From Methanolinea sp. (GTDB lineage Archaea > Halobacteriota > Methanomicrobia > Methanomicrobiales > Methanospirillaceae): a stretch of DNA of 64,000 nucleotides. Shown one piece after another: positions 1 through 64,000 of this stretch. Where the stretch lies: NCBI GenBank assembly GCA_030055515.1, contig JASFYI010000001.1:1-64000 (forward strand). The letters are read 5' to 3'. The stretch's first letter is position 1. Every line of letters starts with the position of its first letter. A model generated the notes under the pieces. The model had not been told where the DNA came from and ran no database searches. It saw nothing but the letters and a program-made list of their open reading frames with translations. The position numbers and the translations under genes were made by a program.

Positions 1-2
1 GC

Positions 3-614
3 GCGGAGGAGATCTTCGAGGAGATAAGGAAGGTCACGCCGTCCTACGCGGGGATGAGCTACGCGCGGCTCTCGAGGCCCGAGGCGCTCCACTGGCCCTG
101 CCCGACGCCCGACCACCCGGGGACGCCGATCCTCCACAGGGAGAAGTTCGCCCACCCCGACGGGCTCGGCCAGTTCTTCGCCGTCCCGTACAAGCCGCCC
201 GCCGAGGTCCCGGACGACGAGTACCCGTTCGTGCTCACCACAGGCCGGTGCATCTGGCAGTGGCACACGGGGACGATGACCCGCAGGTCCGCGTCGCTCG
301 AGGCCGAGGAACCCACCGGCTGGATCGAGATCAACCCCGAGGACGCAAAGGCACTCGGGATCAAGAACGGCGAGATGGTCAGGGCAACGACCCGCCGCGG
401 GTCCGTCGAGGTCACCGCGCGCGTCACGCCCGACATCATGAAGGGTGTCACGTTCATGCCGTTCCACTACAGGGAGTGCCCCGCAAACATCCTCACCAAC
501 AACGCGCTCGATCCCATCGCGAAGATCCCGGAGTTCAAGGCCTGTGCCGTGAGAATCGAGAAGATCGAGGGGGGGGAAGTGAAATGGGACTCTTTTCCGG
601 GAAAACAGACGTGA
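3..614 (+). CDS. fdhA: Formate dehydrogenase alpha subunit, C-terminal part (5' truncated by window)
   Basis: The reading frame is open from the left edge, so the gene starts outside the window; about 203 residues are present. They match the C-terminal molybdopterin dinucleotide-binding (MopB-type) beta-barrel domain of FdhA, with the YPFVLTTGR strand, a WIEINPEDA segment and the FMPFHYRE motif. The family oxidises formate to CO2 using Mo/W-pterin and Fe-S clusters and passes electrons to the F420-reducing beta subunit. The gene ends inside fdhB with a 31-bp overlap, so the two are probably translationally coupled. The catalytic Cys/Sec region lies upstream and cannot be assessed here. Confidence 0.93.
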   Translation, partial: AEEIFEEIRKVTPSYAGMSYARLSRPEALHWPCPTPDHPGTPILHREKFAHPDGLGQFFAVPYKPPAEVPDDEYPFVLTTGRCIWQWHTGTMTRRSASLEAEEPTGWIEINPEDAKALGIKNGEMVRATTRRGSVEVTARVTPDIMKGVTFMPFHYRECPANILTNNALDPIAKIPEFKACAVRIEKIEGGEVKWDSFPGKQT

Positions 615-1759
615 AGAAAGGCGACATGTTCTATGCGTGGACAAGTGACGAGGATATCGCGAAGAGAGCCGAGTGCGGCGGTGCGGTGACGGGGCTCCTG
701 AAGTATGCCCTCGCACAGGGGATAGTGGACGGTGTCATTGCTGTCAGGAAGGGCCAGGACATCTACGACGCGGTCCCGGTCCTCGTCACCGACCCGTCCC
801 AGCTGAAGGAGACTGCCGGGTCCCTCCACTGCGGGACGCTCCTCCTCGCGAATGCTGCCCGGAAGTTCACGGAAGGTTCGAAGGGGATGAAAATCGCGGT
901 CACCGTGAAAGGCTGCGATGTCATGGCGTTCCACGAGCTCGCGAAGAGGAAGAAGGTCGACCTCGGGAATCTCCTCCTCATCGGCGTCAACTGCGGGGGG
1001 ACGGTAAGCCCCGTGATGGCACGCAAGATGATCCGCGAGAAGTTCGGGGTCGACCCCGACACGGTCACGAAGGAGGAGATCGACCGTGGCCAGTTCATCA
1101 TCGAGTACCCGGGAGGCCACAAGGGCATCAAGATCGATGACCTCGAGGAGGAGGGCTACGGGCGCCGCTCCAACTGCCGCCGGTGCCTCTACAAGGTCCC
1201 GCGCCAGGCCGACCTCGCGTGCGGGAACTGGGGTGTCATCGGCGACAAGGCCGGCAAGGCGACTTTCGTCGAAGTCTGCAGCGAGAAGGGTGCCGACCTC
1301 CTCGCGCGCGCGGTGAGAGATGGTACGCTCAAGATAGAGAAGCCGGACCCGAAGGGCATCGAGATGCGCGCGAAGGTCGAGGGCGCGATGGTCAAGCTCG
1401 GGGAGAAATGGAGGAAGAAGGACTTCGAGGCACTCTCCGGCGACCTGTGGGGGACGATCAGGAAAGAGACATCCCGGTGCATCAAGTGTTACTCGTGCAT
1501 CGAGAACTGCCCCGTCTGCTTCCCCTCTGCCGATGCCCTCACAAGGAAGGGATACTTCGTGAGACCAGGCGAGGTCCCGCCCAACCCCATGTTCCACCTC
1601 CGCCGGTTTGCCCACATCTCGGACTCCTGCATCAACTGCGGCCAGTGCGAGGAGCTCTGCGCGATGGACATCCCACTCGCCCGGTTCTCGCACGCAATCA
1701 GGGTCGAGGCAGATTCTGCGTTTGAACCAAAGCTCGGGAGACCCGAGTACAAGAACTGA
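584..1759 (+). CDS. fdhB: Formate dehydrogenase beta subunit (F420-reducing)
   Basis: A 391-residue protein of the F420 hydrogenase/dehydrogenase beta subunit family, the usual FdhB length. The N-terminal part carries the family motifs (GGAVTGLL near residue 28, and a VKGCDVMAF segment); the C-terminal part has two ferredoxin-like cysteine sets, CIKCYSCIENCP and CINCGQCEELC. It takes electrons from FdhA and reduces coenzyme F420 using FAD and Fe-S clusters. The ATG at 584 follows a run of G and overlaps the end of fdhA. A T9 run follows the stop, so this is probably the end of the fdh transcript. Confidence 0.95.
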   Translation: MGLFSGKTDVKKGDMFYAWTSDEDIAKRAECGGAVTGLLKYALAQGIVDGVIAVRKGQDIYDAVPVLVTDPSQLKETAGSLHCGTLLLANAARKFTEGSKGMKIAVTVKGCDVMAFHELAKRKKVDLGNLLLIGVNCGGTVSPVMARKMIREKFGVDPDTVTKEEIDRGQFIIEYPGGHKGIKIDDLEEEGYGRRSNCRRCLYKVPRQADLACGNWGVIGDKAGKATFVEVCSEKGADLLARAVRDGTLKIEKPDPKGIEMRAKVEGAMVKLGEKWRKKDFEALSGDLWGTIRKETSRCIKCYSCIENCPVCFPSADALTRKGYFVRPGEVPPNPMFHLRRFAHISDSCINCGQCEELCAMDIPLARFSHAIRVEADSAFEPKLGRPEYKN

Positions 1760-1772
1760 GAAATCACACACC

Positions 1773-1781
1773 TTTTTTTTT
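1773..1781 (+). terminator. Oligo-T terminator after fdhB
   Basis: Nine consecutive T lie 14 bases after the fdhB stop. Archaeal RNA polymerase terminates at such U-runs without needing a hairpin. The remaining bases up to 2052 show no convincing gene; a weak TATA-like stretch (gtaaaata, near 2030) precedes the next gene. Confidence 0.6.
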
Positions 1782-2052
1782 GGCGCAAAGTGACTCGCAG
1801 AACGTCTCTGCCCCTTCAGGGGGCGGGCGCGGATAAAAATGCCTGAATTCCGTCTGTGCGTGGAACTGGGGAATGAAGCACGGAGTTTTAGGGAGTCTTC
1901 GGTCCACGTCGTGTTCCGGTATCGCATGCGCGCCCTTCAACGAGGATGTGGATTGATCGCGCGCGAGACAGCGCCCCGGTGCATGCCCGGACAGGGGAGA
2001 GACAGGGAAGATTTTTGCGGTGGGATGAGAGTAAAATAGAGAAGTAGCACTC

Positions 2053-2976
2053 ATGGACGTTTTTTCCTCGATTCTCATCGTCGCCGGCCTCGTCCTCTTC
2101 GAGACGATCACGAGCATCGACAACGCGATCATCAACGCAGAGGTCCTCTCGACGATGAAGGAGTGGGCGAGGCGGTGGTTCCTCCTCTGGGGCCTCCTCT
2201 TCGCGGTCTTCGTGGTCCGGGGTGTCATGCCGTGGATCATCGTCTGGATGTCCACGCCGTCCCTCGGGCCCGTGGGGGCCCTCACCGCGACGTTCTCGAG
2301 CGATCCCGCGGTGATCGCGGCGATCGAGGAGTCCGCGCCGGTCCTCCTCATGGGAGGGGGAACGTTCCTCGTCTTCCTCTTCTTCCACTGGCTCTTCCTC
2401 GAGCCGAAGTTCTACGGGCTCCGCGGCGAGCGGTACATCGCGACGAAGGGCGTCTGGTTCTTCGCGGTCGTCTCCGTCCTCCTCACGTTCCTCGTCTGGG
2501 AGGCACTCGGCGTGAACCCCATGATGGCCTTCGGCGCCGTTGTCGGGTCGACCGCGTTCTTCATCGTCCACGGCTTCCGCCAGAACGCGGAGGAGCAGGA
2601 GAAGAGGATGGTCGGCGGGAACATGTCGGACATCTCGAAGATATTCTACCTCGAGGTGATCGACGCGACGTTCTCGATTGACGGGGTGCTCGGTGCATTC
2701 GCGTTCACGCTCTCGGTCCCCCTCATCATCCTCGGGAACGGGATGGGCGCGTTCGTCGTGAGGGAACTCACGGTCAGGAACGTGGAGAACATCAGGAAGT
2801 ACCGGTACCTCAAGAACGGCGCGATGTACTCCATCCTCGTCCTCGGGACGATCATGATCCTCGATGCTTTCGGCGCCCACATCCCGAGCTGGCTCTCGCC
2901 CCTCGTCACTTTCGCGATAGTGGGATTCTTCTTCTACAAGTCAGTGCGGTACGTCGCGCTCCGGGAACAGGAGTGA
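2053..2976 (+). CDS. TerC-like integral membrane protein (DUF475 type)
   Basis: A 307-residue, very hydrophobic protein with about seven to eight predicted membrane helices. It carries the TerC/DUF475 signature acidic motifs inside helices: ETITSIDNAIIN near residue 18, and EVIDATFSIDGVLGAF in the C-terminal half. Members of this superfamily are thought to move metal ions such as Mn2+, but the substrate of the DUF475 branch is not established. It stands alone between fdhB and a riboflavin-pathway gene; no strong ribosome site precedes the ATG. Family is confident, function is not. Confidence 0.85.
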   Translation: MDVFSSILIVAGLVLFETITSIDNAIINAEVLSTMKEWARRWFLLWGLLFAVFVVRGVMPWIIVWMSTPSLGPVGALTATFSSDPAVIAAIEESAPVLLMGGGTFLVFLFFHWLFLEPKFYGLRGERYIATKGVWFFAVVSVLLTFLVWEALGVNPMMAFGAVVGSTAFFIVHGFRQNAEEQEKRMVGGNMSDISKIFYLEVIDATFSIDGVLGAFAFTLSVPLIILGNGMGAFVVRELTVRNVENIRKYRYLKNGAMYSILVLGTIMILDAFGAHIPSWLSPLVTFAIVGFFFYKSVRYVALREQE

Positions 2977-3157
2977 GGGAGGAGGGGAGTGCGGGGAGAA
3001 AATGACCGCCGCGGAATGCAGCGTTCTCCCCCGGCAGCGCCCCGATTCCCCGATTGTGCGGGTGCCCTGCCCGGCCGGGAGGACGGGGGAGACGCCGCGT
3101 TCCTCCTCGCGCTCCCCCGCCATTTTGAATACCGCGCGCGACCCATGATCCCGCGGA

Positions 3158-3844
3158 ATGGCAATGGAGCGCCCCCACGTCATCGTGAATCTCGCCATGA
3201 GCGCGGACGGGAAGATCTCGACGCGGGAACGAAGGCAGGTGAAGATCTCGGGCCCGTCTGACTTCGCCCGCGTGGACCGGCTCAAGGCGGAGTGCGACGG
3301 GATCATGGTCGGGATCGGGACCGTCCTCGCCGACGATCCCTCCCTCACGGTGAAGTCCCCGCACCTCGTCGAGGAGAGGGTGAGGAGGGGCCTTCCCGAA
3401 CATCCCACGAGGATCGTCGTCGACTCCCGCGCGCGGACGCCCCTCACCGCGGCGGTGCTCCACCGGGGGAGCGGCAGGAGGATCGTCGCGTGCAGCGCGG
3501 CAGCGGATGGGGGGCGCGTCGCGGCCCTCAGGGAGTACGCCGAGGTGATCGTCGCCGGGGAATCGGAGGTCGACCTGCCCGCACTCATGGGAGCACTCCA
3601 CGAAAAAGGGATCTCGAGGCTGATGGTCGAGGGAGGCGGCACGCTCATTGGGGCCCTCTTTGCCGCGGGGCTCGTCGACGAGCTGATCACGTTCGTCGGG
3701 AACATCGTCATCGGGGGCAGGGATGCGCCGACGCCGGCCGACGGGGCTGGCTTCATCCGCGAGGACGAGTTCCCCCGCCTCTCCCTCTTCTCCCTCGAGC
3801 GGATGGACCAGGGAGTCCTCCTCCACTGGATGGTGGAGAGGTAA
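3158..3844 (+). CDS. 2,5-diamino-6-ribosylamino-pyrimidinone 5'-phosphate reductase (RibD C-terminal type)
   Basis: A 228-residue protein of the dihydrofolate reductase-like RibD_C family. It has the N-terminal NLAMSADGKIS motif, the GIGTVLADDPSLTVK segment that lines the NADPH/substrate site, and the C-terminal VEGGGTLIGALF motif. Archaeal members reduce the ribosylamino-pyrimidine phosphate in riboflavin and F420 flavin-moiety synthesis. A second in-frame ATG lies two codons downstream (3164) and may be the true start. A TATA-like sequence (ttttgaata near 3126) sits about 30 bases before the start and no SD site is present, which fits leaderless translation. Confidence 0.88.
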   Translation: MAMERPHVIVNLAMSADGKISTRERRQVKISGPSDFARVDRLKAECDGIMVGIGTVLADDPSLTVKSPHLVEERVRRGLPEHPTRIVVDSRARTPLTAAVLHRGSGRRIVACSAAADGGRVAALREYAEVIVAGESEVDLPALMGALHEKGISRLMVEGGGTLIGALFAAGLVDELITFVGNIVIGGRDAPTPADGAGFIREDEFPRLSLFSLERMDQGVLLHWMVER

Positions 3845-3867
3845 CATTCTCCCGCGGGCGCAACCAG

Positions 3868-5106
3868 ATGTCCCCCGTTCCCGTCCCGGCGGTCCCCGTC
3901 CTCGTCCTCCTCGGTGTCTTCGTGCTGATCGCGGTCCGGCAGGTCGGGAGGTTTCGGTTCCGGATCTGGCAGGCGATGTGCATCGGCGCCGCGGCGGTCC
4001 TCGTGCTCGGGCAGATCGATCCCCTCCGCGCCCTCCGCGCGGTCAACCCGGACGTGATGCTCTTCCTCTTCGGGATGTTCGTCGTCGGCGAGGCGCTCGA
4101 TCGGAGCGGGTACTTGAACAGCCTCGCGTTCCGGCTCTTCTCGAGGGCCCGCGACGGGAGGGAGTTCATCCTCCTCGTCCTCCTCGCCATGGGATCGTTC
4201 TCGGCCATCCTGATGAACGACACCGTCGCGATCATCGGGACGCCCGTCGCGATCACGTACGCGTGCCGGTTCGGGATCGACCCTAAGAGGGCCCTCCTCG
4301 CGCTCTGCATCGCCGTGACGACCGGCAGCGTGTGCAGCCCGATCGGGAACCCCCAGAACCTCCTCATCGCCACGTACGGCGGTCTTCCCCAGCCATTCTC
4401 GACCTTCTTCGCCTTCCTCGCCCTGCCGACGCTCGTGAACCTCGCCGTCGCGTACATCTTCCTCACCCGCGGCATGCGGAAGGACGAGTACAGGTGCACG
4501 TTCGACGGGAGCGAGGGCCGGGTGAAGGACAGGGACCTCGCACGCATCGCCCGTCTCTCCCTCGTCCTCATCGTCACCCTCATCGCGGTCAGGACCGCGA
4601 TCGGCCACGATCTCTTCTCCCTCTCCCTCATCGCGCTCGCGGGTGCGCTCCCCGTGCTCCTCCTGTCCCGCGAGCGTCTCACCATCGTGAGGAACATCGA
4701 CTGGCCCACGCTCGCGTTCTTCGCCGCGATGTTCGTGCTGATGCAGAGCGTGTACGACACGGGCTTCTTCCAGTCGGGAATCGACTTTGGCGCCGTCACG
4801 TCGGTCCCCCTCCTCCTCGGGACGAGCGTCGTCATGAGCCAGTTCATCTCGAACGTCCCGTTCATCGCACTCTTCCTCCCGCTCATGGGGGGCGACGGGA
4901 TGCCGGTCCGCTCGCTGATGGCCCTCGCCGCGGGGAGCACGATCGCGGGGAACCTCACGGTGCTCGGCGCGGCGAGCAACGTCATCGTCATCGAGAACGC
5001 GGAGAGGAGGGGGTACACCCTCACGTTCTGGGAGTTCCTGAGGGTGGGGGCACCGCTCACCGCCGCGCAGGTCCTCGTGTACTGGGCGTTCCTCTCGTGG
5101 TTCTGA
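3868..5106 (+). CDS. ArsB/NhaD/SLC13-type ion permease
   Basis: A 412-residue membrane protein with about eleven or twelve predicted helices. Two pseudo-symmetric half-site motifs of the ion transporter superfamily are visible: GSVCSPIGNPQNLLIA in the first half and NLTVLGAASNVIVIE in the second. The family includes arsenite exporters, Na+/H+ antiporters (NhaD) and Na+/anion symporters (SLC13), and sequence alone does not choose between them. The gene follows the RibD-type gene by 23 bases, so they may be co-transcribed, but no functional link is evident. No strong SD site precedes the ATG. Confidence 0.82.
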   Translation: MSPVPVPAVPVLVLLGVFVLIAVRQVGRFRFRIWQAMCIGAAAVLVLGQIDPLRALRAVNPDVMLFLFGMFVVGEALDRSGYLNSLAFRLFSRARDGREFILLVLLAMGSFSAILMNDTVAIIGTPVAITYACRFGIDPKRALLALCIAVTTGSVCSPIGNPQNLLIATYGGLPQPFSTFFAFLALPTLVNLAVAYIFLTRGMRKDEYRCTFDGSEGRVKDRDLARIARLSLVLIVTLIAVRTAIGHDLFSLSLIALAGALPVLLLSRERLTIVRNIDWPTLAFFAAMFVLMQSVYDTGFFQSGIDFGAVTSVPLLLGTSVVMSQFISNVPFIALFLPLMGGDGMPVRSLMALAAGSTIAGNLTVLGAASNVIVIENAERRGYTLTFWEFLRVGAPLTAAQVLVYWAFLSWF

Positions 5107-5217
5107 CGGGGGACAAGGGGAATTCCTGCCCGGGACCGGCTCGCCGTGACGCGGGGGATCCCTTTATGGTCACCGCGGGAGAACAGCGCTCCTGTGAGAA
5201 GAGACGGGGAGTGAGCC

Positions 5218-7656
5218 GTGGGAAAGGAGGACGTGATCTTGAAGGTCTCCGGGATGCACTGCGCGTCATGCGCGGCCACCCTCAAGAGAGCCCTCGAGGC
5301 GACCGGGAAGGTCGACGCGGCAGAGGTGGACCTCGTGGGGGGGACGGTGCGGGTCACCCCCGGTCCCCCGGGTGTGACGCTTTCGGAACTCGAGGAGACT
5401 GTGAGGAAGGCCGGGTTCGAGGTGGTCCACGAGAGCATCACCCTGAAGGTCGGCGGGATGCACTGCGCGTCGTGCGCGGGTGCCGTGGAGAGGGCGCTCG
5501 CGTCGCTCCCGGGTGTCGCGAAGGCGACCGTCAACCTCGCGACGGGTGAAGTATCGGTCCTCTACAACCCGTCCCTTGCGACGGTCAGAGAGATGGGGCG
5601 GGCGATCGGGGATGCCGGCTACGCCTTCCTCGGTGTCGCCGGCGTCGGGGCCGCGGAACCCGGGGAGGAACAGGGGGCCCGCGGCCTCCGCGACATATCG
5701 AGGAGGTTTTCCATCGGTTTTGGGGTGAGCATCCCGGTCTTCGCCGCGATGCTCCTCTCTCCCCCCGGGACCCTCCACCGGTATTCCCTCGTCCTCCTCG
5801 GGATCACCACCCCTGCCTTCCTCTACGTGGCGTACCCCATCTACAGGGCCGCGGCTGCATCCCTCCGGAACCGGGCACTCACCATGGACGTGATGTATGC
5901 CATGGGCACCGGGGTCGCATTCGCGGCGAGCGTGGCCGCGACCTTCGATCTCGGGCTCCCCCGCGAATTCATGCTCTACGATACCGCGCTCATGCTCGCC
6001 TCGTTCCTGATGCTCGGGAGGTACCTCGAGGAGAGGGCGAAGGGCAGGACGACGGACGCGATCAGGGCGCTCGCGAGGCTCGCGCCCCGGGTGGCAACCC
6101 TCGTGACACCCGGGGGGGAGAGGCAGGTCCCGGTCAGCGAGGTGAGGGTGGGCGACATCGTCAGGGTCACCCCGGGCGACAGCGTCCCGGTGGACGGGGT
6201 CGTCGTGCGGGGGGAGAGCGCGGTCGACGAGTCGATGGTCACGGGCGAGCCCCTGCCCGCCTACAAGGCGCCCGGTTCGAGGGTGGTCGCGGGCACGATC
6301 AACACGAACGGCGTCCTCGAGGTGAGGGCAGAGAGGGTGGGGGAGGAGACGGTCCTCGCGCGGATCGTCGCCCTCGTCCGCGAGGCGCAGGCATCCCGTC
6401 CCCCCGTCCAGAGGCTCGCGGACACGGCGGTCGCGTACTTCATCCCGTCGATCCTCGCCGTCGCGACGGCGACATTCCTCCTGTGGTTCCTCGTCCTCGG
6501 CGCCCCCGCGGGTTTCGCCATCACGGCATTCATCTCTGTCATCGTCGTCGCGTGCCCCTGTGCCCTCGGCCTCGCGACACCCACGGCCGTCACCGTGGGG
6601 ATCGGGCGGGGCGCGGAACTCGGGATCCTCGTGCGCAATGGCGAGGCACTCGAGGTCGCCGACCGCGTCACGGACGTCGTCCTCGACAAGACGGGCACCC
6701 TCACGGAGGGGAGACCCGCCGTGACAGACCTCGTCCCGGTCGGAACCGACGAAAAGACGCTCCTCTCCCTCGCGGCAGCGGTGGAGAGGAACTCGAAACA
6801 CCCCCTGTCCCGGGCCATCGTGGAGAAGGCGGCAGGAGAAGGCGTTCCCCCGGGAGAGGCGGAGGACTTCTCCCAACACGGGGGGAGGGGCGTCTCCGCG
6901 CGCGTCCGCGGGGAGGTGGTCCTCGTGGGGAACCGGGAGTTCATGGAGGAGAACGGTGTCCCCGTCTCCCCGGGGGAGGAAGGGATCCTCGCGGGGCTCG
7001 AGGGAGAGGGGAAGACCGCGGTCCTCGTCGCCGCGGGGGGCCGGGTGGCAGGGATCATCGGCATCTCCGACCCGCCCCGGAAAACGACGCAGGCCGCGAT
7101 CGGGGAGTTCCGGCGGATGGGCCTCTCCATCCGGATGGTCACCGGCGACAACAGGCGGACCGCCGAGGCGCTCGGGAAGGCCCTCGGGATCACCGAGATC
7201 GTGGCGGGTGTCCTCCCCGACGGGAAGGCGCACGTCATCAAGGAGCTCAAGAGGGAGGGGAGGGTCGTCGCGTTCGTGGGGGACGGGGTGAACGACGCCC
7301 CGGCCCTCGCGACGGCCGACGTCGGGATCGCGATGGGTGGCGGGACGGACGTCGCGGTGGAGAGCGGCGACATCGTCCTCACGCGCGACGACGTCCTCCA
7401 CGCGGCAGCGGCGCTGGAGCTCGCGCGGAAGGTGATGGCGAGGATCCGCGGGAACCTCTTCTGGGCATTCGCGTACAACGCGGCCCTCGTCCCGATCGCC
7501 GCGGGTGCCCTCTACCCCCTCACCGGCACCCTCCTCCGCCCCGAGCTCGCGGCGCTCGCGATGGCTGCAAGCTCCGTCTCCGTCGTCTCGCTCTCGCTCA
7601 CGCTAAAGCGGTACGTGCCGCCCGCACTGGCCGCCGCGGGAAGAGAGGGGGGATGA
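5218..7656 (+). CDS. copA: Copper-translocating P1B-type ATPase with two N-terminal metal-binding domains
   Basis: An 812-residue heavy-metal P-type ATPase. Two HMA domains each have a GMHCASC metal site (Cys15/18 and Cys83/86). These are followed by membrane helices, the TGEP actuator loop, the CPC ion-binding motif at about 446-448, the phosphorylated Asp in DKTGTLT (about 490) and the GDGVNDAP hinge (about 689). The CPC plus MHCASC pattern fits Cu+ export. The GTG start at 5218 is preceded by gggg-ag at 5206-5211. No copper chaperone or copper regulator is adjacent, so control of this gene is not visible in the window. Confidence 0.95.
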   Translation: MGKEDVILKVSGMHCASCAATLKRALEATGKVDAAEVDLVGGTVRVTPGPPGVTLSELEETVRKAGFEVVHESITLKVGGMHCASCAGAVERALASLPGVAKATVNLATGEVSVLYNPSLATVREMGRAIGDAGYAFLGVAGVGAAEPGEEQGARGLRDISRRFSIGFGVSIPVFAAMLLSPPGTLHRYSLVLLGITTPAFLYVAYPIYRAAAASLRNRALTMDVMYAMGTGVAFAASVAATFDLGLPREFMLYDTALMLASFLMLGRYLEERAKGRTTDAIRALARLAPRVATLVTPGGERQVPVSEVRVGDIVRVTPGDSVPVDGVVVRGESAVDESMVTGEPLPAYKAPGSRVVAGTINTNGVLEVRAERVGEETVLARIVALVREAQASRPPVQRLADTAVAYFIPSILAVATATFLLWFLVLGAPAGFAITAFISVIVVACPCALGLATPTAVTVGIGRGAELGILVRNGEALEVADRVTDVVLDKTGTLTEGRPAVTDLVPVGTDEKTLLSLAAAVERNSKHPLSRAIVEKAAGEGVPPGEAEDFSQHGGRGVSARVRGEVVLVGNREFMEENGVPVSPGEEGILAGLEGEGKTAVLVAAGGRVAGIIGISDPPRKTTQAAIGEFRRMGLSIRMVTGDNRRTAEALGKALGITEIVAGVLPDGKAHVIKELKREGRVVAFVGDGVNDAPALATADVGIAMGGGTDVAVESGDIVLTRDDVLHAAAALELARKVMARIRGNLFWAFAYNAALVPIAAGALYPLTGTLLRPELAALAMAASSVSVVSLSLTLKRYVPPALAAAGREGG

Positions 7657-7788
7657 GGGAGGTCACCGCGGGACCCGCGCTCTGCACCGGGACCTGCCGT
7701 GCCGCGTGGCAAGCGGGGTGATCTCCCGCCGAGTCTCCGCTCTCTTGGAAATCCCCCGCGGGGGGTTGGCCGGGAGTCGCGGTCACGC

Positions 7789-7842
7789 GGTCGGACGGGC
7801 GATCCCTCCGCCCGGTCCGTGATGGAGCAGATCATTTAATCC
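7789..7842 (+). promoter_or_regulatory. Hairpin followed by TATA box before the 7875 gene
   Basis: An imperfect inverted repeat (cggacgggcg ... cgcccggtccg, one bulge) ends just upstream of a TATA-like catttaat at 7834-7841. The TATA box predicts transcription starting near 7864, about 11 bases before the next ATG. The hairpin could be an operator or the tail of the copA transcript. The rest of 7657-7788 shows no gene. Confidence 0.35.
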
Positions 7843-7874
7843 CCCGGCAGGCGAGACGCAGGGAGAGGATCCCC

Positions 7875-8618
7875 ATGAGATACTCGTGGCAGTTGAAACT
7901 CGGCGCCCTCCTCCTCTTCCTCTCGTTCCTCGTCTACCTCGTCAAGTTCCTCGTCCTCGGCGACCCGGAAAACACGTACTTCTACGTGTTCAACGCCCTC
8001 GGGTTCCTCCCCGTGAACGTCCTCCTCGTCACGGTCGTCCTCAACGAGCTCCTGAGTGTCCGGGCCCGGAACGAGCGGATGGAGAAGCTGAACATGGTCA
8101 TAGGGACCTACTTCTCGGAGGCCGGCACGGACCTCCTCGGGGTCATGGTCCGCAGGGACCCAGAGATCGACCGCATTGCGCACTCGCTCGTGGTGAGGGA
8201 CGGGTGGGACGATCGGGACTTTGGCAGGGTACGCGGGATATTCTCCGCGCACACGTTCGCAACCGAGCTTGGGCGGGATGACTTCGCGTCGCTCCGGGCA
8301 TTCCTGAGGGAGAAGAGGAACTTCCTCCTCCGCCTCCTCGAAAATCCCCTCCTCCTCGAGCACCAGTCTTTCACGGCGCTCCTGCGCGCGGTCTTCCACC
8401 TCGCAGAGGAACTCGACCGGAGGGGAGACCTCGGGGCCATCCCCGAGAGCGACCTCCTCCACCTCCGGAAGGACGCACAAAGGGTCTACCGGCTCTCGTG
8501 CGGGGAATGGCTCTCCTACATGCGCCACCTGAAGGAGAGTTACCCGTACCTCTTCTCGCTCGCCGTGCGGACCAATCCCTTCGACAGGAATGCCCGCGTG
8601 GTCGTCGGCGGGGAGTGA
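7875..8618 (+). CDS. Membrane-anchored protein of unknown function
   Basis: A 247-residue protein with two predicted N-terminal membrane helices (residues about 8-28 and 38-60), then a long soluble, mostly helical region rich in Arg, Glu and Leu. No known catalytic motif is apparent. The KLNMVIGTYFSEAGTDLL segment after the second helix suggests a small regulatory or scaffold protein, but this is only an impression. The ATG is preceded by gggagagga (7861-7869) and by a TATA box about 35 bases upstream, so it has its own promoter. Probably a lineage-specific archaeal family. Confidence 0.7.
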   Translation: MRYSWQLKLGALLLFLSFLVYLVKFLVLGDPENTYFYVFNALGFLPVNVLLVTVVLNELLSVRARNERMEKLNMVIGTYFSEAGTDLLGVMVRRDPEIDRIAHSLVVRDGWDDRDFGRVRGIFSAHTFATELGRDDFASLRAFLREKRNFLLRLLENPLLLEHQSFTALLRAVFHLAEELDRRGDLGAIPESDLLHLRKDAQRVYRLSCGEWLSYMRHLKESYPYLFSLAVRTNPFDRNARVVVGGE

Positions 8619-8730
8619 TACCCTGCCCCATCTCCCCGCGGGCTCCCGCGCGGTCTCTGCGGGGGCTTTCCCTTGGGAAAGCATTAATTGCGGGGGGAGT
8701 GGATGTACCGGGTGAAAGGAGTGAGAGATT

Positions 8731-9219
8731 TTGCTCAAGAAGAAGGTTGAAGATGCTCTGAACGCGCAGTTGAACGCGGAGTTGTATTCCGCGTACCTCT
8801 ACCTCGCGATGTCTGCCTACTGCGAGACGATACCGATGAAGGGCTTCGCGCGGTGGCTGCGGCTCCAGGCGGGCGAGGAGAGGGAGCACGCCATGAAGTT
8901 CTTTGACTACATCATCGAGGCAGGGGGGACGGTGAAGCTCTCCCGCATCGATGCCCCGGAGGGGAGCTGGAACTCCGTGGGGGACGTCTTTGCGCAGGTC
9001 TACGAGCACGAGAAGAAGGTCACCGGGATGATCCACGCGCTCATGGACCTCGCGGTCAAGGAGAAGGATTACGCGACGCAGAATTTCCTCTCGTGGTTCG
9101 TGAAGGAGCAGGTCGAGGAGGAGGCAAACGCGAGCGAGATCCTCGCCCGCATCAAGATGTTAAAGGACGTCGCGGGCCACATGTTCTGGCTCGACAAGGA
9201 GATGGGCAAGAGGGAGTGA
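8731..9219 (+). CDS. ftnA: Ferritin (non-haem iron storage)
   Basis: A 162-residue ferritin of normal length. The ferroxidase ligands Glu17, Glu50 and His53 stand exactly where the E. coli FtnA numbering puts them, and the helix carrying GEEREHAMKFF is intact. It would form a 24-subunit cage that oxidises Fe2+ and stores iron. The start is TTG at 8731, supported by the strong aaggagtgag site at 8716-8725; no nearby ATG lies in frame. A TATA-like cattaatt near 8680 gives a leader of about 24 bases. Confidence 0.95.
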   Translation: MLKKKVEDALNAQLNAELYSAYLYLAMSAYCETIPMKGFARWLRLQAGEEREHAMKFFDYIIEAGGTVKLSRIDAPEGSWNSVGDVFAQVYEHEKKVTGMIHALMDLAVKEKDYATQNFLSWFVKEQVEEEANASEILARIKMLKDVAGHMFWLDKEMGKRE

Positions 9220-9313
9220 AGGACCTTCCCGACCCGCGTCTCACCCCGGGGCGAAGGGTGATATCCCCGTACCGCAAAACCCCGCCCCGGGAGCGGGAGG
9301 AGGCAGAGGAGCG

Positions 9314-10435
9314 ATGCCGGAAAAGGTGTACTTCGCGCGTGCCGGCGGGAGGGATCCCGGGCAGAACACGGTCTCGAAGGTGAGGCGGCTCTTCCACGCG
9401 GCGGGGTTCCAGTCCCTCGTCTCGCCCGGAGACCTCACCGCGGTCAAGATCCACTTCGGGGAGGTGGGGAACGACTCCTTCATAAGCCCGGTCCACGCCC
9501 GGGTGGTGGTGGACTGCGTGAGGGAAGCCGGGGGAAAACCGTTCCTCACGGACTCAAACACGCTCTACCTCGGCGGGAGGGCGAACGCGGCCGACCACCT
9601 CGTGACCGCAATCGAGCACGGGTTCGCATTCGCCGTCGTGAAGGCCCCCGTCACGATCGCAGACGGCCTCCGGGGCAAGAACTACCGCAAGGTCGAGGTC
9701 CACCTCCGGCACTTCTCCACGGTCCTCGTCTCGGGGGACATCGCCGACGCGGACGCGATGGTCGTCCTCTCGCACTTCAAGGGGCACGAGGTCGCGGGAT
9801 TCGGCGGCGCGATCAAGAACCTCGCGATGGGGTGCGCGCCGCCCGCGGGAAAGCAGGCGCAGCACTGCGCCCGCCCCCTCCACGTCGCCGAGAGGTGCAC
9901 GGGGTGCGGCAAGTGCGCGGCTGCCTGCCCGCGCGAGGCAATCCACATCGAGAGACCACGAGGGGGTGCCGTCGCGCGATTCCACCACACGCGGTGCATC
10001 GGCTGCTTCGAGTGCATGACGGTGTGCCCCGCGCGCGCGATCGACGTCGACTGGGAGACCGAGATCCCGGAGTTCGTGGAGAGGATGGTCGAGTACGCGC
10101 GGGGCGCGGTGAAGGGCAAGGAGGGGAAGACCGGGTACATGAACTTCCTCCTCGACGTCACCCCGGACTGCGACTGCGTCCCGTGGAGCGACACGCCCAT
10201 CGTCCCCGACATCGGGATACTCGCCTCCCGGGACCCTGTCGCGATCGACGCCGCGTCATTCGACCTCGTGAACCGGGAGAGGGGGAGGGAAGGATCGTTC
10301 CTCCGGGAGAACCTCGGGCAAGGCGAGGACAAGTTCCGGGGAATGAGGAGGAACACCGAGGGCTACCGCCAGATCACGTACGGCGAGGAGGTCGGCCTCG
10401 GGTCGCGCGACTACGAGCTCGTCGTCCTCTCCTGA
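9314..10435 (+). CDS. DUF362 iron-sulfur protein with two [4Fe-4S] motifs
   Basis: A 373-residue protein. Its N-terminal and C-terminal parts form a DUF362 domain (KIHFGEVGNDSF, SHFKGHEVAGFGGAIKN and DPVAIDAASFDLVN motifs). A ferredoxin domain is inserted in the middle with CTGCGKCAAACP and CIGCFECMTVCP, enough for two [4Fe-4S] clusters. DUF362 proteins are common in methanogens and presumed to be redox or ligase-type proteins of unknown substrate. The ATG at 9314 follows gaggagg-type sequence at about 9296-9311. It lies 94 bases after ferritin, on the same strand, possibly in the same transcript. Confidence 0.85.
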   Translation: MPEKVYFARAGGRDPGQNTVSKVRRLFHAAGFQSLVSPGDLTAVKIHFGEVGNDSFISPVHARVVVDCVREAGGKPFLTDSNTLYLGGRANAADHLVTAIEHGFAFAVVKAPVTIADGLRGKNYRKVEVHLRHFSTVLVSGDIADADAMVVLSHFKGHEVAGFGGAIKNLAMGCAPPAGKQAQHCARPLHVAERCTGCGKCAAACPREAIHIERPRGGAVARFHHTRCIGCFECMTVCPARAIDVDWETEIPEFVERMVEYARGAVKGKEGKTGYMNFLLDVTPDCDCVPWSDTPIVPDIGILASRDPVAIDAASFDLVNRERGREGSFLRENLGQGEDKFRGMRRNTEGYRQITYGEEVGLGSRDYELVVLS

Positions 10436-10570
10436 CGCCTCCCCCCTCGTCGCGCGAGTATCCCGGCGTGGTTGTCTTTTTTTCCCGCGACACCCCGCGT
10501 CCGCCATTTGAAAGACCGGGCCACAACTTGCCGTTTACAGATAACTTAATATAATGAGGGAAGGCAAGCG

Positions 10571-10578
10571 CTTATAAA
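10571..10578 (+). promoter_or_regulatory. TATA box for the glutamate synthase-like gene
   Basis: The sequence cttataaa sits in an AT-rich island (10537-10600) inside an otherwise GC-rich region. It predicts transcription starting near 10600, giving a leader of about 70 bases before the ATG at 10669. A second AT-rich box (ttaatataat) lies at 10546-10555. Confidence 0.65.
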
Positions 10579-10602
10579 CATTTAAATTATAAAATTGTTG
10601 CC

Positions 10603-10626
10603 AGTTTGGGTCTCGAATCCCAGACT
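10603..10626 (+). other. Hairpin at predicted 5' end of mRNA, resembling a tRNA T-arm
   Basis: An 8-bp stem (agtttggg pairing with cccagact, one G-T pair) encloses the loop tctcgaat. The loop differs from the tRNA T-loop ttcgaat by a single inserted base. It lies right where the TATA box predicts the 5' end of the glutamate synthase-like mRNA. No acceptor stem, D-arm or anticodon arm surrounds it, so it is not a tRNA. Confidence 0.5.
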
Positions 10627-10668
10627 CGTTTCAAAAATTCGGATTTCACGGAAACGCAGGAGATAGGT

Positions 10669-12258
10669 ATGAATCTTCGTCAGCCGAATGCAAACGAGGC
10701 GACAGGCACGTCGAACCGGTCGCGCAACGTCGCCCCGGTCTCCGGGATCTGCACCCGCTGCATCGACGGGTGCAAGGGGAGCTGTGAGATATGGTTGTCT
10801 TCGTTCAGGGGGAGGGAAGTCCTCTACCCCGGGCCGTTCGGGGAGATCACCGCGGGGGCGGACAAGAACTACCCCGTCGACTACTCGCACCTGAACATCC
10901 AGGGGTATGCCATGGGTGCCCGGGGTCTCCCGGAGGGGACCGAGATCGGGCCTGACAGCGCGGTCTTCTACGCGGTCAACACGGAGACGGAGTACGGCTG
11001 GGACAAGAAGGTGAGGATGAAGATCCCGATCTTCACCGGGGCCCTCGGCTCGACGGACATCGCGAGGATAAACTGGGAGCACTTCGCGGTCGGGGCAGCG
11101 ATCTCCGGGATCACGATCGTGTGCGGGGAGAACGTCTGCGGGGTGGACCCCGCCCTCCAGCTCGACAACAACGGCAAGGTGAAGAAATCACCCGAGATGG
11201 ACCGGAGGATCGAGACGTACAGGAAGTTCTGGGACGGGTACGGCGAGATGCTCGTCCAGCTGAACGTCGAGGACACGCGCCTTGGGACCGCCGAGTACGT
11301 CGCGTCGAAGCACAACCTCGAGACGATCGAGCTCAAGTGGGGACAGGGCGCAAAGTGCATCGGGGGGGAGATCAAGGTAAAGACGCTCGAGAGGGCGATC
11401 GAGCTCAAGAAGAGGGGGTACATCGTCCTGCCCGACCCGACACTCCCCGACGTGCAGGCAGCCTTTAGGGCTGGAGCCATCAAGGAGTTCGAGAGGCACT
11501 CGCGCCTCGGTTTCGTCTCCAAGGAGGGATTCCTCGAGGAGGTCGACCGCCTCCGCGACATCGGGTTCAAGAGGATCACCCTGAAGACCGGCGCGTACTC
11601 GGCCGTCGAGCTCGCGATGGCGCTCCGGTACGGGTCAGAGGCGAAGATCGACCTCCTCACCATCGACGGTGCCCCGGGCGGGACCGGGATGAGCCCGTGG
11701 CCCATGATGAACGAGTGGGGCATCCCCACGTTCTACCTCCAGTCCCTCGCGTACGAGTACGCGGAACTCCTCAGGAAGAGGGGTAAAAGGGTCCCCGACC
11801 TCGCGATGGCGGGCGGGTTCTCCGACGAACCCGGTGTCTTCAAGGCGCTCGCGATGGGGAGCCCCTACTTCAAGGCCGTCTGCATGGGCCGCGGCCTCAT
11901 GATCCCGGGCATGGTGGGCAAGAACATCGGGAAGTGGCTCGAGGCAGGAGACCTCCCGAAAACCGTCTCGAAGTACGGGTCCACCCCCGAGGAGATATTC
12001 GTCACGTGGGAGGAGCTCCGCGAGAAGTACGGCGCCCGGTTCAAGGAGATCCCGATGGGCGCGATCGGGATCTACACGTACGCGCAGAAGTTCAAGGTCG
12101 GTCTCCAGCAGATCATGGCCGGGAGCAGGAACTTCAGCATCTCGTCGATCTCCCGCAACGATGTCATGGCACTCACGGAGGAGGCCTCGCGGGTATCCGG
12201 GATACCCTACGTGATGGACGCCTATGCCGACGAGGCGTTCACGGTCCTCCTCGACTGA
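10669..12258 (+). CDS. FMN-binding glutamate synthase-like protein
   Basis: A 529-residue protein of the glutamate synthase central/FMN domain family. A short N-terminal segment contains cysteines (CTRCIDGCKGSC), followed by the TIM-barrel synthase domain with TGALGSTDIARINWE, GQGAKCIGGE and the glycine-rich DGAPGGTGMSP FMN-binding motif. Methanogen members may make glutamate or serve in related amidotransfer; the glutaminase domain is absent here and would have to come from elsewhere. The ATG at 10669 is chosen because caggagat lies 6-12 bases upstream; the frame is open further upstream but that part lies in the leader. Confidence 0.88.
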   Translation: MNLRQPNANEATGTSNRSRNVAPVSGICTRCIDGCKGSCEIWLSSFRGREVLYPGPFGEITAGADKNYPVDYSHLNIQGYAMGARGLPEGTEIGPDSAVFYAVNTETEYGWDKKVRMKIPIFTGALGSTDIARINWEHFAVGAAISGITIVCGENVCGVDPALQLDNNGKVKKSPEMDRRIETYRKFWDGYGEMLVQLNVEDTRLGTAEYVASKHNLETIELKWGQGAKCIGGEIKVKTLERAIELKKRGYIVLPDPTLPDVQAAFRAGAIKEFERHSRLGFVSKEGFLEEVDRLRDIGFKRITLKTGAYSAVELAMALRYGSEAKIDLLTIDGAPGGTGMSPWPMMNEWGIPTFYLQSLAYEYAELLRKRGKRVPDLAMAGGFSDEPGVFKALAMGSPYFKAVCMGRGLMIPGMVGKNIGKWLEAGDLPKTVSKYGSTPEEIFVTWEELREKYGARFKEIPMGAIGIYTYAQKFKVGLQQIMAGSRNFSISSISRNDVMALTEEASRVSGIPYVMDAYADEAFTVLLD

Positions 12259-12270
12259 TTCACAATCCAA

Positions 12271-12287
12271 TTTTTTTTTCGAATTTT
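12271..12287 (+). terminator. Oligo-T terminator
   Basis: A T9 run (12271-12279) and a T5 run (12283-12287) lie 12 bases after the stop of the glutamate synthase-like gene. They are followed by a GC-rich inverted repeat (cccggcccgggg). The next gene runs convergently from the minus strand. Confidence 0.65.
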
Positions 12288-12340
12288 TCCCGGCCCGGGG
12301 AATCCCGGGTCAATAATGCCCGCGGTGTCCCGGCCCGATC

Positions 12341-13486
12341 TTACCGCGGCGAGAATGCCTCGAGGATCCTGTGCGTGATGCGCGAGCCGAGAGACGGGGT
12401 GAGCGACTCAAGCCAGAGGAAGAATCCGACCCGCGGCGGGGTGTTCCGCTCGAACTTGAAGTTCCCCTCCCTGTCGAGGACCATCTTGAGGTACTCTTTC
12501 TTCTCCCGCGAGCGGAGGTAGATGAGCGGCTCGTACCCGGGCAGGTCCGTCGCGAGGATCACCTTCGAAAACCTCCTCTGGAGCTCGTCGAACCCCACCT
12601 TCCTCCCCCTGATCTCGAACGCGTAGTCCCTGCACACGCTCCGGACGGCCGAGGGGTAGAGACCCCCGTAGAGGATCTTCTTCACCAGGGGTGCCGTCTC
12701 GTGGGGATTCGGGGCGTTCCTCACGTCGAGGGACTGGGAGACGTGGGAGAAGACCCAGTTCCTCTGCCAGTCGTGGAATTTCTGGTAATCGAAGGGGCGG
12801 CGGAACGGGATCGTGGTCGCATCGACCATCTTTTCGTGGAGTGCCACGGGGGACCCGGCCTTCTTCCCCGCGTTCTTGGAGCCGAGGGACGCCTTGATGC
12901 TCTCGCACGAGCCGGTCATGAGGTGGTACGTGTGGGGTGCCTGGAGTATCCTCCGGCCCGCCGAGTAGTGGGTGATATCGAAGGAGGAGACGAGGAGGAA
13001 GGGAACGACGGGCTGGTCGAAGAGGTAGCCGAGGAGGTTCCTCTTGTACTGGACCTCCACCTCGAATTCCTTTAAATCCGATGGTGACGTGAGGACTTCC
13101 GCGAACATTATCCTCTCGTCCGCGTCGACCATCAGCAGGTCGAACTCCGCGAGGTCCTGGCCGTTGCCCCGGATGGTGATATCGCCGGACCGCGAGTAGA
13201 AGATGCCGTTCTGCCCGAGCCGCGCGTTCCTCCTGCGCCGCGGGGCATCCGCGCCCTTGAGCGCGACGGAGCGGATCGCGTCGTTTTCCGCGGAGATCTC
13301 GACGAACGTCTCGTAGATGATCGCCTCGTACCACCTGCCCTCCGCCGTCCTCATCCTGTCGATGTCCGCGGAGAAGAGCTTCGCGCGTTCCGCCCTCGAC
13401 AGGTGCCGGGCAGCCCTCCGTACCGTGGAGGGTTTCGGAGGGAGAAAGGGGGATATATCCCCGAGGCAATCTGTCAGCGGGACCAT
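12341..13486 (-). CDS. Conserved protein of unknown function, possibly nuclease-fold
   Basis: A 381-residue soluble, basic protein I do not recognise. The central region has a beta-strand pattern GDITIRGNGQDLAEFDLLMVDADERIMFAEVLTS, which resembles the core of PD-(D/E)XK nucleases (acidic residue at the start of one strand, Glu on the next), but the usual Lys is replaced. That resemblance is inference only. The ATG at 13486 is followed by a good coding frame and preceded on this strand by an AT-rich TATA sequence. It is an isolated gene, convergent with the glutamate synthase-like gene and divergent from the receiver gene. Confidence 0.75.
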   Translation of the reverse strand: MVPLTDCLGDISPFLPPKPSTVRRAARHLSRAERAKLFSADIDRMRTAEGRWYEAIIYETFVEISAENDAIRSVALKGADAPRRRRNARLGQNGIFYSRSGDITIRGNGQDLAEFDLLMVDADERIMFAEVLTSPSDLKEFEVEVQYKRNLLGYLFDQPVVPFLLVSSFDITHYSAGRRILQAPHTYHLMTGSCESIKASLGSKNAGKKAGSPVALHEKMVDATTIPFRRPFDYQKFHDWQRNWVFSHVSQSLDVRNAPNPHETAPLVKKILYGGLYPSAVRSVCRDYAFEIRGRKVGFDELQRRFSKVILATDLPGYEPLIYLRSREKKEYLKMVLDREGNFKFERNTPPRVGFFLWLESLTPSLGSRITHRILEAFSPR

Positions 13487-13490
13487 TCTC

Positions 13491-13524
13491 TAATTATATA
13501 TAAAACCCATGTAACTATTAATAC
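13491..13524. promoter_or_regulatory. AT-rich divergent promoter region
   Basis: The stretch taattatatataaaa (13491-13505) plus actattaata (13513-13522) is the only AT-rich sequence between the minus-strand gene at 12341-13486 and the receiver gene at 13670. It can serve as TATA element for the minus-strand gene and, with a longer leader, for the plus-strand one. The remaining leader to 13669 is GC-rich without other features. Confidence 0.5.
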
Positions 13525-13669
13525 AGCCGGTCATACCCTCCCCATTCCCTCCCGCGACCTCCCCCGTGGAGAAGGGTGGATACCGGAGAGTACCTCTCCC
13601 ATCCCCCCGCGGGGAGATCGGCGAGGGAGAGGAGCGCATGACTCCCGCGAGACCCGGGGCGAAGGGACC

Positions 13670-14449
13670 ATGGGCCAGACGATCCTCATCGTGGACGACA
13701 ACAAGTTCATCGTCGAGGGACTCCACGCGATCCTCCGCAGGAGGGGGTACCAGACAGTCTCCGCGCTCGGCGGTGCGGAGGCCCTCGCGCTCCTCTCCTC
13801 TTCCGTGCCGGACCTCGTCCTCCTCGACATCACGATGGAGCCAATAGACGGGTGGGAGACCCTCCGGAGGATGCGGTCGTGCCCCGGGCTCGAGTCCGTC
13901 CCCGTCATCGTCTTTTCCGCCCGGAAGACGCTCTCGGAGGAGGCGGCGTGCCACCAGTACAACGTGAGCGAAGTCCTCGCAAAGCCCATCAATACGTCCC
14001 GCCTCCTCGATGCGATCGAGAAGGTCCTGAACCCGGGAGAGGGTGGTGCAGGAACCGGCGCGGGAGACGTCGCTGCCGTGCCCGGAACGGGGGAGGGAAA
14101 ACCCGCGCCGGGGGTGGGAGAGAGCCCGCCGGTCGCCGCGGTTATGGAGACAGAATCCTCCAAGGTGGAGGCAAGCGAGGGTGACGTACGTGCCGGGAGT
14201 TTATCCAAGCATGGAGATGGGAGGGGAGAGGGAGCTCCGGGAGGAGCAGCAACGGTACCCGCGAGTGAATCAGAAATAACGGAACCGGCGATGCCGGGAG
14301 GGGGTGAGGAAGCCGGGGGTAAACCCGGGGAAAAGCCGGTGGCGGAACAGGAGATTCGCGGCGAGGATGCGAAGAGAAAAACACTCGAATCGAGGTTACG
14401 GGAATACCACGTGAGCATCGGGTTCGAGGGGCACATCCCCGACCAGTGA
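13670..14449 (+). CDS. Orphan response regulator: receiver domain with long disordered tail
   Basis: A 259-residue protein. Residues 1-120 are a CheY-like receiver domain: acidic pair in LIVDDN, phosphorylatable Asp in LVLLDITM, Ser/Thr region VIVFSA and the conserved Lys in LAKP. Residues from about 125 to 235 are low-complexity, rich in Gly, Pro, Glu and Ala. The last 25 residues (KTLESRLREYH...) look structured again and may bind a partner. No DNA-binding output domain or histidine kinase is present nearby. The ATG at 13670 lies just after aaggga. Its phosphodonor and target are unknown. Confidence 0.85.
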   Translation: MGQTILIVDDNKFIVEGLHAILRRRGYQTVSALGGAEALALLSSSVPDLVLLDITMEPIDGWETLRRMRSCPGLESVPVIVFSARKTLSEEAACHQYNVSEVLAKPINTSRLLDAIEKVLNPGEGGAGTGAGDVAAVPGTGEGKPAPGVGESPPVAAVMETESSKVEASEGDVRAGSLSKHGDGRGEGAPGGAATVPASESEITEPAMPGGGEEAGGKPGEKPVAEQEIRGEDAKRKTLESRLREYHVSIGFEGHIPDQ

Positions 14450-14504
14450 GACGGCAGGAGCGGCGGGCATTTCCGGAAAAATCTGAGGGAATATAGGTTG
14501 TGTG

Positions 14505-14538
14505 AATATATTTATATAGTTTTCCCGCGTTATATTAA
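14505..14538 (+). promoter_or_regulatory. TATA boxes for tRNA-Lys and the RNA polymerase operon
   Basis: Two AT-rich boxes, aatatatttatatag (14505-14519) and tatattaa (14531-14538), precede the tRNA gene. The second is centred about 26 bases before the mature tRNA 5' end. No other clear promoter lies between the tRNA and rpoH, so this may also drive the RNA polymerase genes. Confidence 0.65.
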
Positions 14539-14559
14539 TGCCACGCATGGGGAGACGGT

Positions 14560-14633
14560 GGGCTCGTAGCTCAGCTAGGTAGAGCGCCTGGCTTTTAACC
14601 AGGTGGTCGAGGGTTCAAATCCCTCCGGGCCCG
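14560..14633 (+). tRNA. tRNA-Lys (anticodon TTT)
   Basis: A complete 74-base cloverleaf: acceptor gggctcg/cgggccc, D-stem gctc/gagc, anticodon stem cctgg/ccagg with loop cttttaa (TTT at 14594-14596), T-stem gaggg/ccctc with ttcaaat loop, discriminator G. CCA is not encoded. There is no intron. Confidence 0.97.
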
Positions 14634-14723
14634 CTGCCGCGGTCGTCGCGGTCGTGACCAGCGGTTTTACAGGAAAGGGTGGAAAAAGGGAGAGAAAAAA
14701 TTCATGGAAAAGGGGGTTTTTCG

Positions 14724-14975
14724 GTGAGCAGCAGGTTGAACGTGCTGAAACATACCATGGTCCCCGACCACAGGATCATGAGCGAAGAAGAAATCCAGCA
14801 ACTCTATTCTCGTTACAATATCACGAGCGAGCAATTACCCAAGATTTACCACGACGATCCCGCAGTGAAGGCAATCGGTGCGAAGGTGGGGGACGTCATC
14901 CGCATCATCCGGACGTCCCACACGGCGGGAAGGGCTGAGTCGTTCAGGATCGTGGTGAAGAGGCCGAAGAAGTGA
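14724..14975 (+). CDS. rpoH: DNA-directed RNA polymerase subunit H
   Basis: An 83-residue Rpb5 C-terminal-like subunit of normal archaeal length. It has the family core: [12 protein letters not shown] near the start, [11 protein letters not shown], and [18 protein letters not shown]. It binds at the jaw of RNA polymerase. The GTG at 14724 is chosen because it gives the usual length and follows an agggggt site at 14711-14717; the frame is open 45 bases further upstream. It opens the polymerase operon, 90 bases after tRNA-Lys. Confidence 0.95.
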
Positions 14976-15006
14976 GACCACGGGACAGGCGGGGCTGATC
15001 GTTCTG

Positions 15007-16563
15007 ATTGACAGGAGCGTATTATCGAGGGCATACTTTTCCCAGGAGCATGTTGCGCGCCACCAGCTCGACTCGTTCAACAACTTCCTCACGCAGAACC
15101 TGCAGAAGGTCGTGAACGAGCAGAGGATCATCGAGACGGACATCGAGGTGAGGGGGAGGAGCAACGAGCCGGTCTGGGTGGAACTCGGCAAGATCGAGGT
15201 GAAGAAGCCGATTGTCCGCGAGGCAGACGGCTCGCAGGGGGATCTCTTCCCGAGCGAGGCACGGCTCCGGAACCTCACGTACGCCGCGCCCATCCAGCTC
15301 GAACTCACGCTCGTCCAAGGGGAGGACAGGCAGGAGCCGGTCGTCGCCACGATAGGGCAACTGCCCATCATGGTGGGCTCGATCGCCTGCAACCTCTACG
15401 GGATGTCCCCCGAGGAGAGGATCGCCCACGGGGAGGACCCCCTCGACCCCGGGGGATACTTCATCGTGAACGGGACGGAACGCGTCCTGATGACCCTCGA
15501 GGACCTCGCGTCGAACAAGATCATGACGGAGTACACGGAGCGGTACAACGAGCGGATCTACGTCGCGAAGGTGTTCTCGCAGTACAGGGGGTACAGGGCA
15601 CTCGTCGTCGTGGAGCGGAACAGGAAGAACCTCCTCGAGGTCTCCTTCCCGTCGGTCGCGGGGCACCTGCGGTTCGTCGACCTCATGCGGGCTCTCGGGA
15701 TGGTGAGCGACCACGACATCGTCAGCGCCGTCTCGACCGACGAGGACATCCTCACGTTCATGATGCAGAACCTCGAGGAGAGCGAGTGCGACAGCGTGGA
15801 GGCAGGGATCATGTACGTCGGGAAGAAACTCGCCCCGAACCAGACGAGGGACTACCAGAAGAAACGCGCGGAGTTCGTCCTCGACAACTACCTCCTCCCC
15901 CACCTCAACTACCTCATGCCCACGAACCTCAAGGAGGGCGACGAGGGGTACAGGGAGGCTGTCGCGGAGGTGAGGCTCGCGAAGGCCCACTTCCTCGGCC
16001 GCATGGCAGAGGCGTGCTTCGACCTCGTCCTCCAGAAGAGGAGGATCGACGACAAGGACCACTACTCCAACAAGCGGCTGAAACTCGCGGGTGACCTGAT
16101 GGAGGATCTCTTCCGCATCTCGCTCAACAGGCTCACGCGCGACATCAAGTACCAGCTCGAGCGGGCGAGCATGCGCCACCGCGACCTCTCCATCGCGACC
16201 GCGGTGAGGGCCGACGTCCTGACCGAGCGGCTCCTCCACCCGCTCGCGACCGGGAACTGGGTCGGGGGGCGGACGGGGGTCTCCCAGCTCCTCGACAGGG
16301 TGGACCACATGAGCGTCCTCTCCCACCTGCGCAGGGTCATCTCCCCGCTCTCCCGCTCCCAGCCCCACTTCGAGGCACGCGACCTCCACCCGACGCAGTG
16401 GGGGAGGATATGCCCGAGCGAGACGCCGGAGGGCCCGAACTGTGGGCTCGTGAAGAACTTCGCGCAGATGGTCGAGATCAGCCGGGGAGTCCCGGACGAG
16501 GAAGAGGTGATACGGATGTTGTACTCCCTCGGCGTGGAGCACATCAAGGGAGGTGCAGCGTGA
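15007..16563 (+). CDS. rpoB2: DNA-directed RNA polymerase subunit B''; start codon non-canonical
   Basis: About 518 residues, the N-terminal half of the split beta-like subunit (lobe and protrusion regions; [14 protein letters not shown] and the [13 protein letters not shown] fork region near the end). The conserved N-terminal segment ([10 protein letters not shown]...) is in frame from about 15010, yet no ATG, GTG or TTG lies in that frame between the upstream stop at 14974 and the GTG at 15112. An SD-like ggggctgatc (14991-15000) lies six bases before ATT at 15007, with CTG at 15004 as an alternative. Starting at 15112 would delete about 35 conserved residues. Its stop overlaps the start of rpoB'. 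Confidence 0.9.
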
Positions 16564-18374
16564 AGAAAGCGCGCGTCTTCGTGGACGGTGCACTGATCGG
16601 CCTCGTGGAGGACCCAAGAGCCCTCGTCGCGCAGATCCGCGCGATGAGGCGCCAGGGGATCATCTCCACCGAGGTGAACGTCTCGTACAAGGAGTTCAAC
16701 AACGACGTCGTGATCCACACGGACAGGGGCCGCGCACGCCGCCCCCTCATCGTCCTCTCGGAGGGCAAACCCCTCATCACCGAGGATGACATCGAGAAGC
16801 TCCGGCGCAAGGAGATAGACTTCGACAACCTCGTGCGGAGGGGCCTCATCGAGTTCGTGGACGCAGAGGAGGAGGAAGACCTCTACATCGCCGTCAACCC
16901 CGAGGACATCACCCCCGAGCACACGCACCTCGAGATCGACCCCTCCCTCATCCTCGGGATCGCGGCGGCCCACGTCCCGTTCCCCGAGCACAACGCGAGC
17001 CCGAGGGTGACGATGGGGGCCGGGATGGTGAAGCAGGCCCTCGGGTTCGGCGCGGCGAACATGAAGATCCGGCCGGACACGCGGGGGCACCTCCTCCACT
17101 ACGTCCAGAAACCCATCGTCCACACCCAGACCTCGGACCTCATCGGGTCCGACGAGCGGCCCGCGGGGCAGAACTTCGTGGTCGCGATCCTCTCGTACGA
17201 GGGGTACAACATCGAGGACGCCCTCATCTTCAACAAGGCGTCCATCGACCGCGGCCTCGGCCGCTCGCACTTCTTCAGGACGTACGAGGGCGAGGAGAGG
17301 AGGTACCCGGGCGGCCAGCTCGACCGCATCGAGATCCCCGACGAGGAGGTGATCGGAGCCCACGGGGCGGAGAGCTACAAGAACCTCGACGACGACGGGA
17401 TCATCAACCCGGAGACAATCGTCCATGAAAAGGACGTCCTCATCGGGAAGACCTCTCCCCCGCGTTTCCTCGAGGAGCCCACGAGCGACCTCATCACCGT
17501 CGAGAAGAGGCGCGACACCTCCGTCACGATGAGGAGCAACGAGCGCGGGATCGTCGACACCGTCATCATCACCGAGGGCGAGAACAGCTCGCGCCTCGTG
17601 AAGGTCAAGACGAGGGACCTGAGGATCCCCGAGGTGGGCGACAAGTTCGCGTCGCGCCACGGCCAGAAGGGGGTCATCGGGCTCATCGCGCCGCAGGAGG
17701 ACATGCCGTTCACCGAGTCGGGCCTCACCCCTGACCTCATCATCAACCCCCACGCGATCCCGAGCCGCATGACGATCGGGCACATGCTCGAGATGATCGG
17801 GGGGAAGGTCGGCGCGCTCGAGGGGCGCCGCGTGAACGGGACTGCGTTCTCCGGCGAGAGGGAGGACGACCTGAGGGCGGCCCTCAAGAGGCACGGTTTC
17901 GCGCACACCGGCCGCGAGGTCATGTACGACGGGATCACGGGCAGGAGGTTTGCCGCCGACATCTACATGGGCGTGATCTACTACCAGAAGCTCTACCACA
18001 TGGTCTCGTCGAAGATGCACGCGCGTTCCCGCGGTCCTGTCCAGGTCCTCACGCGCCAGCCCACCGAGGGGAGGGCGCGCGAGGGCGGCCTCCGGTTCGG
18101 GGAGATGGAGCGCGACGTCATGATCGGCCACGGTGCGGCGATGGCACTGAAGGAACGCCTCCTCGACGAGTCCGACAAGGTCCAGGAGTACGTCTGCGCG
18201 CACTGCGGGATGGTGGCCATGCTCGACCGGAAGTCGAACACGACCAAGTGCCTCGCCTGCGGCGCCGAGACGGACATCTACCAGGTCGAGATGTCGTACG
18301 CCTTCAAGCTCCTGCTCGACGAGATGAAGAGCATGTGCATCGCCCCACGGCTCAAGCTGGAGGATGTCGTCTAG
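16560..18374 (+). CDS. rpoB1: DNA-directed RNA polymerase subunit B'
   Basis: A 604-residue C-terminal half of the beta-like subunit. It contains the catalytic-centre regions [19 protein letters not shown], the [13 protein letters not shown] motif and [15 protein letters not shown], and ends with a zinc ribbon (CAHCGM ... CLACG). It completes the wall and hybrid-binding part of the polymerase. The start GTG at 16560 sits in a GTGA overlap with the rpoB'' stop, behind gggaggtg (16549-16556), so translation is tightly coupled. The B''/B' split is usual for methanogens. Confidence 0.97.
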
Positions 18375-18386
18375 GAGGGATACCCC

Positions 18387-22202
<3,816 letters not shown>

Positions 22203-22203
<1 letters not shown>

Positions 22204-22493
22204 TGGATTTCAATGCATCCTTGAGGAGAGCCATCAAGACGGGGAAGGTCCTCCTTGGACAGAACATGACCGCAAAATGCATCGAGAGCGGTTCGGCCAA
22301 GATGGTCGTCGTGGCCAAGAACTGCCCCGAAAAATTCTTGAAAATGCTGAAATCAAGGGAAAACCTCTTCGTGCACACGTACGACGGCTCGAGCGTCGCG
22401 CTCGGGAAGGCCTGCGGGAAACCCTTCACGGTGAGCGCTCTCGTCGTGGTCGACCCCGGTGAGTCCGATATCCTCAGTCTCAAGAAGGCCTGA
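22203..22493 (+). CDS. rpl30e: Ribosomal protein L30e
   Basis: A 96-residue protein of the L7Ae/L30e fold, with the strand-helix pattern of archaeal L30e (SLRRAIKTGKVLLGQNMT, then KMVVVAKNCP and the GKPFTVSALVVVD segment). It is a large-subunit protein. Its ATG overlaps the last base of the rpoA'' stop. The order rpoA''-rpl30e-nusA is the classic archaeal arrangement. Confidence 0.95.
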
Positions 22494-22499
22494 AGGGAC

Positions 22500-22946
22500 A
22501 TGCCAGAAGTACTCTTAAACGAGGATTGCATGCGCCTGATGTCGCAGTTCGAGAAGCTGACGGGCGCGGGGAGCAGGGACTGCATCATCGACGAGCGGAA
22601 CAACCGGGTCATCTTCGTCATCAATCCCGGCGAGATGGGCCTCGCAATCGGGAAGAGCGGCGCGAGCATCAAGAAGGCGATGGAAGTGATGGGCAGGAGG
22701 ATCGAGGTCGTCGAGTACGCCCAGAACCCCGAGCAGTTCATAAAGAACTGCTTCCTGCCCGCGAAGGTGGTATCTGTCGTCTTCTCGGGGGAGGGCGAGA
22801 AGCAGGTTGCCCAGGTCGAGGTGAGGGATGAGGACAGGGGCCTTGCGATCGGGAAGGACGGAAAGAACATCTTCAAGGCAAAGAAACTCGCCCAGCGCCA
22901 GCACAACATCGCGGACGTCCTCCTCGTCAACCGGCAGCAGGCCTGA
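22500..22946 (+). CDS. nusA: NusA-like transcription termination/antitermination factor
   Basis: A 148-residue protein made of two KH domains, each with the GxxG loop (AIGKSGASIKKA near residue 50 and AIGKDGKNIFKA near 117). Archaeal NusA lacks the N-terminal polymerase-binding and S1 domains of the bacterial protein, so this is full length. It binds RNA, probably during transcription or rRNA maturation. It starts six bases after rpl30e. In many euryarchaea S12, S7, EF-2 and EF-1A follow; here they do not. Confidence 0.95.
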   Translation: MPEVLLNEDCMRLMSQFEKLTGAGSRDCIIDERNNRVIFVINPGEMGLAIGKSGASIKKAMEVMGRRIEVVEYAQNPEQFIKNCFLPAKVVSVVFSGEGEKQVAQVEVRDEDRGLAIGKDGKNIFKAKKLAQRQHNIADVLLVNRQQA

Positions 22947-22947
22947 A

Positions 22948-22976
22948 GGGGCGGGAAAACCCCCTCGCATCCTTTT
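22948..22976 (+). terminator. Possible terminator after nusA
   Basis: A short GGGG/CCCC hairpin (ggggcgggaaaacccc) is followed by ccttttatc. The T-run is only four bases, so this is a weak candidate. It lies where the polymerase operon ends; the remaining bases to 23112 show no gene. Confidence 0.35.
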
Positions 22977-23112
22977 ATCGTCCCGCGTGATGCCGGGGGT
23001 CCGGTACCGATACCAACCGGCATGAAGCGGCCGGCCCCATTCCCCCCAGAATGACATCCGACGGTGGGAGAGGCCCACGTCCAGTCAGGGATCTCTTTTC
23101 AAGGTCAACTTT

Positions 23113-23364
23113 TCAAGGTTTCACTTCGCGCTCCGCCCCCCTCTCTTCCTGCCCCCGGGGCGGAACTGCGCAGACGGACGAGAGGAACGACTGGATGTCC
23201 CGAAGGCGGAGGGTGATGTCGTGGAGTTTCTGCTCGAGGTCCCGCAGGTCGTACTGGATGTCCCGGAGATCGTTCTTGATGCTCTCGATGTCGAAGAACG
23301 CGTCCTCGATCTCCGCGATCGCCGTCTCCAGCACGTTGTCGGTCTCGATGCACCCTTCCCTCAT
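23113..23364 (-). CDS. Small coiled-coil protein of unknown function
   Basis: An 83-residue protein with a strong heptad pattern through residues 10-65 (IEDAFFDIESIKNDLRDI and the following repeats of DL/DI), then a basic tail. The ATG at 23364 has gaggagag directly upstream on the minus strand, which supports translation. No domain is recognised; it may oligomerise or act as an adaptor. It lies between nusA (convergent) and tRNA-Arg (same strand). Confidence is moderate because the protein is short. Confidence 0.55.
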   Translation of the reverse strand: MREGCIETDNVLETAIAEIEDAFFDIESIKNDLRDIQYDLRDLEQKLHDITLRLRDIQSFLSSVCAVPPRGQEERGAEREVKP

Positions 23365-23461
23365 CTCTCCTCACGTACATTCCATCTTCCCCCGGGACGA
23401 AAAATAGTTGTTCTCGCTGTGCCGCAAATCCCGGGGAAAACGCGGAGGGGGACCACGGGAA

Positions 23462-23536
23462 CGGGCCTGGAGGGATTTGAACCCTCGACATCCGGGTTAG
23501 AAGCCCGGCGCTCTGTCCTGGCTAAGCCACAAGCCC
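23462..23536 (-). tRNA. tRNA-Arg (anticodon TCT)
   Basis: A complete 75-base cloverleaf on the minus strand: acceptor gggcttg/caggccc, anticodon stem ccggg/cccgg with loop cttctaa (TCT), T-arm gaggg-ttcaaat-ccctc, discriminator G. CCA is not encoded and there is no intron. TATA-like sequences lie upstream at 23553-23585 on the same strand. Confidence 0.96.
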
Positions 23537-23667
23537 CCTTCTGATCCCCTGCCGTTATTCATTTATGAACGGGCGGGTAATTAATCGTTCTTCCGCGGCA
23601 GCGCGCGGAAAAATGGGGGGAACGTGGAAGGGAGAAAGGTGGGGGAGCGCGCCCCCCGGGGGTCTCA

Positions 23668-24060
23668 TCACCCGGCGTGGTAGCATGCCGTCTTCATCAC
23701 GTCGACAGTGACGGGGCGCGCGTACCCCTCGAATGTCACACTCTTCACGGTCGATCCCCCGAGGCACCGTACCTTGATCCGCGCCGACATCCTCTCCCTC
23801 TCCTCGTAGTGGAGGCCGTGGGAGTATTCCATGACCCTCTTCATCGTGATGGAGAGCGAGAGGACCTCGACGACTATCCCCGTGTCGCCGGGGGAGAGGT
23901 CCTCGAGGTCGACAGACGTCATGAACACGAGTTCGCCGGGATTGATGCCGGCGAGGGTGACCACGTTGTGCGTGCTCTGGAGTTCCAGTGTCCGGGCCTT
24001 CCCCTCCCGCAATTCCCTGATGATCTGGGGAGATATCCCGGTTATCGCGTAGCATTTCAT
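23668..24060 (-). CDS. DUF473 family archaeal protein
   Basis: A 130-residue archaeal protein that matches my memory of the DUF473 family (starts with MKCYAITGISPQ, then ELQSTHNVVTLAGINPGELVFMT). It looks like a small beta-barrel. Its function is unknown. The ATG at 24060 is preceded on this strand by gggtgatca, an SD site, and lies five bases after the PAC2-family gene, so the two form an operon. The frame extends further upstream but only as an overlap with that gene. Confidence 0.85.
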   Translation of the reverse strand: MKCYAITGISPQIIRELREGKARTLELQSTHNVVTLAGINPGELVFMTSVDLEDLSPGDTGIVVEVLSLSITMKRVMEYSHGLHYEERERMSARIKVRCLGGSTVKSVTFEGYARPVTVDVMKTACYHAG

Positions 24061-24065
24061 CGTGA

Positions 24066-24794
24066 TCACCCGTACATCGGCAGGTGCTCTTTCTTTGGCA
24101 TCGTCTCGGCAGACTTGACCTGCTCGGCGAGCTTCTGCATGGTCGACTCGATCTCTTCCGCCTGCTCGATGAGGGGCTGGACGTCGAGGTTGATGCCGTA
24201 CATCTTGTTGAGGACCTCGATCGTCGCCGCGGATGCCCTCGGGTCCGGGGCATTGATCGTCTCGCCGAGGAGGCCGAACCCGGGGATGTTGCGTATCTTG
24301 CATTCCATGAGGATGCTGCTCGCGATCCCCGAGATGCTCCCGATGGGGAGGATGATGGTCGAATCCTGGATGCGCTGGAGGGCTTCCTCGCTGCTCGCCA
24401 CCCCGAATACCCTCTTTTCAGGCTCGTTCGTGATGATGCCCGCGATCGTGACGACTTCCCGCACCTTGAAGGGCTCGAGCCAGTCCATGATCCCGTTCGC
24501 GACCTCGTAGCATATCATGGGGTGGATGGGGATGTCCGCGACGATGGCAGAGATGTTCCCCTTCTCGTAGACCCTCACGGGGACGTTGACGACCCCCTTG
24601 TTCATCATGGCGAGGGGTGGGAAGAACCTGCTGTTGATGCTCCCGATCTGCTCGAAGTTCAGCTGGTCGACGAGGTACTGGAGCGCGATGCTCCCCACCA
24701 GCCCGCTGCCCGGAAACCCCATGAGGACCGTCGACCCCTCCGTGGAGAGGGGACGCGAGTATATCTTGATATCCGGTTTTGAATCTGGAGACAT
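24066..24794 (-). CDS. Proteasome assembly chaperone (PAC2) family protein
   Basis: A 242-residue PAC2-family protein with the signature GFPGSGLVGSIALQYLVDQL near residue 26, a middle PIHPMICYEVANG segment and a C-terminal helix of about 35 residues (EQAEEIESTMQKLAEQV). Eukaryotic relatives help assemble the 20S proteasome; archaeal members are also called ATP-grasp-like and their role is less clear. The start has no SD site; a TATA-like box about 26 bases upstream suggests leaderless translation. The gene heads a two-gene operon with DUF473. Confidence 0.85.
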   Translation of the reverse strand: MSPDSKPDIKIYSRPLSTEGSTVLMGFPGSGLVGSIALQYLVDQLNFEQIGSINSRFFPPLAMMNKGVVNVPVRVYEKGNISAIVADIPIHPMICYEVANGIMDWLEPFKVREVVTIAGIITNEPEKRVFGVASSEEALQRIQDSTIILPIGSISGIASSILMECKIRNIPGFGLLGETINAPDPRASAATIEVLNKMYGINLDVQPLIEQAEEIESTMQKLAEQVKSAETMPKKEHLPMYG

Positions 24795-24796
24795 TA

Positions 24797-24826
24797 CCTT
24801 AACATATTCCGGTGACCCTTAAAAAA
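24797..24826. promoter_or_regulatory. Face-to-face TATA boxes between PAC2 and DUF5611 genes
   Basis: Only 37 bases separate the two divergent start codons. A box ttaacatat (24799-24807) lies about 29 bases before the plus-strand ATG. An oligo-T/A box (24815-24825) lies about 26 bases before the minus-strand ATG. Each core promoter therefore occupies the initiation region of the other. Confidence 0.5.
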
Positions 24827-24831
24827 GTATT

Positions 24832-25149
24832 ATGCAGGAGTATCCAGTCAAAAGGGGATATTACCGCGATCTGCCCGGGTCGATCGAGAGGGAACTAGAG
24901 AGGTGCTTTGGGGTGAAACCCGAGAGGGAGGGTGACCGTTTCCGGATCGCCTACGGGGCACTCAGACTCCTCGAGGCGGCACCCGGGAAGGATGGCAAGA
25001 CCCTCGTCGTCCACACCGAGTCGGATATCGGGGCGCCCGACGACGTGATCCTCGACACGAACAAGCGGTTCCGGTCGTTCCTCGACGCGGTGACAGGGTA
25101 CTCGACGAAGGAGAGGATAAAGAAGGCGAAGGGGGAGCTCCTCGAGTAG
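24832..25149 (+). CDS. DUF5611 family archaeal protein
   Basis: A 105-residue protein beginning MQEYPVKRGYYRDL, which I recognise as the start of a small archaeal family annotated as DUF5611. It has an alternating strand-helix pattern (RFRIAYGALRLLEAA, KTLVVHTESD) and an acidic/basic C-terminal helix. Function is unknown. The ATG is probably leaderless. The 3' end is 13 bases from the end of the convergent leuS gene. Confidence 0.8.
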   Translation: MQEYPVKRGYYRDLPGSIERELERCFGVKPEREGDRFRIAYGALRLLEAAPGKDGKTLVVHTESDIGAPDDVILDTNKRFRSFLDAVTGYSTKERIKKAKGELLE

Positions 25150-25162
25150 CGGGATTTCCGCC

Positions 25163-27943
25163 CTACTCGAAGATGATCGCGGGCTTGAGCGGGAGTGCCA
25201 TCTTCGCCCTCGGGTGCGAAGACCGGTCGGCGCCGGTGACGGTGACACTCGTGCCGGTCTCCCTCTCGAAGAAACCGCGTGCGGCGAGGAAGACCTCCCC
25301 CTCGTCGAGTCTCCCCCCGACGTAGCTCTCCACGATCCCGGGCGGGAGGCGGTGGATCAGCGCCGTGCACTGCTTTGCGGTCTCCGCGGCCTCCCGCCCC
25401 ATCTTCCTGAACCGCTCGTCCTCCATCACCTTCCGTATCGCGGCGTTCCGGTCCGGCGAGCGGGCGATGAGCGCGAAGATCTCGCGCTTCCACGGGGGTG
25501 CGAGGCATATCGTGAGCGAGGATGGCGTAAACTGGAGGACCTTGCGGATCGACTCGATGTCCTCGATGGTCCGCTGGAGGAGCTCCTCGGCGACCTCGAG
25601 CGTCCCGTCGACCTTGCCCGGGTCCGGAACCGGCCACGCCGCGTAACTGACGAGCCCCTCGCCCCCCGCCTCCTTCCAGAGCCTCTCGCACGTGAAGGGG
25701 ATGAACGGCGCCATGAGCCGCGTCCACGTGGAGGCGAGCTCGCGCAGTGCCCCCCCGCCGCCCTCCCCCGCGGCGGTCCGCCTCCTGTACCACTTCAGGT
25801 CGGCCTCCACCGCGTAGAACGCGGCCTGGAGGGCCTGCCTCGTCTGGAACCTCTCGAGCGCCTCGGTCGCCCTCTGGATGTGCTGCTGGAGCCGGGAGAG
25901 GAGCCACGCGTCCGCCGTGCTCATGGATGCCGGGGCGTTGCGGCACTCCGCGACCGTCGATGCGAACCTCTCTATCTGCCTCCGCGTCGAGGAGACGAGC
26001 TCGTTCCTCCAGTCGAAGTCCTGCCACGGTTCTGCGCTCCCCACGAGGAACATCCGGACGGTGTCGGCACCGAACTCGTCGATCGCGTCCTCGAGGAGGA
26101 CGACGTTCCCCTTCGAGGAGGACATCTTCGCCCCCTCGAGGAGACCCATCCCGAAGACGACCATCCCCCTCGGGAGGCAGGAGGCGGGGAAGATCGCCAC
26201 GTGGTGGAAGAGCTGGAACGTGAGGTGGTTGGAGATGAGGTCCTTTGCGGAGAACCGGTAGTCGTAGGGGTACCAGTAGAGGAACTCCTCCCGCATCTTC
26301 AGGAGATCCTCCTTCCGCGGGTGGTCCGGGCATTCCTTCCCGAGGAAGAGGTAGTCGAAGACATCGGGCGTGAGCTCTTCGGGGGAGAACTCCTTTAAGT
26401 GGTGGGCGATGGTGTAGTACGCCATGTAGACGGTAGAATCGCTGAGCGGCTCGATCAGCCACGCCGGGTCCCACGGGAGGCGCGTGCCGAGGCCGACGCG
26501 GCGCGTGCAGGCCCAGTCCTTCAGCCACTCGACGGTCCGCTCGAACTCTGCCCTCACCTCGGGGGGAACGAGCGACATCTCCCTGAGGTGGTCGCTCACC
26601 CTCGCTTTCCACGCGGGGTCGCTGTACCCGAGGAACCACTGGTCGTGGAGGATCTTTATGAAGACCTGCCCGCCACAGCGGCACACGACCGGCCGCGTGT
26701 CGAATTCGTACATGTACGTGGAGGAATCGTTCGAGACCAGCATCTCGCCCACGCGCTCCCGGGCCTCGCGGACGGTCATGCCGCCGAACTCCGGGAGGAG
26801 CCTCCCCGACGAGAACTCCGCGGAGTAAACCTCCTGCGTGATCTCGTCCATCCTCGGGTCGTTCTGGTCCTTCACCCCCGCCCTCTCGACGGCATCCTTC
26901 GCGGGGAACTCTCCGTACCCGGGGACCTCGATGAGCCGCACGGGCTTGATGTGCGTGTAGAGCCCGCGGGACTGGAGGTCGCGCAGGGCGATGTAGTCGA
27001 AGGGCGCGTGCCCCGGGACGCTCATGACCATCCCTGTCGCCATCCCCGGGTCAACGAACTCGGCGGGGAGGATGGGCACGTTGCCGCAGAGCCTGTGGGA
27101 GACCGCCTGGTCCACGAGGGCGGAACCCGGGATCTCCTCCTCGACCGACACGGCGTGGTCCTGGTACGAGAGCTTCTCCGCGGCCTCCCTGCTCACGATC
27201 CACGGGACGCCGTCGACCCTCGCCCGCACGTACGTGGCCCTCGGGTTGACCCAGAGGTTCGTGACACCGTAGATCGTCTCGGGCCGGAGGGTCGCGGTGG
27301 GGATGAACGCGTCCTTCCACCGGAACATGACGAGGACGAACCTCTGGATCTCGGCCTTGTCCCCCTCGAGGAGGTCGTGGTCGCCGACCGGGTTGTCGCA
27401 CTGGGGGCAGAACCGGACGGGGTGGGCCCCCTTCCTCACGTGACCCCCCTCGTGGAGGTGCTTCCACTGCCACTCGATGAACTTGCTGTACTGCGGGTCG
27501 ACCGTCGTGAAACGGCGCCTCCAGTCGATGGAGAGACCGCACCGCCGCATCACCCTCCGGTATTCCTCGGAGAAGTACCGGACGATCTCGAGCGGGTCCA
27601 CGAACCGCTCGAGGGTCGCGGGGGGGACCTTGTAGAGGTCGCGGTAGAGCCGCACCGCCTTCTCGTCGCCCCTCGCGATCCGCTTCGAGATCCCTATCAC
27701 CGGCGCCCCCGTGACGTGGAATGCCATCGGGTAGAGGACCTGCCTGCCCCGCATGCGCCAGAACCGCGCGATCACGTCCGGGACGATGTAGGTCCTCCCG
27801 TGCCCCACGTGCATCGCGCCGCTCGGGTAGGGGTACGCGACCGTGAGATAGAACTTCTCCTTCCCCGAGGGATCCGGCTCGAACGCGTGCTCCCACGCCG
27901 AGATGCACTCCTCTTCCATTGCCCGCCAGTCGTGTGAACTCAC
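25163..27943 (-). CDS. leuS: Leucyl-tRNA synthetase
   Basis: A 926-residue class I synthetase of archaeal/eukaryotic LeuRS type. The HIGH-type motif is HVGH at residues 45-48, the KMSKS-type motif is KMSSSKGN in the C-terminal half, and the CP1 editing domain lies between ([16 protein letters not shown]). It charges tRNA-Leu in the cytoplasm. The start is GTG at 27943, well supported by ggaggtgat (27951-27959, minus strand) seven bases upstream. The next gene upstream on the same strand is the PIN-ATPase-KH gene, 37 bases away. Confidence 0.97.
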
Positions 27944-27980
27944 CGTCGAATCACCTCCCGCGAGATTCCCCGTCCCCGCC

Positions 27981-29876
27981 CTACACGGGCCGCAGGCGGA
28001 TCGTGTCGCCGTCGTTGTACCGCTTGATCAGTTCCTGCGCGATGGTCGAGTTCTTCGCGAGGTGGATCTCCCCGCTGTCGCTCACCGTGGCGGTGAAGAG
28101 GTACTCCTTCCCCGCGAAGACGTCGACGATCTTGCCGCTGTGCTCTGGGCAGGAGATCGTGAGCTGTTTCTTGTCCACCCGTATCTTGACGCCGCCCCCC
28201 ACGTGGAGTTCCTCTTCCCCGGGTGCCGCGGCCTGCGCCTTTTCGAGTTCGCTCCTCGGCCGGATGTCGATCCCTATCCCGAGCTTGTTCACGATCGCGG
28301 CGATGTTCTTCCCGCCCTTCCCGATCGCGGCGGGGACGTCCTTGTCCTCGATGTACACGACAGCCTTGCTGTCGGAGAGCATGTGGACATCCACGTACCC
28401 GTCCGTGAACCGCCCTATCTCCCTCTGGATGTCCTTCTCGAGGACCTTCCAGTGCGGTTTCTCCTCCTTTGCCGGTGCTGCCGGCGCGGTGGGTGCCTTC
28501 AGGGGCTGCGCGGGCGCGGCGGGGACAGGGCTCATGACCGGCATCACGATCGTCTCCCCGTCGTACTTGAAGATCTCGAAGACGATCTCGCCGGTCTCAT
28601 GGTCCGTGACGGTGGTGACGGGGCGGAGGTTGATCTCGCTCGACATCCCCTCCGGGACCTTGATGGTGAAGCCGATGTCGTAGATGTTCGTGATCTCGCC
28701 CTTCTCGAGGAAGATGATCGTGTTGATGATCTGCGGGAGGACGCCGAAGTCGACGCGGTCAGAGAACCTCTGGAGGGCGTCGTGGGCTCCTATCGCGTGG
28801 ATCACGCCTATCATCCCGATCCCCGCGAGGCGGAGGTCTGCAAAGACCCTGAAGTCCTCGTCCCGCCGGACCTCGTCGAAGATGACGAAGTCGGGCCGGA
28901 CCAGCATCAGGACCTCTGCCGTGTGCGCCATGCTGCCGTCCAGCGCCGTGTACTGGGTAATGTGGTCGGGGACCTGGAGCTCGCGCGGGGCCTCCATCGT
29001 CTTGACCACGTAGCCGTTCTCGGCGAGGTACGTGGCGATGCTCTGGGCAAGAGTGGTCTTCCCCGCGCCGGGCGGCCCCGCGATGAGGAGGCCGCGCCTC
29101 TCCCCCGTGATGCGGTTCTTGATGATCGACGCGTTCCTGAACTGTTCCAGCTTCACGTCAGCGATCGGCCGCACGGCCGTGATCTCCATGCCGTCGGAGA
29201 ACGGGCGACGGGTGATCGCGATCCGCATCGACCCGATCTGGACGACCGTGACCCCCCTCTTCTCGAGCTCGATGAACCCGTCGGGGTGGCGCTTCGCCCG
29301 CTCGAGGATCTCTTGCGCGATGCTCCGCAGCTCGTACTCCGTGAGGGGCTGGTCCCTGATCTTCTCGAGGCGCATCTCCTTTATCGTCCCCTTCTTCGCC
29401 ATCGGGGGGACCCGTTCCTTGAGGTACACCGCCATTGTGTGCTCGTCGAAGAACTGGTCTATCGCGAGGGGTGCGAATCCCTCGACCTGGGGCCGAAGGT
29501 ACGTGACGTCCAGGCCCTTGGCCTTCGCGACCTCTGCCTGGACGGTGTCGCTCGTGATGAATTTCGCCCCGTGCTCAAGCGCCGCGCTCCTGATGAGGGC
29601 GTCTATCTCCCCGCCGCTCGCGAGCTTCACCTGGTCGAGCGTCGGTCTCTCCCCCACGAACTTGAGGGTGATCGTCCCCTCGGCGGCGAGCCTGCACAGG
29701 GCCTGCAGTTCGGTGAGGCCGAGGAAGCCGATCTCCCTCCCCTGGTTCGCCTGCGCCTCGAGCTCTGCGACCACCGCCTCGGGTATGACTATTGTTGCAC
29801 CCTTGTATTCACCCGATTGTATCATGGAGGTGATACGACCGTCTATCACCACGCTTGTATCCGGCACGATGATCAA
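27981..29876 (-). CDS. PIN domain-ATPase-KH domain protein (PINA type)
   Basis: A 631-residue three-part protein. Residues 1-130 are a PIN nuclease domain with the acidic residues Asp6, Glu38, Asp92 and Asp110. Residues about 215-430 are a secretion-type RecA ATPase with Walker [10 protein letters not shown] at 267-275 and a Walker B-like FVIFDEVRR. After a Pro/Ala linker (about 455-475) comes a KH-type RNA-binding region ([13 protein letters not shown]) and a C-terminal beta domain. Archaeal relatives (PINA) form hexameric ATPases acting on nucleic acid. It is present without a partner antitoxin, so it is not a toxin-antitoxin pair. Confidence 0.9.
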
Positions 29877-29882
29877 AAAATA

Positions 29883-30269
29883 TCACCGTTTATAGTCTTG
29901 TTGCTCCCCTTTATTAGCATATACCTTCGCGGGGTCGAACACCCTCTCCTGCAGGATCTCGCCGTCGAGCGTCCTGTAGAAGCACGAGGGGTACCCCGTG
30001 TGGCATGCTGCCCCCGTCTGCTCGACGAGGTAGAGGACCGCGTCGCCGTCGCAGTCGACGAGGATGCCCTCCACGCGCTGGAAGTGCCCGCTCTCTTCCC
30101 CTTTCTTCCAGATCTTCTCCCGGCTGCGGGAGTAGTAGTGGGCAAACCCCGTCTCCCGCGTGAGGTCGATCGCCTCCTTGTTCGCGTACGCGAGCATCAG
30201 GACATCCCGTGTCCGGGCGTCCTGGACCACCACCGGCACGAGCCCGTTGCTGTAGTGCAGCTCGATCAT
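29883..30269 (-). CDS. hisI: Phosphoribosyl-AMP cyclohydrolase
   Basis: A 128-residue HisI of normal length with the zinc/Mg2+ site motifs [28 protein letters not shown] and [11 protein letters not shown]. It opens the adenine ring of PR-AMP in histidine synthesis. The ATG at 30269 lies one base after the stop of the prepilin peptidase gene, so they are co-transcribed. No other his biosynthesis gene is in the window; hisS is 14 kb away and is not part of this pathway. Confidence 0.95.
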
Positions 30270-30270
30270 G

Positions 30271-31062
30271 TCAAGCACCTGTCGCGACCTCGATGAGAAC
30301 GAAGAGGAGGTCCCCCGCGAAGAGCGCCGCGAGGAGACCTGCCGTGAGGGGAACGAGGAAGGGAATCCCGTACGAGATCCAGACGGTCCCCGCTCTCCGG
30401 AACAATTCCATTTCGCGCGCGTACTCTCCGGGGTTGTTCTTGAGGTCCCTCGTGTAGAGTCTCCCCTTCCCCGAGACCATTCTCCCAATCGCCTCCCCCG
30501 GCCGGATGAACCGCCTCTCGATCCTCCCCCCCTCGCCCTCTCTCACCTCCTCCATCACGAAACCGAACGCGTCGGGCAGGGAGTCCGCGGGCACGGGGAA
30601 CCCGAGGAACGCGTAGGGGAACGGCCCCCACCTCCCGTGCGCCGCGTTCCACGAGAAGATGAGGAGCGGCGTGCAGAGGTTCAGGATGAGTGCATTCGTG
30701 AGGACCGAAAACGGGAGGAACCCGAGCGGCGGGACCCCGAAGAGCGGCTCGAACGGGAACGCAGGGACCGATACGCAGAGGAAGATGAGCGCCCACGCGT
30801 CTGCACCGCCAAAGAAGTTGAAGGCAGCAAACGCGTAGAAGATGACGGAGAAGACGAGGACGAGCGCGAGAAAGTACGCGCAGAGTCCCCACAGGCCCCT
30901 CTGGAGGAGGGAGAGGTAGAACCACGCGGCCATGGGCACGGTCACCGCGAGCATCGGGTACCACGTCCGGAACGGGACGCGCCGTTCCCTGATGTCGCGG
31001 AACGAGGCGTAGAGGAACGTGCAGGAGACCGCGGCGGCGCTTACGGCGAGGGGGACGATCAT
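30271..31062 (-). CDS. Archaeal prepilin/preflagellin peptidase (A24 family)
   Basis: A 263-residue membrane protein with about six predicted helices. The two catalytic Asp motifs of GxGD aspartic proteases are present: Asp in [11 protein letters not shown] near residue 23, and [11 protein letters not shown], the GGAD form of the GxGD motif. It would cut class III signal peptides of archaeal pilins or archaellins. A large loop at about 165-220 is charged. It lies 3 kb from the secretion ATPase/TadC cluster and could process its missing pilin. AT-rich boxes (31070-31100) upstream may be its promoter. Confidence 0.85.
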
Positions 31063-31207
31063 GGATACAGATATATCGTGGGATGCACAGGTTGATATGT
31101 ATGGCCCCGGCGGTCACCCGGGAATTGGCTCTTCGCGGCCCGAGGCCTCGCGGTCCGGGCGTGCCGCGGGGACGCGCCGGGATTGAGGGAAAGGGGGGTG
31201 CACTCTC

Positions 31208-31840
31208 CTGACGAGCAGGGAAATCCTCGAGTCCGTCATCGCGGCGTCCGCAGGCGAAGGCCCGTTCCCCTTCCCGCGGGCCCTCTCCCACGCGCGGGAG
31301 AGGTCGTTTTCCGGGATTGCCCGCGCGAGGGAGAGACAGGGGGATTTCTACCTCCTCTTCCTCGCGGGGGAACCGAAGGGCGCGGTTCTCCACGATTCGA
31401 AGGGGACGCTCTTTGGGAACAAGGCGGTGTACCTCCTCAAGGGAAACGAGAATTTCACGCTCTTTCCCGCGAAACCGGAGATAGTGGAGAGAATCGTCCT
31501 TGGCTGCCGCATATTCGACCAGGAGATCCTCAGGCGTATCCTGCCCGTCGACCTGCCCGAGGTGAGGAGGGAGGGAGAGGGGGGGGCGGGTGTATTCTCC
31601 GTTGTCGTGGTGGAAAAAGGTGTCCCGCTCCCCGGCTACAGGGTCTCTATCAGGAAGGAAGGGCAGATAGTCGGGAATGACTTCACCCGCGCGGACGGGA
31701 AGGTCTCGTTCCGCCTCCTCTACGGGAAGTACGAGTGCATCGTCCACTCCCGCGACCTCTCGACGAGGGTGTACGAGTTCGAGTTCCACCCCGGCCTCCA
31801 CAACAGGCCGGTCACCCTCGACATCGGCCACTCCGTCTGA
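31208..31840 (+). CDS. Unknown protein with C-terminal regulatory-like (Ig-like) domain; probable CTG start
   Basis: The coding frame is open from 31187 to 31840 and reads as normal protein from about 31208 onward (SREILESVIAAS ...). It contains no ATG, GTG or TTG before the GTG at 31427. The best start is CTG at 31208, seven bases after gggggtg (31194-31200). That gives 210 residues; GTG at 31427 would give 137. The C-terminal 80 residues (GVPLPGYRVSIRKEGQ..., ADGKVSFRLLYGKYECIV) look like a carboxypeptidase-regulatory-like beta-sandwich. The N-terminal half is unknown. It lies between the prepilin peptidase and V4R genes. Confidence 0.65.
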   Translation: MTSREILESVIAASAGEGPFPFPRALSHARERSFSGIARARERQGDFYLLFLAGEPKGAVLHDSKGTLFGNKAVYLLKGNENFTLFPAKPEIVERIVLGCRIFDQEILRRILPVDLPEVRREGEGGAGVFSVVVVEKGVPLPGYRVSIRKEGQIVGNDFTRADGKVSFRLLYGKYECIVHSRDLSTRVYEFEFHPGLHNRPVTLDIGHSV

Positions 31841-31986
31841 CCTGTCCTCCCTGCAGGTAGAGGGAAAGGCGCATCCGAAGCGGCGAACGGTCCTCTTTTC
31901 CCCGCGGGAAAGGGCGGCCTGTATCCATTTTTTAAGCGCAACGTTTAGGTTTGGCAGGGGAGAGATCAGGTACGAGTCAGATTGGT

Positions 31987-33090
31987 ATGAATAAGGAGGA
32001 CTTCGAGGCCATCCTCAAGGGGACGAGGGACATCACCGCGTACATGCAGGTGAACCCGGCCGAGGGCACGACCACCTGTTTTGGCGTCAGGACCGCGAGC
32101 AACCCGGACTACCTCGTGAAGGCATTGTACGAGATGTACGAGGCCAACCTCGACAGGAAGCTCGCGAACAAGGCGATGCGGAAACTCTTCCGTTCGGTGG
32201 GCCACGGGTCTGTCGGGCTGGACAGGCTGCTGCGCAAGCTCGGTCTCGCCCTGAAACCCGAGGAATTCCTGATGCTCGTCTTCAAGCTGCAGCACCAGCA
32301 GGGGTGGGGCGCCCCCATGGAACTCGTGGAGGCGTCCGAGAAGCGTATCGTGGTCCGGTGCAAGCAGACGTTCGAGTCAGTCGTCCTCAGGGACTGGAAG
32401 ATGCCGGTGTGCGGGATCCACCAGGGGTGGATAGAGGGGATACTCAGCGCGGTCACGGGGAAGAACTGGTACTGCCTCGAGAAGAGCTGCCACGCGCAGG
32501 GTGACCCTTACTGCGAGTTCGTGGCAGACCAGGTCGAGCCGAGCTGGAAGTACAAGGCAGAGGCTGTCGTGAGGGGGGAGTCGGCCATCACCGAGTTCAT
32601 CGAGCACAAGCCGCTCCAGGGCAAGATCCACCTGATCGACGAGCCAGTCGTGATGATGCCCCGCTTCATCTTCACGTCGATGATGAATTCCCTCATCAAG
32701 ACGATGGGAGAGGCTCCCGCGGGGGGCGTCAACTACAGGGCATACATGGAGATGGGAAAGGAGAACGTCGCGCACTACAAGAAGATGGGGATCACGAACC
32801 CTAACACCCTCGCGGACATGGCTTTCACGTTCTACTCGCAGATGGGGTGGTTCAGGATCATCAGCATGGAGTGGAACGAGGAAGCGAAGACCAAGACCAT
32901 CACCCTCGAGCACACCGTCGAGTCGGAATCCTTCGGGCAGGTGGGCAAGAACGTCTGTTTCTGCACCGCGGGGCTCCTCGCGGGGATCGTGGAGGGGGCA
33001 TTCGGGGTCAAGGTCCAGGCAAGAGAGGTGATGTGCCGGTCGCGCGGCGACCCGCACTGCGTCTTCCAGGTAAAGGACCGGCAGCAGTGA
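31987..33090 (+). CDS. V4R-domain protein, two V4R-like repeats
   Basis: A 367-residue protein. Two regions end in the V4R (4-vinyl reductase-like) cysteine pattern: GKNWYCLEKSCHAQGDPYCEF around 170-190 and VMCRSRGDPHCVFQV near the C-terminus. V4R domains are small-molecule or metal-binding sensors, found also in transcriptional regulators and tetrapyrrole enzymes. No DNA-binding or catalytic domain is visible. The ATG at 31987 is chosen as the natural N-terminus; TTG at 31951 is possible. An oligo-T/A box (31927-31935) provides a TATA element; oligo-T follows the stop. Confidence 0.8.
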   Translation: MNKEDFEAILKGTRDITAYMQVNPAEGTTTCFGVRTASNPDYLVKALYEMYEANLDRKLANKAMRKLFRSVGHGSVGLDRLLRKLGLALKPEEFLMLVFKLQHQQGWGAPMELVEASEKRIVVRCKQTFESVVLRDWKMPVCGIHQGWIEGILSAVTGKNWYCLEKSCHAQGDPYCEFVADQVEPSWKYKAEAVVRGESAITEFIEHKPLQGKIHLIDEPVVMMPRFIFTSMMNSLIKTMGEAPAGGVNYRAYMEMGKENVAHYKKMGITNPNTLADMAFTFYSQMGWFRIISMEWNEEAKTKTITLEHTVESESFGQVGKNVCFCTAGLLAGIVEGAFGVKVQAREVMCRSRGDPHCVFQVKDRQQ

Positions 33091-33103
33091 GAGAACAGTT
33101 GAA

Positions 33104-33110
33104 TTTTTTT
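33104..33110 (+). terminator. Oligo-T terminator after the V4R gene
   Basis: A T7 run lies 13 bases after the V4R stop and eight bases before the end of the convergent minus-strand gene. It fits an archaeal U-run terminator. Confidence 0.55.
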
Positions 33111-33118
33111 CCTGCCCT

Positions 33119-33319
33119 TCAGATTTTTATCTTCTTTATCATCTGTTCGACCGTGTTGATGAGCGTGTCCAGTTCGGAGTCCGAGATCCGGAGCCGCGAC
33201 TGGAGGACCTCAAGGTCCCGCGTGAGCTGCCGGATGCGCACGTACATGAAAAAGACGAGGACGAGGAGCACGACGATGACGATGCTCGCGGAGAGGAGCA
33301 GGACCTGTTCGATCGTCAT
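33119..33319 (-). CDS. Small membrane protein, one helix plus coiled coil
   Basis: A 66-residue protein: one predicted membrane helix (residues 5-27, VLLLSASIVIVVLLVLVFF) followed by a short coiled coil (residues 30-63). Its ATG overlaps the stop of the MinD gene by four bases (ATGA), so the two are translated together. It could tether MinD or another cluster component to the membrane; this is inference. No family is recognised. Confidence 0.7.
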   Translation of the reverse strand: MTIEQVLLLSASIVIVVLLVLVFFMYVRIRQLTRDLEVLQSRLRISDSELDTLINTVEQMIKKIKI

Positions 33320-34101
33320 TTCTTCCCCCTGAACAGCACCTTCGAGAACCGGTCGATGAAGCTCTCCCGGCCGATCCCCTCCCTCTGTTCCGTCGGGATG
33401 CCCGCGAGTTCCGCCGCGATGTTCCTGAACGCGACCGACGCGGGCGACGCGGGGAACTTGATCACCACGGGAGTCTTGTAGGACGTTGCCTTCCTGATGT
33501 TGGGGTCCTCGGGAACCGTCCCGATCACCCTGACGCCGAGGACCTTCTCCATCTTCTGGGTCATCACCTCGGACCTCTCGATCCCCGCCCGGTTGACGAT
33601 GACGCCAAAGACGTGCCCCCCGATGACCTCCGTGAGGATCTTGGTCTTGAGGGCGTCCACGATGGAGGAGAGCTCGGGATTCACGACGAGGATGACGTCG
33701 TCGGCGACCGCGAGGGGGATGATGCCGTCCCGGCTGATCCCGGCCGGGGCATCGATCAGGAGGAAGTCGCAGACCTCGACGAGATCCTTGAGCGCGTCCT
33801 TGAGGAGCTCGGGGTTTGCCTGCTGGAACCCCTGCAGCGAAATCCCGCTCGGGACGACCTTCACGCCGGCAGGGCCTTCGTATATCGCGTCATGGATGTG
33901 GGCTTTGCCCGCGAGGACCTCGTGGAGCGTCACGGGGACATCCTCGAGCCCGAGGGCGAGGCCGAGGTTCGCCATCCCGATATCGGCGTCCATGATGATC
34001 GTGTTCTTCCCGAACTCGGCAAGGCACGTCCCGATGTTCACGGTAGCAGTTGTCTTCCCGGTCCCCCCCTTTCCGGACGCAAAAGTGATGACCCGGACCA
34101 T
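33316..34101 (-). CDS. minD: MinD/ParA-family ATPase
   Basis: A 261-residue deviant Walker ATPase with ASGKGGTGKTT at residues 8-18 (two-lysine Walker A), DADIGMANLGLALGL (switch I) and LLIDAPAGI (Walker B). It ends with a short basic amphipathic segment (IDRFSKVLFRGKK) that could bind membrane. MinD relatives in archaea position motility or chemosensory structures at cell poles. An SD site (ggaggggtga) is immediately upstream and a strong TATA box lies further up. Its position beside the secretion ATPase/TadC cluster suggests spatial control of that machine (inference). Confidence 0.9.
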   Translation of the reverse strand: MVRVITFASGKGGTGKTTATVNIGTCLAEFGKNTIIMDADIGMANLGLALGLEDVPVTLHEVLAGKAHIHDAIYEGPAGVKVVPSGISLQGFQQANPELLKDALKDLVEVCDFLLIDAPAGISRDGIIPLAVADDVILVVNPELSSIVDALKTKILTEVIGGHVFGVIVNRAGIERSEVMTQKMEKVLGVRVIGTVPEDPNIRKATSYKTPVVIKFPASPASVAFRNIAAELAGIPTEQREGIGRESFIDRFSKVLFRGKK

Positions 34102-34133
34102 TCACCCCTCCGTGGGGAAGATCTTCCCGCTCT

Positions 34134-34145
34134 TTATATAAAAGA
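34134..34145 (-). promoter_or_regulatory. TATA box for minD
   Basis: The minus-strand sequence ttttatataaag is centred about 38 bases before the minD ATG, giving a leader of about 13 bases that contains the SD site. It lies in the 67-base gap after the roadblock membrane gene, so minD has its own promoter. Confidence 0.65.
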
Positions 34146-34168
34146 CTGGTGAAAAACCCATGGATGCC

Positions 34169-34768
34169 CTACACCCATCTCCCGAGGAGGGCGCCGATAT
34201 CTTCCTGAAGGGAAGAGAGGGTCCCTTCGGGGACGGACCCCACGCCCTCCACGATGCCGAGGAGTTCGTTCTCGCGGTAGCGCACGGGGAAGGAAAAGAC
34301 GTCCCCCTCTACGGGCAGTGTCCCCGTGAGCCTCGCGTAACTCACGCGTGCGGCAAGCTCGTCTGCAGGTGCTTTTCTGCTCGATGCGACCACGAGGCCG
34401 TCGGGCGTGGAGAGCGTGAGGGACCGGAACCCGTAGATCTCCGCGATACGGCTTATCCCCGACTCGATGTCGGGTGCATCGCGGTCCGGGTCGAATTTTT
34501 CCCGGGCACGGGATTCTGCAGGGGCGACGGGCGGTTTTCCACGCACCGCGGACTCGGGGACCGGTGCTGCGACACCCGCCTCTCCGGCACGTTCAGCGCG
34601 CCTCGTGGCCGAGACGGGCCGCAACCCTTCCACGAGCGCGATCAGGGTATCCATCTTGTACGCGAGGCGGACGGTGTATATCACGCTCACGAGCGAGAGG
34701 AAGAGGATGATCCCCGTCAGGACGAGAGCGACGAGGAGGAGGAAGAGGTCAAAGGAGACGGGGTCCAT
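34169..34768 (-). CDS. Membrane-anchored roadblock/LC7-like protein
   Basis: A 199-residue protein: an N-terminal membrane helix (residues about 7-32), a linker rich in Ala, Pro and Arg (about 45-100), then a roadblock/LC7-like domain of about 95 residues (ISRIAEIYGFRSLTLSTPDGLVVAS, FSFPVRYRENELLGIVEG). Roadblock domains regulate small GTPases and motor complexes. The ATG follows ggggag and lies six bases after the upstream DUF2226-like gene, so they are one operon. Confidence 0.75.
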   Translation of the reverse strand: MDPVSFDLFLLLVALVLTGIILFLSLVSVIYTVRLAYKMDTLIALVEGLRPVSATRRAERAGEAGVAAPVPESAVRGKPPVAPAESRAREKFDPDRDAPDIESGISRIAEIYGFRSLTLSTPDGLVVASSRKAPADELAARVSYARLTGTLPVEGDVFSFPVRYRENELLGIVEGVGSVPEGTLSSLQEDIGALLGRWV

Positions 34769-34774
34769 GCTCCC

Positions 34775-35452
34775 CTACCCCTCTCCCCTCTCCTCGTTGT
34801 CGGCGACGAGGTAGCCGAGCTGGAGGCGTTCGACCATCAGCCTGCAGTTCTCCCTGATCTTCCTCGTCATCGTCTCGAGGTCCATCGAGTCGAGGGCATC
34901 GAGGTCGTCGGGCCTCAGAGTGAACCCTTCGCGTGCGACCACGTCCCACTCTCCCACATCAGCCGGAGGCTCTCCACCGGTATCACCTTGCGTCTCCCCG
35001 CCACCTGGTGGAGAAACAGCTTCCGGTCCCTGCCGTCCCTGCGGGGTCTCCTCCCGGGATACTGCCTCTGCCCGGCCCTCCTTTCCCTCTCCCCCTGCCC
35101 CGCTCCCAACCGGGGGTGAACTCTTCTCCCCGAGGGGAATCTCCGGGTGACGGACGACGCAATCCCCGTTGAATTCGCGTGCGAGTGCGAGCTGCGCGGG
35201 GGTGAGTTCAGAGATCGCGACGTCGGCGGTCTGTTCGAGGAGTCCTGAGATGAGCCTCATCGCGTTGTCGCCGTGGACGGTGTCGACGCTGGCGAGGACG
35301 ATCCTCCCCGCTTCCATCACGATCTCGATGCACCTTTCCTCGCTGGAGAACGTGCATATTCCCGAGAACCGGTCGGCACCCATACGGGCGAGAATGTCAC
35401 CGATCCTGACCCCCCTCTCCAGCGACCGGAATCTCCCCCTCGGTAGTTGCAT
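34775..35452 (-). CDS. DUF2226-like domain protein
   Basis: A 225-residue protein. Residues 1-100 form a domain with the pattern MQLPRGRF ... DRFSGI ... EAGRIVLAS ... ELTPAQLALA, which resembles archaeal DUF2226. A low-complexity Gly/Pro/Glu linker (about 115-165) follows, then a helical C-terminal tail (DDLDALDSMDLETMTRKI). The same N-terminal domain occurs in the divergent gene at 35963. The ATG at 35452 is chosen because the domain begins there; a GTG at 35473 is possible. It starts the minus-strand operon 34775-34169. Confidence 0.7.
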   Translation of the reverse strand: MQLPRGRFRSLERGVRIGDILARMGADRFSGICTFSSEERCIEIVMEAGRIVLASVDTVHGDNAMRLISGLLEQTADVAISELTPAQLALAREFNGDCVVRHPEIPLGEKSSPPVGSGAGGEGKEGRAEAVSREETPQGRQGPEAVSPPGGGETQGDTGGEPPADVGEWDVVAREGFTLRPDDLDALDSMDLETMTRKIRENCRLMVERLQLGYLVADNEERGEG

Positions 35453-35562
35453 CGTAAGGAATTGAGTGCACACGTGGTGATAATGCTATTGGTGAAAGGA
35501 GCGGGAATCCCGTGAAAATCGACATGGAATCGCGCGAGGTACAGAAAAAGATTGCAAAGTTT

Positions 35563-35574
35563 TTTATTATATAT
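35563..35574 (+). promoter_or_regulatory. TATA box for the roadblock/LC7 gene
   Basis: The sequence tttattatatat stands in a markedly AT-rich stretch (35545-35595). Transcription would start near 35595, just before the SD site aggtgg (35597-35602) and the ATG at 35608. This marks the first part of the open frame (from GTG 35512) as promoter rather than coding sequence. Confidence 0.6.
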
Positions 35575-35607
35575 CGGGAGAGATACTTTGAGTCAAAGGT
35601 GGCAATG

Positions 35608-35955
35608 ATGCTGAAACAAATTTTAAACGAATTTTTGAAGATCGACGGGGTGTCTGCGGCGGTCGTGGTGGGTCGGGACGGGTTCGTGATAGAGAGTGCG
35701 ACGACGGGGAAGATGGACATCGACGCACTGGGGGCGATGGCGTCGACGGGGCTAGGGACGTCTGAAGCGATGGGAAAGGAGCTTGGGAAGGGGGAACTCC
35801 GGCAGATGATTGTCGAGCTCGAACAGGGCCCGATCCTCATGTCCCTCCTCTCCCCCGAGGAGATGATCGCGATCGTCGCATCCAACGAGGCGAACGTGGG
35901 GAGGATCCGGTACGAACTGAAGAAGAACAAGGAACGGCTCGTGGCCGCACTCTGA
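35608..35955 (+). CDS. Roadblock/LC7 domain protein
   Basis: A 115-residue single-domain roadblock/LC7 protein (LKQILNEFLKIDGVSAAVVV, GRDGFVIESA, GAMASTGLGTSEAMGKELGKG), the usual size of archaeal members. Such proteins are dimeric and act as regulators or activators of small GTPases such as MglA. The frame is open upstream to a GTG at 35512, but the SD site aggtgg and the TATA box support ATG 35608 (or 35605). It heads the plus-strand set that leads to the secretion ATPase. Confidence 0.85.
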   Translation: MLKQILNEFLKIDGVSAAVVVGRDGFVIESATTGKMDIDALGAMASTGLGTSEAMGKELGKGELRQMIVELEQGPILMSLLSPEEMIAIVASNEANVGRIRYELKKNKERLVAAL

Positions 35956-35962
35956 AAATGCC

Positions 35963-36676
35963 ATGAAATTTCCAAGGGGCACGTACATCGGCGTCGCGAG
36001 AGACCCCCTCACCGATGCCGCATCGGGCGGGACGAAACCTTTCTCCGGGAGGGTGGAGGTCCTCACCGCGACGGGGGCCGGGCTCTTCCTCGTGAGGGAA
36101 GGCGAGGTCATCGCGGCGTGTTACCGGGAGAAGGGCAGGGAGCTTCACGGCAAGGAAGCCCTCGCCTACGTCATGGGGGGCAGGGGGGGAGATGCCCTCG
36201 AGGCGCGGTTCATCCAGTACAGGTACGGCCCGGAGGAGTTGGCCCTCGCCCTCGAGCTCTGCTCGGAAAGGGGGCTTTCCGTCGGCGCAAAGGGTGCACC
36301 GGCCCCTTCCCCGGGGACGAGGCTCGACGAGAAGGCCCTCCAGCGGCTCGCCGGGCTCCGGGGGGTCCGGGCAGTCATCGCGTTCTTCGAGGGGTTCCCC
36401 GTCCAGACGGCGGGGACCGGGGACTTCGAGAAGATCGCGGCGCTGGGAGAGGATTTCATGAGGAGCGCGGCGAAGGTCGCGGGGGAGATCGAGCTCTTTG
36501 GGCTGGAACAGGTGACCGTCGAGGGGCCGGGGGGTGTGTGCCTCTTTGCCCGCGACGGTGACCTCTCCTTCTGCGTCCTCGCCGACAGGACCGCGCACCT
36601 CGGGATGATAAGGCTCGCGCTCGGCACCGTCCGCAAAGAAATGTTTCATGGTGTGGGGGGAGATACTATCACCTGA
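35963..36676 (+). CDS. DUF2226-like domain fused to roadblock/LC7 domain
   Basis: A 237-residue protein. Residues 1-110 repeat the domain of the divergent gene at 34775-35452 (MKFPRGTY ... PFSGRV ... REGEVIAAC ... GPEELALA). Residues about 125-232 form a roadblock/LC7 domain (LAGLRGVRAVIAFFEGFPVQTAG, CVLADRTAHLGMIRLAL). It begins eight bases after the preceding roadblock gene with no SD site, suggesting translational coupling. The fusion links the two domain types directly. Confidence 0.78.
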   Translation: MKFPRGTYIGVARDPLTDAASGGTKPFSGRVEVLTATGAGLFLVREGEVIAACYREKGRELHGKEALAYVMGGRGGDALEARFIQYRYGPEELALALELCSERGLSVGAKGAPAPSPGTRLDEKALQRLAGLRGVRAVIAFFEGFPVQTAGTGDFEKIAALGEDFMRSAAKVAGEIELFGLEQVTVEGPGGVCLFARDGDLSFCVLADRTAHLGMIRLALGTVRKEMFHGVGGDTIT

Positions 36677-36718
36677 TTAGGTATTGTATCGTCGGGCGAG
36701 GTGAAGCGGGTCCAAGAG

Positions 36719-38959
36719 ATGACATCTGACTCAAAAAAGAAAGGACTGTTCGACTCCCTTTTCGGGAAAAAGGAGGGGAAAAGGGAAGGAGAAGCGGGGA
36801 AGGCAGGCGGAGCCACCGATGTGAATCTCCCCTCGAAGGGTGAGAGGCCTGACCTCCAGGGCCTTATGGAGAGGATCGGGCTTGCGCAACGGGGAGACGG
36901 CGGCCCCGCGGAAAAGCCAGCCGGAACGACCGCACCCCCGGAAACCCCGCTGGCCGGCAGGGAGACTCCCGGCCAGTTCCCGCAGGCGGCGGAGGCACCT
37001 CCTCCCGCGGAAAAAGGGAGGGAGGTAGAGAGGGAAGGCCGTCCGGTCCGCCCCCCCACCTTCGCGCCTGCGAAAAAGAGCACTGAACCCAGCGGGAAAG
37101 AACCGCGGAAGGAGCAGGGCAAGGGGACCGAGAAGGAGCCAGTTATCTCCGTCGAGGACATCGACGACCTCTCGGGGCTCATCCTCCCGAAGGGCGCGAC
37201 CTTCACGATCGACGAGATACGGCTCCCCCCGAAGAGCGACATTTTCAAGTTCAAGGGTACCGGCGACCTCGCCGGGGCAAAGGACCTCGGGAAGGCCGAC
37301 CTGCTCGACACGGGTATCAAGAAGGTCACGGAGGCCGCGTCCGAGGTACAGAGAGAGCAGGGAGTGGGGAGCATCCTCGCGAAGCTCAACCCGCTGAACG
37401 TGATCCACAGGCCCCCCGTGGAGTACAACCCGCGGACGCACGGCCCGCTCGTCGACCTCACGTTCCGCCCGCGCCCCGGGGTGGAGCTGATCGAGGTGTA
37501 CCCGGTGAACGAGCCCTACGCGTACGTCCGGATCACCTACGACAACGCGACCCACGAGTACTTCTACGAGGTCCTCGAACCCAAGCTCACGCCGGCCGAG
37601 AACGCGCTCTTCCTCGACATCAAGGAGCGGATCTTCGAGAGGCTCGATATTAACACGCAGAACGTCGCCGACGAGATCGCGAAGAAGACCCTCCGCGACG
37701 TGACCGACGAGATCATCCGGGATTACGGGATCACGCTCAGCCCCGTCCAGAGGGAGAAGATCCTCTACGCGATGTACAAGGAGTTCCTCGGCAACGGGAT
37801 GATCGATGCCGTGATGCACGACAGGTACATCGAGGACATCTCCTGCGACGGCGTGAACACGAACCTCTTCGTCTTCCACAACCGGTACGAGTCCATGCGG
37901 ACGAACCTCGTGTACAGGAGCGCCGAGGAACTCGACTCCTTCGTGATCAAGCTCGCCCAGCGCGCGGGGAAGTACATCTCGATCTCCGAACCCATGCTCG
38001 ATGCAACCATGAGCGACGGGTCGCGCATCCAGATGACGCTCGGGTCCGAGGTGACCGCGCACGGGTCGACCTACACCATCAGGAAGTTCAAGGACGAGCC
38101 GATCACGCCGACCGACCTCATCGAGTGGCGCACGTTCTCACCCCTCTCCATCGCGTTCTTCTGGCTCGCCGTCGAGAGCGGGAAGTCCTGCATATTCGCG
38201 GGCGGCACCGCGTCGGGAAAGACGACCTCGCTCAACGCGATCTCGCTCTTCATCCCGCCGCTCGCGAAGATCGTCACCCTCGAGGACACCCGGGAGCTCA
38301 AGCTCCCCCACCCGAACTGGATCCCGAGCATCACGCGGACGTCCTTTGACGCCTCGGGGAAGGGCGAGATCGACATGTACGAGCTCCTCCGCGCCGCGCT
38401 GCGGCAGAGGCCCGAGTACATCCTCGTCGGCGAGGTGAGGGGGAAGGAGGCGCTCACCCTCTTCCAGGCAATGAGCACGGGGCACGTCACGTACTCGACG
38501 ATGCACGCGGACTCGGTGGCGAGCATCGTCCACAGGCTGGAGAACCCGCCCCTGAACGTCCCGAGGAACATGCTCTCGGCCCTCGACCTCATCTCGGTCC
38601 AGGTGCAGGCCCGGGTAGGGGGCCAGAGGATCCGGCGGAACAAGCAGATCATCGAGATCCTCGACATCGACCCGAGGACGAACGAGCTGATCACGAACGA
38701 GGTATTCCGGTGGCACCCCGCGACGGACGAGATCACGTACTCGGGCAAGTCCTACGTCCTCGAGGAGATCATGGAGTCGAGGGGGTGGGACGAGGAGAGG
38801 ATGAAGGAAGAGCTCAAGATGAGGCAGGAAGTCCTCGAGTGGATGCGCATCAAGAAGATCAGGCACTTCCGTGACGTGAGCAAGATCCTCGTCCAGTACT
38901 TCCGCGACCCGGCGCGGACAATCGAGATGGTCAGGGCCGACCTGTACGGGGAGCCATGA
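36719..38959 (+). CDS. Type II/IV secretion system ATPase (archaeal pilus type)
   Basis: A 746-residue ATPase of the TadA/FlaI/VirB11 family. Residues 1-140 are low-complexity and charged, then come an N-terminal domain and the RecA-like ATPase: Walker A GGTASGKTT near residue 495, Asp box VTLEDTREL, Walker B YILVGEVRG and His box STMHADS. It would power assembly of a pilus-like or secretion fibre. ATG 36719 is chosen for its natural N-terminus; GTG 36701 is possible. Its last four bases overlap the first TadC-like gene. The long N-terminal tail could bind the regulators encoded upstream. Confidence 0.92.
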   Translation: MTSDSKKKGLFDSLFGKKEGKREGEAGKAGGATDVNLPSKGERPDLQGLMERIGLAQRGDGGPAEKPAGTTAPPETPLAGRETPGQFPQAAEAPPPAEKGREVEREGRPVRPPTFAPAKKSTEPSGKEPRKEQGKGTEKEPVISVEDIDDLSGLILPKGATFTIDEIRLPPKSDIFKFKGTGDLAGAKDLGKADLLDTGIKKVTEAASEVQREQGVGSILAKLNPLNVIHRPPVEYNPRTHGPLVDLTFRPRPGVELIEVYPVNEPYAYVRITYDNATHEYFYEVLEPKLTPAENALFLDIKERIFERLDINTQNVADEIAKKTLRDVTDEIIRDYGITLSPVQREKILYAMYKEFLGNGMIDAVMHDRYIEDISCDGVNTNLFVFHNRYESMRTNLVYRSAEELDSFVIKLAQRAGKYISISEPMLDATMSDGSRIQMTLGSEVTAHGSTYTIRKFKDEPITPTDLIEWRTFSPLSIAFFWLAVESGKSCIFAGGTASGKTTSLNAISLFIPPLAKIVTLEDTRELKLPHPNWIPSITRTSFDASGKGEIDMYELLRAALRQRPEYILVGEVRGKEALTLFQAMSTGHVTYSTMHADSVASIVHRLENPPLNVPRNMLSALDLISVQVQARVGGQRIRRNKQIIEILDIDPRTNELITNEVFRWHPATDEITYSGKSYVLEEIMESRGWDEERMKEELKMRQEVLEWMRIKKIRHFRDVSKILVQYFRDPARTIEMVRADLYGEP

Positions 38960-39879
38960 ACAGCTGGGAACGCCTCGCGTTTCGGTTATTCGGGAAGTTC
39001 GCGGAGGAGAGGAGGGACAAGTACGCGGCACTCCGCAGCGACCTCGTCACCGCGCGGATGAAGGTTCCCTTCGAGGTCTACCTCTCGACCGCGTACCTGA
39101 GCTCGTTTACCGCCGGCGCGGTCGCGTCGGTCGTCCTCGGTCTCGTCACGTACATTTTCAACATCCCCTCCATGATCAAGTACCACGGGGCCGTCCCGGA
39201 GTTCATGCTCTTCATCTCGCAGTACAGCCTGATCATCGGGACGGTCCTCGCGGTCGTCATATCCTTCGTGGTCGTCGGGGGGATCACCTTCCTCGTCTTC
39301 CTCGTGTACCCGAGCATCGTCGCGGGGAACCGCCGCAGGAACATCGACGCGACCCTCCCCTACGCGATCAACTACATCACCGCGATGTCCACGGCCGGCA
39401 TCCCGCCCGCCGAGATCTTCCGGCAGCTCGGGAACAGCCCGATGTACGGCGAGAGCGCGGTCGAGGCACGCTTCATCGCGATGGAGATCGACCTCTTCGG
39501 GAGGGACCTCCTCGACGCGCTCAGGCTGATATCGGCAACGACGCCGAGCCTCCGGATGAAGGAGTTCCTGCAGGGGGCGATGGGGTGCATCTCGGCGGGG
39601 AGCAGCCTGACGGAGTACTTCAGGACGAAGGCCGAGCAGTACTCCCTCGAGAACAGGCAGACGCAGAAGCTCTTCCTCGACACCCTCGGCCTCATCTCGG
39701 AGTCCTACGTCACCGCCATGGTGGCAGGACCCCTCTTCCTCATCATCCTCCAGTCGATCATGTCGATCCTCTCGAAGTCTTCCCAGCCCATCTTCCTCTA
39801 CATCATCATCTACATGATCATCCCCTTCGGGAGCCTCATGTTCGTCATCCTCATCAGCTCCATGACGCCGGAGGGGTGA
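38956..39879 (+). CDS. TadC/FlaJ-type membrane platform protein 1
   Basis: A 307-residue type II secretion F-domain protein with about five to six predicted helices in two clusters (residues about 40-120 and 250-300). The cytoplasmic part between has the family pattern IDATLPYAINYITAMSTAGIPPAEIFRQLG. It forms the inner membrane platform on which the ATPase acts. The ATGA overlap with the ATPase gene shows tight coupling. Confidence 0.9.
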   Translation: MNSWERLAFRLFGKFAEERRDKYAALRSDLVTARMKVPFEVYLSTAYLSSFTAGAVASVVLGLVTYIFNIPSMIKYHGAVPEFMLFISQYSLIIGTVLAVVISFVVVGGITFLVFLVYPSIVAGNRRRNIDATLPYAINYITAMSTAGIPPAEIFRQLGNSPMYGESAVEARFIAMEIDLFGRDLLDALRLISATTPSLRMKEFLQGAMGCISAGSSLTEYFRTKAEQYSLENRQTQKLFLDTLGLISESYVTAMVAGPLFLIILQSIMSILSKSSQPIFLYIIIYMIIPFGSLMFVILISSMTPEG

Positions 39880-39883
39880 AACC

Positions 39884-41077
39884 GTGGACCTAAGGGACAG
39901 GATAAGGGACAGCGTCCTCGGCCGGGCCGGCGGGGGCGAGAAGGGCAAGGCAGGAGGTGGTGCGGAGCCCGCGGGAGGGGAGAAGGAGAGGGCACGCGCC
40001 GCGAGCGAGCCCGCGCCGCGGGAGGCGCAACCGGGGGGACAGGAGCAGGGTCCCCTCTCAAGCTTGCCGGGGAAGAAGCGGGGCGGGGTGGACCTCTCCC
40101 CCTCGGAGATCGGGCGGTTCGCCCGCGAGCAGGAGGAGATCCTCCGGAAACTCGAGAAGGCGAAGGCGGAGAGGTCCGGGATCATGCGGGTGATCAAGCA
40201 CCCGGTCGAGGTCCTCCTCGAAAAACCGCTCAACATCCTGATCGTCTCGCTCCCCGCCTCGCTCATCGTCTTCGTCGTCGGGACTGCCCTCGCGATAAAG
40301 CAGTACGGGATGGGCGTCCTCTTCTCGACGACGCTCGTCGACGATGTGGTGGTCCTCTCCATCCTCGTCGCGATCGTCCCCCTGGCGGTGATGGACATCC
40401 GCGAGAGCCGGAGGATAAAGAACCTCGAGGAGGCCCTGCCCAACTTCTTCCGCGACCTCGCGGGGATGAACGACAGCGGGATGACCCTCCCGAATGCCGT
40501 CCACCTCGTCGCGCAGGGGGAGTACAGCACGCTCACCCCGTTCATCCGCCGTCTCGACAACGAGATGTCGTGGAACGTCACCTTCATCGAGGCGATCCAG
40601 AGGTTCCGCGCCCGCCTCGGGACCCCTCTCGCGGACCGGAGCATCGACCTCATTGCGAAGGCGAGCATGGCGGGGGGCGACGTCTCCGAGATCCTCCGCG
40701 CTGCCGCGAGGGACACCTACGAAGTCCTCGCGCTGCGGACGGAGCGGCGGAACAACATGCTCATCTACGTCATCATCGTGCTCATCTCGTTCCTCGTCTT
40801 CGTCTTCGTGATATTCATCCTCGTGAGCACGTTCCTCTCGACGATGGCGACCGCGGGGAGCGCCGCGGCCTCGGCCGGCGCGGGTGCCGCCTCGTTCATC
40901 GGGGCGATCGACCTCTTCTTCTACAAGCGCCTCTTCTCCCACGCCGCGATGATACAGGGCATATTCTCGGGCCTCGTCGCGGGCCAGATGGGCGAGGGGA
41001 GGGTCACGGCGGGGCTGAAGTACTCAGCCACCATGCTCGTGATCGCGTGGGTGATCTTCAGGTTCATGATCGCGTGA
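39884..41077 (+). CDS. TadC/FlaJ-type membrane platform protein 2, with N-terminal extension
   Basis: A 397-residue paralogue of the preceding gene, with the F-domain pattern [29 protein letters not shown] and two helix clusters. The first 95 residues are a hydrophilic, Gly/Glu/Arg-rich extension not seen in the shorter paralogue. Two platform proteins per ATPase are common in archaeal Tad/Epd-like pilus systems. The start is GTG at 39884, five bases after the preceding stop. Its last 14 bases overlap the convergent top6A gene. Confidence 0.88.
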
Positions 41078-42161
41078 GGCCACCCATCTCCGAGAGCCTC
41101 CGGGGGAGGTACTCGCGGGTCACGAAATCGAGGCCGCGGGCCGCAAACGCCTGCTGCTCGGACTTGAGGTTGAGGGAAAGCTGGAGCGCGATCTGCTCCT
41201 GCCAGTAGTCCGAGGCAAATCTCGGGTCCGAGAGCTCGGCCTTCAGGGCGGCAACGTCCTTCTCGGTCAGGGCATCCGCGGGGAGGTCGTAGTCCCTGAT
41301 ATCGCTCGGCTGCACGCCGATGAACCGTGCCCCCGGCGTCGCGAGGAGCTCGGACATGTGCGCGCTCTTTATCGCGCCGTAGGCGACGCTCGCGTAGATC
41401 CGGTAGGACCATGGGTCGCCGTCGGTGAAGACGTACACGGGCAGCCCGAACTCGGTCGAGAGCCGGTGGAGCATTCTCCGGGTCGACCGCGCGGGCTGGC
41501 CCTTCAGGTGGACGAGGATGGCCCGGTAATCCTCGTCGAACCCGTTCTCGATGAGGCGGGCGTACATGCCGCCCGTCTCGATGGCGATCACGAAGTCCGC
41601 GTCGTGGTCGAGGAGCTCCACGGTCTCCACGTTGCACGGGATCTGGTACCCTGCCTCGCCCACGTCGTCCCTGCAGTGGATCACCCTCTCGCCCCTCCGC
41701 GTCATCTCCTTAAGGCGGAGTGGACCGAATATGGTCGCGCCGTCCTCCTCGGGCCGCAGGTGGAACGCTTCCCGCTGGAGGTCGGTGAGGATCTCGAGGT
41801 CTTCCACGAGGTAGTTGCTCTCCTCCTGCGCGGAGAACTTCGCCCTCTTCCACCCTTCCGAGATGTAGTACAGTTCCCTCAGCGTCGAGGAACGGTTCTC
41901 GAGGAGCTGGGTTTTTAAAAACCCTATCACGTAGGACATCTTGAGGAGGTGCAGCGCGCTCCTCTCCGTGTGCGCCGACCGGGTGCTCTCGCGGTCGCCC
42001 AGTGTCCACACCTCGGCCTCCTCGTCGTAGGCGATGTTCTGCTTCGTGCGGGTCGGGAGCGTGATGGACGGGATGTTCCCCTCCTCCATCTGCCGGTACC
42101 ACTGCATGGCAATGGCCCTCAGCCTCTCGAGGGCCTTCCTGTCGAGCGACTCACTCTGCAT
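41064..42161 (-). CDS. top6A: DNA topoisomerase VI subunit A
   Basis: A 365-residue Spo11-type subunit. The DNA-cleaving tyrosine lies in [11 protein letters not shown] (Tyr98/99), and the Toprim metal site is visible as [12 protein letters not shown] (Glu) and [18 protein letters not shown] (DGD). With subunit B it makes the archaeal type IIB topoisomerase that relaxes and decatenates DNA. The start overlaps the top6B stop by 11 bases, so both subunits are coupled. The 3' end overlaps the convergent TadC2 gene by 14 bases. Confidence 0.97.
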
Positions 42162-43956
42162 CGAGATCGACCACCGTGACGTTCTCAGGCGGGATGCCCC
42201 TCACCTGGACCGTTCCCTTCCCCGAGCCGGTGTACTCCGCGGACCACCCCTCGCGGGGAGGAAGCGCGACCTGCCAGACCCGCGTGTACTCGCCGTCGAC
42301 CGCGGTCGTGAAGGCGGGCGGGGGGGATGCATCGGGCGCGGGGTCGGGGGAGATCTCGTAGAGCGAGAGCGTGCAGGGTGCATTCATGTGGTTCCTCGCG
42401 TCTATCCTGACCTTCCCGTCCCTTGCCACCCTCTTCACGACGACCTTCCTCATGAGCCTCCCCTCGATCACGGTCGTGTCGGGGACGGGCAGCTCCACGA
42501 TCTCGGCCACCTTCGCCGCGATGTCGGGGATGATCGCGCAGACCGCCCTCGCCCGGTCCTCCGCGAGCCTCGTCTTCTCCCTTCGGGAGAGGTACGCCCT
42601 CAGCTCGCGCCCGAGCTCCTGCAGGACGAGGGTGATCTCCCTCTCTATCTCCGGGATCGCCGCGATCGCGTCCTTGCTCTCGCTCGTGAAGGGGACGTTC
42701 GTGGACGCGACGTGGACCATCACGAGGAGGGGACCCGTCGGGAGGACGGACTGTGCCACGTTGTAGTTCTTCCACGTGATCCCCGCGACGCACCCCGTGA
42801 TCGCGCACGCCCCTTGCTGGAACATGAGGGGGACGCGGTTTGCGAACCGGAGGATCGTCGCGTTCCCGTCGGCGGGCAGCTTCCCGCCGTACCCGATCGC
42901 GGCCTCGACGAGGAAGGGGTGGCCCGAGTAGACCGAGACCGGGCGGGTCCTCGCCCTCACGAAGTCCATCTGGAACTCCCTCTCGAGGGACCGGACGATG
43001 AGGTCCTCCCCGATGGGCGAGAGGCACGTCCCCGTCGCGGGCGGCGGGACCTTCGCGCCCTGCATTGCGGTGAGGAGCGCCTTCTGTTCCGCTGGGGAGA
43101 GCGAGCCCGCGGGAGTATCGGGCGGGATTCCCGCGGCCCTGCAGATCTCGAGCGCGGTCTTCTTCCCGACCCTCGAGAAGCAGGACGCGAGGAACTCGCT
43201 GCAGTCCTGCGTGGACCCCGCGATCATCCGCGAGAGCTGGCCTATCTCTATCCCGTGGGGGTGGGGGAGGATCGCCCTCGGGCACGGGACAGGCTCGTCG
43301 CTCACGCGCTCAAAGAGGGTGGTCTCACCCTCCATATCGACGCGGATCCGGGCGTGCGGGTTGACGATGGAAGTGTACTTGAGGTACTCGAGGAGCTTCT
43401 TCTTGGCCGAGACCGTGCTCCGGAACTCGATCTGGACGAGCGTCCCGTGCGTCCTGTCCCACACGACCTCCTCCCTCCCGAGGACGGCGGGCTCGTTGGA
43501 CCCGATGTCGATCTGGACGAGGAACTTGAACGCCGGTCTCTCCGGGCCGGTGCGGGAGATCACGAGGGTGGGAAGGCCTGTCGTGAGCTGCGCGTAGAGG
43601 ACGGCGGCGCTGATGCCGATCCCCTGCTGCCCCCTGCTCTGCCGCAGCTGGTGGAACCGCGAGCCGTAGAGGAGCTTGCCGAAGACGTAGGGGACCTGCT
43701 CGGGGACGATCCCCGGGCCGTTGTCCTCGACCGTGATCCTGAACGTGTCCTGCCCGGTGCGGGCCACCCGGACGTAGATGTCGGGCAGGACCCCCGCCTC
43801 CTCGCAGGCGTCGAGGGCGTTGTCCACGGCCTCCTTGACGGTCGTGATCAACCCGCGGGTGGGCGAGTCGAAACCGAGGAGGTGCTTGTTCTTCTCGAAG
43901 AACTCGGCGACGCTGATGCTCCTCTGCTGCCGCGCGAGTTCATCCGCGAGGCTCAC
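42151..43956 (-). CDS. top6B: DNA topoisomerase VI subunit B
   Basis: A 601-residue GHKL ATPase subunit. The Bergerat ATP fold motifs are present: [14 protein letters not shown] (N box, near residue 42), VEDNGPGI (G1) and [13 protein letters not shown] (G2); the transducer domain and a C-terminal Ig-like extension follow. It dimerises on ATP binding to open and close the DNA gate. It overlaps hisS by 17 bases and top6A by 11 bases, making a three-gene operon. Confidence 0.97.
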
Positions 43957-45175
43957 CGCCGCTCACCTCTCCGATGGCCTCCGGGAGAAGGAGCTCCTTC
44001 TGGACTCCCGTCCGGAGGTCCTTGAGGGTGACGACCCCCCTCTCCTCCTCCCGCCGGCCGATGATGAGGGCATAGTCCGCGTTCCGCGAGATGGACGCGA
44101 TCTGCTGGCTGATGCCCTTCCCGGAGAGCTCCATCTCGGTGGGGATCCCCGCCGCGCGGAACTCCCCTGCCACGCGGAACGCCCAACGGCGCGCCTCGGG
44201 CGTGTACGCGACGCCGACGCGGATTGCCGCCGGTCCCGGGACCTCCCCGCGGGCGACCATCACGCGGTCAAACCCGATCGCAAAACCGCACGACGGCGTG
44301 TCCTCGCCGCCGAAGAGGTGCGCGAGGCGGTACGTCCCGCCCCCCGCGACCTGGTTCTCTGCCCCGAGGTTCTCGGCGAACGCTTCGAAGACCATCCCCG
44401 TGTAGTAGTCGAGACCCCGCGCGATCCCCGGGTCGAGCGTGTACGACACGCCGGCGTCGTCGAGGACCGCGAAGAGCTCCCTTATCCTCTCGTCCCCCGG
44501 GATCTTTCCGGTCACCGCGAGGACGTCGTCGAGCTTCCTGCACTGGACGAGCGAGACGAGCCGGTCGGCGAGTGCATCCTCCCCCCTCGAGGCGAGGAAC
44601 GCGGAGAGCCCCTCGTAGTTCTTCTTGTCGAGGAGTACCCTCACCTTCTTCCTTTCCTCGGGGGGGAGGCCGCCGAGGAGGGCCTGCATGAACCCGAGGT
44701 GCCCGACGTGGAGGGAGAACGAAATCCCGGTGGAGGAGAGGAGGTCGCGCGCGAGCATGATGACCTCGGCCTCGGCGAGCGGCGTGTCCGCGCCTATCAG
44801 CTCCACGCCGAACTGCCAGAACTGCCGGTACCGCCCCTTCTGGGGCCTCTCGTACCGGAAGCAGTCGGAGAAGTAGTACCACCGGAGGGGTTTCGGGAGG
44901 GTCTTGCCTACGTTCACGTAGGCGCGGAGGACGGACGCGGTAACCTCGGGCCGGAGGGCAAGCTTCCTGCCGCCCTTGTCCTCGAAGACGTACATCTCCT
45001 CGATGATGCCCTCGCCCGAGCGGAGCGTGAAGAGTTCCAGTTCCTCGAAGGTCGGCGTGCAGACCTCGCGGTAACCCCACGACTGCGCGATACGCCGCAT
45101 CGTGGCCTCGACGCTCCGCCGCTGTTCCATCTCGCCCGGGAGGAAATCCCGGGTACCCCTCGGTTTCTGGAGCAT
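43940..45175 (-). CDS. hisS: Histidyl-tRNA synthetase
   Basis: A 411-residue class II synthetase of normal length: motif 1 region ([14 protein letters not shown] and [10 protein letters not shown]), motif 2 ([18 protein letters not shown]), the His-specific [14 protein letters not shown] and motif 3 ([10 protein letters not shown]), then an anticodon-binding domain. The ATG at 45175 is chosen because ggggtgagg lies about seven bases upstream; GTG at 45187 is in frame but inside that region. It is the first gene of the hisS-top6B-top6A run, nine bases after the small membrane protein gene. Confidence 0.96.
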
Positions 45176-45183
45176 GCGCGTCC

Positions 45184-45525
45184 TCACCCCGTCCCCGGCC
45201 GCCCGCGGTCACCGCGGGGAGCCTTCCCCGTGAGCCTGTCCCACGCGCTCCCGGAAGGGGAAAAGACCCTCTCCCTCTCCACCCTCCCCTGCAGGTAGAG
45301 GGCTGCGAGGATGATCCCGAGCCCAATGAGCTCCGTGGGGTGGGCAGGGTCGGAAGTGTACGCGAGGAAGAAACCGAGGAGCGCGAGTGCGCAGTGGAGT
45401 ACGCCCCGGTACGCGGCGTTCCTGTACCCGGGGAGGCCGGTTCGCACGAATATCCGGGCATCGCGGATCCAGAGGAAAAAAGCCACGCCGCACCCGAAGG
45501 CGGCCACAAAGACAAGGTAGCTCAT
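45184..45525 (-). CDS. Small membrane protein of unknown function
   Basis: A 113-residue protein with about three predicted membrane helices (residues about 3-22, 40-58, 64-85) and a polar, basic C-terminal tail of 25 residues. No family is recognised. The ATG at 45525 is preceded by a weak gtgatgc site and a TATA-like box near 45561 on this strand. It precedes hisS and overlaps its leader region, so it may head the hisS-top6 operon. Confidence 0.65.
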   Translation of the reverse strand: MSYLVFVAAFGCGVAFFLWIRDARIFVRTGLPGYRNAAYRGVLHCALALLGFFLAYTSDPAHPTELIGLGIILAALYLQGRVERERVFSPSGSAWDRLTGKAPRGDRGRPGTG

Positions 45526-45575
45526 GATTGTTGCATCACTTATTATACCGGGCCCCATATCTTAATTGTCACACC

Positions 45576-46352
45576 ATGATTCTGAATCGCCGGCTCAGGG
45601 ATGTGCTGGAGGACTACGCGGGCGGGCGGATCAGCATCGACGATGCCGTCCGCGAGATCGAGGGCCTGCGGATAGAGGAGGTGGAGGGGCTCGCGTGCCT
45701 CGACGCCGGGCGGGCAGCGAGGTGCGGGGTCCCCGAGGTGATCCTCGCGGAGGGGAAGGCACCGCGCGAACTCGGGGAGATCGTGAGGAGGGCGGCGGCT
45801 GCATCGAGAAGGGTCGCCATCTCGCGGATGGCCCCCGCCCACGTGGAAGCGGTCCGGGGTGTCTGCAGCGAGGAGGGGCTCGCATTCACTTGGCACGAGA
45901 AGGCAGCGATGGGCGTGGTCTCGTCGGGGGAAGGCGTCCCGCGGGGGAAGGGGGTCGTCGCGGTGATGAGCGCGGGAACCTCGGACCTCCGGGTCGCGGA
46001 GGAGGCGCGGGTGATCGCCGAGGAGATGGGGTGCACGGTCAGGACGGCGTACGACGTCGGGGTCGCCGGCATCCACAGGCTCTTCCCGGCGCTGAAAAAG
46101 TGCCTCGATGCCCACGTCTTTGTGGTCGCGGCGGGCAGGGAGGGGACGCTCCCCGCGATCGTCGCGGGCCTCGTGGACCGTCCGGTGGTGGGCGTGCCGG
46201 TCAGCACGGGGTACGGGTACATGGGAGGGGGCAGGGCGGCCCTCGCGAGCATGCTCCAGTCCTGTGCCGTCATCGCCGTCGTGAACATCGACGCGGGGCT
46301 CGTGGCAGGGGCCTTCGCGGCGAGGATCGCGAACATGGTGGCGGGCGGATGA
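45576..46352 (+). CDS. larB: LarB-type nicotinate dinucleotide carboxylase (AIR carboxylase fold)
   Basis: A 258-residue protein of the PurE-like LarB family: an N-terminal helical region (residues 1-110), then the PurE-type domain with [30 protein letters not shown] and [11 protein letters not shown]. The length and N-terminal extension fit LarB rather than PurE. LarB converts nicotinate adenine dinucleotide (NaAD) to the first intermediate of the nickel-pincer cofactor. The gene overlaps nadM by four bases. LarC, LarE and LarA are not in the window. A TATA-like tattata (45541-45547) lies about 32 bases before the ATG. Confidence 0.9.
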
Positions 46353-46873
46353 TAAGGGGCCTCTACATCGGGAGATTCCAGCCGTACCACAACGGGCACC
46401 AGTACGTCCTCGAGGAGATCTCCCGGCGCGTCGACGAGATCATCATCGGGATAGGGAGTGCCCAGCTCTCGCACGAGCTTTCAAACCCGTTCACCGCGGG
46501 GGAGAGGCTGCTCATGATCACGCGGGCGCTGCGCCCGATCGAAAAGCCCATCTACGTCATCCCCATCGAGGACCTCCACAGGAACGCCCTCTGGGTCGCT
46601 CACGTCCGCTCGATGGCCCCCCCGTTCTCGATCGTCTTCTCGAGCAATCCTCTCGTGGTGAGGCTCTTTGAGGAAGAAGGCGTCCACGTGGAGTCGCCGG
46701 CGATGTACGAGAGGGCTTCCCACAGCGGGACGGAAGTGCGCAGGCGCATCCTCGAAGGGGAAGACTGGGAGAGTCTCGTCCCCCCCGCGGTGGCCGGGGT
46801 GATACGCGAGATAGACGGGGTGGCCCGGATCAGGCAGCTCGCGCGGGACGAGTGCGAGGGGAGGTGCCTGTGA
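46349..46873 (+). CDS. nadM: Nicotinamide/nicotinate-nucleotide adenylyltransferase, archaeal type
   Basis: A 174-residue nucleotidyltransferase of normal archaeal NadM length. The (H/T)xGH motif is HNGH at residues 14-17 in [10 protein letters not shown], and the C-terminal SGTEVRRRI matches the ISxTxxR motif. It joins NMN or NaMN to ATP to make NAD or NaAD. The start codon overlaps the larB stop by four bases (ATGA), so its product is made together with LarB, an enzyme that uses NaAD. Confidence 0.96.
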
Positions 46874-46889
46874 GGGAGGGCAGGCCCGC

Positions 46890-48161
46890 ATGCTGAAGAG
46901 GCTGAAGGAGCTCTTCTCGGCCGGCGAGCCCCGCGAGGCGCGGGAGGTCACACTCGAGGAGGTGGGACCCCTCCTCGAGAGGGAGGAATCGCACTGGCAG
47001 GAAAGGCTCGGGGAGGAGATGGGTCCCCTCAGGAAGGAGTTTGCCGAAATATCCTCCCACCTCCTCGAGCGCGTGTCCGTCCTCTCCGGGAGCGAGTCCG
47101 GGGGGGCATTCCACCCGAAACTCGAGAAGATCGCGCGCAATTCACTCCCGCAATTCTCGAAGGCGATGATGCTTGCCCTCCAGAGGAGGATCCCCGAGGA
47201 CCCCCTCGCATTCTACGAGTCCGCGGCAGAGAGCCTCAAGGGGTGCGTGAAAGCGGTGGCCGGGCCGGGCAGGTACCTCGGGTCCGCGTTCCCGGAACAG
47301 ATGAGGGAGATCCGGGCACTCGTGGACGACATGGGGAGGCTCGTCAACCGGATGACCCCCCTCGTCGCGGGGAGGAGGAACCGCGGCCTCGCGCTCCACC
47401 GAGCGAGGGTAATGCTCGGCGCGCTGCGGGAGAAACAGTCCGCGCTCGCCGGCGCAAGGGAGCAGCTCTCCGTCCTTCTGTCCCGCCGGGGCGACCTCGG
47501 GAAGAAGTACGATGACCTCGTGAGGGAGAAGGAGGCCTGCGACCGGAGGGCCGGGACCGACGGGAGTCTCCAGGCTGCCTTGAGGGAGAGGGACGCGGCG
47601 GGGGAGAGGGTTGCAGAGATCCGGAGGGAGATCCAGAAGACCGCGTCCACCCTCGCCCGGGTCTTCTCCAAGGCCGAGAAGATCTTCCAGAAACGGGGGG
47701 GAGTGCAGGGGGACCTGAAAAGCGTCACGGAGGCCCTCTCGTGGGACCCGGGCGGCATCGGCGAGGAGACGGTGGACCGGGCGAGGGCGGTGCTCCCGAT
47801 CGTGGAATCGATGGTCAGGTCAGGGGACCTCCCCCTCAAGAATCGCGAGGAAGCCGCCCTCTTCTCCTCCCCGGGGAACGCGATGCGGGACCTTTCATCC
47901 CTCGTCCAGCAGCGGCGGGAAGCCGAGAGGCTCCTTGCCGAGAAGGAGGCGTTCATCGAGTCGCACCCGGACCGGAGCAGGGGCAGCGAGCTTTCGAGGC
48001 TCATCCGGGAGGTCGGGAGCGAGAGGGAGAAGGTCTCGGAGAGGATCGGGGAACTGGGCAGGAGGGTCGAGGAGATGGAACGCGACGTGGCGAAGCTGGT
48101 CGACGAGCTCGAGGGAGCCCTCCGGGCACTCCTCCCGTGGGACGTCCGCGTGAAGAGGTGA
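46890..48161 (+). CDS. Large coiled-coil protein of unknown function
   Basis: A 423-residue hydrophilic, helical protein. Long Glu/Arg/Leu-rich heptad stretches lie at about 170-265 and 335-405, typical of coiled coils. The first 60 residues are acidic. No enzyme motif or membrane segment is seen. It follows nadM by 16 bases, and gagggagg (46871-46878) lies upstream of the ATG, so it is in the same transcript. The low stop density and consistent codon use make it a real gene. Role unknown; a structural or scaffold protein is possible. Confidence 0.75.
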   Translation: MLKRLKELFSAGEPREAREVTLEEVGPLLEREESHWQERLGEEMGPLRKEFAEISSHLLERVSVLSGSESGGAFHPKLEKIARNSLPQFSKAMMLALQRRIPEDPLAFYESAAESLKGCVKAVAGPGRYLGSAFPEQMREIRALVDDMGRLVNRMTPLVAGRRNRGLALHRARVMLGALREKQSALAGAREQLSVLLSRRGDLGKKYDDLVREKEACDRRAGTDGSLQAALRERDAAGERVAEIRREIQKTASTLARVFSKAEKIFQKRGGVQGDLKSVTEALSWDPGGIGEETVDRARAVLPIVESMVRSGDLPLKNREEAALFSSPGNAMRDLSSLVQQRREAERLLAEKEAFIESHPDRSRGSELSRLIREVGSEREKVSERIGELGRRVEEMERDVAKLVDELEGALRALLPWDVRVKR

Positions 48162-48167
48162 AGGGGG

Positions 48168-48434
48168 ATGGGCGAGGAGAAGTACCGGACCCTCGAGGTG
48201 AAGGCGGGGATGGTCGACTGCCTCCCCGGGAAGAAGGAACCGGTCGCGCACTGCCGTTTCTGCGTGCACTCGCGGTATTTCCGCGTGAAAGGGGAGTACG
48301 TGAAGTCCCCCGCGTTGGTCTACTGCCTGCGCCACAGGGACGCCGGAGAAGTGGATATGGACCTCGTGGAAGCGGTCAGGTGCGGGGATCTCCGCGGCGA
48401 GGGGTACAGGAGCATGATGAACATCCTCGGGTAA
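48168..48434 (+). CDS. Small cysteine-containing protein, possible metal binder
   Basis: An 88-residue protein with cysteines in VDCLPGKKEPVAHCRFCVHSRYF and VYCLRHRD, a spacing that could bind zinc or an Fe-S cluster. The family is not recognised. It lies six bases after the coiled-coil gene, with gaggtgaagggg (48155-48166) before the ATG. The two may work together as they are adjacent and tightly spaced. Confidence 0.7.
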   Translation: MGEEKYRTLEVKAGMVDCLPGKKEPVAHCRFCVHSRYFRVKGEYVKSPALVYCLRHRDAGEVDMDLVEAVRCGDLRGEGYRSMMNILG

Positions 48435-48464
48435 CGGGGTGGAGAGGCTCGCGGCTGCATCGTT

Positions 48465-48803
48465 TCAGGTCTTCCAGAACTCGTACCACTTCCTGCTCTG
48501 GTACGGGACCGCCCTGTTCTCCTTGAGCCACTCTGCCTCGATGGTGTGGTGCATCAGGCGGATCTCCTCGGAGAGGTTCGCGAGCGCGGCCTTCACGTCC
48601 CCGAGGGCAGCCTTGATCTCCTTGTAATCCTCAATCGGGTTCGCCCTGGGGATGTTCACCGGCTCCCCCGCGCTCAGTTTCTGGAGACCTGCCTGGATGC
48701 ACTCAATTATCGCCCTGTTCCTCTCCATTCCCTTTTCCTTCGCGAACCTGTCGATGCTGTCGACGGTCTCGGAGTCGATCGTGATCGAGAGCCTCATGGG
48801 CAT
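48465..48803 (-). CDS. CopG-like ribbon-helix-helix protein
   Basis: A 112-residue protein whose first 45 residues match the ribbon-helix-helix DNA-binding fold: strand MRLSITIDSETVDSIDRFAKEKGMERNRAIIECI. The rest is helical with a charged C-terminus (EEIRLMHHTIEAEWLKENR). It may be a transcription regulator, or an antitoxin, but no toxin gene is adjacent. The ATG at 48803 has gaggggatc on this strand about five bases upstream. It is a stand-alone gene, convergent with the small cysteine protein. Confidence 0.75.
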   Translation of the reverse strand: MPMRLSITIDSETVDSIDRFAKEKGMERNRAIIECIQAGLQKLSAGEPVNIPRANPIEDYKEIKAALGDVKAALANLSEEIRLMHHTIEAEWLKENRAVPYQSRKWYEFWKT

Positions 48804-48910
48804 TCTTTGATCCCCTCACAGAGTCCTCGATGTGAAGTTGGATCTCCACCCTGAAATACCATCGCCAGCCGGTTATTCGCGCGGCGCGGGTCACCCGCCC
48901 GCGGCGAGGG

Positions 48911-50350
48911 CTACGCGTCGAAGCACGCGAGGATCGGGTCGATGGAGACGTGCGCGAGGAAGGACTCGGCGAGGGTCTCGAAGGGATCGGCGGTATCTTC
49001 CCTGAACGAGTAGGGGAGCCCCTTCCTCCCGTAGAGGTACCTGCAGAGCGCCTCCACTGCAGAGGGGTTGGAGAAGAGCCCGTGGAGGTACGTCCCGAAG
49101 ACGAGGCCGTCTTTCCGCGCCGCCCCCTCCCCCTCGAATGCCTCCTCCTCCCCCTCGTTCGTGGAGGTCCCCATGTGGATCTCGTAGCCGGTCACCGTCC
49201 CCATCGCCCCGAGGATGGGCCCGACGGGCCGGGCGCGGAGGGTCACCTGCGCGGTCTTCTTCTCGTACCTCTCGAACCGGGTCACCACGTTCAGGAGTCC
49301 GAGGCCGCGGGTGACCCCCGGGCGGGACTCCACGCCGGAATCGATGACCTCCCTCCCGAGCATCTGGAAACCGCCGCATATCCCTACCACGGGGCAGCCC
49401 CGCGCGGCGGCCTCCCGGATCTCGTCGGCTGTCCCGGACTGCCAGAGGGTCTCGAGGTCGGCGACCGTGTTCTTCGTGCCCGGGATGATGATGCAGTCGA
49501 AGCCCGCGAGGGGGAACCCCGGGGGGACGTAGCTCACCGCGGCGTGCCTCTCGAGCGCCTCGAAATCGGTGAAGTTGGAGATGTGGGGGAGCCTGATTAT
49601 CGCGATCCTCACGGGAAAGTCCCCGCGTACCTTGTCCATGATCGAGAGCGAGTCCTCGCTCGGCAGGTCTATCCTCATGTGGGGGAGGATCCCGATGACA
49701 GGGATCCCCGTGATCTCCTCTATGATCTCCTTCCCCTCCGAGAACAACGCGGGATCGCCGCGGAACTTGTTGACGATGATCCCCTTCACGAGCGGCGCGA
49801 TGTCGCGGGGCAGGAGGGAGACCGTCCCGTAGACCTGCGCGAAGACGCCCCCCCTCTCGATGTCGGCGACGAGGACGATGGGGTAGCGGAGGGACCGCGC
49901 GAGGAGGATGTTTGCGATGTCGCGGGAGTAGAGGTTGAGTTCCGCGGCGCTCCCCGCGCCCTCGACCACGAGGTGGCCGAACCTCTCCTCGAGGGTCCGG
50001 GCTGCCCCGAGCGCGACGCCGAGGAGGTGGTCGGTCTCCCTGTAGTACTCGCGCGCGGGAACGTCCTTGTACGGCCTGCCCATCAGGACGACCTGCGAGA
50101 CCGCGTCCCCTTTTGGCTTGAGGAGGATGGGGTTCATCTCGGCCATGGGTTCCAGCCGTGCCGCACGCGCCTGGATTGCCTGGGCGATTCCGATCTCCAG
50201 GCCGTCCCGCGTCACGTAGGAATTGAGGCTCATGTTCTGGGACTTGAACGGCGCGGCGGTGATGCCGCGGTTGGAGAGGATCCTGCAGAGTGCGGCAACC
50301 ACGGTGCTCTTGCCCGCGTGGGACGAGGTCCCAAGGACCATCAGGGACAT
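48911..50350 (-). CDS. cbiP: Cobyric acid synthase
   Basis: A 479-residue amidating synthase. The N-terminal P-loop domain ([10 protein letters not shown] at 7-16) is followed by a class I glutamine amidotransferase domain with catalytic Cys in [12 protein letters not shown] and His in GTYLHGLF. It amidates four side chains of adenosylcobyric acid in B12 synthesis. Two ATGs exist: 50350 and 50368. The 50350 start is preferred since a shared TATA box lies about 25 bases upstream, which gives a leaderless mRNA, and homologues begin with this MSLMVLG-type sequence. It diverges from the B12-dependent ribonucleotide reductase gene. Confidence 0.95.
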
Positions 50351-50370
50351 CACCTCGTACTTTTCCATGG

Positions 50371-50380
50371 ATTTAAATAA
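50371..50380. promoter_or_regulatory. Palindromic TATA element shared by cbiP and nrdJ
   Basis: The sequence atttaaataa contains the perfect palindrome atttaaat (50371-50378). It is about 25 bases from the cbiP ATG (50350) and about 30 bases from the nrdJ ATG (50405). Both genes lack an SD site. One TATA-binding site could thus serve leaderless transcripts in both directions. Confidence 0.65.
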
Positions 50381-50404
50381 AGGGCAGTCCTGAGAGCTGT
50401 CCAG

Positions 50405-52057
50405 ATGGAGCTGTGCAGGCCCGCCGAGGTCCTCCTCGCGAGCAGGTACCTGCTGCCCGGGGAAACGCCGGAAGGGATGTTCTGGCGGGTCGCGAGGGCA
50501 GTCGGGACAGGGAAGGCCGATCTCTTCGCGCGCACGATGGCCGAGCTCCGGTTCCTCCCGAACTCGCCGACGCTCATGAACGCGGGGACACCCTGCGGCC
50601 AGCTCTCCGCGTGCTTCGTTCTGCCCATCGAGGACTCGATCGACCAGATATTCTCGGTGCTCAGGTACATGGCCCTCATCCACAAGAGCGGGGGCGGGAC
50701 GGGATTCTCGTTCTCGCGCGTGCGCCCGAGGGGGGACGTCGTCGCGGGGAGCGCGGGCGTCGCGAGCGGACCCCTCTCCTTCATCAGGGTTTTTGACGAG
50801 GCGACGAACGCCCTCCGGCAGGGGGGCAAGAGGAGGGGAGCAAACATGGGCGTCCTCTCGAGCCACCACCCCGACATCCTCGAGTTCATCCACGCGAAGG
50901 AGGAGGGGGGCCTGCAGAATTTCAACCTCTCCGTCGGGTTCGACGCGGCGTTCTTCGAGTGCCTCGGGCAGAAGCGCACCTACCCCCTCGTCAACCCGCG
51001 GACCGGGGAGGTGTGGGACGGGATAGACCCCGGCGACCTCCTTTCTGCCCTCTCGACAGCCGCGTGGAGGTGCGGGGACCCCGGCGTCCTCTTCCTCGAC
51101 ACCATCAACGAGAAGAACCCGGTCCCGGGCCTCGGGGAGATCGAGGCCACGAACCCGTGCGGGGAGCAACCCCTCCTCCCGTGGGAGAGCTGCAACCTCG
51201 GGAGCATCAACCTCTCGCGCTTCGTTCGGAAGGGGGATATCGACTGGGATTCCCTCCGGGAGACCGTATGGATCGCAGTCGAGTTCCTCGACGCGGTCAT
51301 CGACGTGAACCGGTTCCCCCTCCCCGCGATCCGCGAGTGCACCCTGCGGACCCGGAAGATCGGGCTCGGCGTCATGGGATTTGCAGACATGCTCATCCGG
51401 CTCGGGATCCCGTACCAGTCGCGGGAGGCGCTCTCGCTCGCGGAGAGACTGATGGCATTCATAGAGGAGGAATCGCACGCGGCATCCCGCAGCCTCGGCG
51501 AGGAGAAGGGTTCGTTCCCGGCGATCGACAAGAGCACCTACTCCGGGCCCATGCGGAATGCCACGGTGACCACCATCGCGCCGACGGGATCCCTCCACAT
51601 CATCGCGTGCACGAGCAGCGGGATCGAACCCCTCTTTGCCTGCGCGAGCGAGCGCGTGATAGACGGGAAGAGGTTTGCGATCGTCCACCCCGAGCTCAGG
51701 CGGCATTTCCTCGGGCTGCCGGACGGAAAAGACCTCCTGAAGGAAGCGGAGAAGAAGGGGTCGATACAGGACCTGCCCGTCCCCCGCGACTTAAAGGAGC
51801 TGTTCAGGGACGCGTGCGAGATCGAACCGCGGTTCCACGTGGAGATGCAGGCAGCCTTCCAGAGGCACGTCGATAATGCCGTCTCCAAGACGGTGAACCT
51901 CCCCGCGGACGCAACCCCGGGCGACATCGCCGGGATCTTCCTCTACGCGCGGGAACTCGGGTGCAAGGGAATCACCGTGTATAGGTACCGGAGCCGGAAA
52001 GACCAGGTACTCTCCCGCGGGTGCGACTCGTGCAGGGTGGATACCCTCGTCCCGTGA
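50405..52057 (+). CDS. nrdJ: Adenosylcobalamin-dependent ribonucleotide reductase (class II)
   Basis: A 550-residue class II reductase. The redox-active Cys is in [10 protein letters not shown], the thiyl-radical Cys and Asn/Glu in [10 protein letters not shown], the partner Cys in SCNLGSIN, and a C-terminal CDSC pair is present. It makes deoxyribonucleotides without oxygen, using adenosylcobalamin. There is no N-terminal ATP-cone domain, so allosteric activity control is probably absent. The gene diverges from cbiP, a B12-synthesis gene. The remaining gap to 52164 contains a promoter and no gene. Confidence 0.95.
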
Positions 52058-52133
52058 ACCCCCCGCGGGAACTGCCACGCCTCCCCCGATCGGTGCATTG
52101 CACGGTCCGGGGAGGCTTTTCCCCATGCCAACA

Positions 52134-52144
52134 AATATATTAAG
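52134..52144 (+). promoter_or_regulatory. TATA box for aIF1 gene
   Basis: The sequence aaatatattaa is centred about 26 bases before the ATG at 52165 and no SD site is present, which indicates a leaderless transcript. Confidence 0.7.
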
Positions 52145-52164
52145 AGAACTGATACGTATTTGTA

Positions 52165-52470
52165 ATGAATGGTGGGATATGTCCGACGTGCGGACTGCCT
52201 AAAGAACTCTGCATCTGTGAGGAAGTCGCAAAAGAACAGCAAAGAATCAGCGTGAAGGTCGACAGGAGACGCTACGGGAAGGAAGTCACCATCATCGAGG
52301 GACTCAATCCGACGGATATCGACCTTGAAGACCTCTCGAAGTACATGAAGGGGAGGCTCGCCTGTGGCGGGACCGTCAAGGGGACGTGCATCGAGCTGCA
52401 GGGGAACCACAAGGAAAGAGTGAAGGAACTCCTCATCAGCAAGGGATACAGCGTGGAAAATATCAGCTGA
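52165..52470 (+). CDS. Translation initiation factor 1 (SUI1 family)
   Basis: A 101-residue aIF1. The N-terminal knuckle has [13 protein letters not shown], a likely zinc site also common in archaeal aIF1, and the rest is the SUI1 fold ([34 protein letters not shown]). It binds the small ribosomal subunit and guards start-codon choice. It has its own promoter and is followed by oligo-T; the next gene is convergent. Confidence 0.95.
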
Positions 52471-52482
52471 AAGGGATACAGA

Positions 52483-52890
52483 CTATTTTTTCGGTTTTTT
52501 CTTCCGGGAGCGCACCATGGAGAGGAGGTCGACGAGGTAGCTCCCCTCCCCCCGCCCGATCCCCACGACGCGCTCGTCCGTCATCGCGAGCTTCTCGATG
52601 TTCAGCTCGTAGGTCCCCGGGGCCACGATGCGGATGCTCTCCAGCCTGTCGGCGCCGAGGAGCGGGGCCTCGGGCTGTGGTTCCCCCTCCTCCTCCCCCG
52701 CGGCGGCTGCCACGGGCGCGGCGTTCACGGGAGCCGGGACCGGGGCTGCACCCCCTTCTCCCTCCTCCGCCGTCCTCTCGACGCGGGGGATGAAGACGAA
52801 CTTCTTCCCCCCGCACTCCCTGCACCCCCTCAGGATCTCGCACTCGTTCGTCCTGTACTCTCTCCCGCACCGGGCGCACTTGTGTGGCAT
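52483..52890 (-). CDS. Zn-ribbon protein of the GTPase-DUF2073 operon
   Basis: A 135-residue protein. The N-terminus has a zinc ribbon (CARCGREY and CRECGGKKFVF), a low-complexity Ala/Pro/Glu linker follows, and a C-terminal region (LESIRIVAPGTYELNIEKL) ends in a Lys tail. The ATG at 52890 has gaggtga five bases upstream; the frame extends upstream but only into the neighbouring gene. It is the third gene of a minus-strand operon. Its role is unknown; such proteins recur with DUF2073 in euryarchaea. Confidence 0.78.
   Translation of the reverse strand: MPHKCARCGREYRTNECEILRGCRECGGKKFVFIPRVERTAEEGEGGAAPVPAPVNAAPVAAAAGEEEGEPQPEAPLLGADRLESIRIVAPGTYELNIEKLAMTDERVVGIGRGEGSYLVDLLSMVRSRKKKPKK
52486..52500 (+). 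terminator. Oligo-T terminator of aIF1, within the convergent gene's Lys-rich tail
   Basis: Two T6 runs (52486-52491 and 52495-52500) lie 16 bases after the aIF1 stop. On the minus strand the same bases encode the Lys-rich C-terminus of the Zn-ribbon protein (KKKPKK). The sequence therefore has a dual role. Confidence 0.55.
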
Positions 52891-52895
52891 CCCGT

Positions 52896-53261
52896 TCACC
52901 TCGTGGAGACCCACGCGGAGAGCACGTCCTTCTCCTTGCGTATCAGGCGGAGCTGGTTTGCCGGCCCTATGACGGTCAGCCGCGATTCGTGGGGTGTCAT
53001 CCCGAGGATTCTCTTGAGGAAGCCGGGGCTCTCCTCCCGCGAGGGGTACGTCTCTATCTCGATCCCGTTGAAACCGTCGGGGAAGATCTCCCGCATCGTC
53101 ATCTCGATCAGCGTGCTCTGCTCCTCCGGGGAGAGCCCCTTCTCGAGGATGATGATCGTCCCCTGCCGGACGTGGTCGAGGATGAGGTGGACCTTCTCCA
53201 TGGAGGTGAGCTTCTCCAGTTTCTCGGACGATATCAGGTCTATCCGGACACCCTGCGTCAT
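52896..53261 (-). CDS. DUF2073 family protein
   Basis: A 121-residue archaeal protein with the pattern MTQGVRIDLISSEKLEKLTSMEKVHLILD and GTIIILEKGLSPEEQS. It matches the DUF2073 family in content and in its place beside the Era-like GTPase. Function unknown. It is separated by nine bases from the GTPase gene and five bases from the Zn-ribbon gene, so all three are in one transcript. Confidence 0.82.
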   Translation of the reverse strand: MTQGVRIDLISSEKLEKLTSMEKVHLILDHVRQGTIIILEKGLSPEEQSTLIEMTMREIFPDGFNGIEIETYPSREESPGFLKRILGMTPHESRLTVIGPANQLRLIRKEKDVLSAWVSTR

Positions 53262-53270
53262 GCCCCCCTC

Positions 53271-53912
53271 CTACCCGAAGTACTGGACCATCTTCTCATA
53301 GAGATCCTCGATGTTCCTCCCCTCTGTGCAGGAGACCGGCACGACGGGGTGCTGGGGAAATGCACTCCTGATCCGCTGTGGCATCGCGTCCGGGAGGTCG
53401 ATCTTGTTCGCGACGATGATGACGGGGAGCTTCCTGCTCTCGATGATCCCTATCATCATGATGTTCACCTGCATGAACGGGTCCTCGGTCGAGTCCAGCA
53501 TGTAGATGACCCCGTCGATGTCCTCGCGGAGCCAGTGCATGGCCTCTGCGACGCCCTCGGTCGCCTCCCTCGCCCTCGCGATGGCCGTCTCCTTGTCCAT
53601 GCCGTACTCGAGGAAGTCCCGGTAATCGATCTTCGTGGTGACGCCCGGCGTGTCCACGATGTCGATCGTGATCACGCTCCCGTTCGACCCCGTGATGCTG
53701 ATGTCTGCCTTCCGGACGGCCCGCCTCGTCTCGTGCGGGATCTCGCTCACGAGCCCCACGTCTTCGCCCGTCCAGTCCTTCGCGATCCGGTTTGCAAGCG
53801 TCGTCTTGCCCGCGTTCGGCGGGCCGTAGATTCCTATCCTTGCCTTTTTCTTCCTGAAAAAAGCCGAGAGAAATTTGGATATTCGCTTCCTCGCCTGTAT
53901 CAGGATACTCAT
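53271..53912 (-). CDS. Era-like Ras-superfamily GTPase
   Basis: A 213-residue GTPase with the P-loop GPPNAGKTTLAN near residue 29-40, G3 DTPGV, G4 NKID and a C-terminal SCTEG (G5-like). It begins with a basic N-terminal helix. Role is unknown; archaeal Era-like proteins may act in ribosome or membrane processes. An SD site (gaggtgat) stands just before the ATG at 53912 on the minus strand. It heads a three-gene operon with DUF2073 and the Zn-ribbon protein. Confidence 0.88.
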   Translation of the reverse strand: MSILIQARKRISKFLSAFFRKKKARIGIYGPPNAGKTTLANRIAKDWTGEDVGLVSEIPHETRRAVRKADISITGSNGSVITIDIVDTPGVTTKIDYRDFLEYGMDKETAIARAREATEGVAEAMHWLREDIDGVIYMLDSTEDPFMQVNIMMIGIIESRKLPVIIVANKIDLPDAMPQRIRSAFPQHPVVPVSCTEGRNIEDLYEKMVQYFG

Positions 53913-54033
53913 GCATCACCTCGGGGTGGGCATACGGAATTGGCCGGTCGCAATCGCCGCGTGCCTGCTTACCTGATACTATTGGGGACCGTGGTTATTA
54001 GGTTTATTATCGTTTTTTTCCGGGGAAGGGAGA

Positions 54034-54045
54034 AAGGTATATAGA
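54034..54045 (+). promoter_or_regulatory. TATA box for the CBS-domain operon
   Basis: The sequence aaaggtatatag (54034-54045, tatata at 54038-54043) predicts transcription near 54066. The leader of about 44 bases ends in an ideal ggaggtga site (54099-54106) before the GTG start at 54110. The gap 53913-54033 otherwise shows only AT-rich minus-strand promoter sequence. Confidence 0.65.
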
Positions 54046-54109
54046 TTTCACTTGCCGTAATGGTAACTGCAACTTGCCCTACGGGAGTCAACACCATGGA
54101 GGTGACGTA

Positions 54110-54679
54110 GTGAACAGAACATCCGGCAACATCCACTTCAACACCCGGGTGCCGATACGCGAGGTCATGCGACGAAACCCGACGACTATCGGCTACGAGG
54201 GGACGGTTGCCCGTGCGGCAATGCTCATGTGCCGGGACGAAGTGGGCAGCTGCATCGTCCTTGGCCCTGACAACCTCCCGGTCGGCATCGTCACCGAGGA
54301 GGACATCAACTGCAAGGTCGTGGCCAAGGACCTCAAGCCCGGATCGGTCCTCGCCCGCGACGTCATGAGCACGCCCCTCATCACCATCAACGAAGACAAG
54401 TCCGTCGGGGACGCGGCACACATGATGATCAAGCACCGGGTACGTCGTCTCCCTGTTGTTGACGATGAGAACAGGGTCATCGGGATCGTCACAGTTCGCG
54501 ACATTCTCACGGTATCGACGGAGATCAACGAGTTGATGGCAGACCTCGTGGAGATCAACCGTCTTGAAGAGGTGGAAGTGGGGCTGTGCAGCAGGTGCGG
54601 CCAGATGTCAGACGACCTCCGGAAGATCGACAATAACCTCCTGTGCCCCACGTGCCGTGAGGAGGAACTGTTACAATGA
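54110..54679 (+). CDS. CBS-pair protein with C-terminal Zn ribbon
   Basis: A 189-residue protein: two CBS domains (VREVMRRNPTTI-type and ARDVMSTPLITI-type starts, residues about 10-140) and a C-terminal zinc ribbon (CSRCGQM ... CPTC, about 162-183). CBS pairs bind adenosyl nucleotides and sense energy state; the zinc ribbon might bind nucleic acid. The start GTG at 54110 has ggaggtga four bases upstream. It overlaps the next gene by four bases. First of five CBS genes. Confidence 0.85.
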   Translation: MNRTSGNIHFNTRVPIREVMRRNPTTIGYEGTVARAAMLMCRDEVGSCIVLGPDNLPVGIVTEEDINCKVVAKDLKPGSVLARDVMSTPLITINEDKSVGDAAHMMIKHRVRRLPVVDDENRVIGIVTVRDILTVSTEINELMADLVEINRLEEVEVGLCSRCGQMSDDLRKIDNNLLCPTCREEELLQ

Positions 54680-55434
54680 AGAGGGCCCGCGATTTCATGG
54701 TGGAAGTACCCCACTTCCCTTCCGACGAGAAGGTGACGAGGGTCCGGTCCGTATTGCGGGATAACTTCATCAGGGAAGCGTACGTCCACGACGAGAAGGG
54801 CCGGCTCCTCGGGTACGTGGACATCACTGCCGTCCTCCGGGTGCCTGCCACGAGGTCGGACGTGACGGTGGAGGGTTTCGTGAGGGAGGTGAGCCCTGCC
54901 CTTCCGGACGACCCTGTTGAGAGGCTGGTCGGGCGCATCAGGGCGAACGGGACGGACAGCGTCCCGATCGTCGACGAGCAGGGGAAGGTGCTCGGGGGCG
55001 TGCTCCTCTCCGATATATTCCCCGTCATCACGTCGCGCCACCCGCTCGCCGGGAAGGTGAAGGATTTCATGACGGGGGATGTGGTCACCTGCGAGACCGA
55101 GGACACGGTCACGAGGATATACAACCTCATCGTTGAGAGCGGGTACTCCGCGATCCCCGTCATGAAGCGCAAGCGCCTCGTGGGGATAATCTCCCGCAGC
55201 GACCTCCTCCGCGACGGCAGGTGGCGTCCCTCGCGCGAGGGTTCGGCAAAGACCAAGGTCGAGAGCGTGATGAAGACGCCCGTGATTACGGTCGCGCCCG
55301 ACGATGACCTGCAGTACGCCGCGGGCCTCCTCGTCAAGCACGACGTGAGCCGCCTCCCGGTCCTCGACGGCGAGTGCCTCGTCGGGATCCTCGACAGGCA
55401 CGATGTCCTGAAAGCCGTCCCGCGGGAAGGGTGA
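54676..55434 (+). CDS. Four-CBS-domain protein 1
   Basis: A 252-residue protein composed of four CBS repeats and nothing else (for example ARDFMVEVPHF, KDFMTGDVVTC and ESVMKTPVITV motifs). It would form two Bateman modules that bind adenosyl ligands. The ATGA overlap with the preceding gene shows coupling. No partner domain is attached, so the ligand and target are unknown. Confidence 0.88.
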   Translation: MKRARDFMVEVPHFPSDEKVTRVRSVLRDNFIREAYVHDEKGRLLGYVDITAVLRVPATRSDVTVEGFVREVSPALPDDPVERLVGRIRANGTDSVPIVDEQGKVLGGVLLSDIFPVITSRHPLAGKVKDFMTGDVVTCETEDTVTRIYNLIVESGYSAIPVMKRKRLVGIISRSDLLRDGRWRPSREGSAKTKVESVMKTPVITVAPDDDLQYAAGLLVKHDVSRLPVLDGECLVGILDRHDVLKAVPREG

Positions 55435-55484
55435 AGGATACCCGGTTTTTGGGGAACGGAAGAGTGAGAAGGGGTTTAGAGGGA

Positions 55485-56429
55485 ATGACACACCACGGCG
55501 AAAGATCCTACAAGCAGGGGGACAAACTCCTGAAGATGCCCGGGAAACTCGACAGGGGCCCGATCGAGTTCAAGTCACGGATCGCGGAACAGCAGGGGGA
55601 GATCATGGCAATCGCGACGAGGGACGTGGTCTCCGTCCCCCAGACGACGACCATCATCGGGGCGGTCAGCACGATGACGGAGTGCGGATTCCGCAGGCTC
55701 CCGGTCGTGGACGCGGGCTCAAAGAAGCTCCGGGGGATCGTGACCTCCGGCGACATCATCGATTTCCTCGGCGGCGGGAGCAAGTTCAACCTCGTCCAGG
55801 TCAAGCACAGGGGCAACCTGATCGCGGCGGTCAACGAGAGTATCCGCACCATCATGACGACGAACGTGACCACGCTCCCGCACACCGCGTCCCTCTCCGA
55901 TGCCATCGCGATCATCAAGGAGAAGATGACCGGTGGGATCCCGATCGTCGAGGACGAGTCCGTGCTCGCGGGGATCGTCACGGAGAGGGATGTCATGACC
56001 GTGCTCGCGAACGAGAAGGTCGCCGCGAGGGTGGAGGACATCATGAGCACGAACCTGCGCGTGACCGAGCCGGACAGCCCCATCGGGCAGGTCACCCGCG
56101 AGATGGTCCGGTACAAGTTCCGCAGGCTGCCGGTCGTCTCCGACGACGTCCTGTTCGGGATTGTCACCGCGACCGACATCATGAGGTACATCGGGAGCCG
56201 GAAGGTCTTTGACAGGATAGAGAGCGGGGACATCACCGAGGTGATGTCGCTGCCCGTGAGGACGCTCGTCTCGGGGAACCTCTACACCATATCCCCGGAC
56301 AAGAGCGCAAACGAGGCCGCCGCCGAGATGGTGCGGCGGGGTGTCGGCGCCCTGCCGGTCATCGAGGATGCCCGGCTCATCGGCCTCGTGACAGAGTATG
56401 ACCTCGTGAAGGCACTCTCAGGAGCGTGA
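55485..56429 (+). CDS. Four-CBS-domain protein 2 with N-terminal extension
   Basis: A 314-residue protein: a charged N-terminal extension of about 45 residues, then four CBS repeats (MAIATRDVVSVPQTTTIIGAV, RTIMTTNVTTLP, DIMSTNLRVTE, TEVMSLPVRTLV). ATG 55485 is chosen since gaagggg-type purine sequence precedes it; GTG at 55464 is also in frame. Fifty bases separate it from the previous gene. Role unknown, as for its neighbours. Confidence 0.85.
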   Translation: MTHHGERSYKQGDKLLKMPGKLDRGPIEFKSRIAEQQGEIMAIATRDVVSVPQTTTIIGAVSTMTECGFRRLPVVDAGSKKLRGIVTSGDIIDFLGGGSKFNLVQVKHRGNLIAAVNESIRTIMTTNVTTLPHTASLSDAIAIIKEKMTGGIPIVEDESVLAGIVTERDVMTVLANEKVAARVEDIMSTNLRVTEPDSPIGQVTREMVRYKFRRLPVVSDDVLFGIVTATDIMRYIGSRKVFDRIESGDITEVMSLPVRTLVSGNLYTISPDKSANEAAAEMVRRGVGALPVIEDARLIGLVTEYDLVKALSGA

Positions 56430-56435
56430 TGCGGC

Positions 56436-57275
56436 GTGCAGGCCAAGGACATCATGAGTTCGCCAGTCTACATCGTCGCCCCCGGCGAGAACGTTGCCCA
56501 TGCCCGGAAGATCATGCTCAAGCACAGGATATCCCGCCTGCCGGTCCTCGAGGCCGGGAAGCTCGAGGGGATCCTGACGAAGAAGGACATCGGGTACCGC
56601 CTGCGGCAGAGCGAACCGATATGGAGGAGGCGCCCCATCGACCACATCCCCGTGAGCATCCTCATGACGAGGAACCCCCTCACGATATCGCCCGACACGC
56701 CGACGAGAGACGCGGCGGGCATGATGATCGCGCACGATATCAGCGGTCTTCCCGTCATGGACGGGGGCGCGCTCGTCGGCATCGTGACCAAGTCCGACAT
56801 TCTCAAGTCCGAGACGGCGAAGAATCTCTCGCTGCGCGTCGAGGACGTGATGGAGGACGCGATCACGGTGAGCCGCTACCACTCGCTCGACCACGTGATC
56901 GACCTCATGAGGGAGAGGAACGACAAGGTGATCGTCGTGAACAACGACGGCACGCTGGCCGGCATCATCACCGAGAGCAACCTCGCGTTCTACCTCTACG
57001 AGGATGAGAAGAGGGAGATCCCGGTCAAGGACGTGGTCATGCTCCGGCGGGGCGAGTCCGCGGGGAGGAAGCAGTTCCGGTACGTCGTGGAGGCGGCCGC
57101 GGTCGCCGAGGACCTCATGTCGCGGCCGGTCATCACGATCACGGGCGACGCCCTCCTGACCGACGCGATAGAGACGATGCAGTCGCACCGCGTCAACAGC
57201 CTCGTTGTCGTCGACGGCAACGAGATCAGGGGTATATTGAAGAGAGACGACATCATACGGGAAGTGGCAAAATGA
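56436..57275 (+). CDS. Four-CBS-domain protein 3
   Basis: A 279-residue protein with four CBS repeats (KDIMSSPVYIVAPGENV, ILMTRNPLTISP, EDVMEDAITVSR, DLMSRPVITIT). The start is GTG at 56436, six bases after the preceding gene; the next gene overlaps by four bases. It is a plain CBS array without catalytic domain. Sequence similarity among the five neighbours suggests serial duplication. Confidence 0.88.
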   Translation: MQAKDIMSSPVYIVAPGENVAHARKIMLKHRISRLPVLEAGKLEGILTKKDIGYRLRQSEPIWRRRPIDHIPVSILMTRNPLTISPDTPTRDAAGMMIAHDISGLPVMDGGALVGIVTKSDILKSETAKNLSLRVEDVMEDAITVSRYHSLDHVIDLMRERNDKVIVVNNDGTLAGIITESNLAFYLYEDEKREIPVKDVVMLRRGESAGRKQFRYVVEAAAVAEDLMSRPVITITGDALLTDAIETMQSHRVNSLVVVDGNEIRGILKRDDIIREVAK

Positions 57276-58048
57276 CTGAAGAGATACTGGTAAAGGACAT
57301 CATGTCCAAACCCGTGACGATCGCGAAGTCCGCGCCCATCACGGAGGCCCTCGACAAGATGCTCGACGAGGGCGTCGATCCCCTCATCGTCCTGAACCAC
57401 GACTCGGTCGTCGGGACTGTCTCGCGCCAGAAGGTCGCCGAGAAACTCGGGACGAAGCGGAACTCGTCCATCTCGCCGACCTCGATCCACGTGGCGAGCA
57501 CCGTCGAGGAGGACTTCACGACGGTGTACCCGGACCAGGACCTCGACGTCGTCATCCCCCTCCTCCAGACGTACAAGCTCGTCGTGGTATACGACGAGGA
57601 GCACAGGCTCGTCGGGCAGGTCACGGCCGGCGACGTCCTGCGCGTCGTGCGCCCGCAGGGGAAGCTCGAGGACGTCCTTGAGCCCGCGTGCACGATCGAC
57701 GTGGACGAGAGGGTCGTCCACTGGCGCAGGAGGATGATCGACGAGGGCCTCCACAGGTGCGTCGTGACAGAGAACGGCCGCGTCGTGGGGATCGTGACGG
57801 AGACGGATGTCGCGGTCGCAATGCGGAAGTTCCGCGAGATCGTGGAGGACCGGTACCAGGACCACCGCATCCGCAACCTCCTCATCAAGGACATCATGTC
57901 GACGCCGGTCATCACGCTCCCGAAGACCGCGTCGATCGACGAGGCCGTCGACATCATGCTCTCGAAGGGAATCAGTTGTATCCCCGTCGTGGACGGGGAG
58001 AAAGTCATCGGGATGGTCACGCGGTCATCCCTCGTCAAGGCGCTCTGA
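57272..58048 (+). CDS. Four-CBS-domain protein 4
   Basis: A 258-residue protein with four CBS repeats, the first and last being clearest (KDIMSKPVTIAKSAP, KDIMSTPVITLPKTA). It ends the operon and is followed by a hairpin and T6 terminator. It overlaps the preceding gene by four bases. Predicted adenosyl-ligand sensor; target unknown. Confidence 0.87.
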   Translation: MTEEILVKDIMSKPVTIAKSAPITEALDKMLDEGVDPLIVLNHDSVVGTVSRQKVAEKLGTKRNSSISPTSIHVASTVEEDFTTVYPDQDLDVVIPLLQTYKLVVVYDEEHRLVGQVTAGDVLRVVRPQGKLEDVLEPACTIDVDERVVHWRRRMIDEGLHRCVVTENGRVVGIVTETDVAVAMRKFREIVEDRYQDHRIRNLLIKDIMSTPVITLPKTASIDEAVDIMLSKGISCIPVVDGEKVIGMVTRSSLVKAL

Positions 58049-58062
58049 GAGACCCCTCCGGA

Positions 58063-58096
58063 CTCCCCGCGCGGGGAGGGGGAGAACACCTTTTTT
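58063..58096 (+). terminator. Hairpin plus oligo-T terminator of the CBS operon
   Basis: A perfect 16-base palindrome ctccccgcgcggggag (58063-58078) is followed by a T6 run (58091-58096), 15 and 43 bases after the last CBS gene. This is a convincing terminator. Confidence 0.7.
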
Positions 58097-58173
58097 CCCC
58101 CGGCGCACGCCGCGCGGGGGGGGCAAGACCTTGCCGCACATTACTTAACGACCGCTCGCCTACCTATTGGGCA

Positions 58174-59265
58174 ATGGCAGGCAGGAACAGTGACATCTTC
58201 GGGAGAATCGGGGGGAGGGACGACATCTTCGGCCCGTTCGCGGGACGGGACCGCAGGGAGGAGATGAGGAAGACCTCGCCGGTCGCGCCCACGAAAGACG
58301 TCGCGGAACTCCTTTGGCAGATGGCCCACTGCGGTTTCCAGGGGAGGAAGCTCGGCGAATCGGTCCAGATATGGAAGGAGATGATTGCCGATCCCGAGTG
58401 CACGATCTTTCTCGGGCTCTCGGGCGCGATGCTCCCCGCGGGGATGCAGAAGGTCCTCATCGAGTTGGCACGCAGGCACTACATCGACGTCGTGGTCTCG
58501 ACCGGTGCGAACATCTTCCACGATGCCTGCGAACACCTCGGGGTCTGCCATTACATCGGGCACCACCACGTGAACGATTCCGCGCTGTACGAGAAGGGGA
58601 TCGACCGCATCTACGACGTGTTCGCGTACGAGGAGGACTTCCGGTGGGTAGACAGGGGGATCGCGCGATTCGCAGAGAAGATTGCCCCGTTCCACGGGTC
58701 ATCCCGCGCGTTCCTCGAGTTGTTCGGGGAGTGGCTCGCGAGGGCTGTCCCGGACCGCGAGTCGTTCCTCTCGACCTGTGTCCGGGAGGGTATCCCAGTG
58801 TTCGTCCCCGCGTTCTGCGATTCCTCCCTCGGAATCGGGGTCCTCATCGCCCGGCGGCGCGGTGTCCGCGTGGATATCGACCAGATCGCGGACACCGACG
58901 AGCTCACGTCCCTCGTCGAGGAGGTGAAGAGGACCGGGGTGATCTACGTGGGAGGGGGTGTCCCCAAGAACTTCATCCAGCAGACGCAGGTCATCGGGTC
59001 CATCCACGCAAAGGACCTCGGCGGCCACGACTACGCAATCCAGTACACGACGGACTCGCCCCACTTCGGCGGGCTCTCGGGGTGCACCTTCGAGGAGGCG
59101 ATCAGCTGGGGGAAGGAGTCGCCGAGGACGCGACACGTCCAGGTCCACGTGGACGCGACGATCGCGCTCCCGCTCGTCGTGTCTGCCCTCGTGGGGGAGG
59201 GGGTCTGCCGGCCTCCCCGCGCACCCGCGGTGAGGGAGAGGGTCCTGCGCCAGGGCATCGAGTGA
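58174..59265 (+). CDS. dys: Deoxyhypusine synthase
   Basis: A 363-residue deoxyhypusine synthase with the NAD-site motifs (GLSGAMLPAGMQ, VSTGANIFHD, HVNDSALYEKGIDRIYDV), the GGGVPKNFIQQTQ segment and the catalytic Lys in EEAISWGKES. It moves the aminobutyl group of spermidine onto a lysine of aIF5A. The N-terminal 40 residues are longer than in many homologues. A TATA-like attacttaac (58140-58149) lies about 28 bases before the ATG, and there is no SD site, so it is probably leaderless. Confidence 0.93.
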   Translation: MAGRNSDIFGRIGGRDDIFGPFAGRDRREEMRKTSPVAPTKDVAELLWQMAHCGFQGRKLGESVQIWKEMIADPECTIFLGLSGAMLPAGMQKVLIELARRHYIDVVVSTGANIFHDACEHLGVCHYIGHHHVNDSALYEKGIDRIYDVFAYEEDFRWVDRGIARFAEKIAPFHGSSRAFLELFGEWLARAVPDRESFLSTCVREGIPVFVPAFCDSSLGIGVLIARRRGVRVDIDQIADTDELTSLVEEVKRTGVIYVGGGVPKNFIQQTQVIGSIHAKDLGGHDYAIQYTTDSPHFGGLSGCTFEEAISWGKESPRTRHVQVHVDATIALPLVVSALVGEGVCRPPRAPAVRERVLRQGIE

Positions 59266-59314
59266 TGCCAGGATGGCAGTCGAGAGGGTGCACCGGGGGG
59301 ACCGATGGGAAAGG

Positions 59315-59344
59315 ATTTTTATAACCCACGGAGATAATTATAAG
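59315..59344 (+). promoter_or_regulatory. TATA boxes for tRNA-Ser and the S13 operon
   Basis: Two boxes, atttttataac (59315-59325) and ataattataag (59334-59344), lie before the tRNA. The second predicts a transcript start near 59366, about 40 bases before the tRNA. The gap 59345-59404 holds a short hairpin (ggcaccacgcggtgc) and no gene. Confidence 0.6.
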
Positions 59345-59404
59345 CGCAATTCATGGAGTGGCACCACGCGGTGCTGCGAGTGTCCGTAGGATGCGAGATT
59401 CTCT

Positions 59405-59489
59405 GTTGAGGTAGCCAAGCCAGGTATGGCGCAGGTTTGCTAAACCTGTGTCCCCTTGGGACTCGAGGGTTCAAATCCCTCCCTCAGCG
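59405..59489 (+). tRNA. tRNA-Ser (anticodon GCT)
   Basis: A complete 85-base class II tRNA: acceptor gttgagg/cctcagc, anticodon stem caggt/acctg with loop ttgctaa (GCT), long variable arm (tgtccccttgggact), T-arm gaggg-ttcaaat-ccctc, discriminator G. CCA is not encoded. It ends 38 bases before rps13. Confidence 0.96.
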
Positions 59490-59527
59490 CTGAATATTGC
59501 AGGATTCTCACGGAAAAGAGGGATCGA

Positions 59528-59980
59528 ATGGACCAGGAAGGAGAGATAAAGTACTTCGTCAGGATCAGCAACACGGATCTCGACGGGACGAAGCCGGTCG
59601 CCACGGCACTCACGGGAATCAAGGGCGTGGGGCGGCACACCGCGCACGTGATCGCCCGGCTCGCGGGCGTGGATCCCCGCGAGATCATGGGCAAGCTCTC
59701 GGACGAGGAGGTGGAGAGGGTGAGGGAGGTCGTGGAGACCTACGAGCAGAGGGTCCCTCCGTGGATGGTCAACCGCCCAAAGGACATCTACACGGGTGAA
59801 CCGCGCCACCTCTTCGGGACGGAGGTCGTGACCACGCTCGAGGAGGACATCAACCTCATGCGGAAGATCCGGTGCTACAAGGGTATCCGCCACGAGATGG
59901 GCCAGAAGGTGAGGGGCCAGAGGACGAAGTCCACGGGCCGCACGGGGGCGACCGTGGGTGTCAAGAGGAAGAAAGACTAG
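59528..59980 (+). CDS. rps13: Ribosomal protein S13
   Basis: A 150-residue small-subunit protein of archaeal length. The family core [22 protein letters not shown] and the C-terminal basic [20 protein letters not shown] are clear. It sits at the subunit interface of the head domain. The ATG at 59528 is preceded by agaggg (59518-59523). First protein gene of the operon after tRNA-Ser. Confidence 0.97.
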
Positions 59981-59995
59981 GCGGGGATGACGTGA

Positions 59996-60541
59996 ATGGG
60001 GTACCCAGGCAAGAACCACAAGCAGTACCAGACGCCCAAGCGACCCTTTGAGAAGTCCCGGATCGAGGAGGAGACGAGGCTCATGGTCGAGTACGGCCTC
60101 CGGAACAAGCGCGAGGTGTGGAAGGCCGCAAGCCACCTGCGCCGATACAGGAGGGCGGCACGTGACCTCCTCGCGCTGATGTCCAGCGGGAAGGACCCGG
60201 TCCTCTTCGAGAGGAAGAAGAACGAGCTCATAGGCCACCTGCAGCGCCTCGGGTTGCTCGGCCCCGACGCGGGGATAGACGACGTCCTCTCCCTGCGGGT
60301 GGAAAACGAGCTTGAGAGGCGCCTCCAGACCCTCGTGTACCGCAAGGGTCTCGCCCGCTCGCCCAAGCAGGCGCGGCAGATGATCACCCACGGGCACATC
60401 GCCATCGCGGGGAAACGCGTGAGCATCCCGGGGTACCGCGTGACGAGGGCGGAAGAGAGCGAGATCGGGTACTACGCGAGGTCGCCGGTCGCAAACCCTG
60501 ACCACGCGGAGAGGGCACGGATTGCCCGCGCAGGGAGGTGA
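59996..60541 (+). CDS. rps4: Ribosomal protein S4
   Basis: A 181-residue S4 with the N-terminal [21 protein letters not shown] segment and the S4 RNA-binding motif ([35 protein letters not shown]). An early-binding small-subunit protein. The ATG at 59996 has ggggatgacg directly upstream. Its stop is five bases from the S11 start. Confidence 0.97.
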
Positions 60542-60546
60542 ACGAC

Positions 60547-60942
60547 GTGGCGGGAGAGAAGGAAAAATGGGGCATAGCCCACATATTCGCGTCCTTCAAC
60601 AACACCATCATCACCATCACGGACCTCTCGGGTGCAGAGACGGTCTGCAAGAGCAGCGGTGGAATGGTCGTCAAGCAGGACAGGAACGAGAGCTCCCCGT
60701 ACGCCGCCATGCAGATGGCAGCCAACGTCGCCCAGGCGGCGATGGAGAAGGGAATCGTCGGTGTCCACGTGAAGGTCAGGGCACCCGGCCGGGGGAAACA
60801 GCGGAGCCCGGGACCGGGGGCCCAGGCGGCGATCAGGGCACTCGCGCGGGCAGGGATGAAGATCGGGCGGATCGAGGACGTGACTCCCATCCCCCACGAC
60901 TCCATCAGGCCCAAGGGGGGGCGGAGGGGCAGGAGAGTCTGA
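60547..60942 (+). CDS. rps11: Ribosomal protein S11
   Basis: A 131-residue S11 ([42 protein letters not shown] and the basic C-terminus GGRRGRRV). The start GTG at 60547 is preferred because ggaggtga (60534-60541) ends five bases upstream; another GTG at 60538 overlaps the S4 stop. Its stop overlaps the rpoD start by one base. Confidence 0.96.
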
Positions 60943-61787
60943 TGCAGATCGAGATCCTGTCCATGGACGACACCACGGCGAGGTTCTGCCTGAGCGGCCC
61001 GACCCAGGCATTCGCAAACGCGTTCCGCAGGGCGATGATCGGGGAGGTCCCCACGCTCGCGATAGAAGACGTCCGCATCTACGACAACACGAGCGCCCTC
61101 TATGACGAGATCCTCGCCCACAGGCTGGGCCTCATCCCCATCAGGACAGAGCCGGGGTGTTACGTCCCCCAGGACGAGTGCAGCTGCGGCGGGGCCGGGT
61201 GTGACAGGTGCGGCGTCTCGTTCACGCTCTCCATCGAGGGACCCGCGATGGTGTACTCCCGGGACCTCATCCCCCAGGATCCCCGCGCGGTCCCCGCGGT
61301 CGACAATATCCCCATCGTGAAGCTCGGGAAAGACCAGAAGGTCGTCCTCGAGGCACGTGCAGTCCTCAACCGCGGCCGCGTGCACGCGAAGTGGCAACCG
61401 ACGACCGCCTGCGGTTTCAAGAACTACCCATCCATCGCGGTGAGCGACCGCTGCGACGGGTGCGGCCGGTGCGTGGACGAGTGTCCCCGCTCCATCCTCG
61501 AGGTGAGGAACGGCAGCGTGAGGGTGATCGACAACAGGCTCGAGGACTGCTCCCTCTGCCGCCTCTGCGAGAAGGCCTGCATCAGCACGGGGATAGGCGA
61601 GAAATCCGCGATAGAGGTCAGGTCCGAGGAGACGCGGTTCATATTCGTCGTGGAAGGTGACGGGTCCCTGCCCGTGCGCGAGATCGTGAAGGGGGCCCTC
61701 GAGTACCTCAGGGACAGGTCGGACGAGCTGTGCGCAAAGGTGAGCGAGTTATCGGGAGTGACCGGAGATGAAGAGGAGAGCGAATAG
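60942..61787 (+). CDS. rpoD: DNA-directed RNA polymerase subunit D, with two Fe-S cluster motifs
   Basis: A 281-residue Rpb3-like subunit. The assembly domain begins AFRRAMIGEVPTLAIE; the inserted ferredoxin-like domain has eight cysteines in two full [4Fe-4S] patterns (CDGCGRCVDEC and CSLCRLCEKAC, about 170-215). RpoD pairs with RpoL to nucleate polymerase assembly. The number of Fe-S motifs varies among archaea; two complete sets are present here. The start overlaps the S11 stop, and the end overlaps rpl18e by 20 bases. Confidence 0.97.
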   Translation: MQIEILSMDDTTARFCLSGPTQAFANAFRRAMIGEVPTLAIEDVRIYDNTSALYDEILAHRLGLIPIRTEPGCYVPQDECSCGGAGCDRCGVSFTLSIEGPAMVYSRDLIPQDPRAVPAVDNIPIVKLGKDQKVVLEARAVLNRGRVHAKWQPTTACGFKNYPSIAVSDRCDGCGRCVDECPRSILEVRNGSVRVIDNRLEDCSLCRLCEKACISTGIGEKSAIEVRSEETRFIFVVEGDGSLPVREIVKGALEYLRDRSDELCAKVSELSGVTGDEEESE

Positions 61788-62136
61788 GAAGACGAATCCA
61801 CGCCTGCTGAACCTCGTTTCGCTCCTGAAGGAGGCAGCACGCCAGAACGAGGTGAACCTGTGGCGTGACATCGCGAGCAGGCTTGAAGGGCCGTCGCGCA
61901 ACTACGCCGAGGTCAACCTGAGCAAGATCAACCGTTACGCCGGGAACGGCGAGATTATCCTCGTCCCCGGCAAGGTCCTCGGGAGCGGCGTGCTCGAGAC
62001 GTCGGTGAAGGTCGCGGCACTGAACTTCTCCCGGTCGGCAGAGGAAAAGATCAGGGGAGCGAATGGCCAGTGCATGACAATCGAGGACCTGCTGCGGGAC
62101 AACCCGAAGGGCAGCCGGGTCAGGATTCTTCGGTGA
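61768..62136 (+). CDS. rpl18e: Ribosomal protein L18e
   Basis: A 122-residue L18e ([38 protein letters not shown]). A large-subunit protein with the L15/L18e fold. The ATG lies within the end of rpoD (20-base overlap) after a ggag site, so coupling is strong. L13 follows after six bases. Confidence 0.96.
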
Positions 62137-62141
62137 GAGAG

Positions 62142-62564
62142 ATGGTGACGGTCATCAACGGCGAAGGCCTCATCCTCGGGAGGATGGCGAGCATCGTCGC
62201 GAAGAGAGCCCTCAACGGCGAGAGCATCGCGATCATTAACGCCGAGAAGGTGGTCATCTCGGGGAGCAAGGCGCGCGTCTTTGCGATGTACAGCAGGAAG
62301 CGGAACCGCGGCTCCCGCGAGGGGGGACCGTTCTTCCCGCGGCGGCCCGACCACATCGTCCGGAGGACGATAAGGGGGATGCTCCCCTACAAGAGGGCCG
62401 CGGGGAAGGAGGCGTTCAAGCGCGTCATGGTCTACGTGGGAACGCCGCCGGACCTCGCCGGGACCCCGGCAGAGACGATCGAGGAGGCCCACATGGACCG
62501 GTTAAACACGCCGATGCACGTGACCGTGGGTGCAGTGAGCGGGTTCCTCGGTGCGAAGTTCTAG
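62142..62564 (+). CDS. rpl13: Ribosomal protein L13
   Basis: A 140-residue L13 ([49 protein letters not shown]). Large-subunit protein. The ATG at 62142 has ggtgag six bases upstream; a GTG at 62133 in frame is less likely. Confidence 0.96.
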
Positions 62565-62578
62565 GGAGGACTGAGAGA

Positions 62579-62980
62579 GTGGCAAAGGTGATTAATACCA
62601 GCGGGAAGAGGAAGACGGCCATCGCGAGGGCGACCATCAGGGCCGGGAAGGGGAGGATACGGATCAACTCCGTCCCCCTCGACCTCTACCCGAACGAGAT
62701 GGCGCGGATGAAGATCATGGAACCCCTCCTCCTCGTGCCTGGGGCACTCGAGGGGGTGGACGTCACGGTCGACGTGAGGGGCGGCGGGATCATGGGCCAG
62801 GCCGAGGCCATCCGCACGGCTCTCGCGAGGGGACTCCTGAAGTGGCACAACGATCCCAAGTTGAAGGACATCTTCCTCTCGTACGACAGGGCACTCCTCG
62901 TGAACGACTCGCGGCAGAAGGAACCGAAGAAGCCCCACGGAAGGGGTGCGAGGAAGAAGTTCCAAAAGTCTTATCGTTGA
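62579..62980 (+). CDS. rps9: Ribosomal protein S9
   Basis: A 133-residue S9 (NTSGKRKTAIARATIRAG, GGGIMGQAEAIRTALARGLL and the C-terminal Lys/Arg tail RKKFQKSYR that reaches the P-site tRNA). The start is GTG at 62579 with aggaggac upstream (62562-62570). Confidence 0.97.
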   Translation: MAKVINTSGKRKTAIARATIRAGKGRIRINSVPLDLYPNEMARMKIMEPLLLVPGALEGVDVTVDVRGGGIMGQAEAIRTALARGLLKWHNDPKLKDIFLSYDRALLVNDSRQKEPKKPHGRGARKKFQKSYR

Positions 62981-63012
62981 GCTACTGAAATTAAATGGGA
63001 GATCATACCGGC

Positions 63013-63201
63013 ATGATACCCGTGCGGTGTTTCACGTGTGGGAAGGTCATCTCCCCTGCGTACGAGGAGTTCAAGCGCAGGAAGGAGGCCGGCGAGGATC
63101 CGAAGAGGATCCTCGACGACCTCGGGATGGAGAGGTACTGCTGCCGCAGGATGCTCCTCTCCCACAAAGAGATAATCGATGATATAAATCCGTACCAGTG
63201 A
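63013..63201 (+). CDS. rpoN: DNA-directed RNA polymerase subunit N
   Basis: A 62-residue Rpb10-like subunit with its zinc site CFTCGK ... CCRRM, and the normal length. ATG 63013 starts the conserved MIPVRCF; an earlier ATG at 62995 would add six atypical residues. Its stop codon is directly followed by the first base of tRNA-Pro, with no spacer. Confidence 0.97.
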
Positions 63202-63276
63202 GGGGTCGTGGGGTAGCCTGGACCATCCTATGGCGTTCGGGACGCTGTGACCTGAGTTCGAATCTCAGCGACCCCA
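63202..63276 (+). tRNA. tRNA-Pro (anticodon CGG)
   Basis: A complete 75-base cloverleaf with acceptor ggggtcg/cgacccc, anticodon stem tggcg/cgctg (two G-T type pairs) and loop ttcggga (CGG at 63238-63240), T-arm ctgag-ttcgaat-ctcag, discriminator A. CCA is not encoded. It is embedded between rpoN and rpoK. Confidence 0.94.
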
Positions 63277-63308
63277 TCCATTCCGCAGCATTGCGTTCTC
63301 GAGGGTAT

Positions 63309-63479
63309 ATGAAGGAAACCTATACTCGGTATGAGAGGGCAAGGATCATCGGGGCGAGGGCACTCCAGATATCCATGGGGGCACCGCTGCTCATCAAGAC
63401 AGACAAGATCGATCCCCTTGAGATAGCCCTCGAAGAATTCCAGGCCAATGTCATCCCAATCACGGTGAAGAGGAAGTAG
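63309..63479 (+). CDS. rpoK: DNA-directed RNA polymerase subunit K
   Basis: A 56-residue Rpb6/omega-like subunit: [22 protein letters not shown] followed by [15 protein letters not shown]. It stabilises the polymerase clamp. ATG 63309 begins a protein of the usual length, 32 bases after tRNA-Pro. Confidence 0.96.
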
Positions 63480-63481
63480 AG

Positions 63482-63595
63482 ATGAAGTCGGAGATCCGCA
63501 GTTTTTCCCTGCGACCGATACTGGACCGGCCTGCCGGTGCAGTGTTCCGTCCGCGCGAACCTGCGAAGCGAAAGACGGAGTGGGAAAGGAACTGA
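63482..63595 (+). CDS. 37-residue open frame between rpoK and rps2, possible enolase remnant
   Basis: A short frame starts at ATG 63482, two bases after the rpoK stop, behind aggaagtagag, and ends five bases before rps2. The peptide begins [19 protein letters not shown]. In many euryarchaea enolase lies between rpoK and rps2, and the N-terminus of enolase reads roughly I...LR.ILDSRGNPTV; the LRPILD match is suggestive, but the protein diverges at once and stops after 37 codons. It could be a small gene, or the remains of enolase. Neither is proven. Confidence 0.45.
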
Positions 63596-63599
63596 GAGC

Positions 63600-64000
63600 A
63601 TGCCAGAAACAGAGATGGAAATCGAGCTGAAGGAACCCCTCGTGCCCGTGGAGGAGTACCTCGCCGCGGGCATCCACATCGGGACCCAGCAGAAGAGCAA
63701 GGACATGATGCGGTTCATCTACCGCGTGAGGGGAGATGGATTGTACATCCTCGACATCAGGGCGACCGACGAACGGATAAAGATCGCGGCGAAATTCCTG
63801 AACCAGTACGACCCGGCGGGTATCCTCGTGGTCACGTCCCGGCAGTACGGCCAGTACCCGGCGAGCAAGTTCGCGGAGGCGATCGGCGGGATGGCGGTGA
63901 CAGGCCGTTTCATCCCGGGGATGCTCACGAACCAGAACCTCGAGGGCTACATGGAGCCCGAGGTCCTCGTCGTCACCGACCCGATAGGGGATGCGCAGGC
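63600..64000 (+). CDS. rps2: Ribosomal protein S2 (3' truncated by window)
   Basis: The first 133 residues of S2 are present ([47 protein letters not shown] and the VVTDPIGDA segment near the edge). S2 binds the small subunit late in assembly. The ATG at 63600 follows aaggaactgagagc. The gene continues past the right edge. Confidence 0.95.

Follow-up and report, generated by a model that had tools for sequence, protein, structure and literature searches.

Dri and HibA are archaeal ribosome hibernation proteins built from CBS modules, and both block and protect mature ribosomes (PMC13324472). In Dri of Pyrobaculum calidifontis (9E6Q, 9E7F) two CBS modules act on one ribosome as parts of one fused polypeptide, while HibA carries a four-CBS module and a C-terminal HPF/RaiA domain. 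The main text of a survey by Madru et al. 2026 describes six archaeal CBS-module families, CM-1 to CM-6, as stand-alone modules that are often clustered, and proposes CM-1, CM-2, CM-4 and CM-5 as hibernation factors complementary to HibA; the cut-off of the survey leaves out proteins with a single CBS pair (PMC13324472). Four further CBS proteins, SriA, SriB, SriC and SriD of Methanosarcina acetivorans, have been seen on the 70S ribosome. The entry titles, released on 2026-01-28, name the M. acetivorans 70S ribosome with SriA and SriB (9ZNF), with SriD (9ZNG) and with SriC and SriD (9ZNI). Our literature search found no paper describing SriA–SriD, and the term hibernation, as used for them here, rests on these titles and on the main text of the CBS-module survey.

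We analyzed a window of 64,000 nucleotides of Methanolinea sp. DNA, in which five ORFs run in one direction between positions 54110 and 58048, overlapping or closely spaced (Table 1). An earlier note on this DNA had described a single operon of five CBS-domain genes, with about 18 repeats and no catalytic domain, and this description was borne out. CBS was the sole Pfam family of all five proteins. A whole-genome search with PF00571 returned 45 matches, 17 of them within these 3.9 kb. The 18th domain, CBS1 of gene 2, was missed by Pfam and comes from the predicted structure: the AlphaFold2 model (pLDDT 87.5) shows it folded as an entire CBS domain, and in alignment it corresponds to domain 1 of PDB chain 9znf_4. 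Thus, genes 1–5 encode 2+4+4+4+4 = 18 CBS domains. Genes 1 and 2 and genes 4 and 5 overlap at an ATGA (54676–54679 and 57272–57275, respectively), genes 3 and 4 are 6 nt apart, and genes 2 and 3 are separated by about 50 nt; an alternative, longer gene 3 with a GTG start at 55374 is possible.

Table 1. Features of the CBS array and its flanks (positions are those of the window)
Feature	Position	Strand	Basis
Divergent neighbour operon: Era-like GTPase (53271–53912), OapB (52896–53261), OapC (52483–52914)	52483..53912	-	Pfam
TATA box of the operon, TATATAGA	54038..54045	+	alignment
Leader element, GGTAACTGCAA, on the start codon side of the TATA box	54062..54072	+	same-genus alignment
Shine-Dalgarno, GGAGGTGA	54098..54105	+	sequence and same-genus alignment
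Gene 1 (g1): two CBS and C-terminal four-cysteine ribbon, Ta0289-like, 189 aa	54110..54679	+	ORF, Pfam, model
Gene 2 (g2): four CBS, 252 aa; SriA orthologue (9znf chain 4)	54676..55434	+	PDB match, tree, model
Gene 3 (g3): four CBS, 314 aa; orthologue of SriB (9znf chain 5) and MJ1225	~55485..56429	+	PDB match, tree
Gene 4 (g4): four CBS, 279 aa; SriC orthologue (9zni chain 6)	56436..57275	+	PDB match, tree
Gene 4 linker CBS1–CBS2, residues 53–75, contains WRRRPID; candidate contact loop	56592..56660	+	most conserved linker of gene 4
Gene 4 long basic CBS3–CBS4 loop, residues 188–224	56997..57107	+	present in 9zni chain 6, 11/37 identical
Gene 5 (g5): four CBS, 258 aa; SriD orthologue (9zng/9zni chain 7)	57272..58048	+	PDB match, tree
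GC palindrome with T6 12 nt after; non-canonical terminator candidate	58063..58096	+	sequence

The TATA box that had been pointed out upstream was kept, with variants, in all six same-genus upstream regions (6/6). The core of the leader element, TAACTGCAA, was identical in 6/6 same-genus sequences, and the element is a possible regulatory site. The hairpin/T6 terminator fared less well. The palindrome (58063–58078) and the T6 run (58091–58096) both exist, but they are separated by a 12 nt gap, our terminator scan called none at 58063–58096, and in the minimum-energy fold the T run sits within a stem. This stretch is thus a possible terminator, non-canonical and weaker than first claimed.

Genes 2–5 are almost certainly one-to-one orthologues of SriA, SriB, SriC and SriD, as judged by their protein matches and by the tree. 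All four are stand-alone four-CBS proteins, genes 3–5 by Pfam and gene 2 by Pfam together with the model. Their best PDB matches were full length and all different: 9znf_4 for gene 2 (1.6e-29), 9znf_5 for gene 3 (5.2e-76), 9zni_6 for gene 4 (5.8e-61) and 9zni_7 for gene 5 (1.8e-43), with the names SriA for gene 2 and SriB for gene 3 presumed from the PDB chain order. Although M. acetivorans belongs to another methanogen order, and identity is only about 28% (gene 2), 43% (gene 3), 41% (gene 4) and 35% (gene 5), the two sets share the four-CBS build, the gene order and conserved linkers. In Methanosarcina the genes form a joint cluster, and in Methanosarcina-type contigs the order g1-g2-g3-g4-g5 was found in 22 of the 36 loci returned; at one Methanosarcina-type locus (L171) the proteins were 87/95/90/92% identical to the four PDB chains. 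The best PDB match of the window's uS13 was likewise a chain common to 9znf, 9zng and 9zni.

The tree was built from 123 sequences at the level of whole modules. Every family formed one clade with its own Sri chain inside, with SH-aLRT values of 100 for gene 2, 100 for gene 3 with MJ1225, 100 for gene 4 and 99 for gene 5. Of the deeper branches, that joining genes 4 and 5 had moderate support (85) and that joining genes 2 and 3 only 54. HibA was nearest to genes 4/5 (support 69), a pattern expected of CM-1, CM-4 and CM-5, to which these two genes may or may not belong. The suggestion of serial duplication stands in that the proteins are paralogous, but recent tandem duplication in place is not supported, since each of genes 2–5 is its own old, phylum-wide clade. 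Because each of these clades spans the phylum and includes a Methanosarcina orthologue, the duplications behind genes 2–5 are, on this topology, ancient and older than the class.

Membership in HibA, Dri and HhpR was rejected. The five window proteins contain CBS domains only, and neither PF02482 (HPF/RaiA) nor a match to the HibA C-terminal profile was detected in the genome, so the array does not encode HibA. Gene 4 matches the C-terminal part of Dri (residues 434–633, 1.3e-14), and natural fusions of g2 with g3 (577 aa, locus L107) and of g3 with g4 (630 aa, locus L094) exist elsewhere, but the modules in the window are separate ORFs, in contrast to the single chain of Dri. For HhpR / CM-3, gene 3 came closest to the NCBIfam model but scored 75.4 bits where the cut-off is 520.

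Since genes 2–5 are orthologous to proteins seen on the 70S ribosome, the array is very probably the sri operon and would encode a ribosome hibernation system made of stand-alone CBS modules, like those covered by the survey of Madru et al. 2026, and we hold with good confidence that genes 2–5 would have a ribosome-bound dormancy role. In the mechanism that we propose, genes 2–5 would supply SriA, SriB, SriC and SriD as stand-alone four-CBS modules, with SriA and SriB in one 70S complex and SriC and SriD in another, as in the M. acetivorans entry titles and, for this archaeon, as orthology suggests. If they work like Dri and HibA, the Sri proteins would fill the vacant tRNA, mRNA and peptidyl-transferase sites via conserved inter-CBS loops, and idle ribosomes would thereby be kept inactive and protected during energy shortage. 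Gene 1 might load, release or regulate the Sri proteins according to metal/redox or adenylate state, a role suggested by its CBS pair and rubredoxin-like ribbon, its overlap with gene 2 and its near-constant company with the module. In this way an order-wide gene block without prior characterization finds an explanation as a ribosome dormancy operon, and the SriA–SriD system is extended beyond Methanosarcina.

Several linkers were conserved at least as well as the CBS cores and are common to the ribosome-bound orthologues. The CBS1–CBS2 linker of gene 4 is 14/23 identical to SriC, and in an alignment of 81 rows the conservation of its W63, R64, R65, R66 and D69 was 93% or higher; we regard it as a candidate ribosome-contact loop. 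A linker of gene 5 is 12/20 identical to its ribosome-bound orthologue. Besides the two of gene 4 (Table 1), conserved linkers lie at residues 57–74 of gene 2, 96–119 of gene 3 and 185–204 of gene 5. The long CBS3–CBS4 loop of gene 4 sits where, according to the survey, HibA and Dri have their functional loop (PMC13324472).

The adenylate-type motif, scored as G..[TS]..D, was retained in both CBS domains of gene 1 and in all four of gene 3 (112, 94, 90 and 113 of 113 rows for the four domains in turn). It was consistent only in CBS1–2 of gene 4 and only in CBS3 of genes 2 and 5. The notion of specialised ligands is supported in part. From the motifs, the AMP/ATP-responsive parts are likely genes 3 and 1 and the N-terminal half of gene 4, while genes 2 and 5 appear mostly degenerate and more structural.

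The motifs of gene 3 bear on a different reading, in which the array would be an AMPK-gamma-like adenylate sensor that steers an enzyme or kinase elsewhere, with ribosome binding a Methanosarcina speciality. Gene 3, which mostly keeps all four motifs, is orthologous to MJ1225 (3KH5/3LFZ; 8.5e-87 and the tree), whose title calls it a putative archaeal homolog of gamma-AMPK and, unlike those of the SriB entry, has no ribosome link. MJ1225 presumably binds nucleotides. We consider this reading quite improbable for the array: the linkers of genes 4 and 5 are shared with ribosome-bound orthologues, the locus is syntenic with translation genes, and four different members of the family were seen on M. 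acetivorans ribosomes. Likewise, a free multi-protein energy sensor, as the earlier note had suggested, does not hold as the main function, given that the orthologues of genes 2–5 were solved on the 70S ribosome. A further reading is that the proteins help to assemble ribosomes or control the quality of their subunits, and do not serve hibernation. The conserved divergent Era–OapB–OapC block hints at this, as it adjoins the CBS genes at most loci of the order and at 17/60 other loci of the phylum, and the word hibernation does not occur in the PDB titles, which speak of ribosome complexes. Such a role is unlikely, because the structures are of 70S ribosomes and not of assembly intermediates, and because the relatives Dri and HibA act on ribosomes that are already mature (PMC13324472). 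Ribosome dormancy thus remains our reading of genes 2–5.

Gene 1 is what appears to be new in the sri cluster, an overlooked fifth gene. It is absent from the titles and the CBS chains of 9znf, 9zng and 9zni. It is also not named among the CBS-module families in the main text of PMC13324472, from which the terms "zinc" and "MJ1225" are absent; having a single CBS pair, it lies outside the cut-off of that survey. The ribbon attributed to the first protein was confirmed: Cys160, Cys163, Cys179 and Cys182 were kept in 112, 112, 112 and 113 of 113 homologues. Over its full length, gene 1 is closest to the structure of Thermoplasma acidophilum Ta0289 (1PVM, 2QH1), titled "CBS-rubredoxin-like protein", which has the same build of a CBS pair and a C-terminal four-cysteine domain at about 26% identity; our literature search on Ta0289 found no relevant paper. 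In the structure comparison, too, Ta0289 ranked first, jointly with other CBS pairs (Z 17.8); the alignment (VIA-align) covered mainly gene 1 residues 10–141 and barely the ribbon. Since this nearest solved relative is called rubredoxin-like, a metal/redox role for the ribbon seems as likely as the nucleic-acid-facing role suggested before. A second metal site made of cysteines 41, 48 and 68 of CBS1 would not be a general feature of gene 1, as these residues are invariant in the order but kept in only 57, 53 and 57 of 113 phylum rows.

Gene 1 was found wherever gene 3 (83/83) or gene 5 (54/54) occurs in a phylum draw of 120 genomes. All but one of the 83 gene 3-bearing genomes (82/83) had it directly upstream of gene 3, less than 2 kb away and in the same orientation. 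The spacing between genes 1 and 2 had a median of -4 nt, and 84/85 pairs were within 100 nt. In a class draw of 61 genomes, four had gene 5 without gene 1 at the threshold used.

In our reading, gene 1 is a fifth member of the sri cluster that regulates or senses metal. That it takes a direct part in the same ribosome-dormancy process as genes 2–5 is possible, at somewhat below even confidence. More tentatively, it may be a fifth CBS-hibernation component that senses both metal (redox) and adenylate state and, bound to Sri proteins or to idle ribosomes, acts as a switch for loading or release. It is also quite conceivable, if short of probable, that only genes 2–5 act on the ribosome and gene 1 is merely a co-transcribed regulator, e.g., one that senses redox state or metal and acts on operon DNA or mRNA, and that it never touches the ribosome. 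Its absence from the ribosome structures, the title of Ta0289 and the conserved leader element upstream of the operon agree with this, as does its occurrence without genes 3 and 5 in 15/120 genomes of the phylum draw; the lone gene 1 of one family (f10) adjoins RadA and phosphoglycerate-mutase genes. However, its presence with every gene 3 and gene 5 and its overlap with gene 2 are more subunit-like, and its model has no parts beyond the CBS pair, one helix and the ribbon. If gene 1 is indeed a hibernation component, no other piece of the hibernation system would be as widespread in the phylum, since gene 1 or HibA was present in 119/120 genomes drawn. Gene 1 would then be a concrete gene that may control the sleep and waking of archaeal ribosomes, and such a switch would be well placed in methanogens that survive starvation and oxygen shocks.

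Among 60 relatives within the order, taken to be Methanomicrobiales, genes 3 and 5 were each present in 60, gene 1 in 56, gene 2 in 47 and gene 4 in 45. Many losses track the two structural pairs, SriA:SriB and SriC:SriD. One genus has g1g2g3 and g4g5 split between two loci, three genomes of another genus are without both g2 and g3, several retain g1g2g3 only, and Methanimicrococcus retains only g4 and g5. The window's own order departs from this pairing, since g2 and g4 were lost while g3 and g5 stayed. Strict exclusion between HibA and Sri was rejected: in the phylum draw, HibA also occurred in 4/54 gene 5-positive genomes, all of one family, and in 22/83 gene 3-positive genomes. A tendency to avoidance was seen, with gene 5 and HibA together in 4 genomes versus 18 expected, the p-values ignoring kinship. 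HibA occurred without gene 1 in 18 genomes, which fall in four families (f13, f17, f21, f23), probably Halobacteria, and this pattern may therefore be one event.

In the best-supported reading, genes 2–5 of the CBS array are likely a sri operon that was inherited and serves ribosome dormancy. The best solved relative of each protein, at full length, was a chain of a Methanosarcina acetivorans 70S ribosome entry: 9znf_4 for gene 2, 9znf_5 for gene 3, 9zni_6 for gene 4 and 9zni_7 for gene 5. PDB titles obtained from a fold search with the gene 2 model describe this ribosome with SriA and SriB (9ZNF), with SriD (9ZNG), and with SriC and SriD (9ZNI). Since SriD is named in 9ZNG and SriC and SriD in 9ZNI, chain 7 is SriD and chain 6 is SriC; going by chain order, 9znf chains 4 and 5 would be SriA and SriB. 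The window's uS13 matched best a chain common to all three entries, independent evidence that these are ribosome entries. Gene content, orthology, synteny and motifs are directly established here; ribosome binding in this organism, a dormancy role, a response to ligands, the contact loops and the role of gene 1 are inferred. Searches of the organism's own genome turned up no HPF/RaiA domain, so sri would be the main known candidate system there.

The five ORFs overlap or are spaced by at most about 50 nt, and CBS was the only Pfam family in each protein. A PF00571 search of the whole genome returned 45 domains, 17 of them within the 3.9 kb array. The AlphaFold2 model of gene 2 (pLDDT 87.5) contains four complete CBS folds, the first being the 18th CBS domain of the array, and the profile alignment of gene 2 to 9znf chain 4 covers this region. 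Thus, the count of about 18 repeats in the earlier note was correct. The promoter is conserved within the genus. The terminator claimed after the array is doubtful. A leader element between the TATA box and the start codon is conserved across same-genus genomes and is possibly a regulator site. The translation-related genes downstream are kept in many loci of the order, and the origin-associated block on the other side suggests a link with ribosome biology.

Coordinates of the array and its surroundings in the window
Feature	Position	Strand	Context
Era-like GTPase/OapB/OapC block	52483-53912	minus	divergent from the CBS operon (loci L031-L128); adjoins it across the order and in 17/60 other phylum loci
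Leader element GGTAACTGCAA	54062-54072		
Five-gene CBS array	54110-58048	plus	
Deoxyhypusine synthase	58174-59265		directly downstream of the operon; followed by uS13 and uS4

The earlier note had suggested serial duplication in place. A quick tree of 123 CBS-module proteins, with SH-aLRT as the only support measure, placed genes 2, 3, 4 and 5 in four clades (support 100, 100, 100 and 99), the gene 3 clade including MJ1225. Family labels changed 10 times on this tree, the minimum possible. Because each clade holds its own Sri chain, the duplications predate the class and a recent origin is not borne out; the array was inherited rather than recently duplicated in place. Among deeper branches, genes 4 and 5 were sisters (85), HibA, a known ribosome hibernation protein, joined them (69), and the grouping of genes 2 and 3 was unsupported (54).

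This gene order recurs in Methanosarcina contigs, and the proteins of one such locus (L171) are 87, 95, 90 and 92% identical to the four PDB chains. All five genes were found in 22 of the 36 loci returned, once with gene 5 in two pieces. Of the remainder, some run off the end of their contig, one lacks gene 1 (L186), one lacks gene 2 (L196), four have only genes 4 and 5 (L198-L201; three of them Methanimicrococcus), and four are unrelated (L202, L204-L206).

In the class sample (60 relatives plus the own genome), gene 5 was present in 61/61 genomes and gene 1 in 57/61; all 60 fetched loci contained genes 3 and 5, 56 of them had gene 1, 47 gene 2 and 45 gene 4. The phylum sample of 120 genomes included 54 with gene 5, 83 with gene 3, 101 with gene 1 and 40 with HibA. 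Among phylum loci, genes 1-2-3 and 4-5 are split between two sites in one genus, genes 2 and 3 are missing from three genomes of another, genes 1-2-3 stand alone in several loci, and genes 1 and 3 alone in many. Such often modular losses fit SriA:SriB and SriC:SriD pairs. In the window's order, losses hit genes 2 and 4 while genes 3 and 5 are retained, so the pairing is not strict. Neighbours are also naturally fused, both proteins being fully covered (genes 2-3, 577 aa; genes 3-4, 630 aa), reminiscent of Dri, another hibernation protein. One genome carries, besides its normal cluster, a second, incomplete one that comprises genes 1 and 2 and a gene 3-4 fusion (L094, G146:C5:23922-37842). Four genomes of family f14 (G068, G077, G086, G095) encode, along with Sri proteins, a HibA-like protein that scores lower (E about 1e-32), and so depart from the reported sri/HibA exclusion.

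The G..[TS]..D motif is a rough proxy for adenylate binding. It occurs in CBS1–CBS4 of gene 3 in 112, 94, 90 and 113 of 113 rows, and in the two domains of gene 1 in 113/113 and 112/113. In gene 4 it marks CBS1 (78/81) and CBS2 (79/81), with 10/81 for CBS3 and 24/80 for CBS4. In genes 2 and 5 it marks CBS3 (87/87 and 92/95); CBS1, CBS2 and CBS4 have it in 27, 29 and 1 of 87 rows and in 2, 46 and 9 of 95, respectively. Several linkers are conserved at least as strongly as the CBS cores: gene 2 57-74 (8/18 identical to SriA), gene 3 96-119 (13/24, SriB), gene 4 53-75 (WRRRPID; 14/23, SriC) and gene 5 185-204 (12/20, SriD). Conservation of other linkers is lower. The conserved linkers may be ribosome contacts, for which the loop between CBS3 and CBS4 in HibA and Dri is the published precedent (PMC13324472).

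Gene 1, which joins two CBS domains to a ribbon with four cysteines, is tentatively proposed as a fifth component. These cysteines are kept in 112, 112, 112 and 113 of 113 rows. Its model (pLDDT 82.9) is nearest to Ta0289 of Thermoplasma acidophilum, with a Z of 17.8 across 140 residues that other CBS pairs equal; the Fe-bound PDB entry of Ta0289 is titled 'CBS-rubredoxin-like protein'. In the phylum sample, gene 1 was present in 83/83 genomes with gene 3 and 54/54 with gene 5, and lay on the same strand less than 2 kb upstream of gene 3 in 82/83; in the remaining fragmented assembly (G132) the two are on separate contigs. Genes 1 and 2 overlap or closely abut (median -4 nt; at most 100 nt in 84/85 pairs). 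An exclusive link with sri is countered by 15/120 genomes in which, at the thresholds applied, gene 1 occurs but neither gene 3 nor gene 5. In family f10 (L207-L220) gene 1 is solitary; most of these loci place it between a gene of Rad51/RadA size and one for a 2,3-bisphosphoglycerate-independent phosphoglycerate mutase, with Pfam checks made in two loci. Gene 1 or HibA occurs in 119/120 phylum genomes; 18 of the 19 without gene 1 belong to four families, probably one clade, so this striking cover may reflect one event. The main text of the survey of archaeal CBS-module families, where most single-pair proteins were not retained, does not mention zinc (PMC13324472). Our literature search found no paper on SriA-D, and gene 1 could thus already have a description elsewhere. 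In three Methanosarcina loci (L179, L182, L184) a head-to-tail doubling of gene 1 gives a single 422 aa protein with two ribbons.
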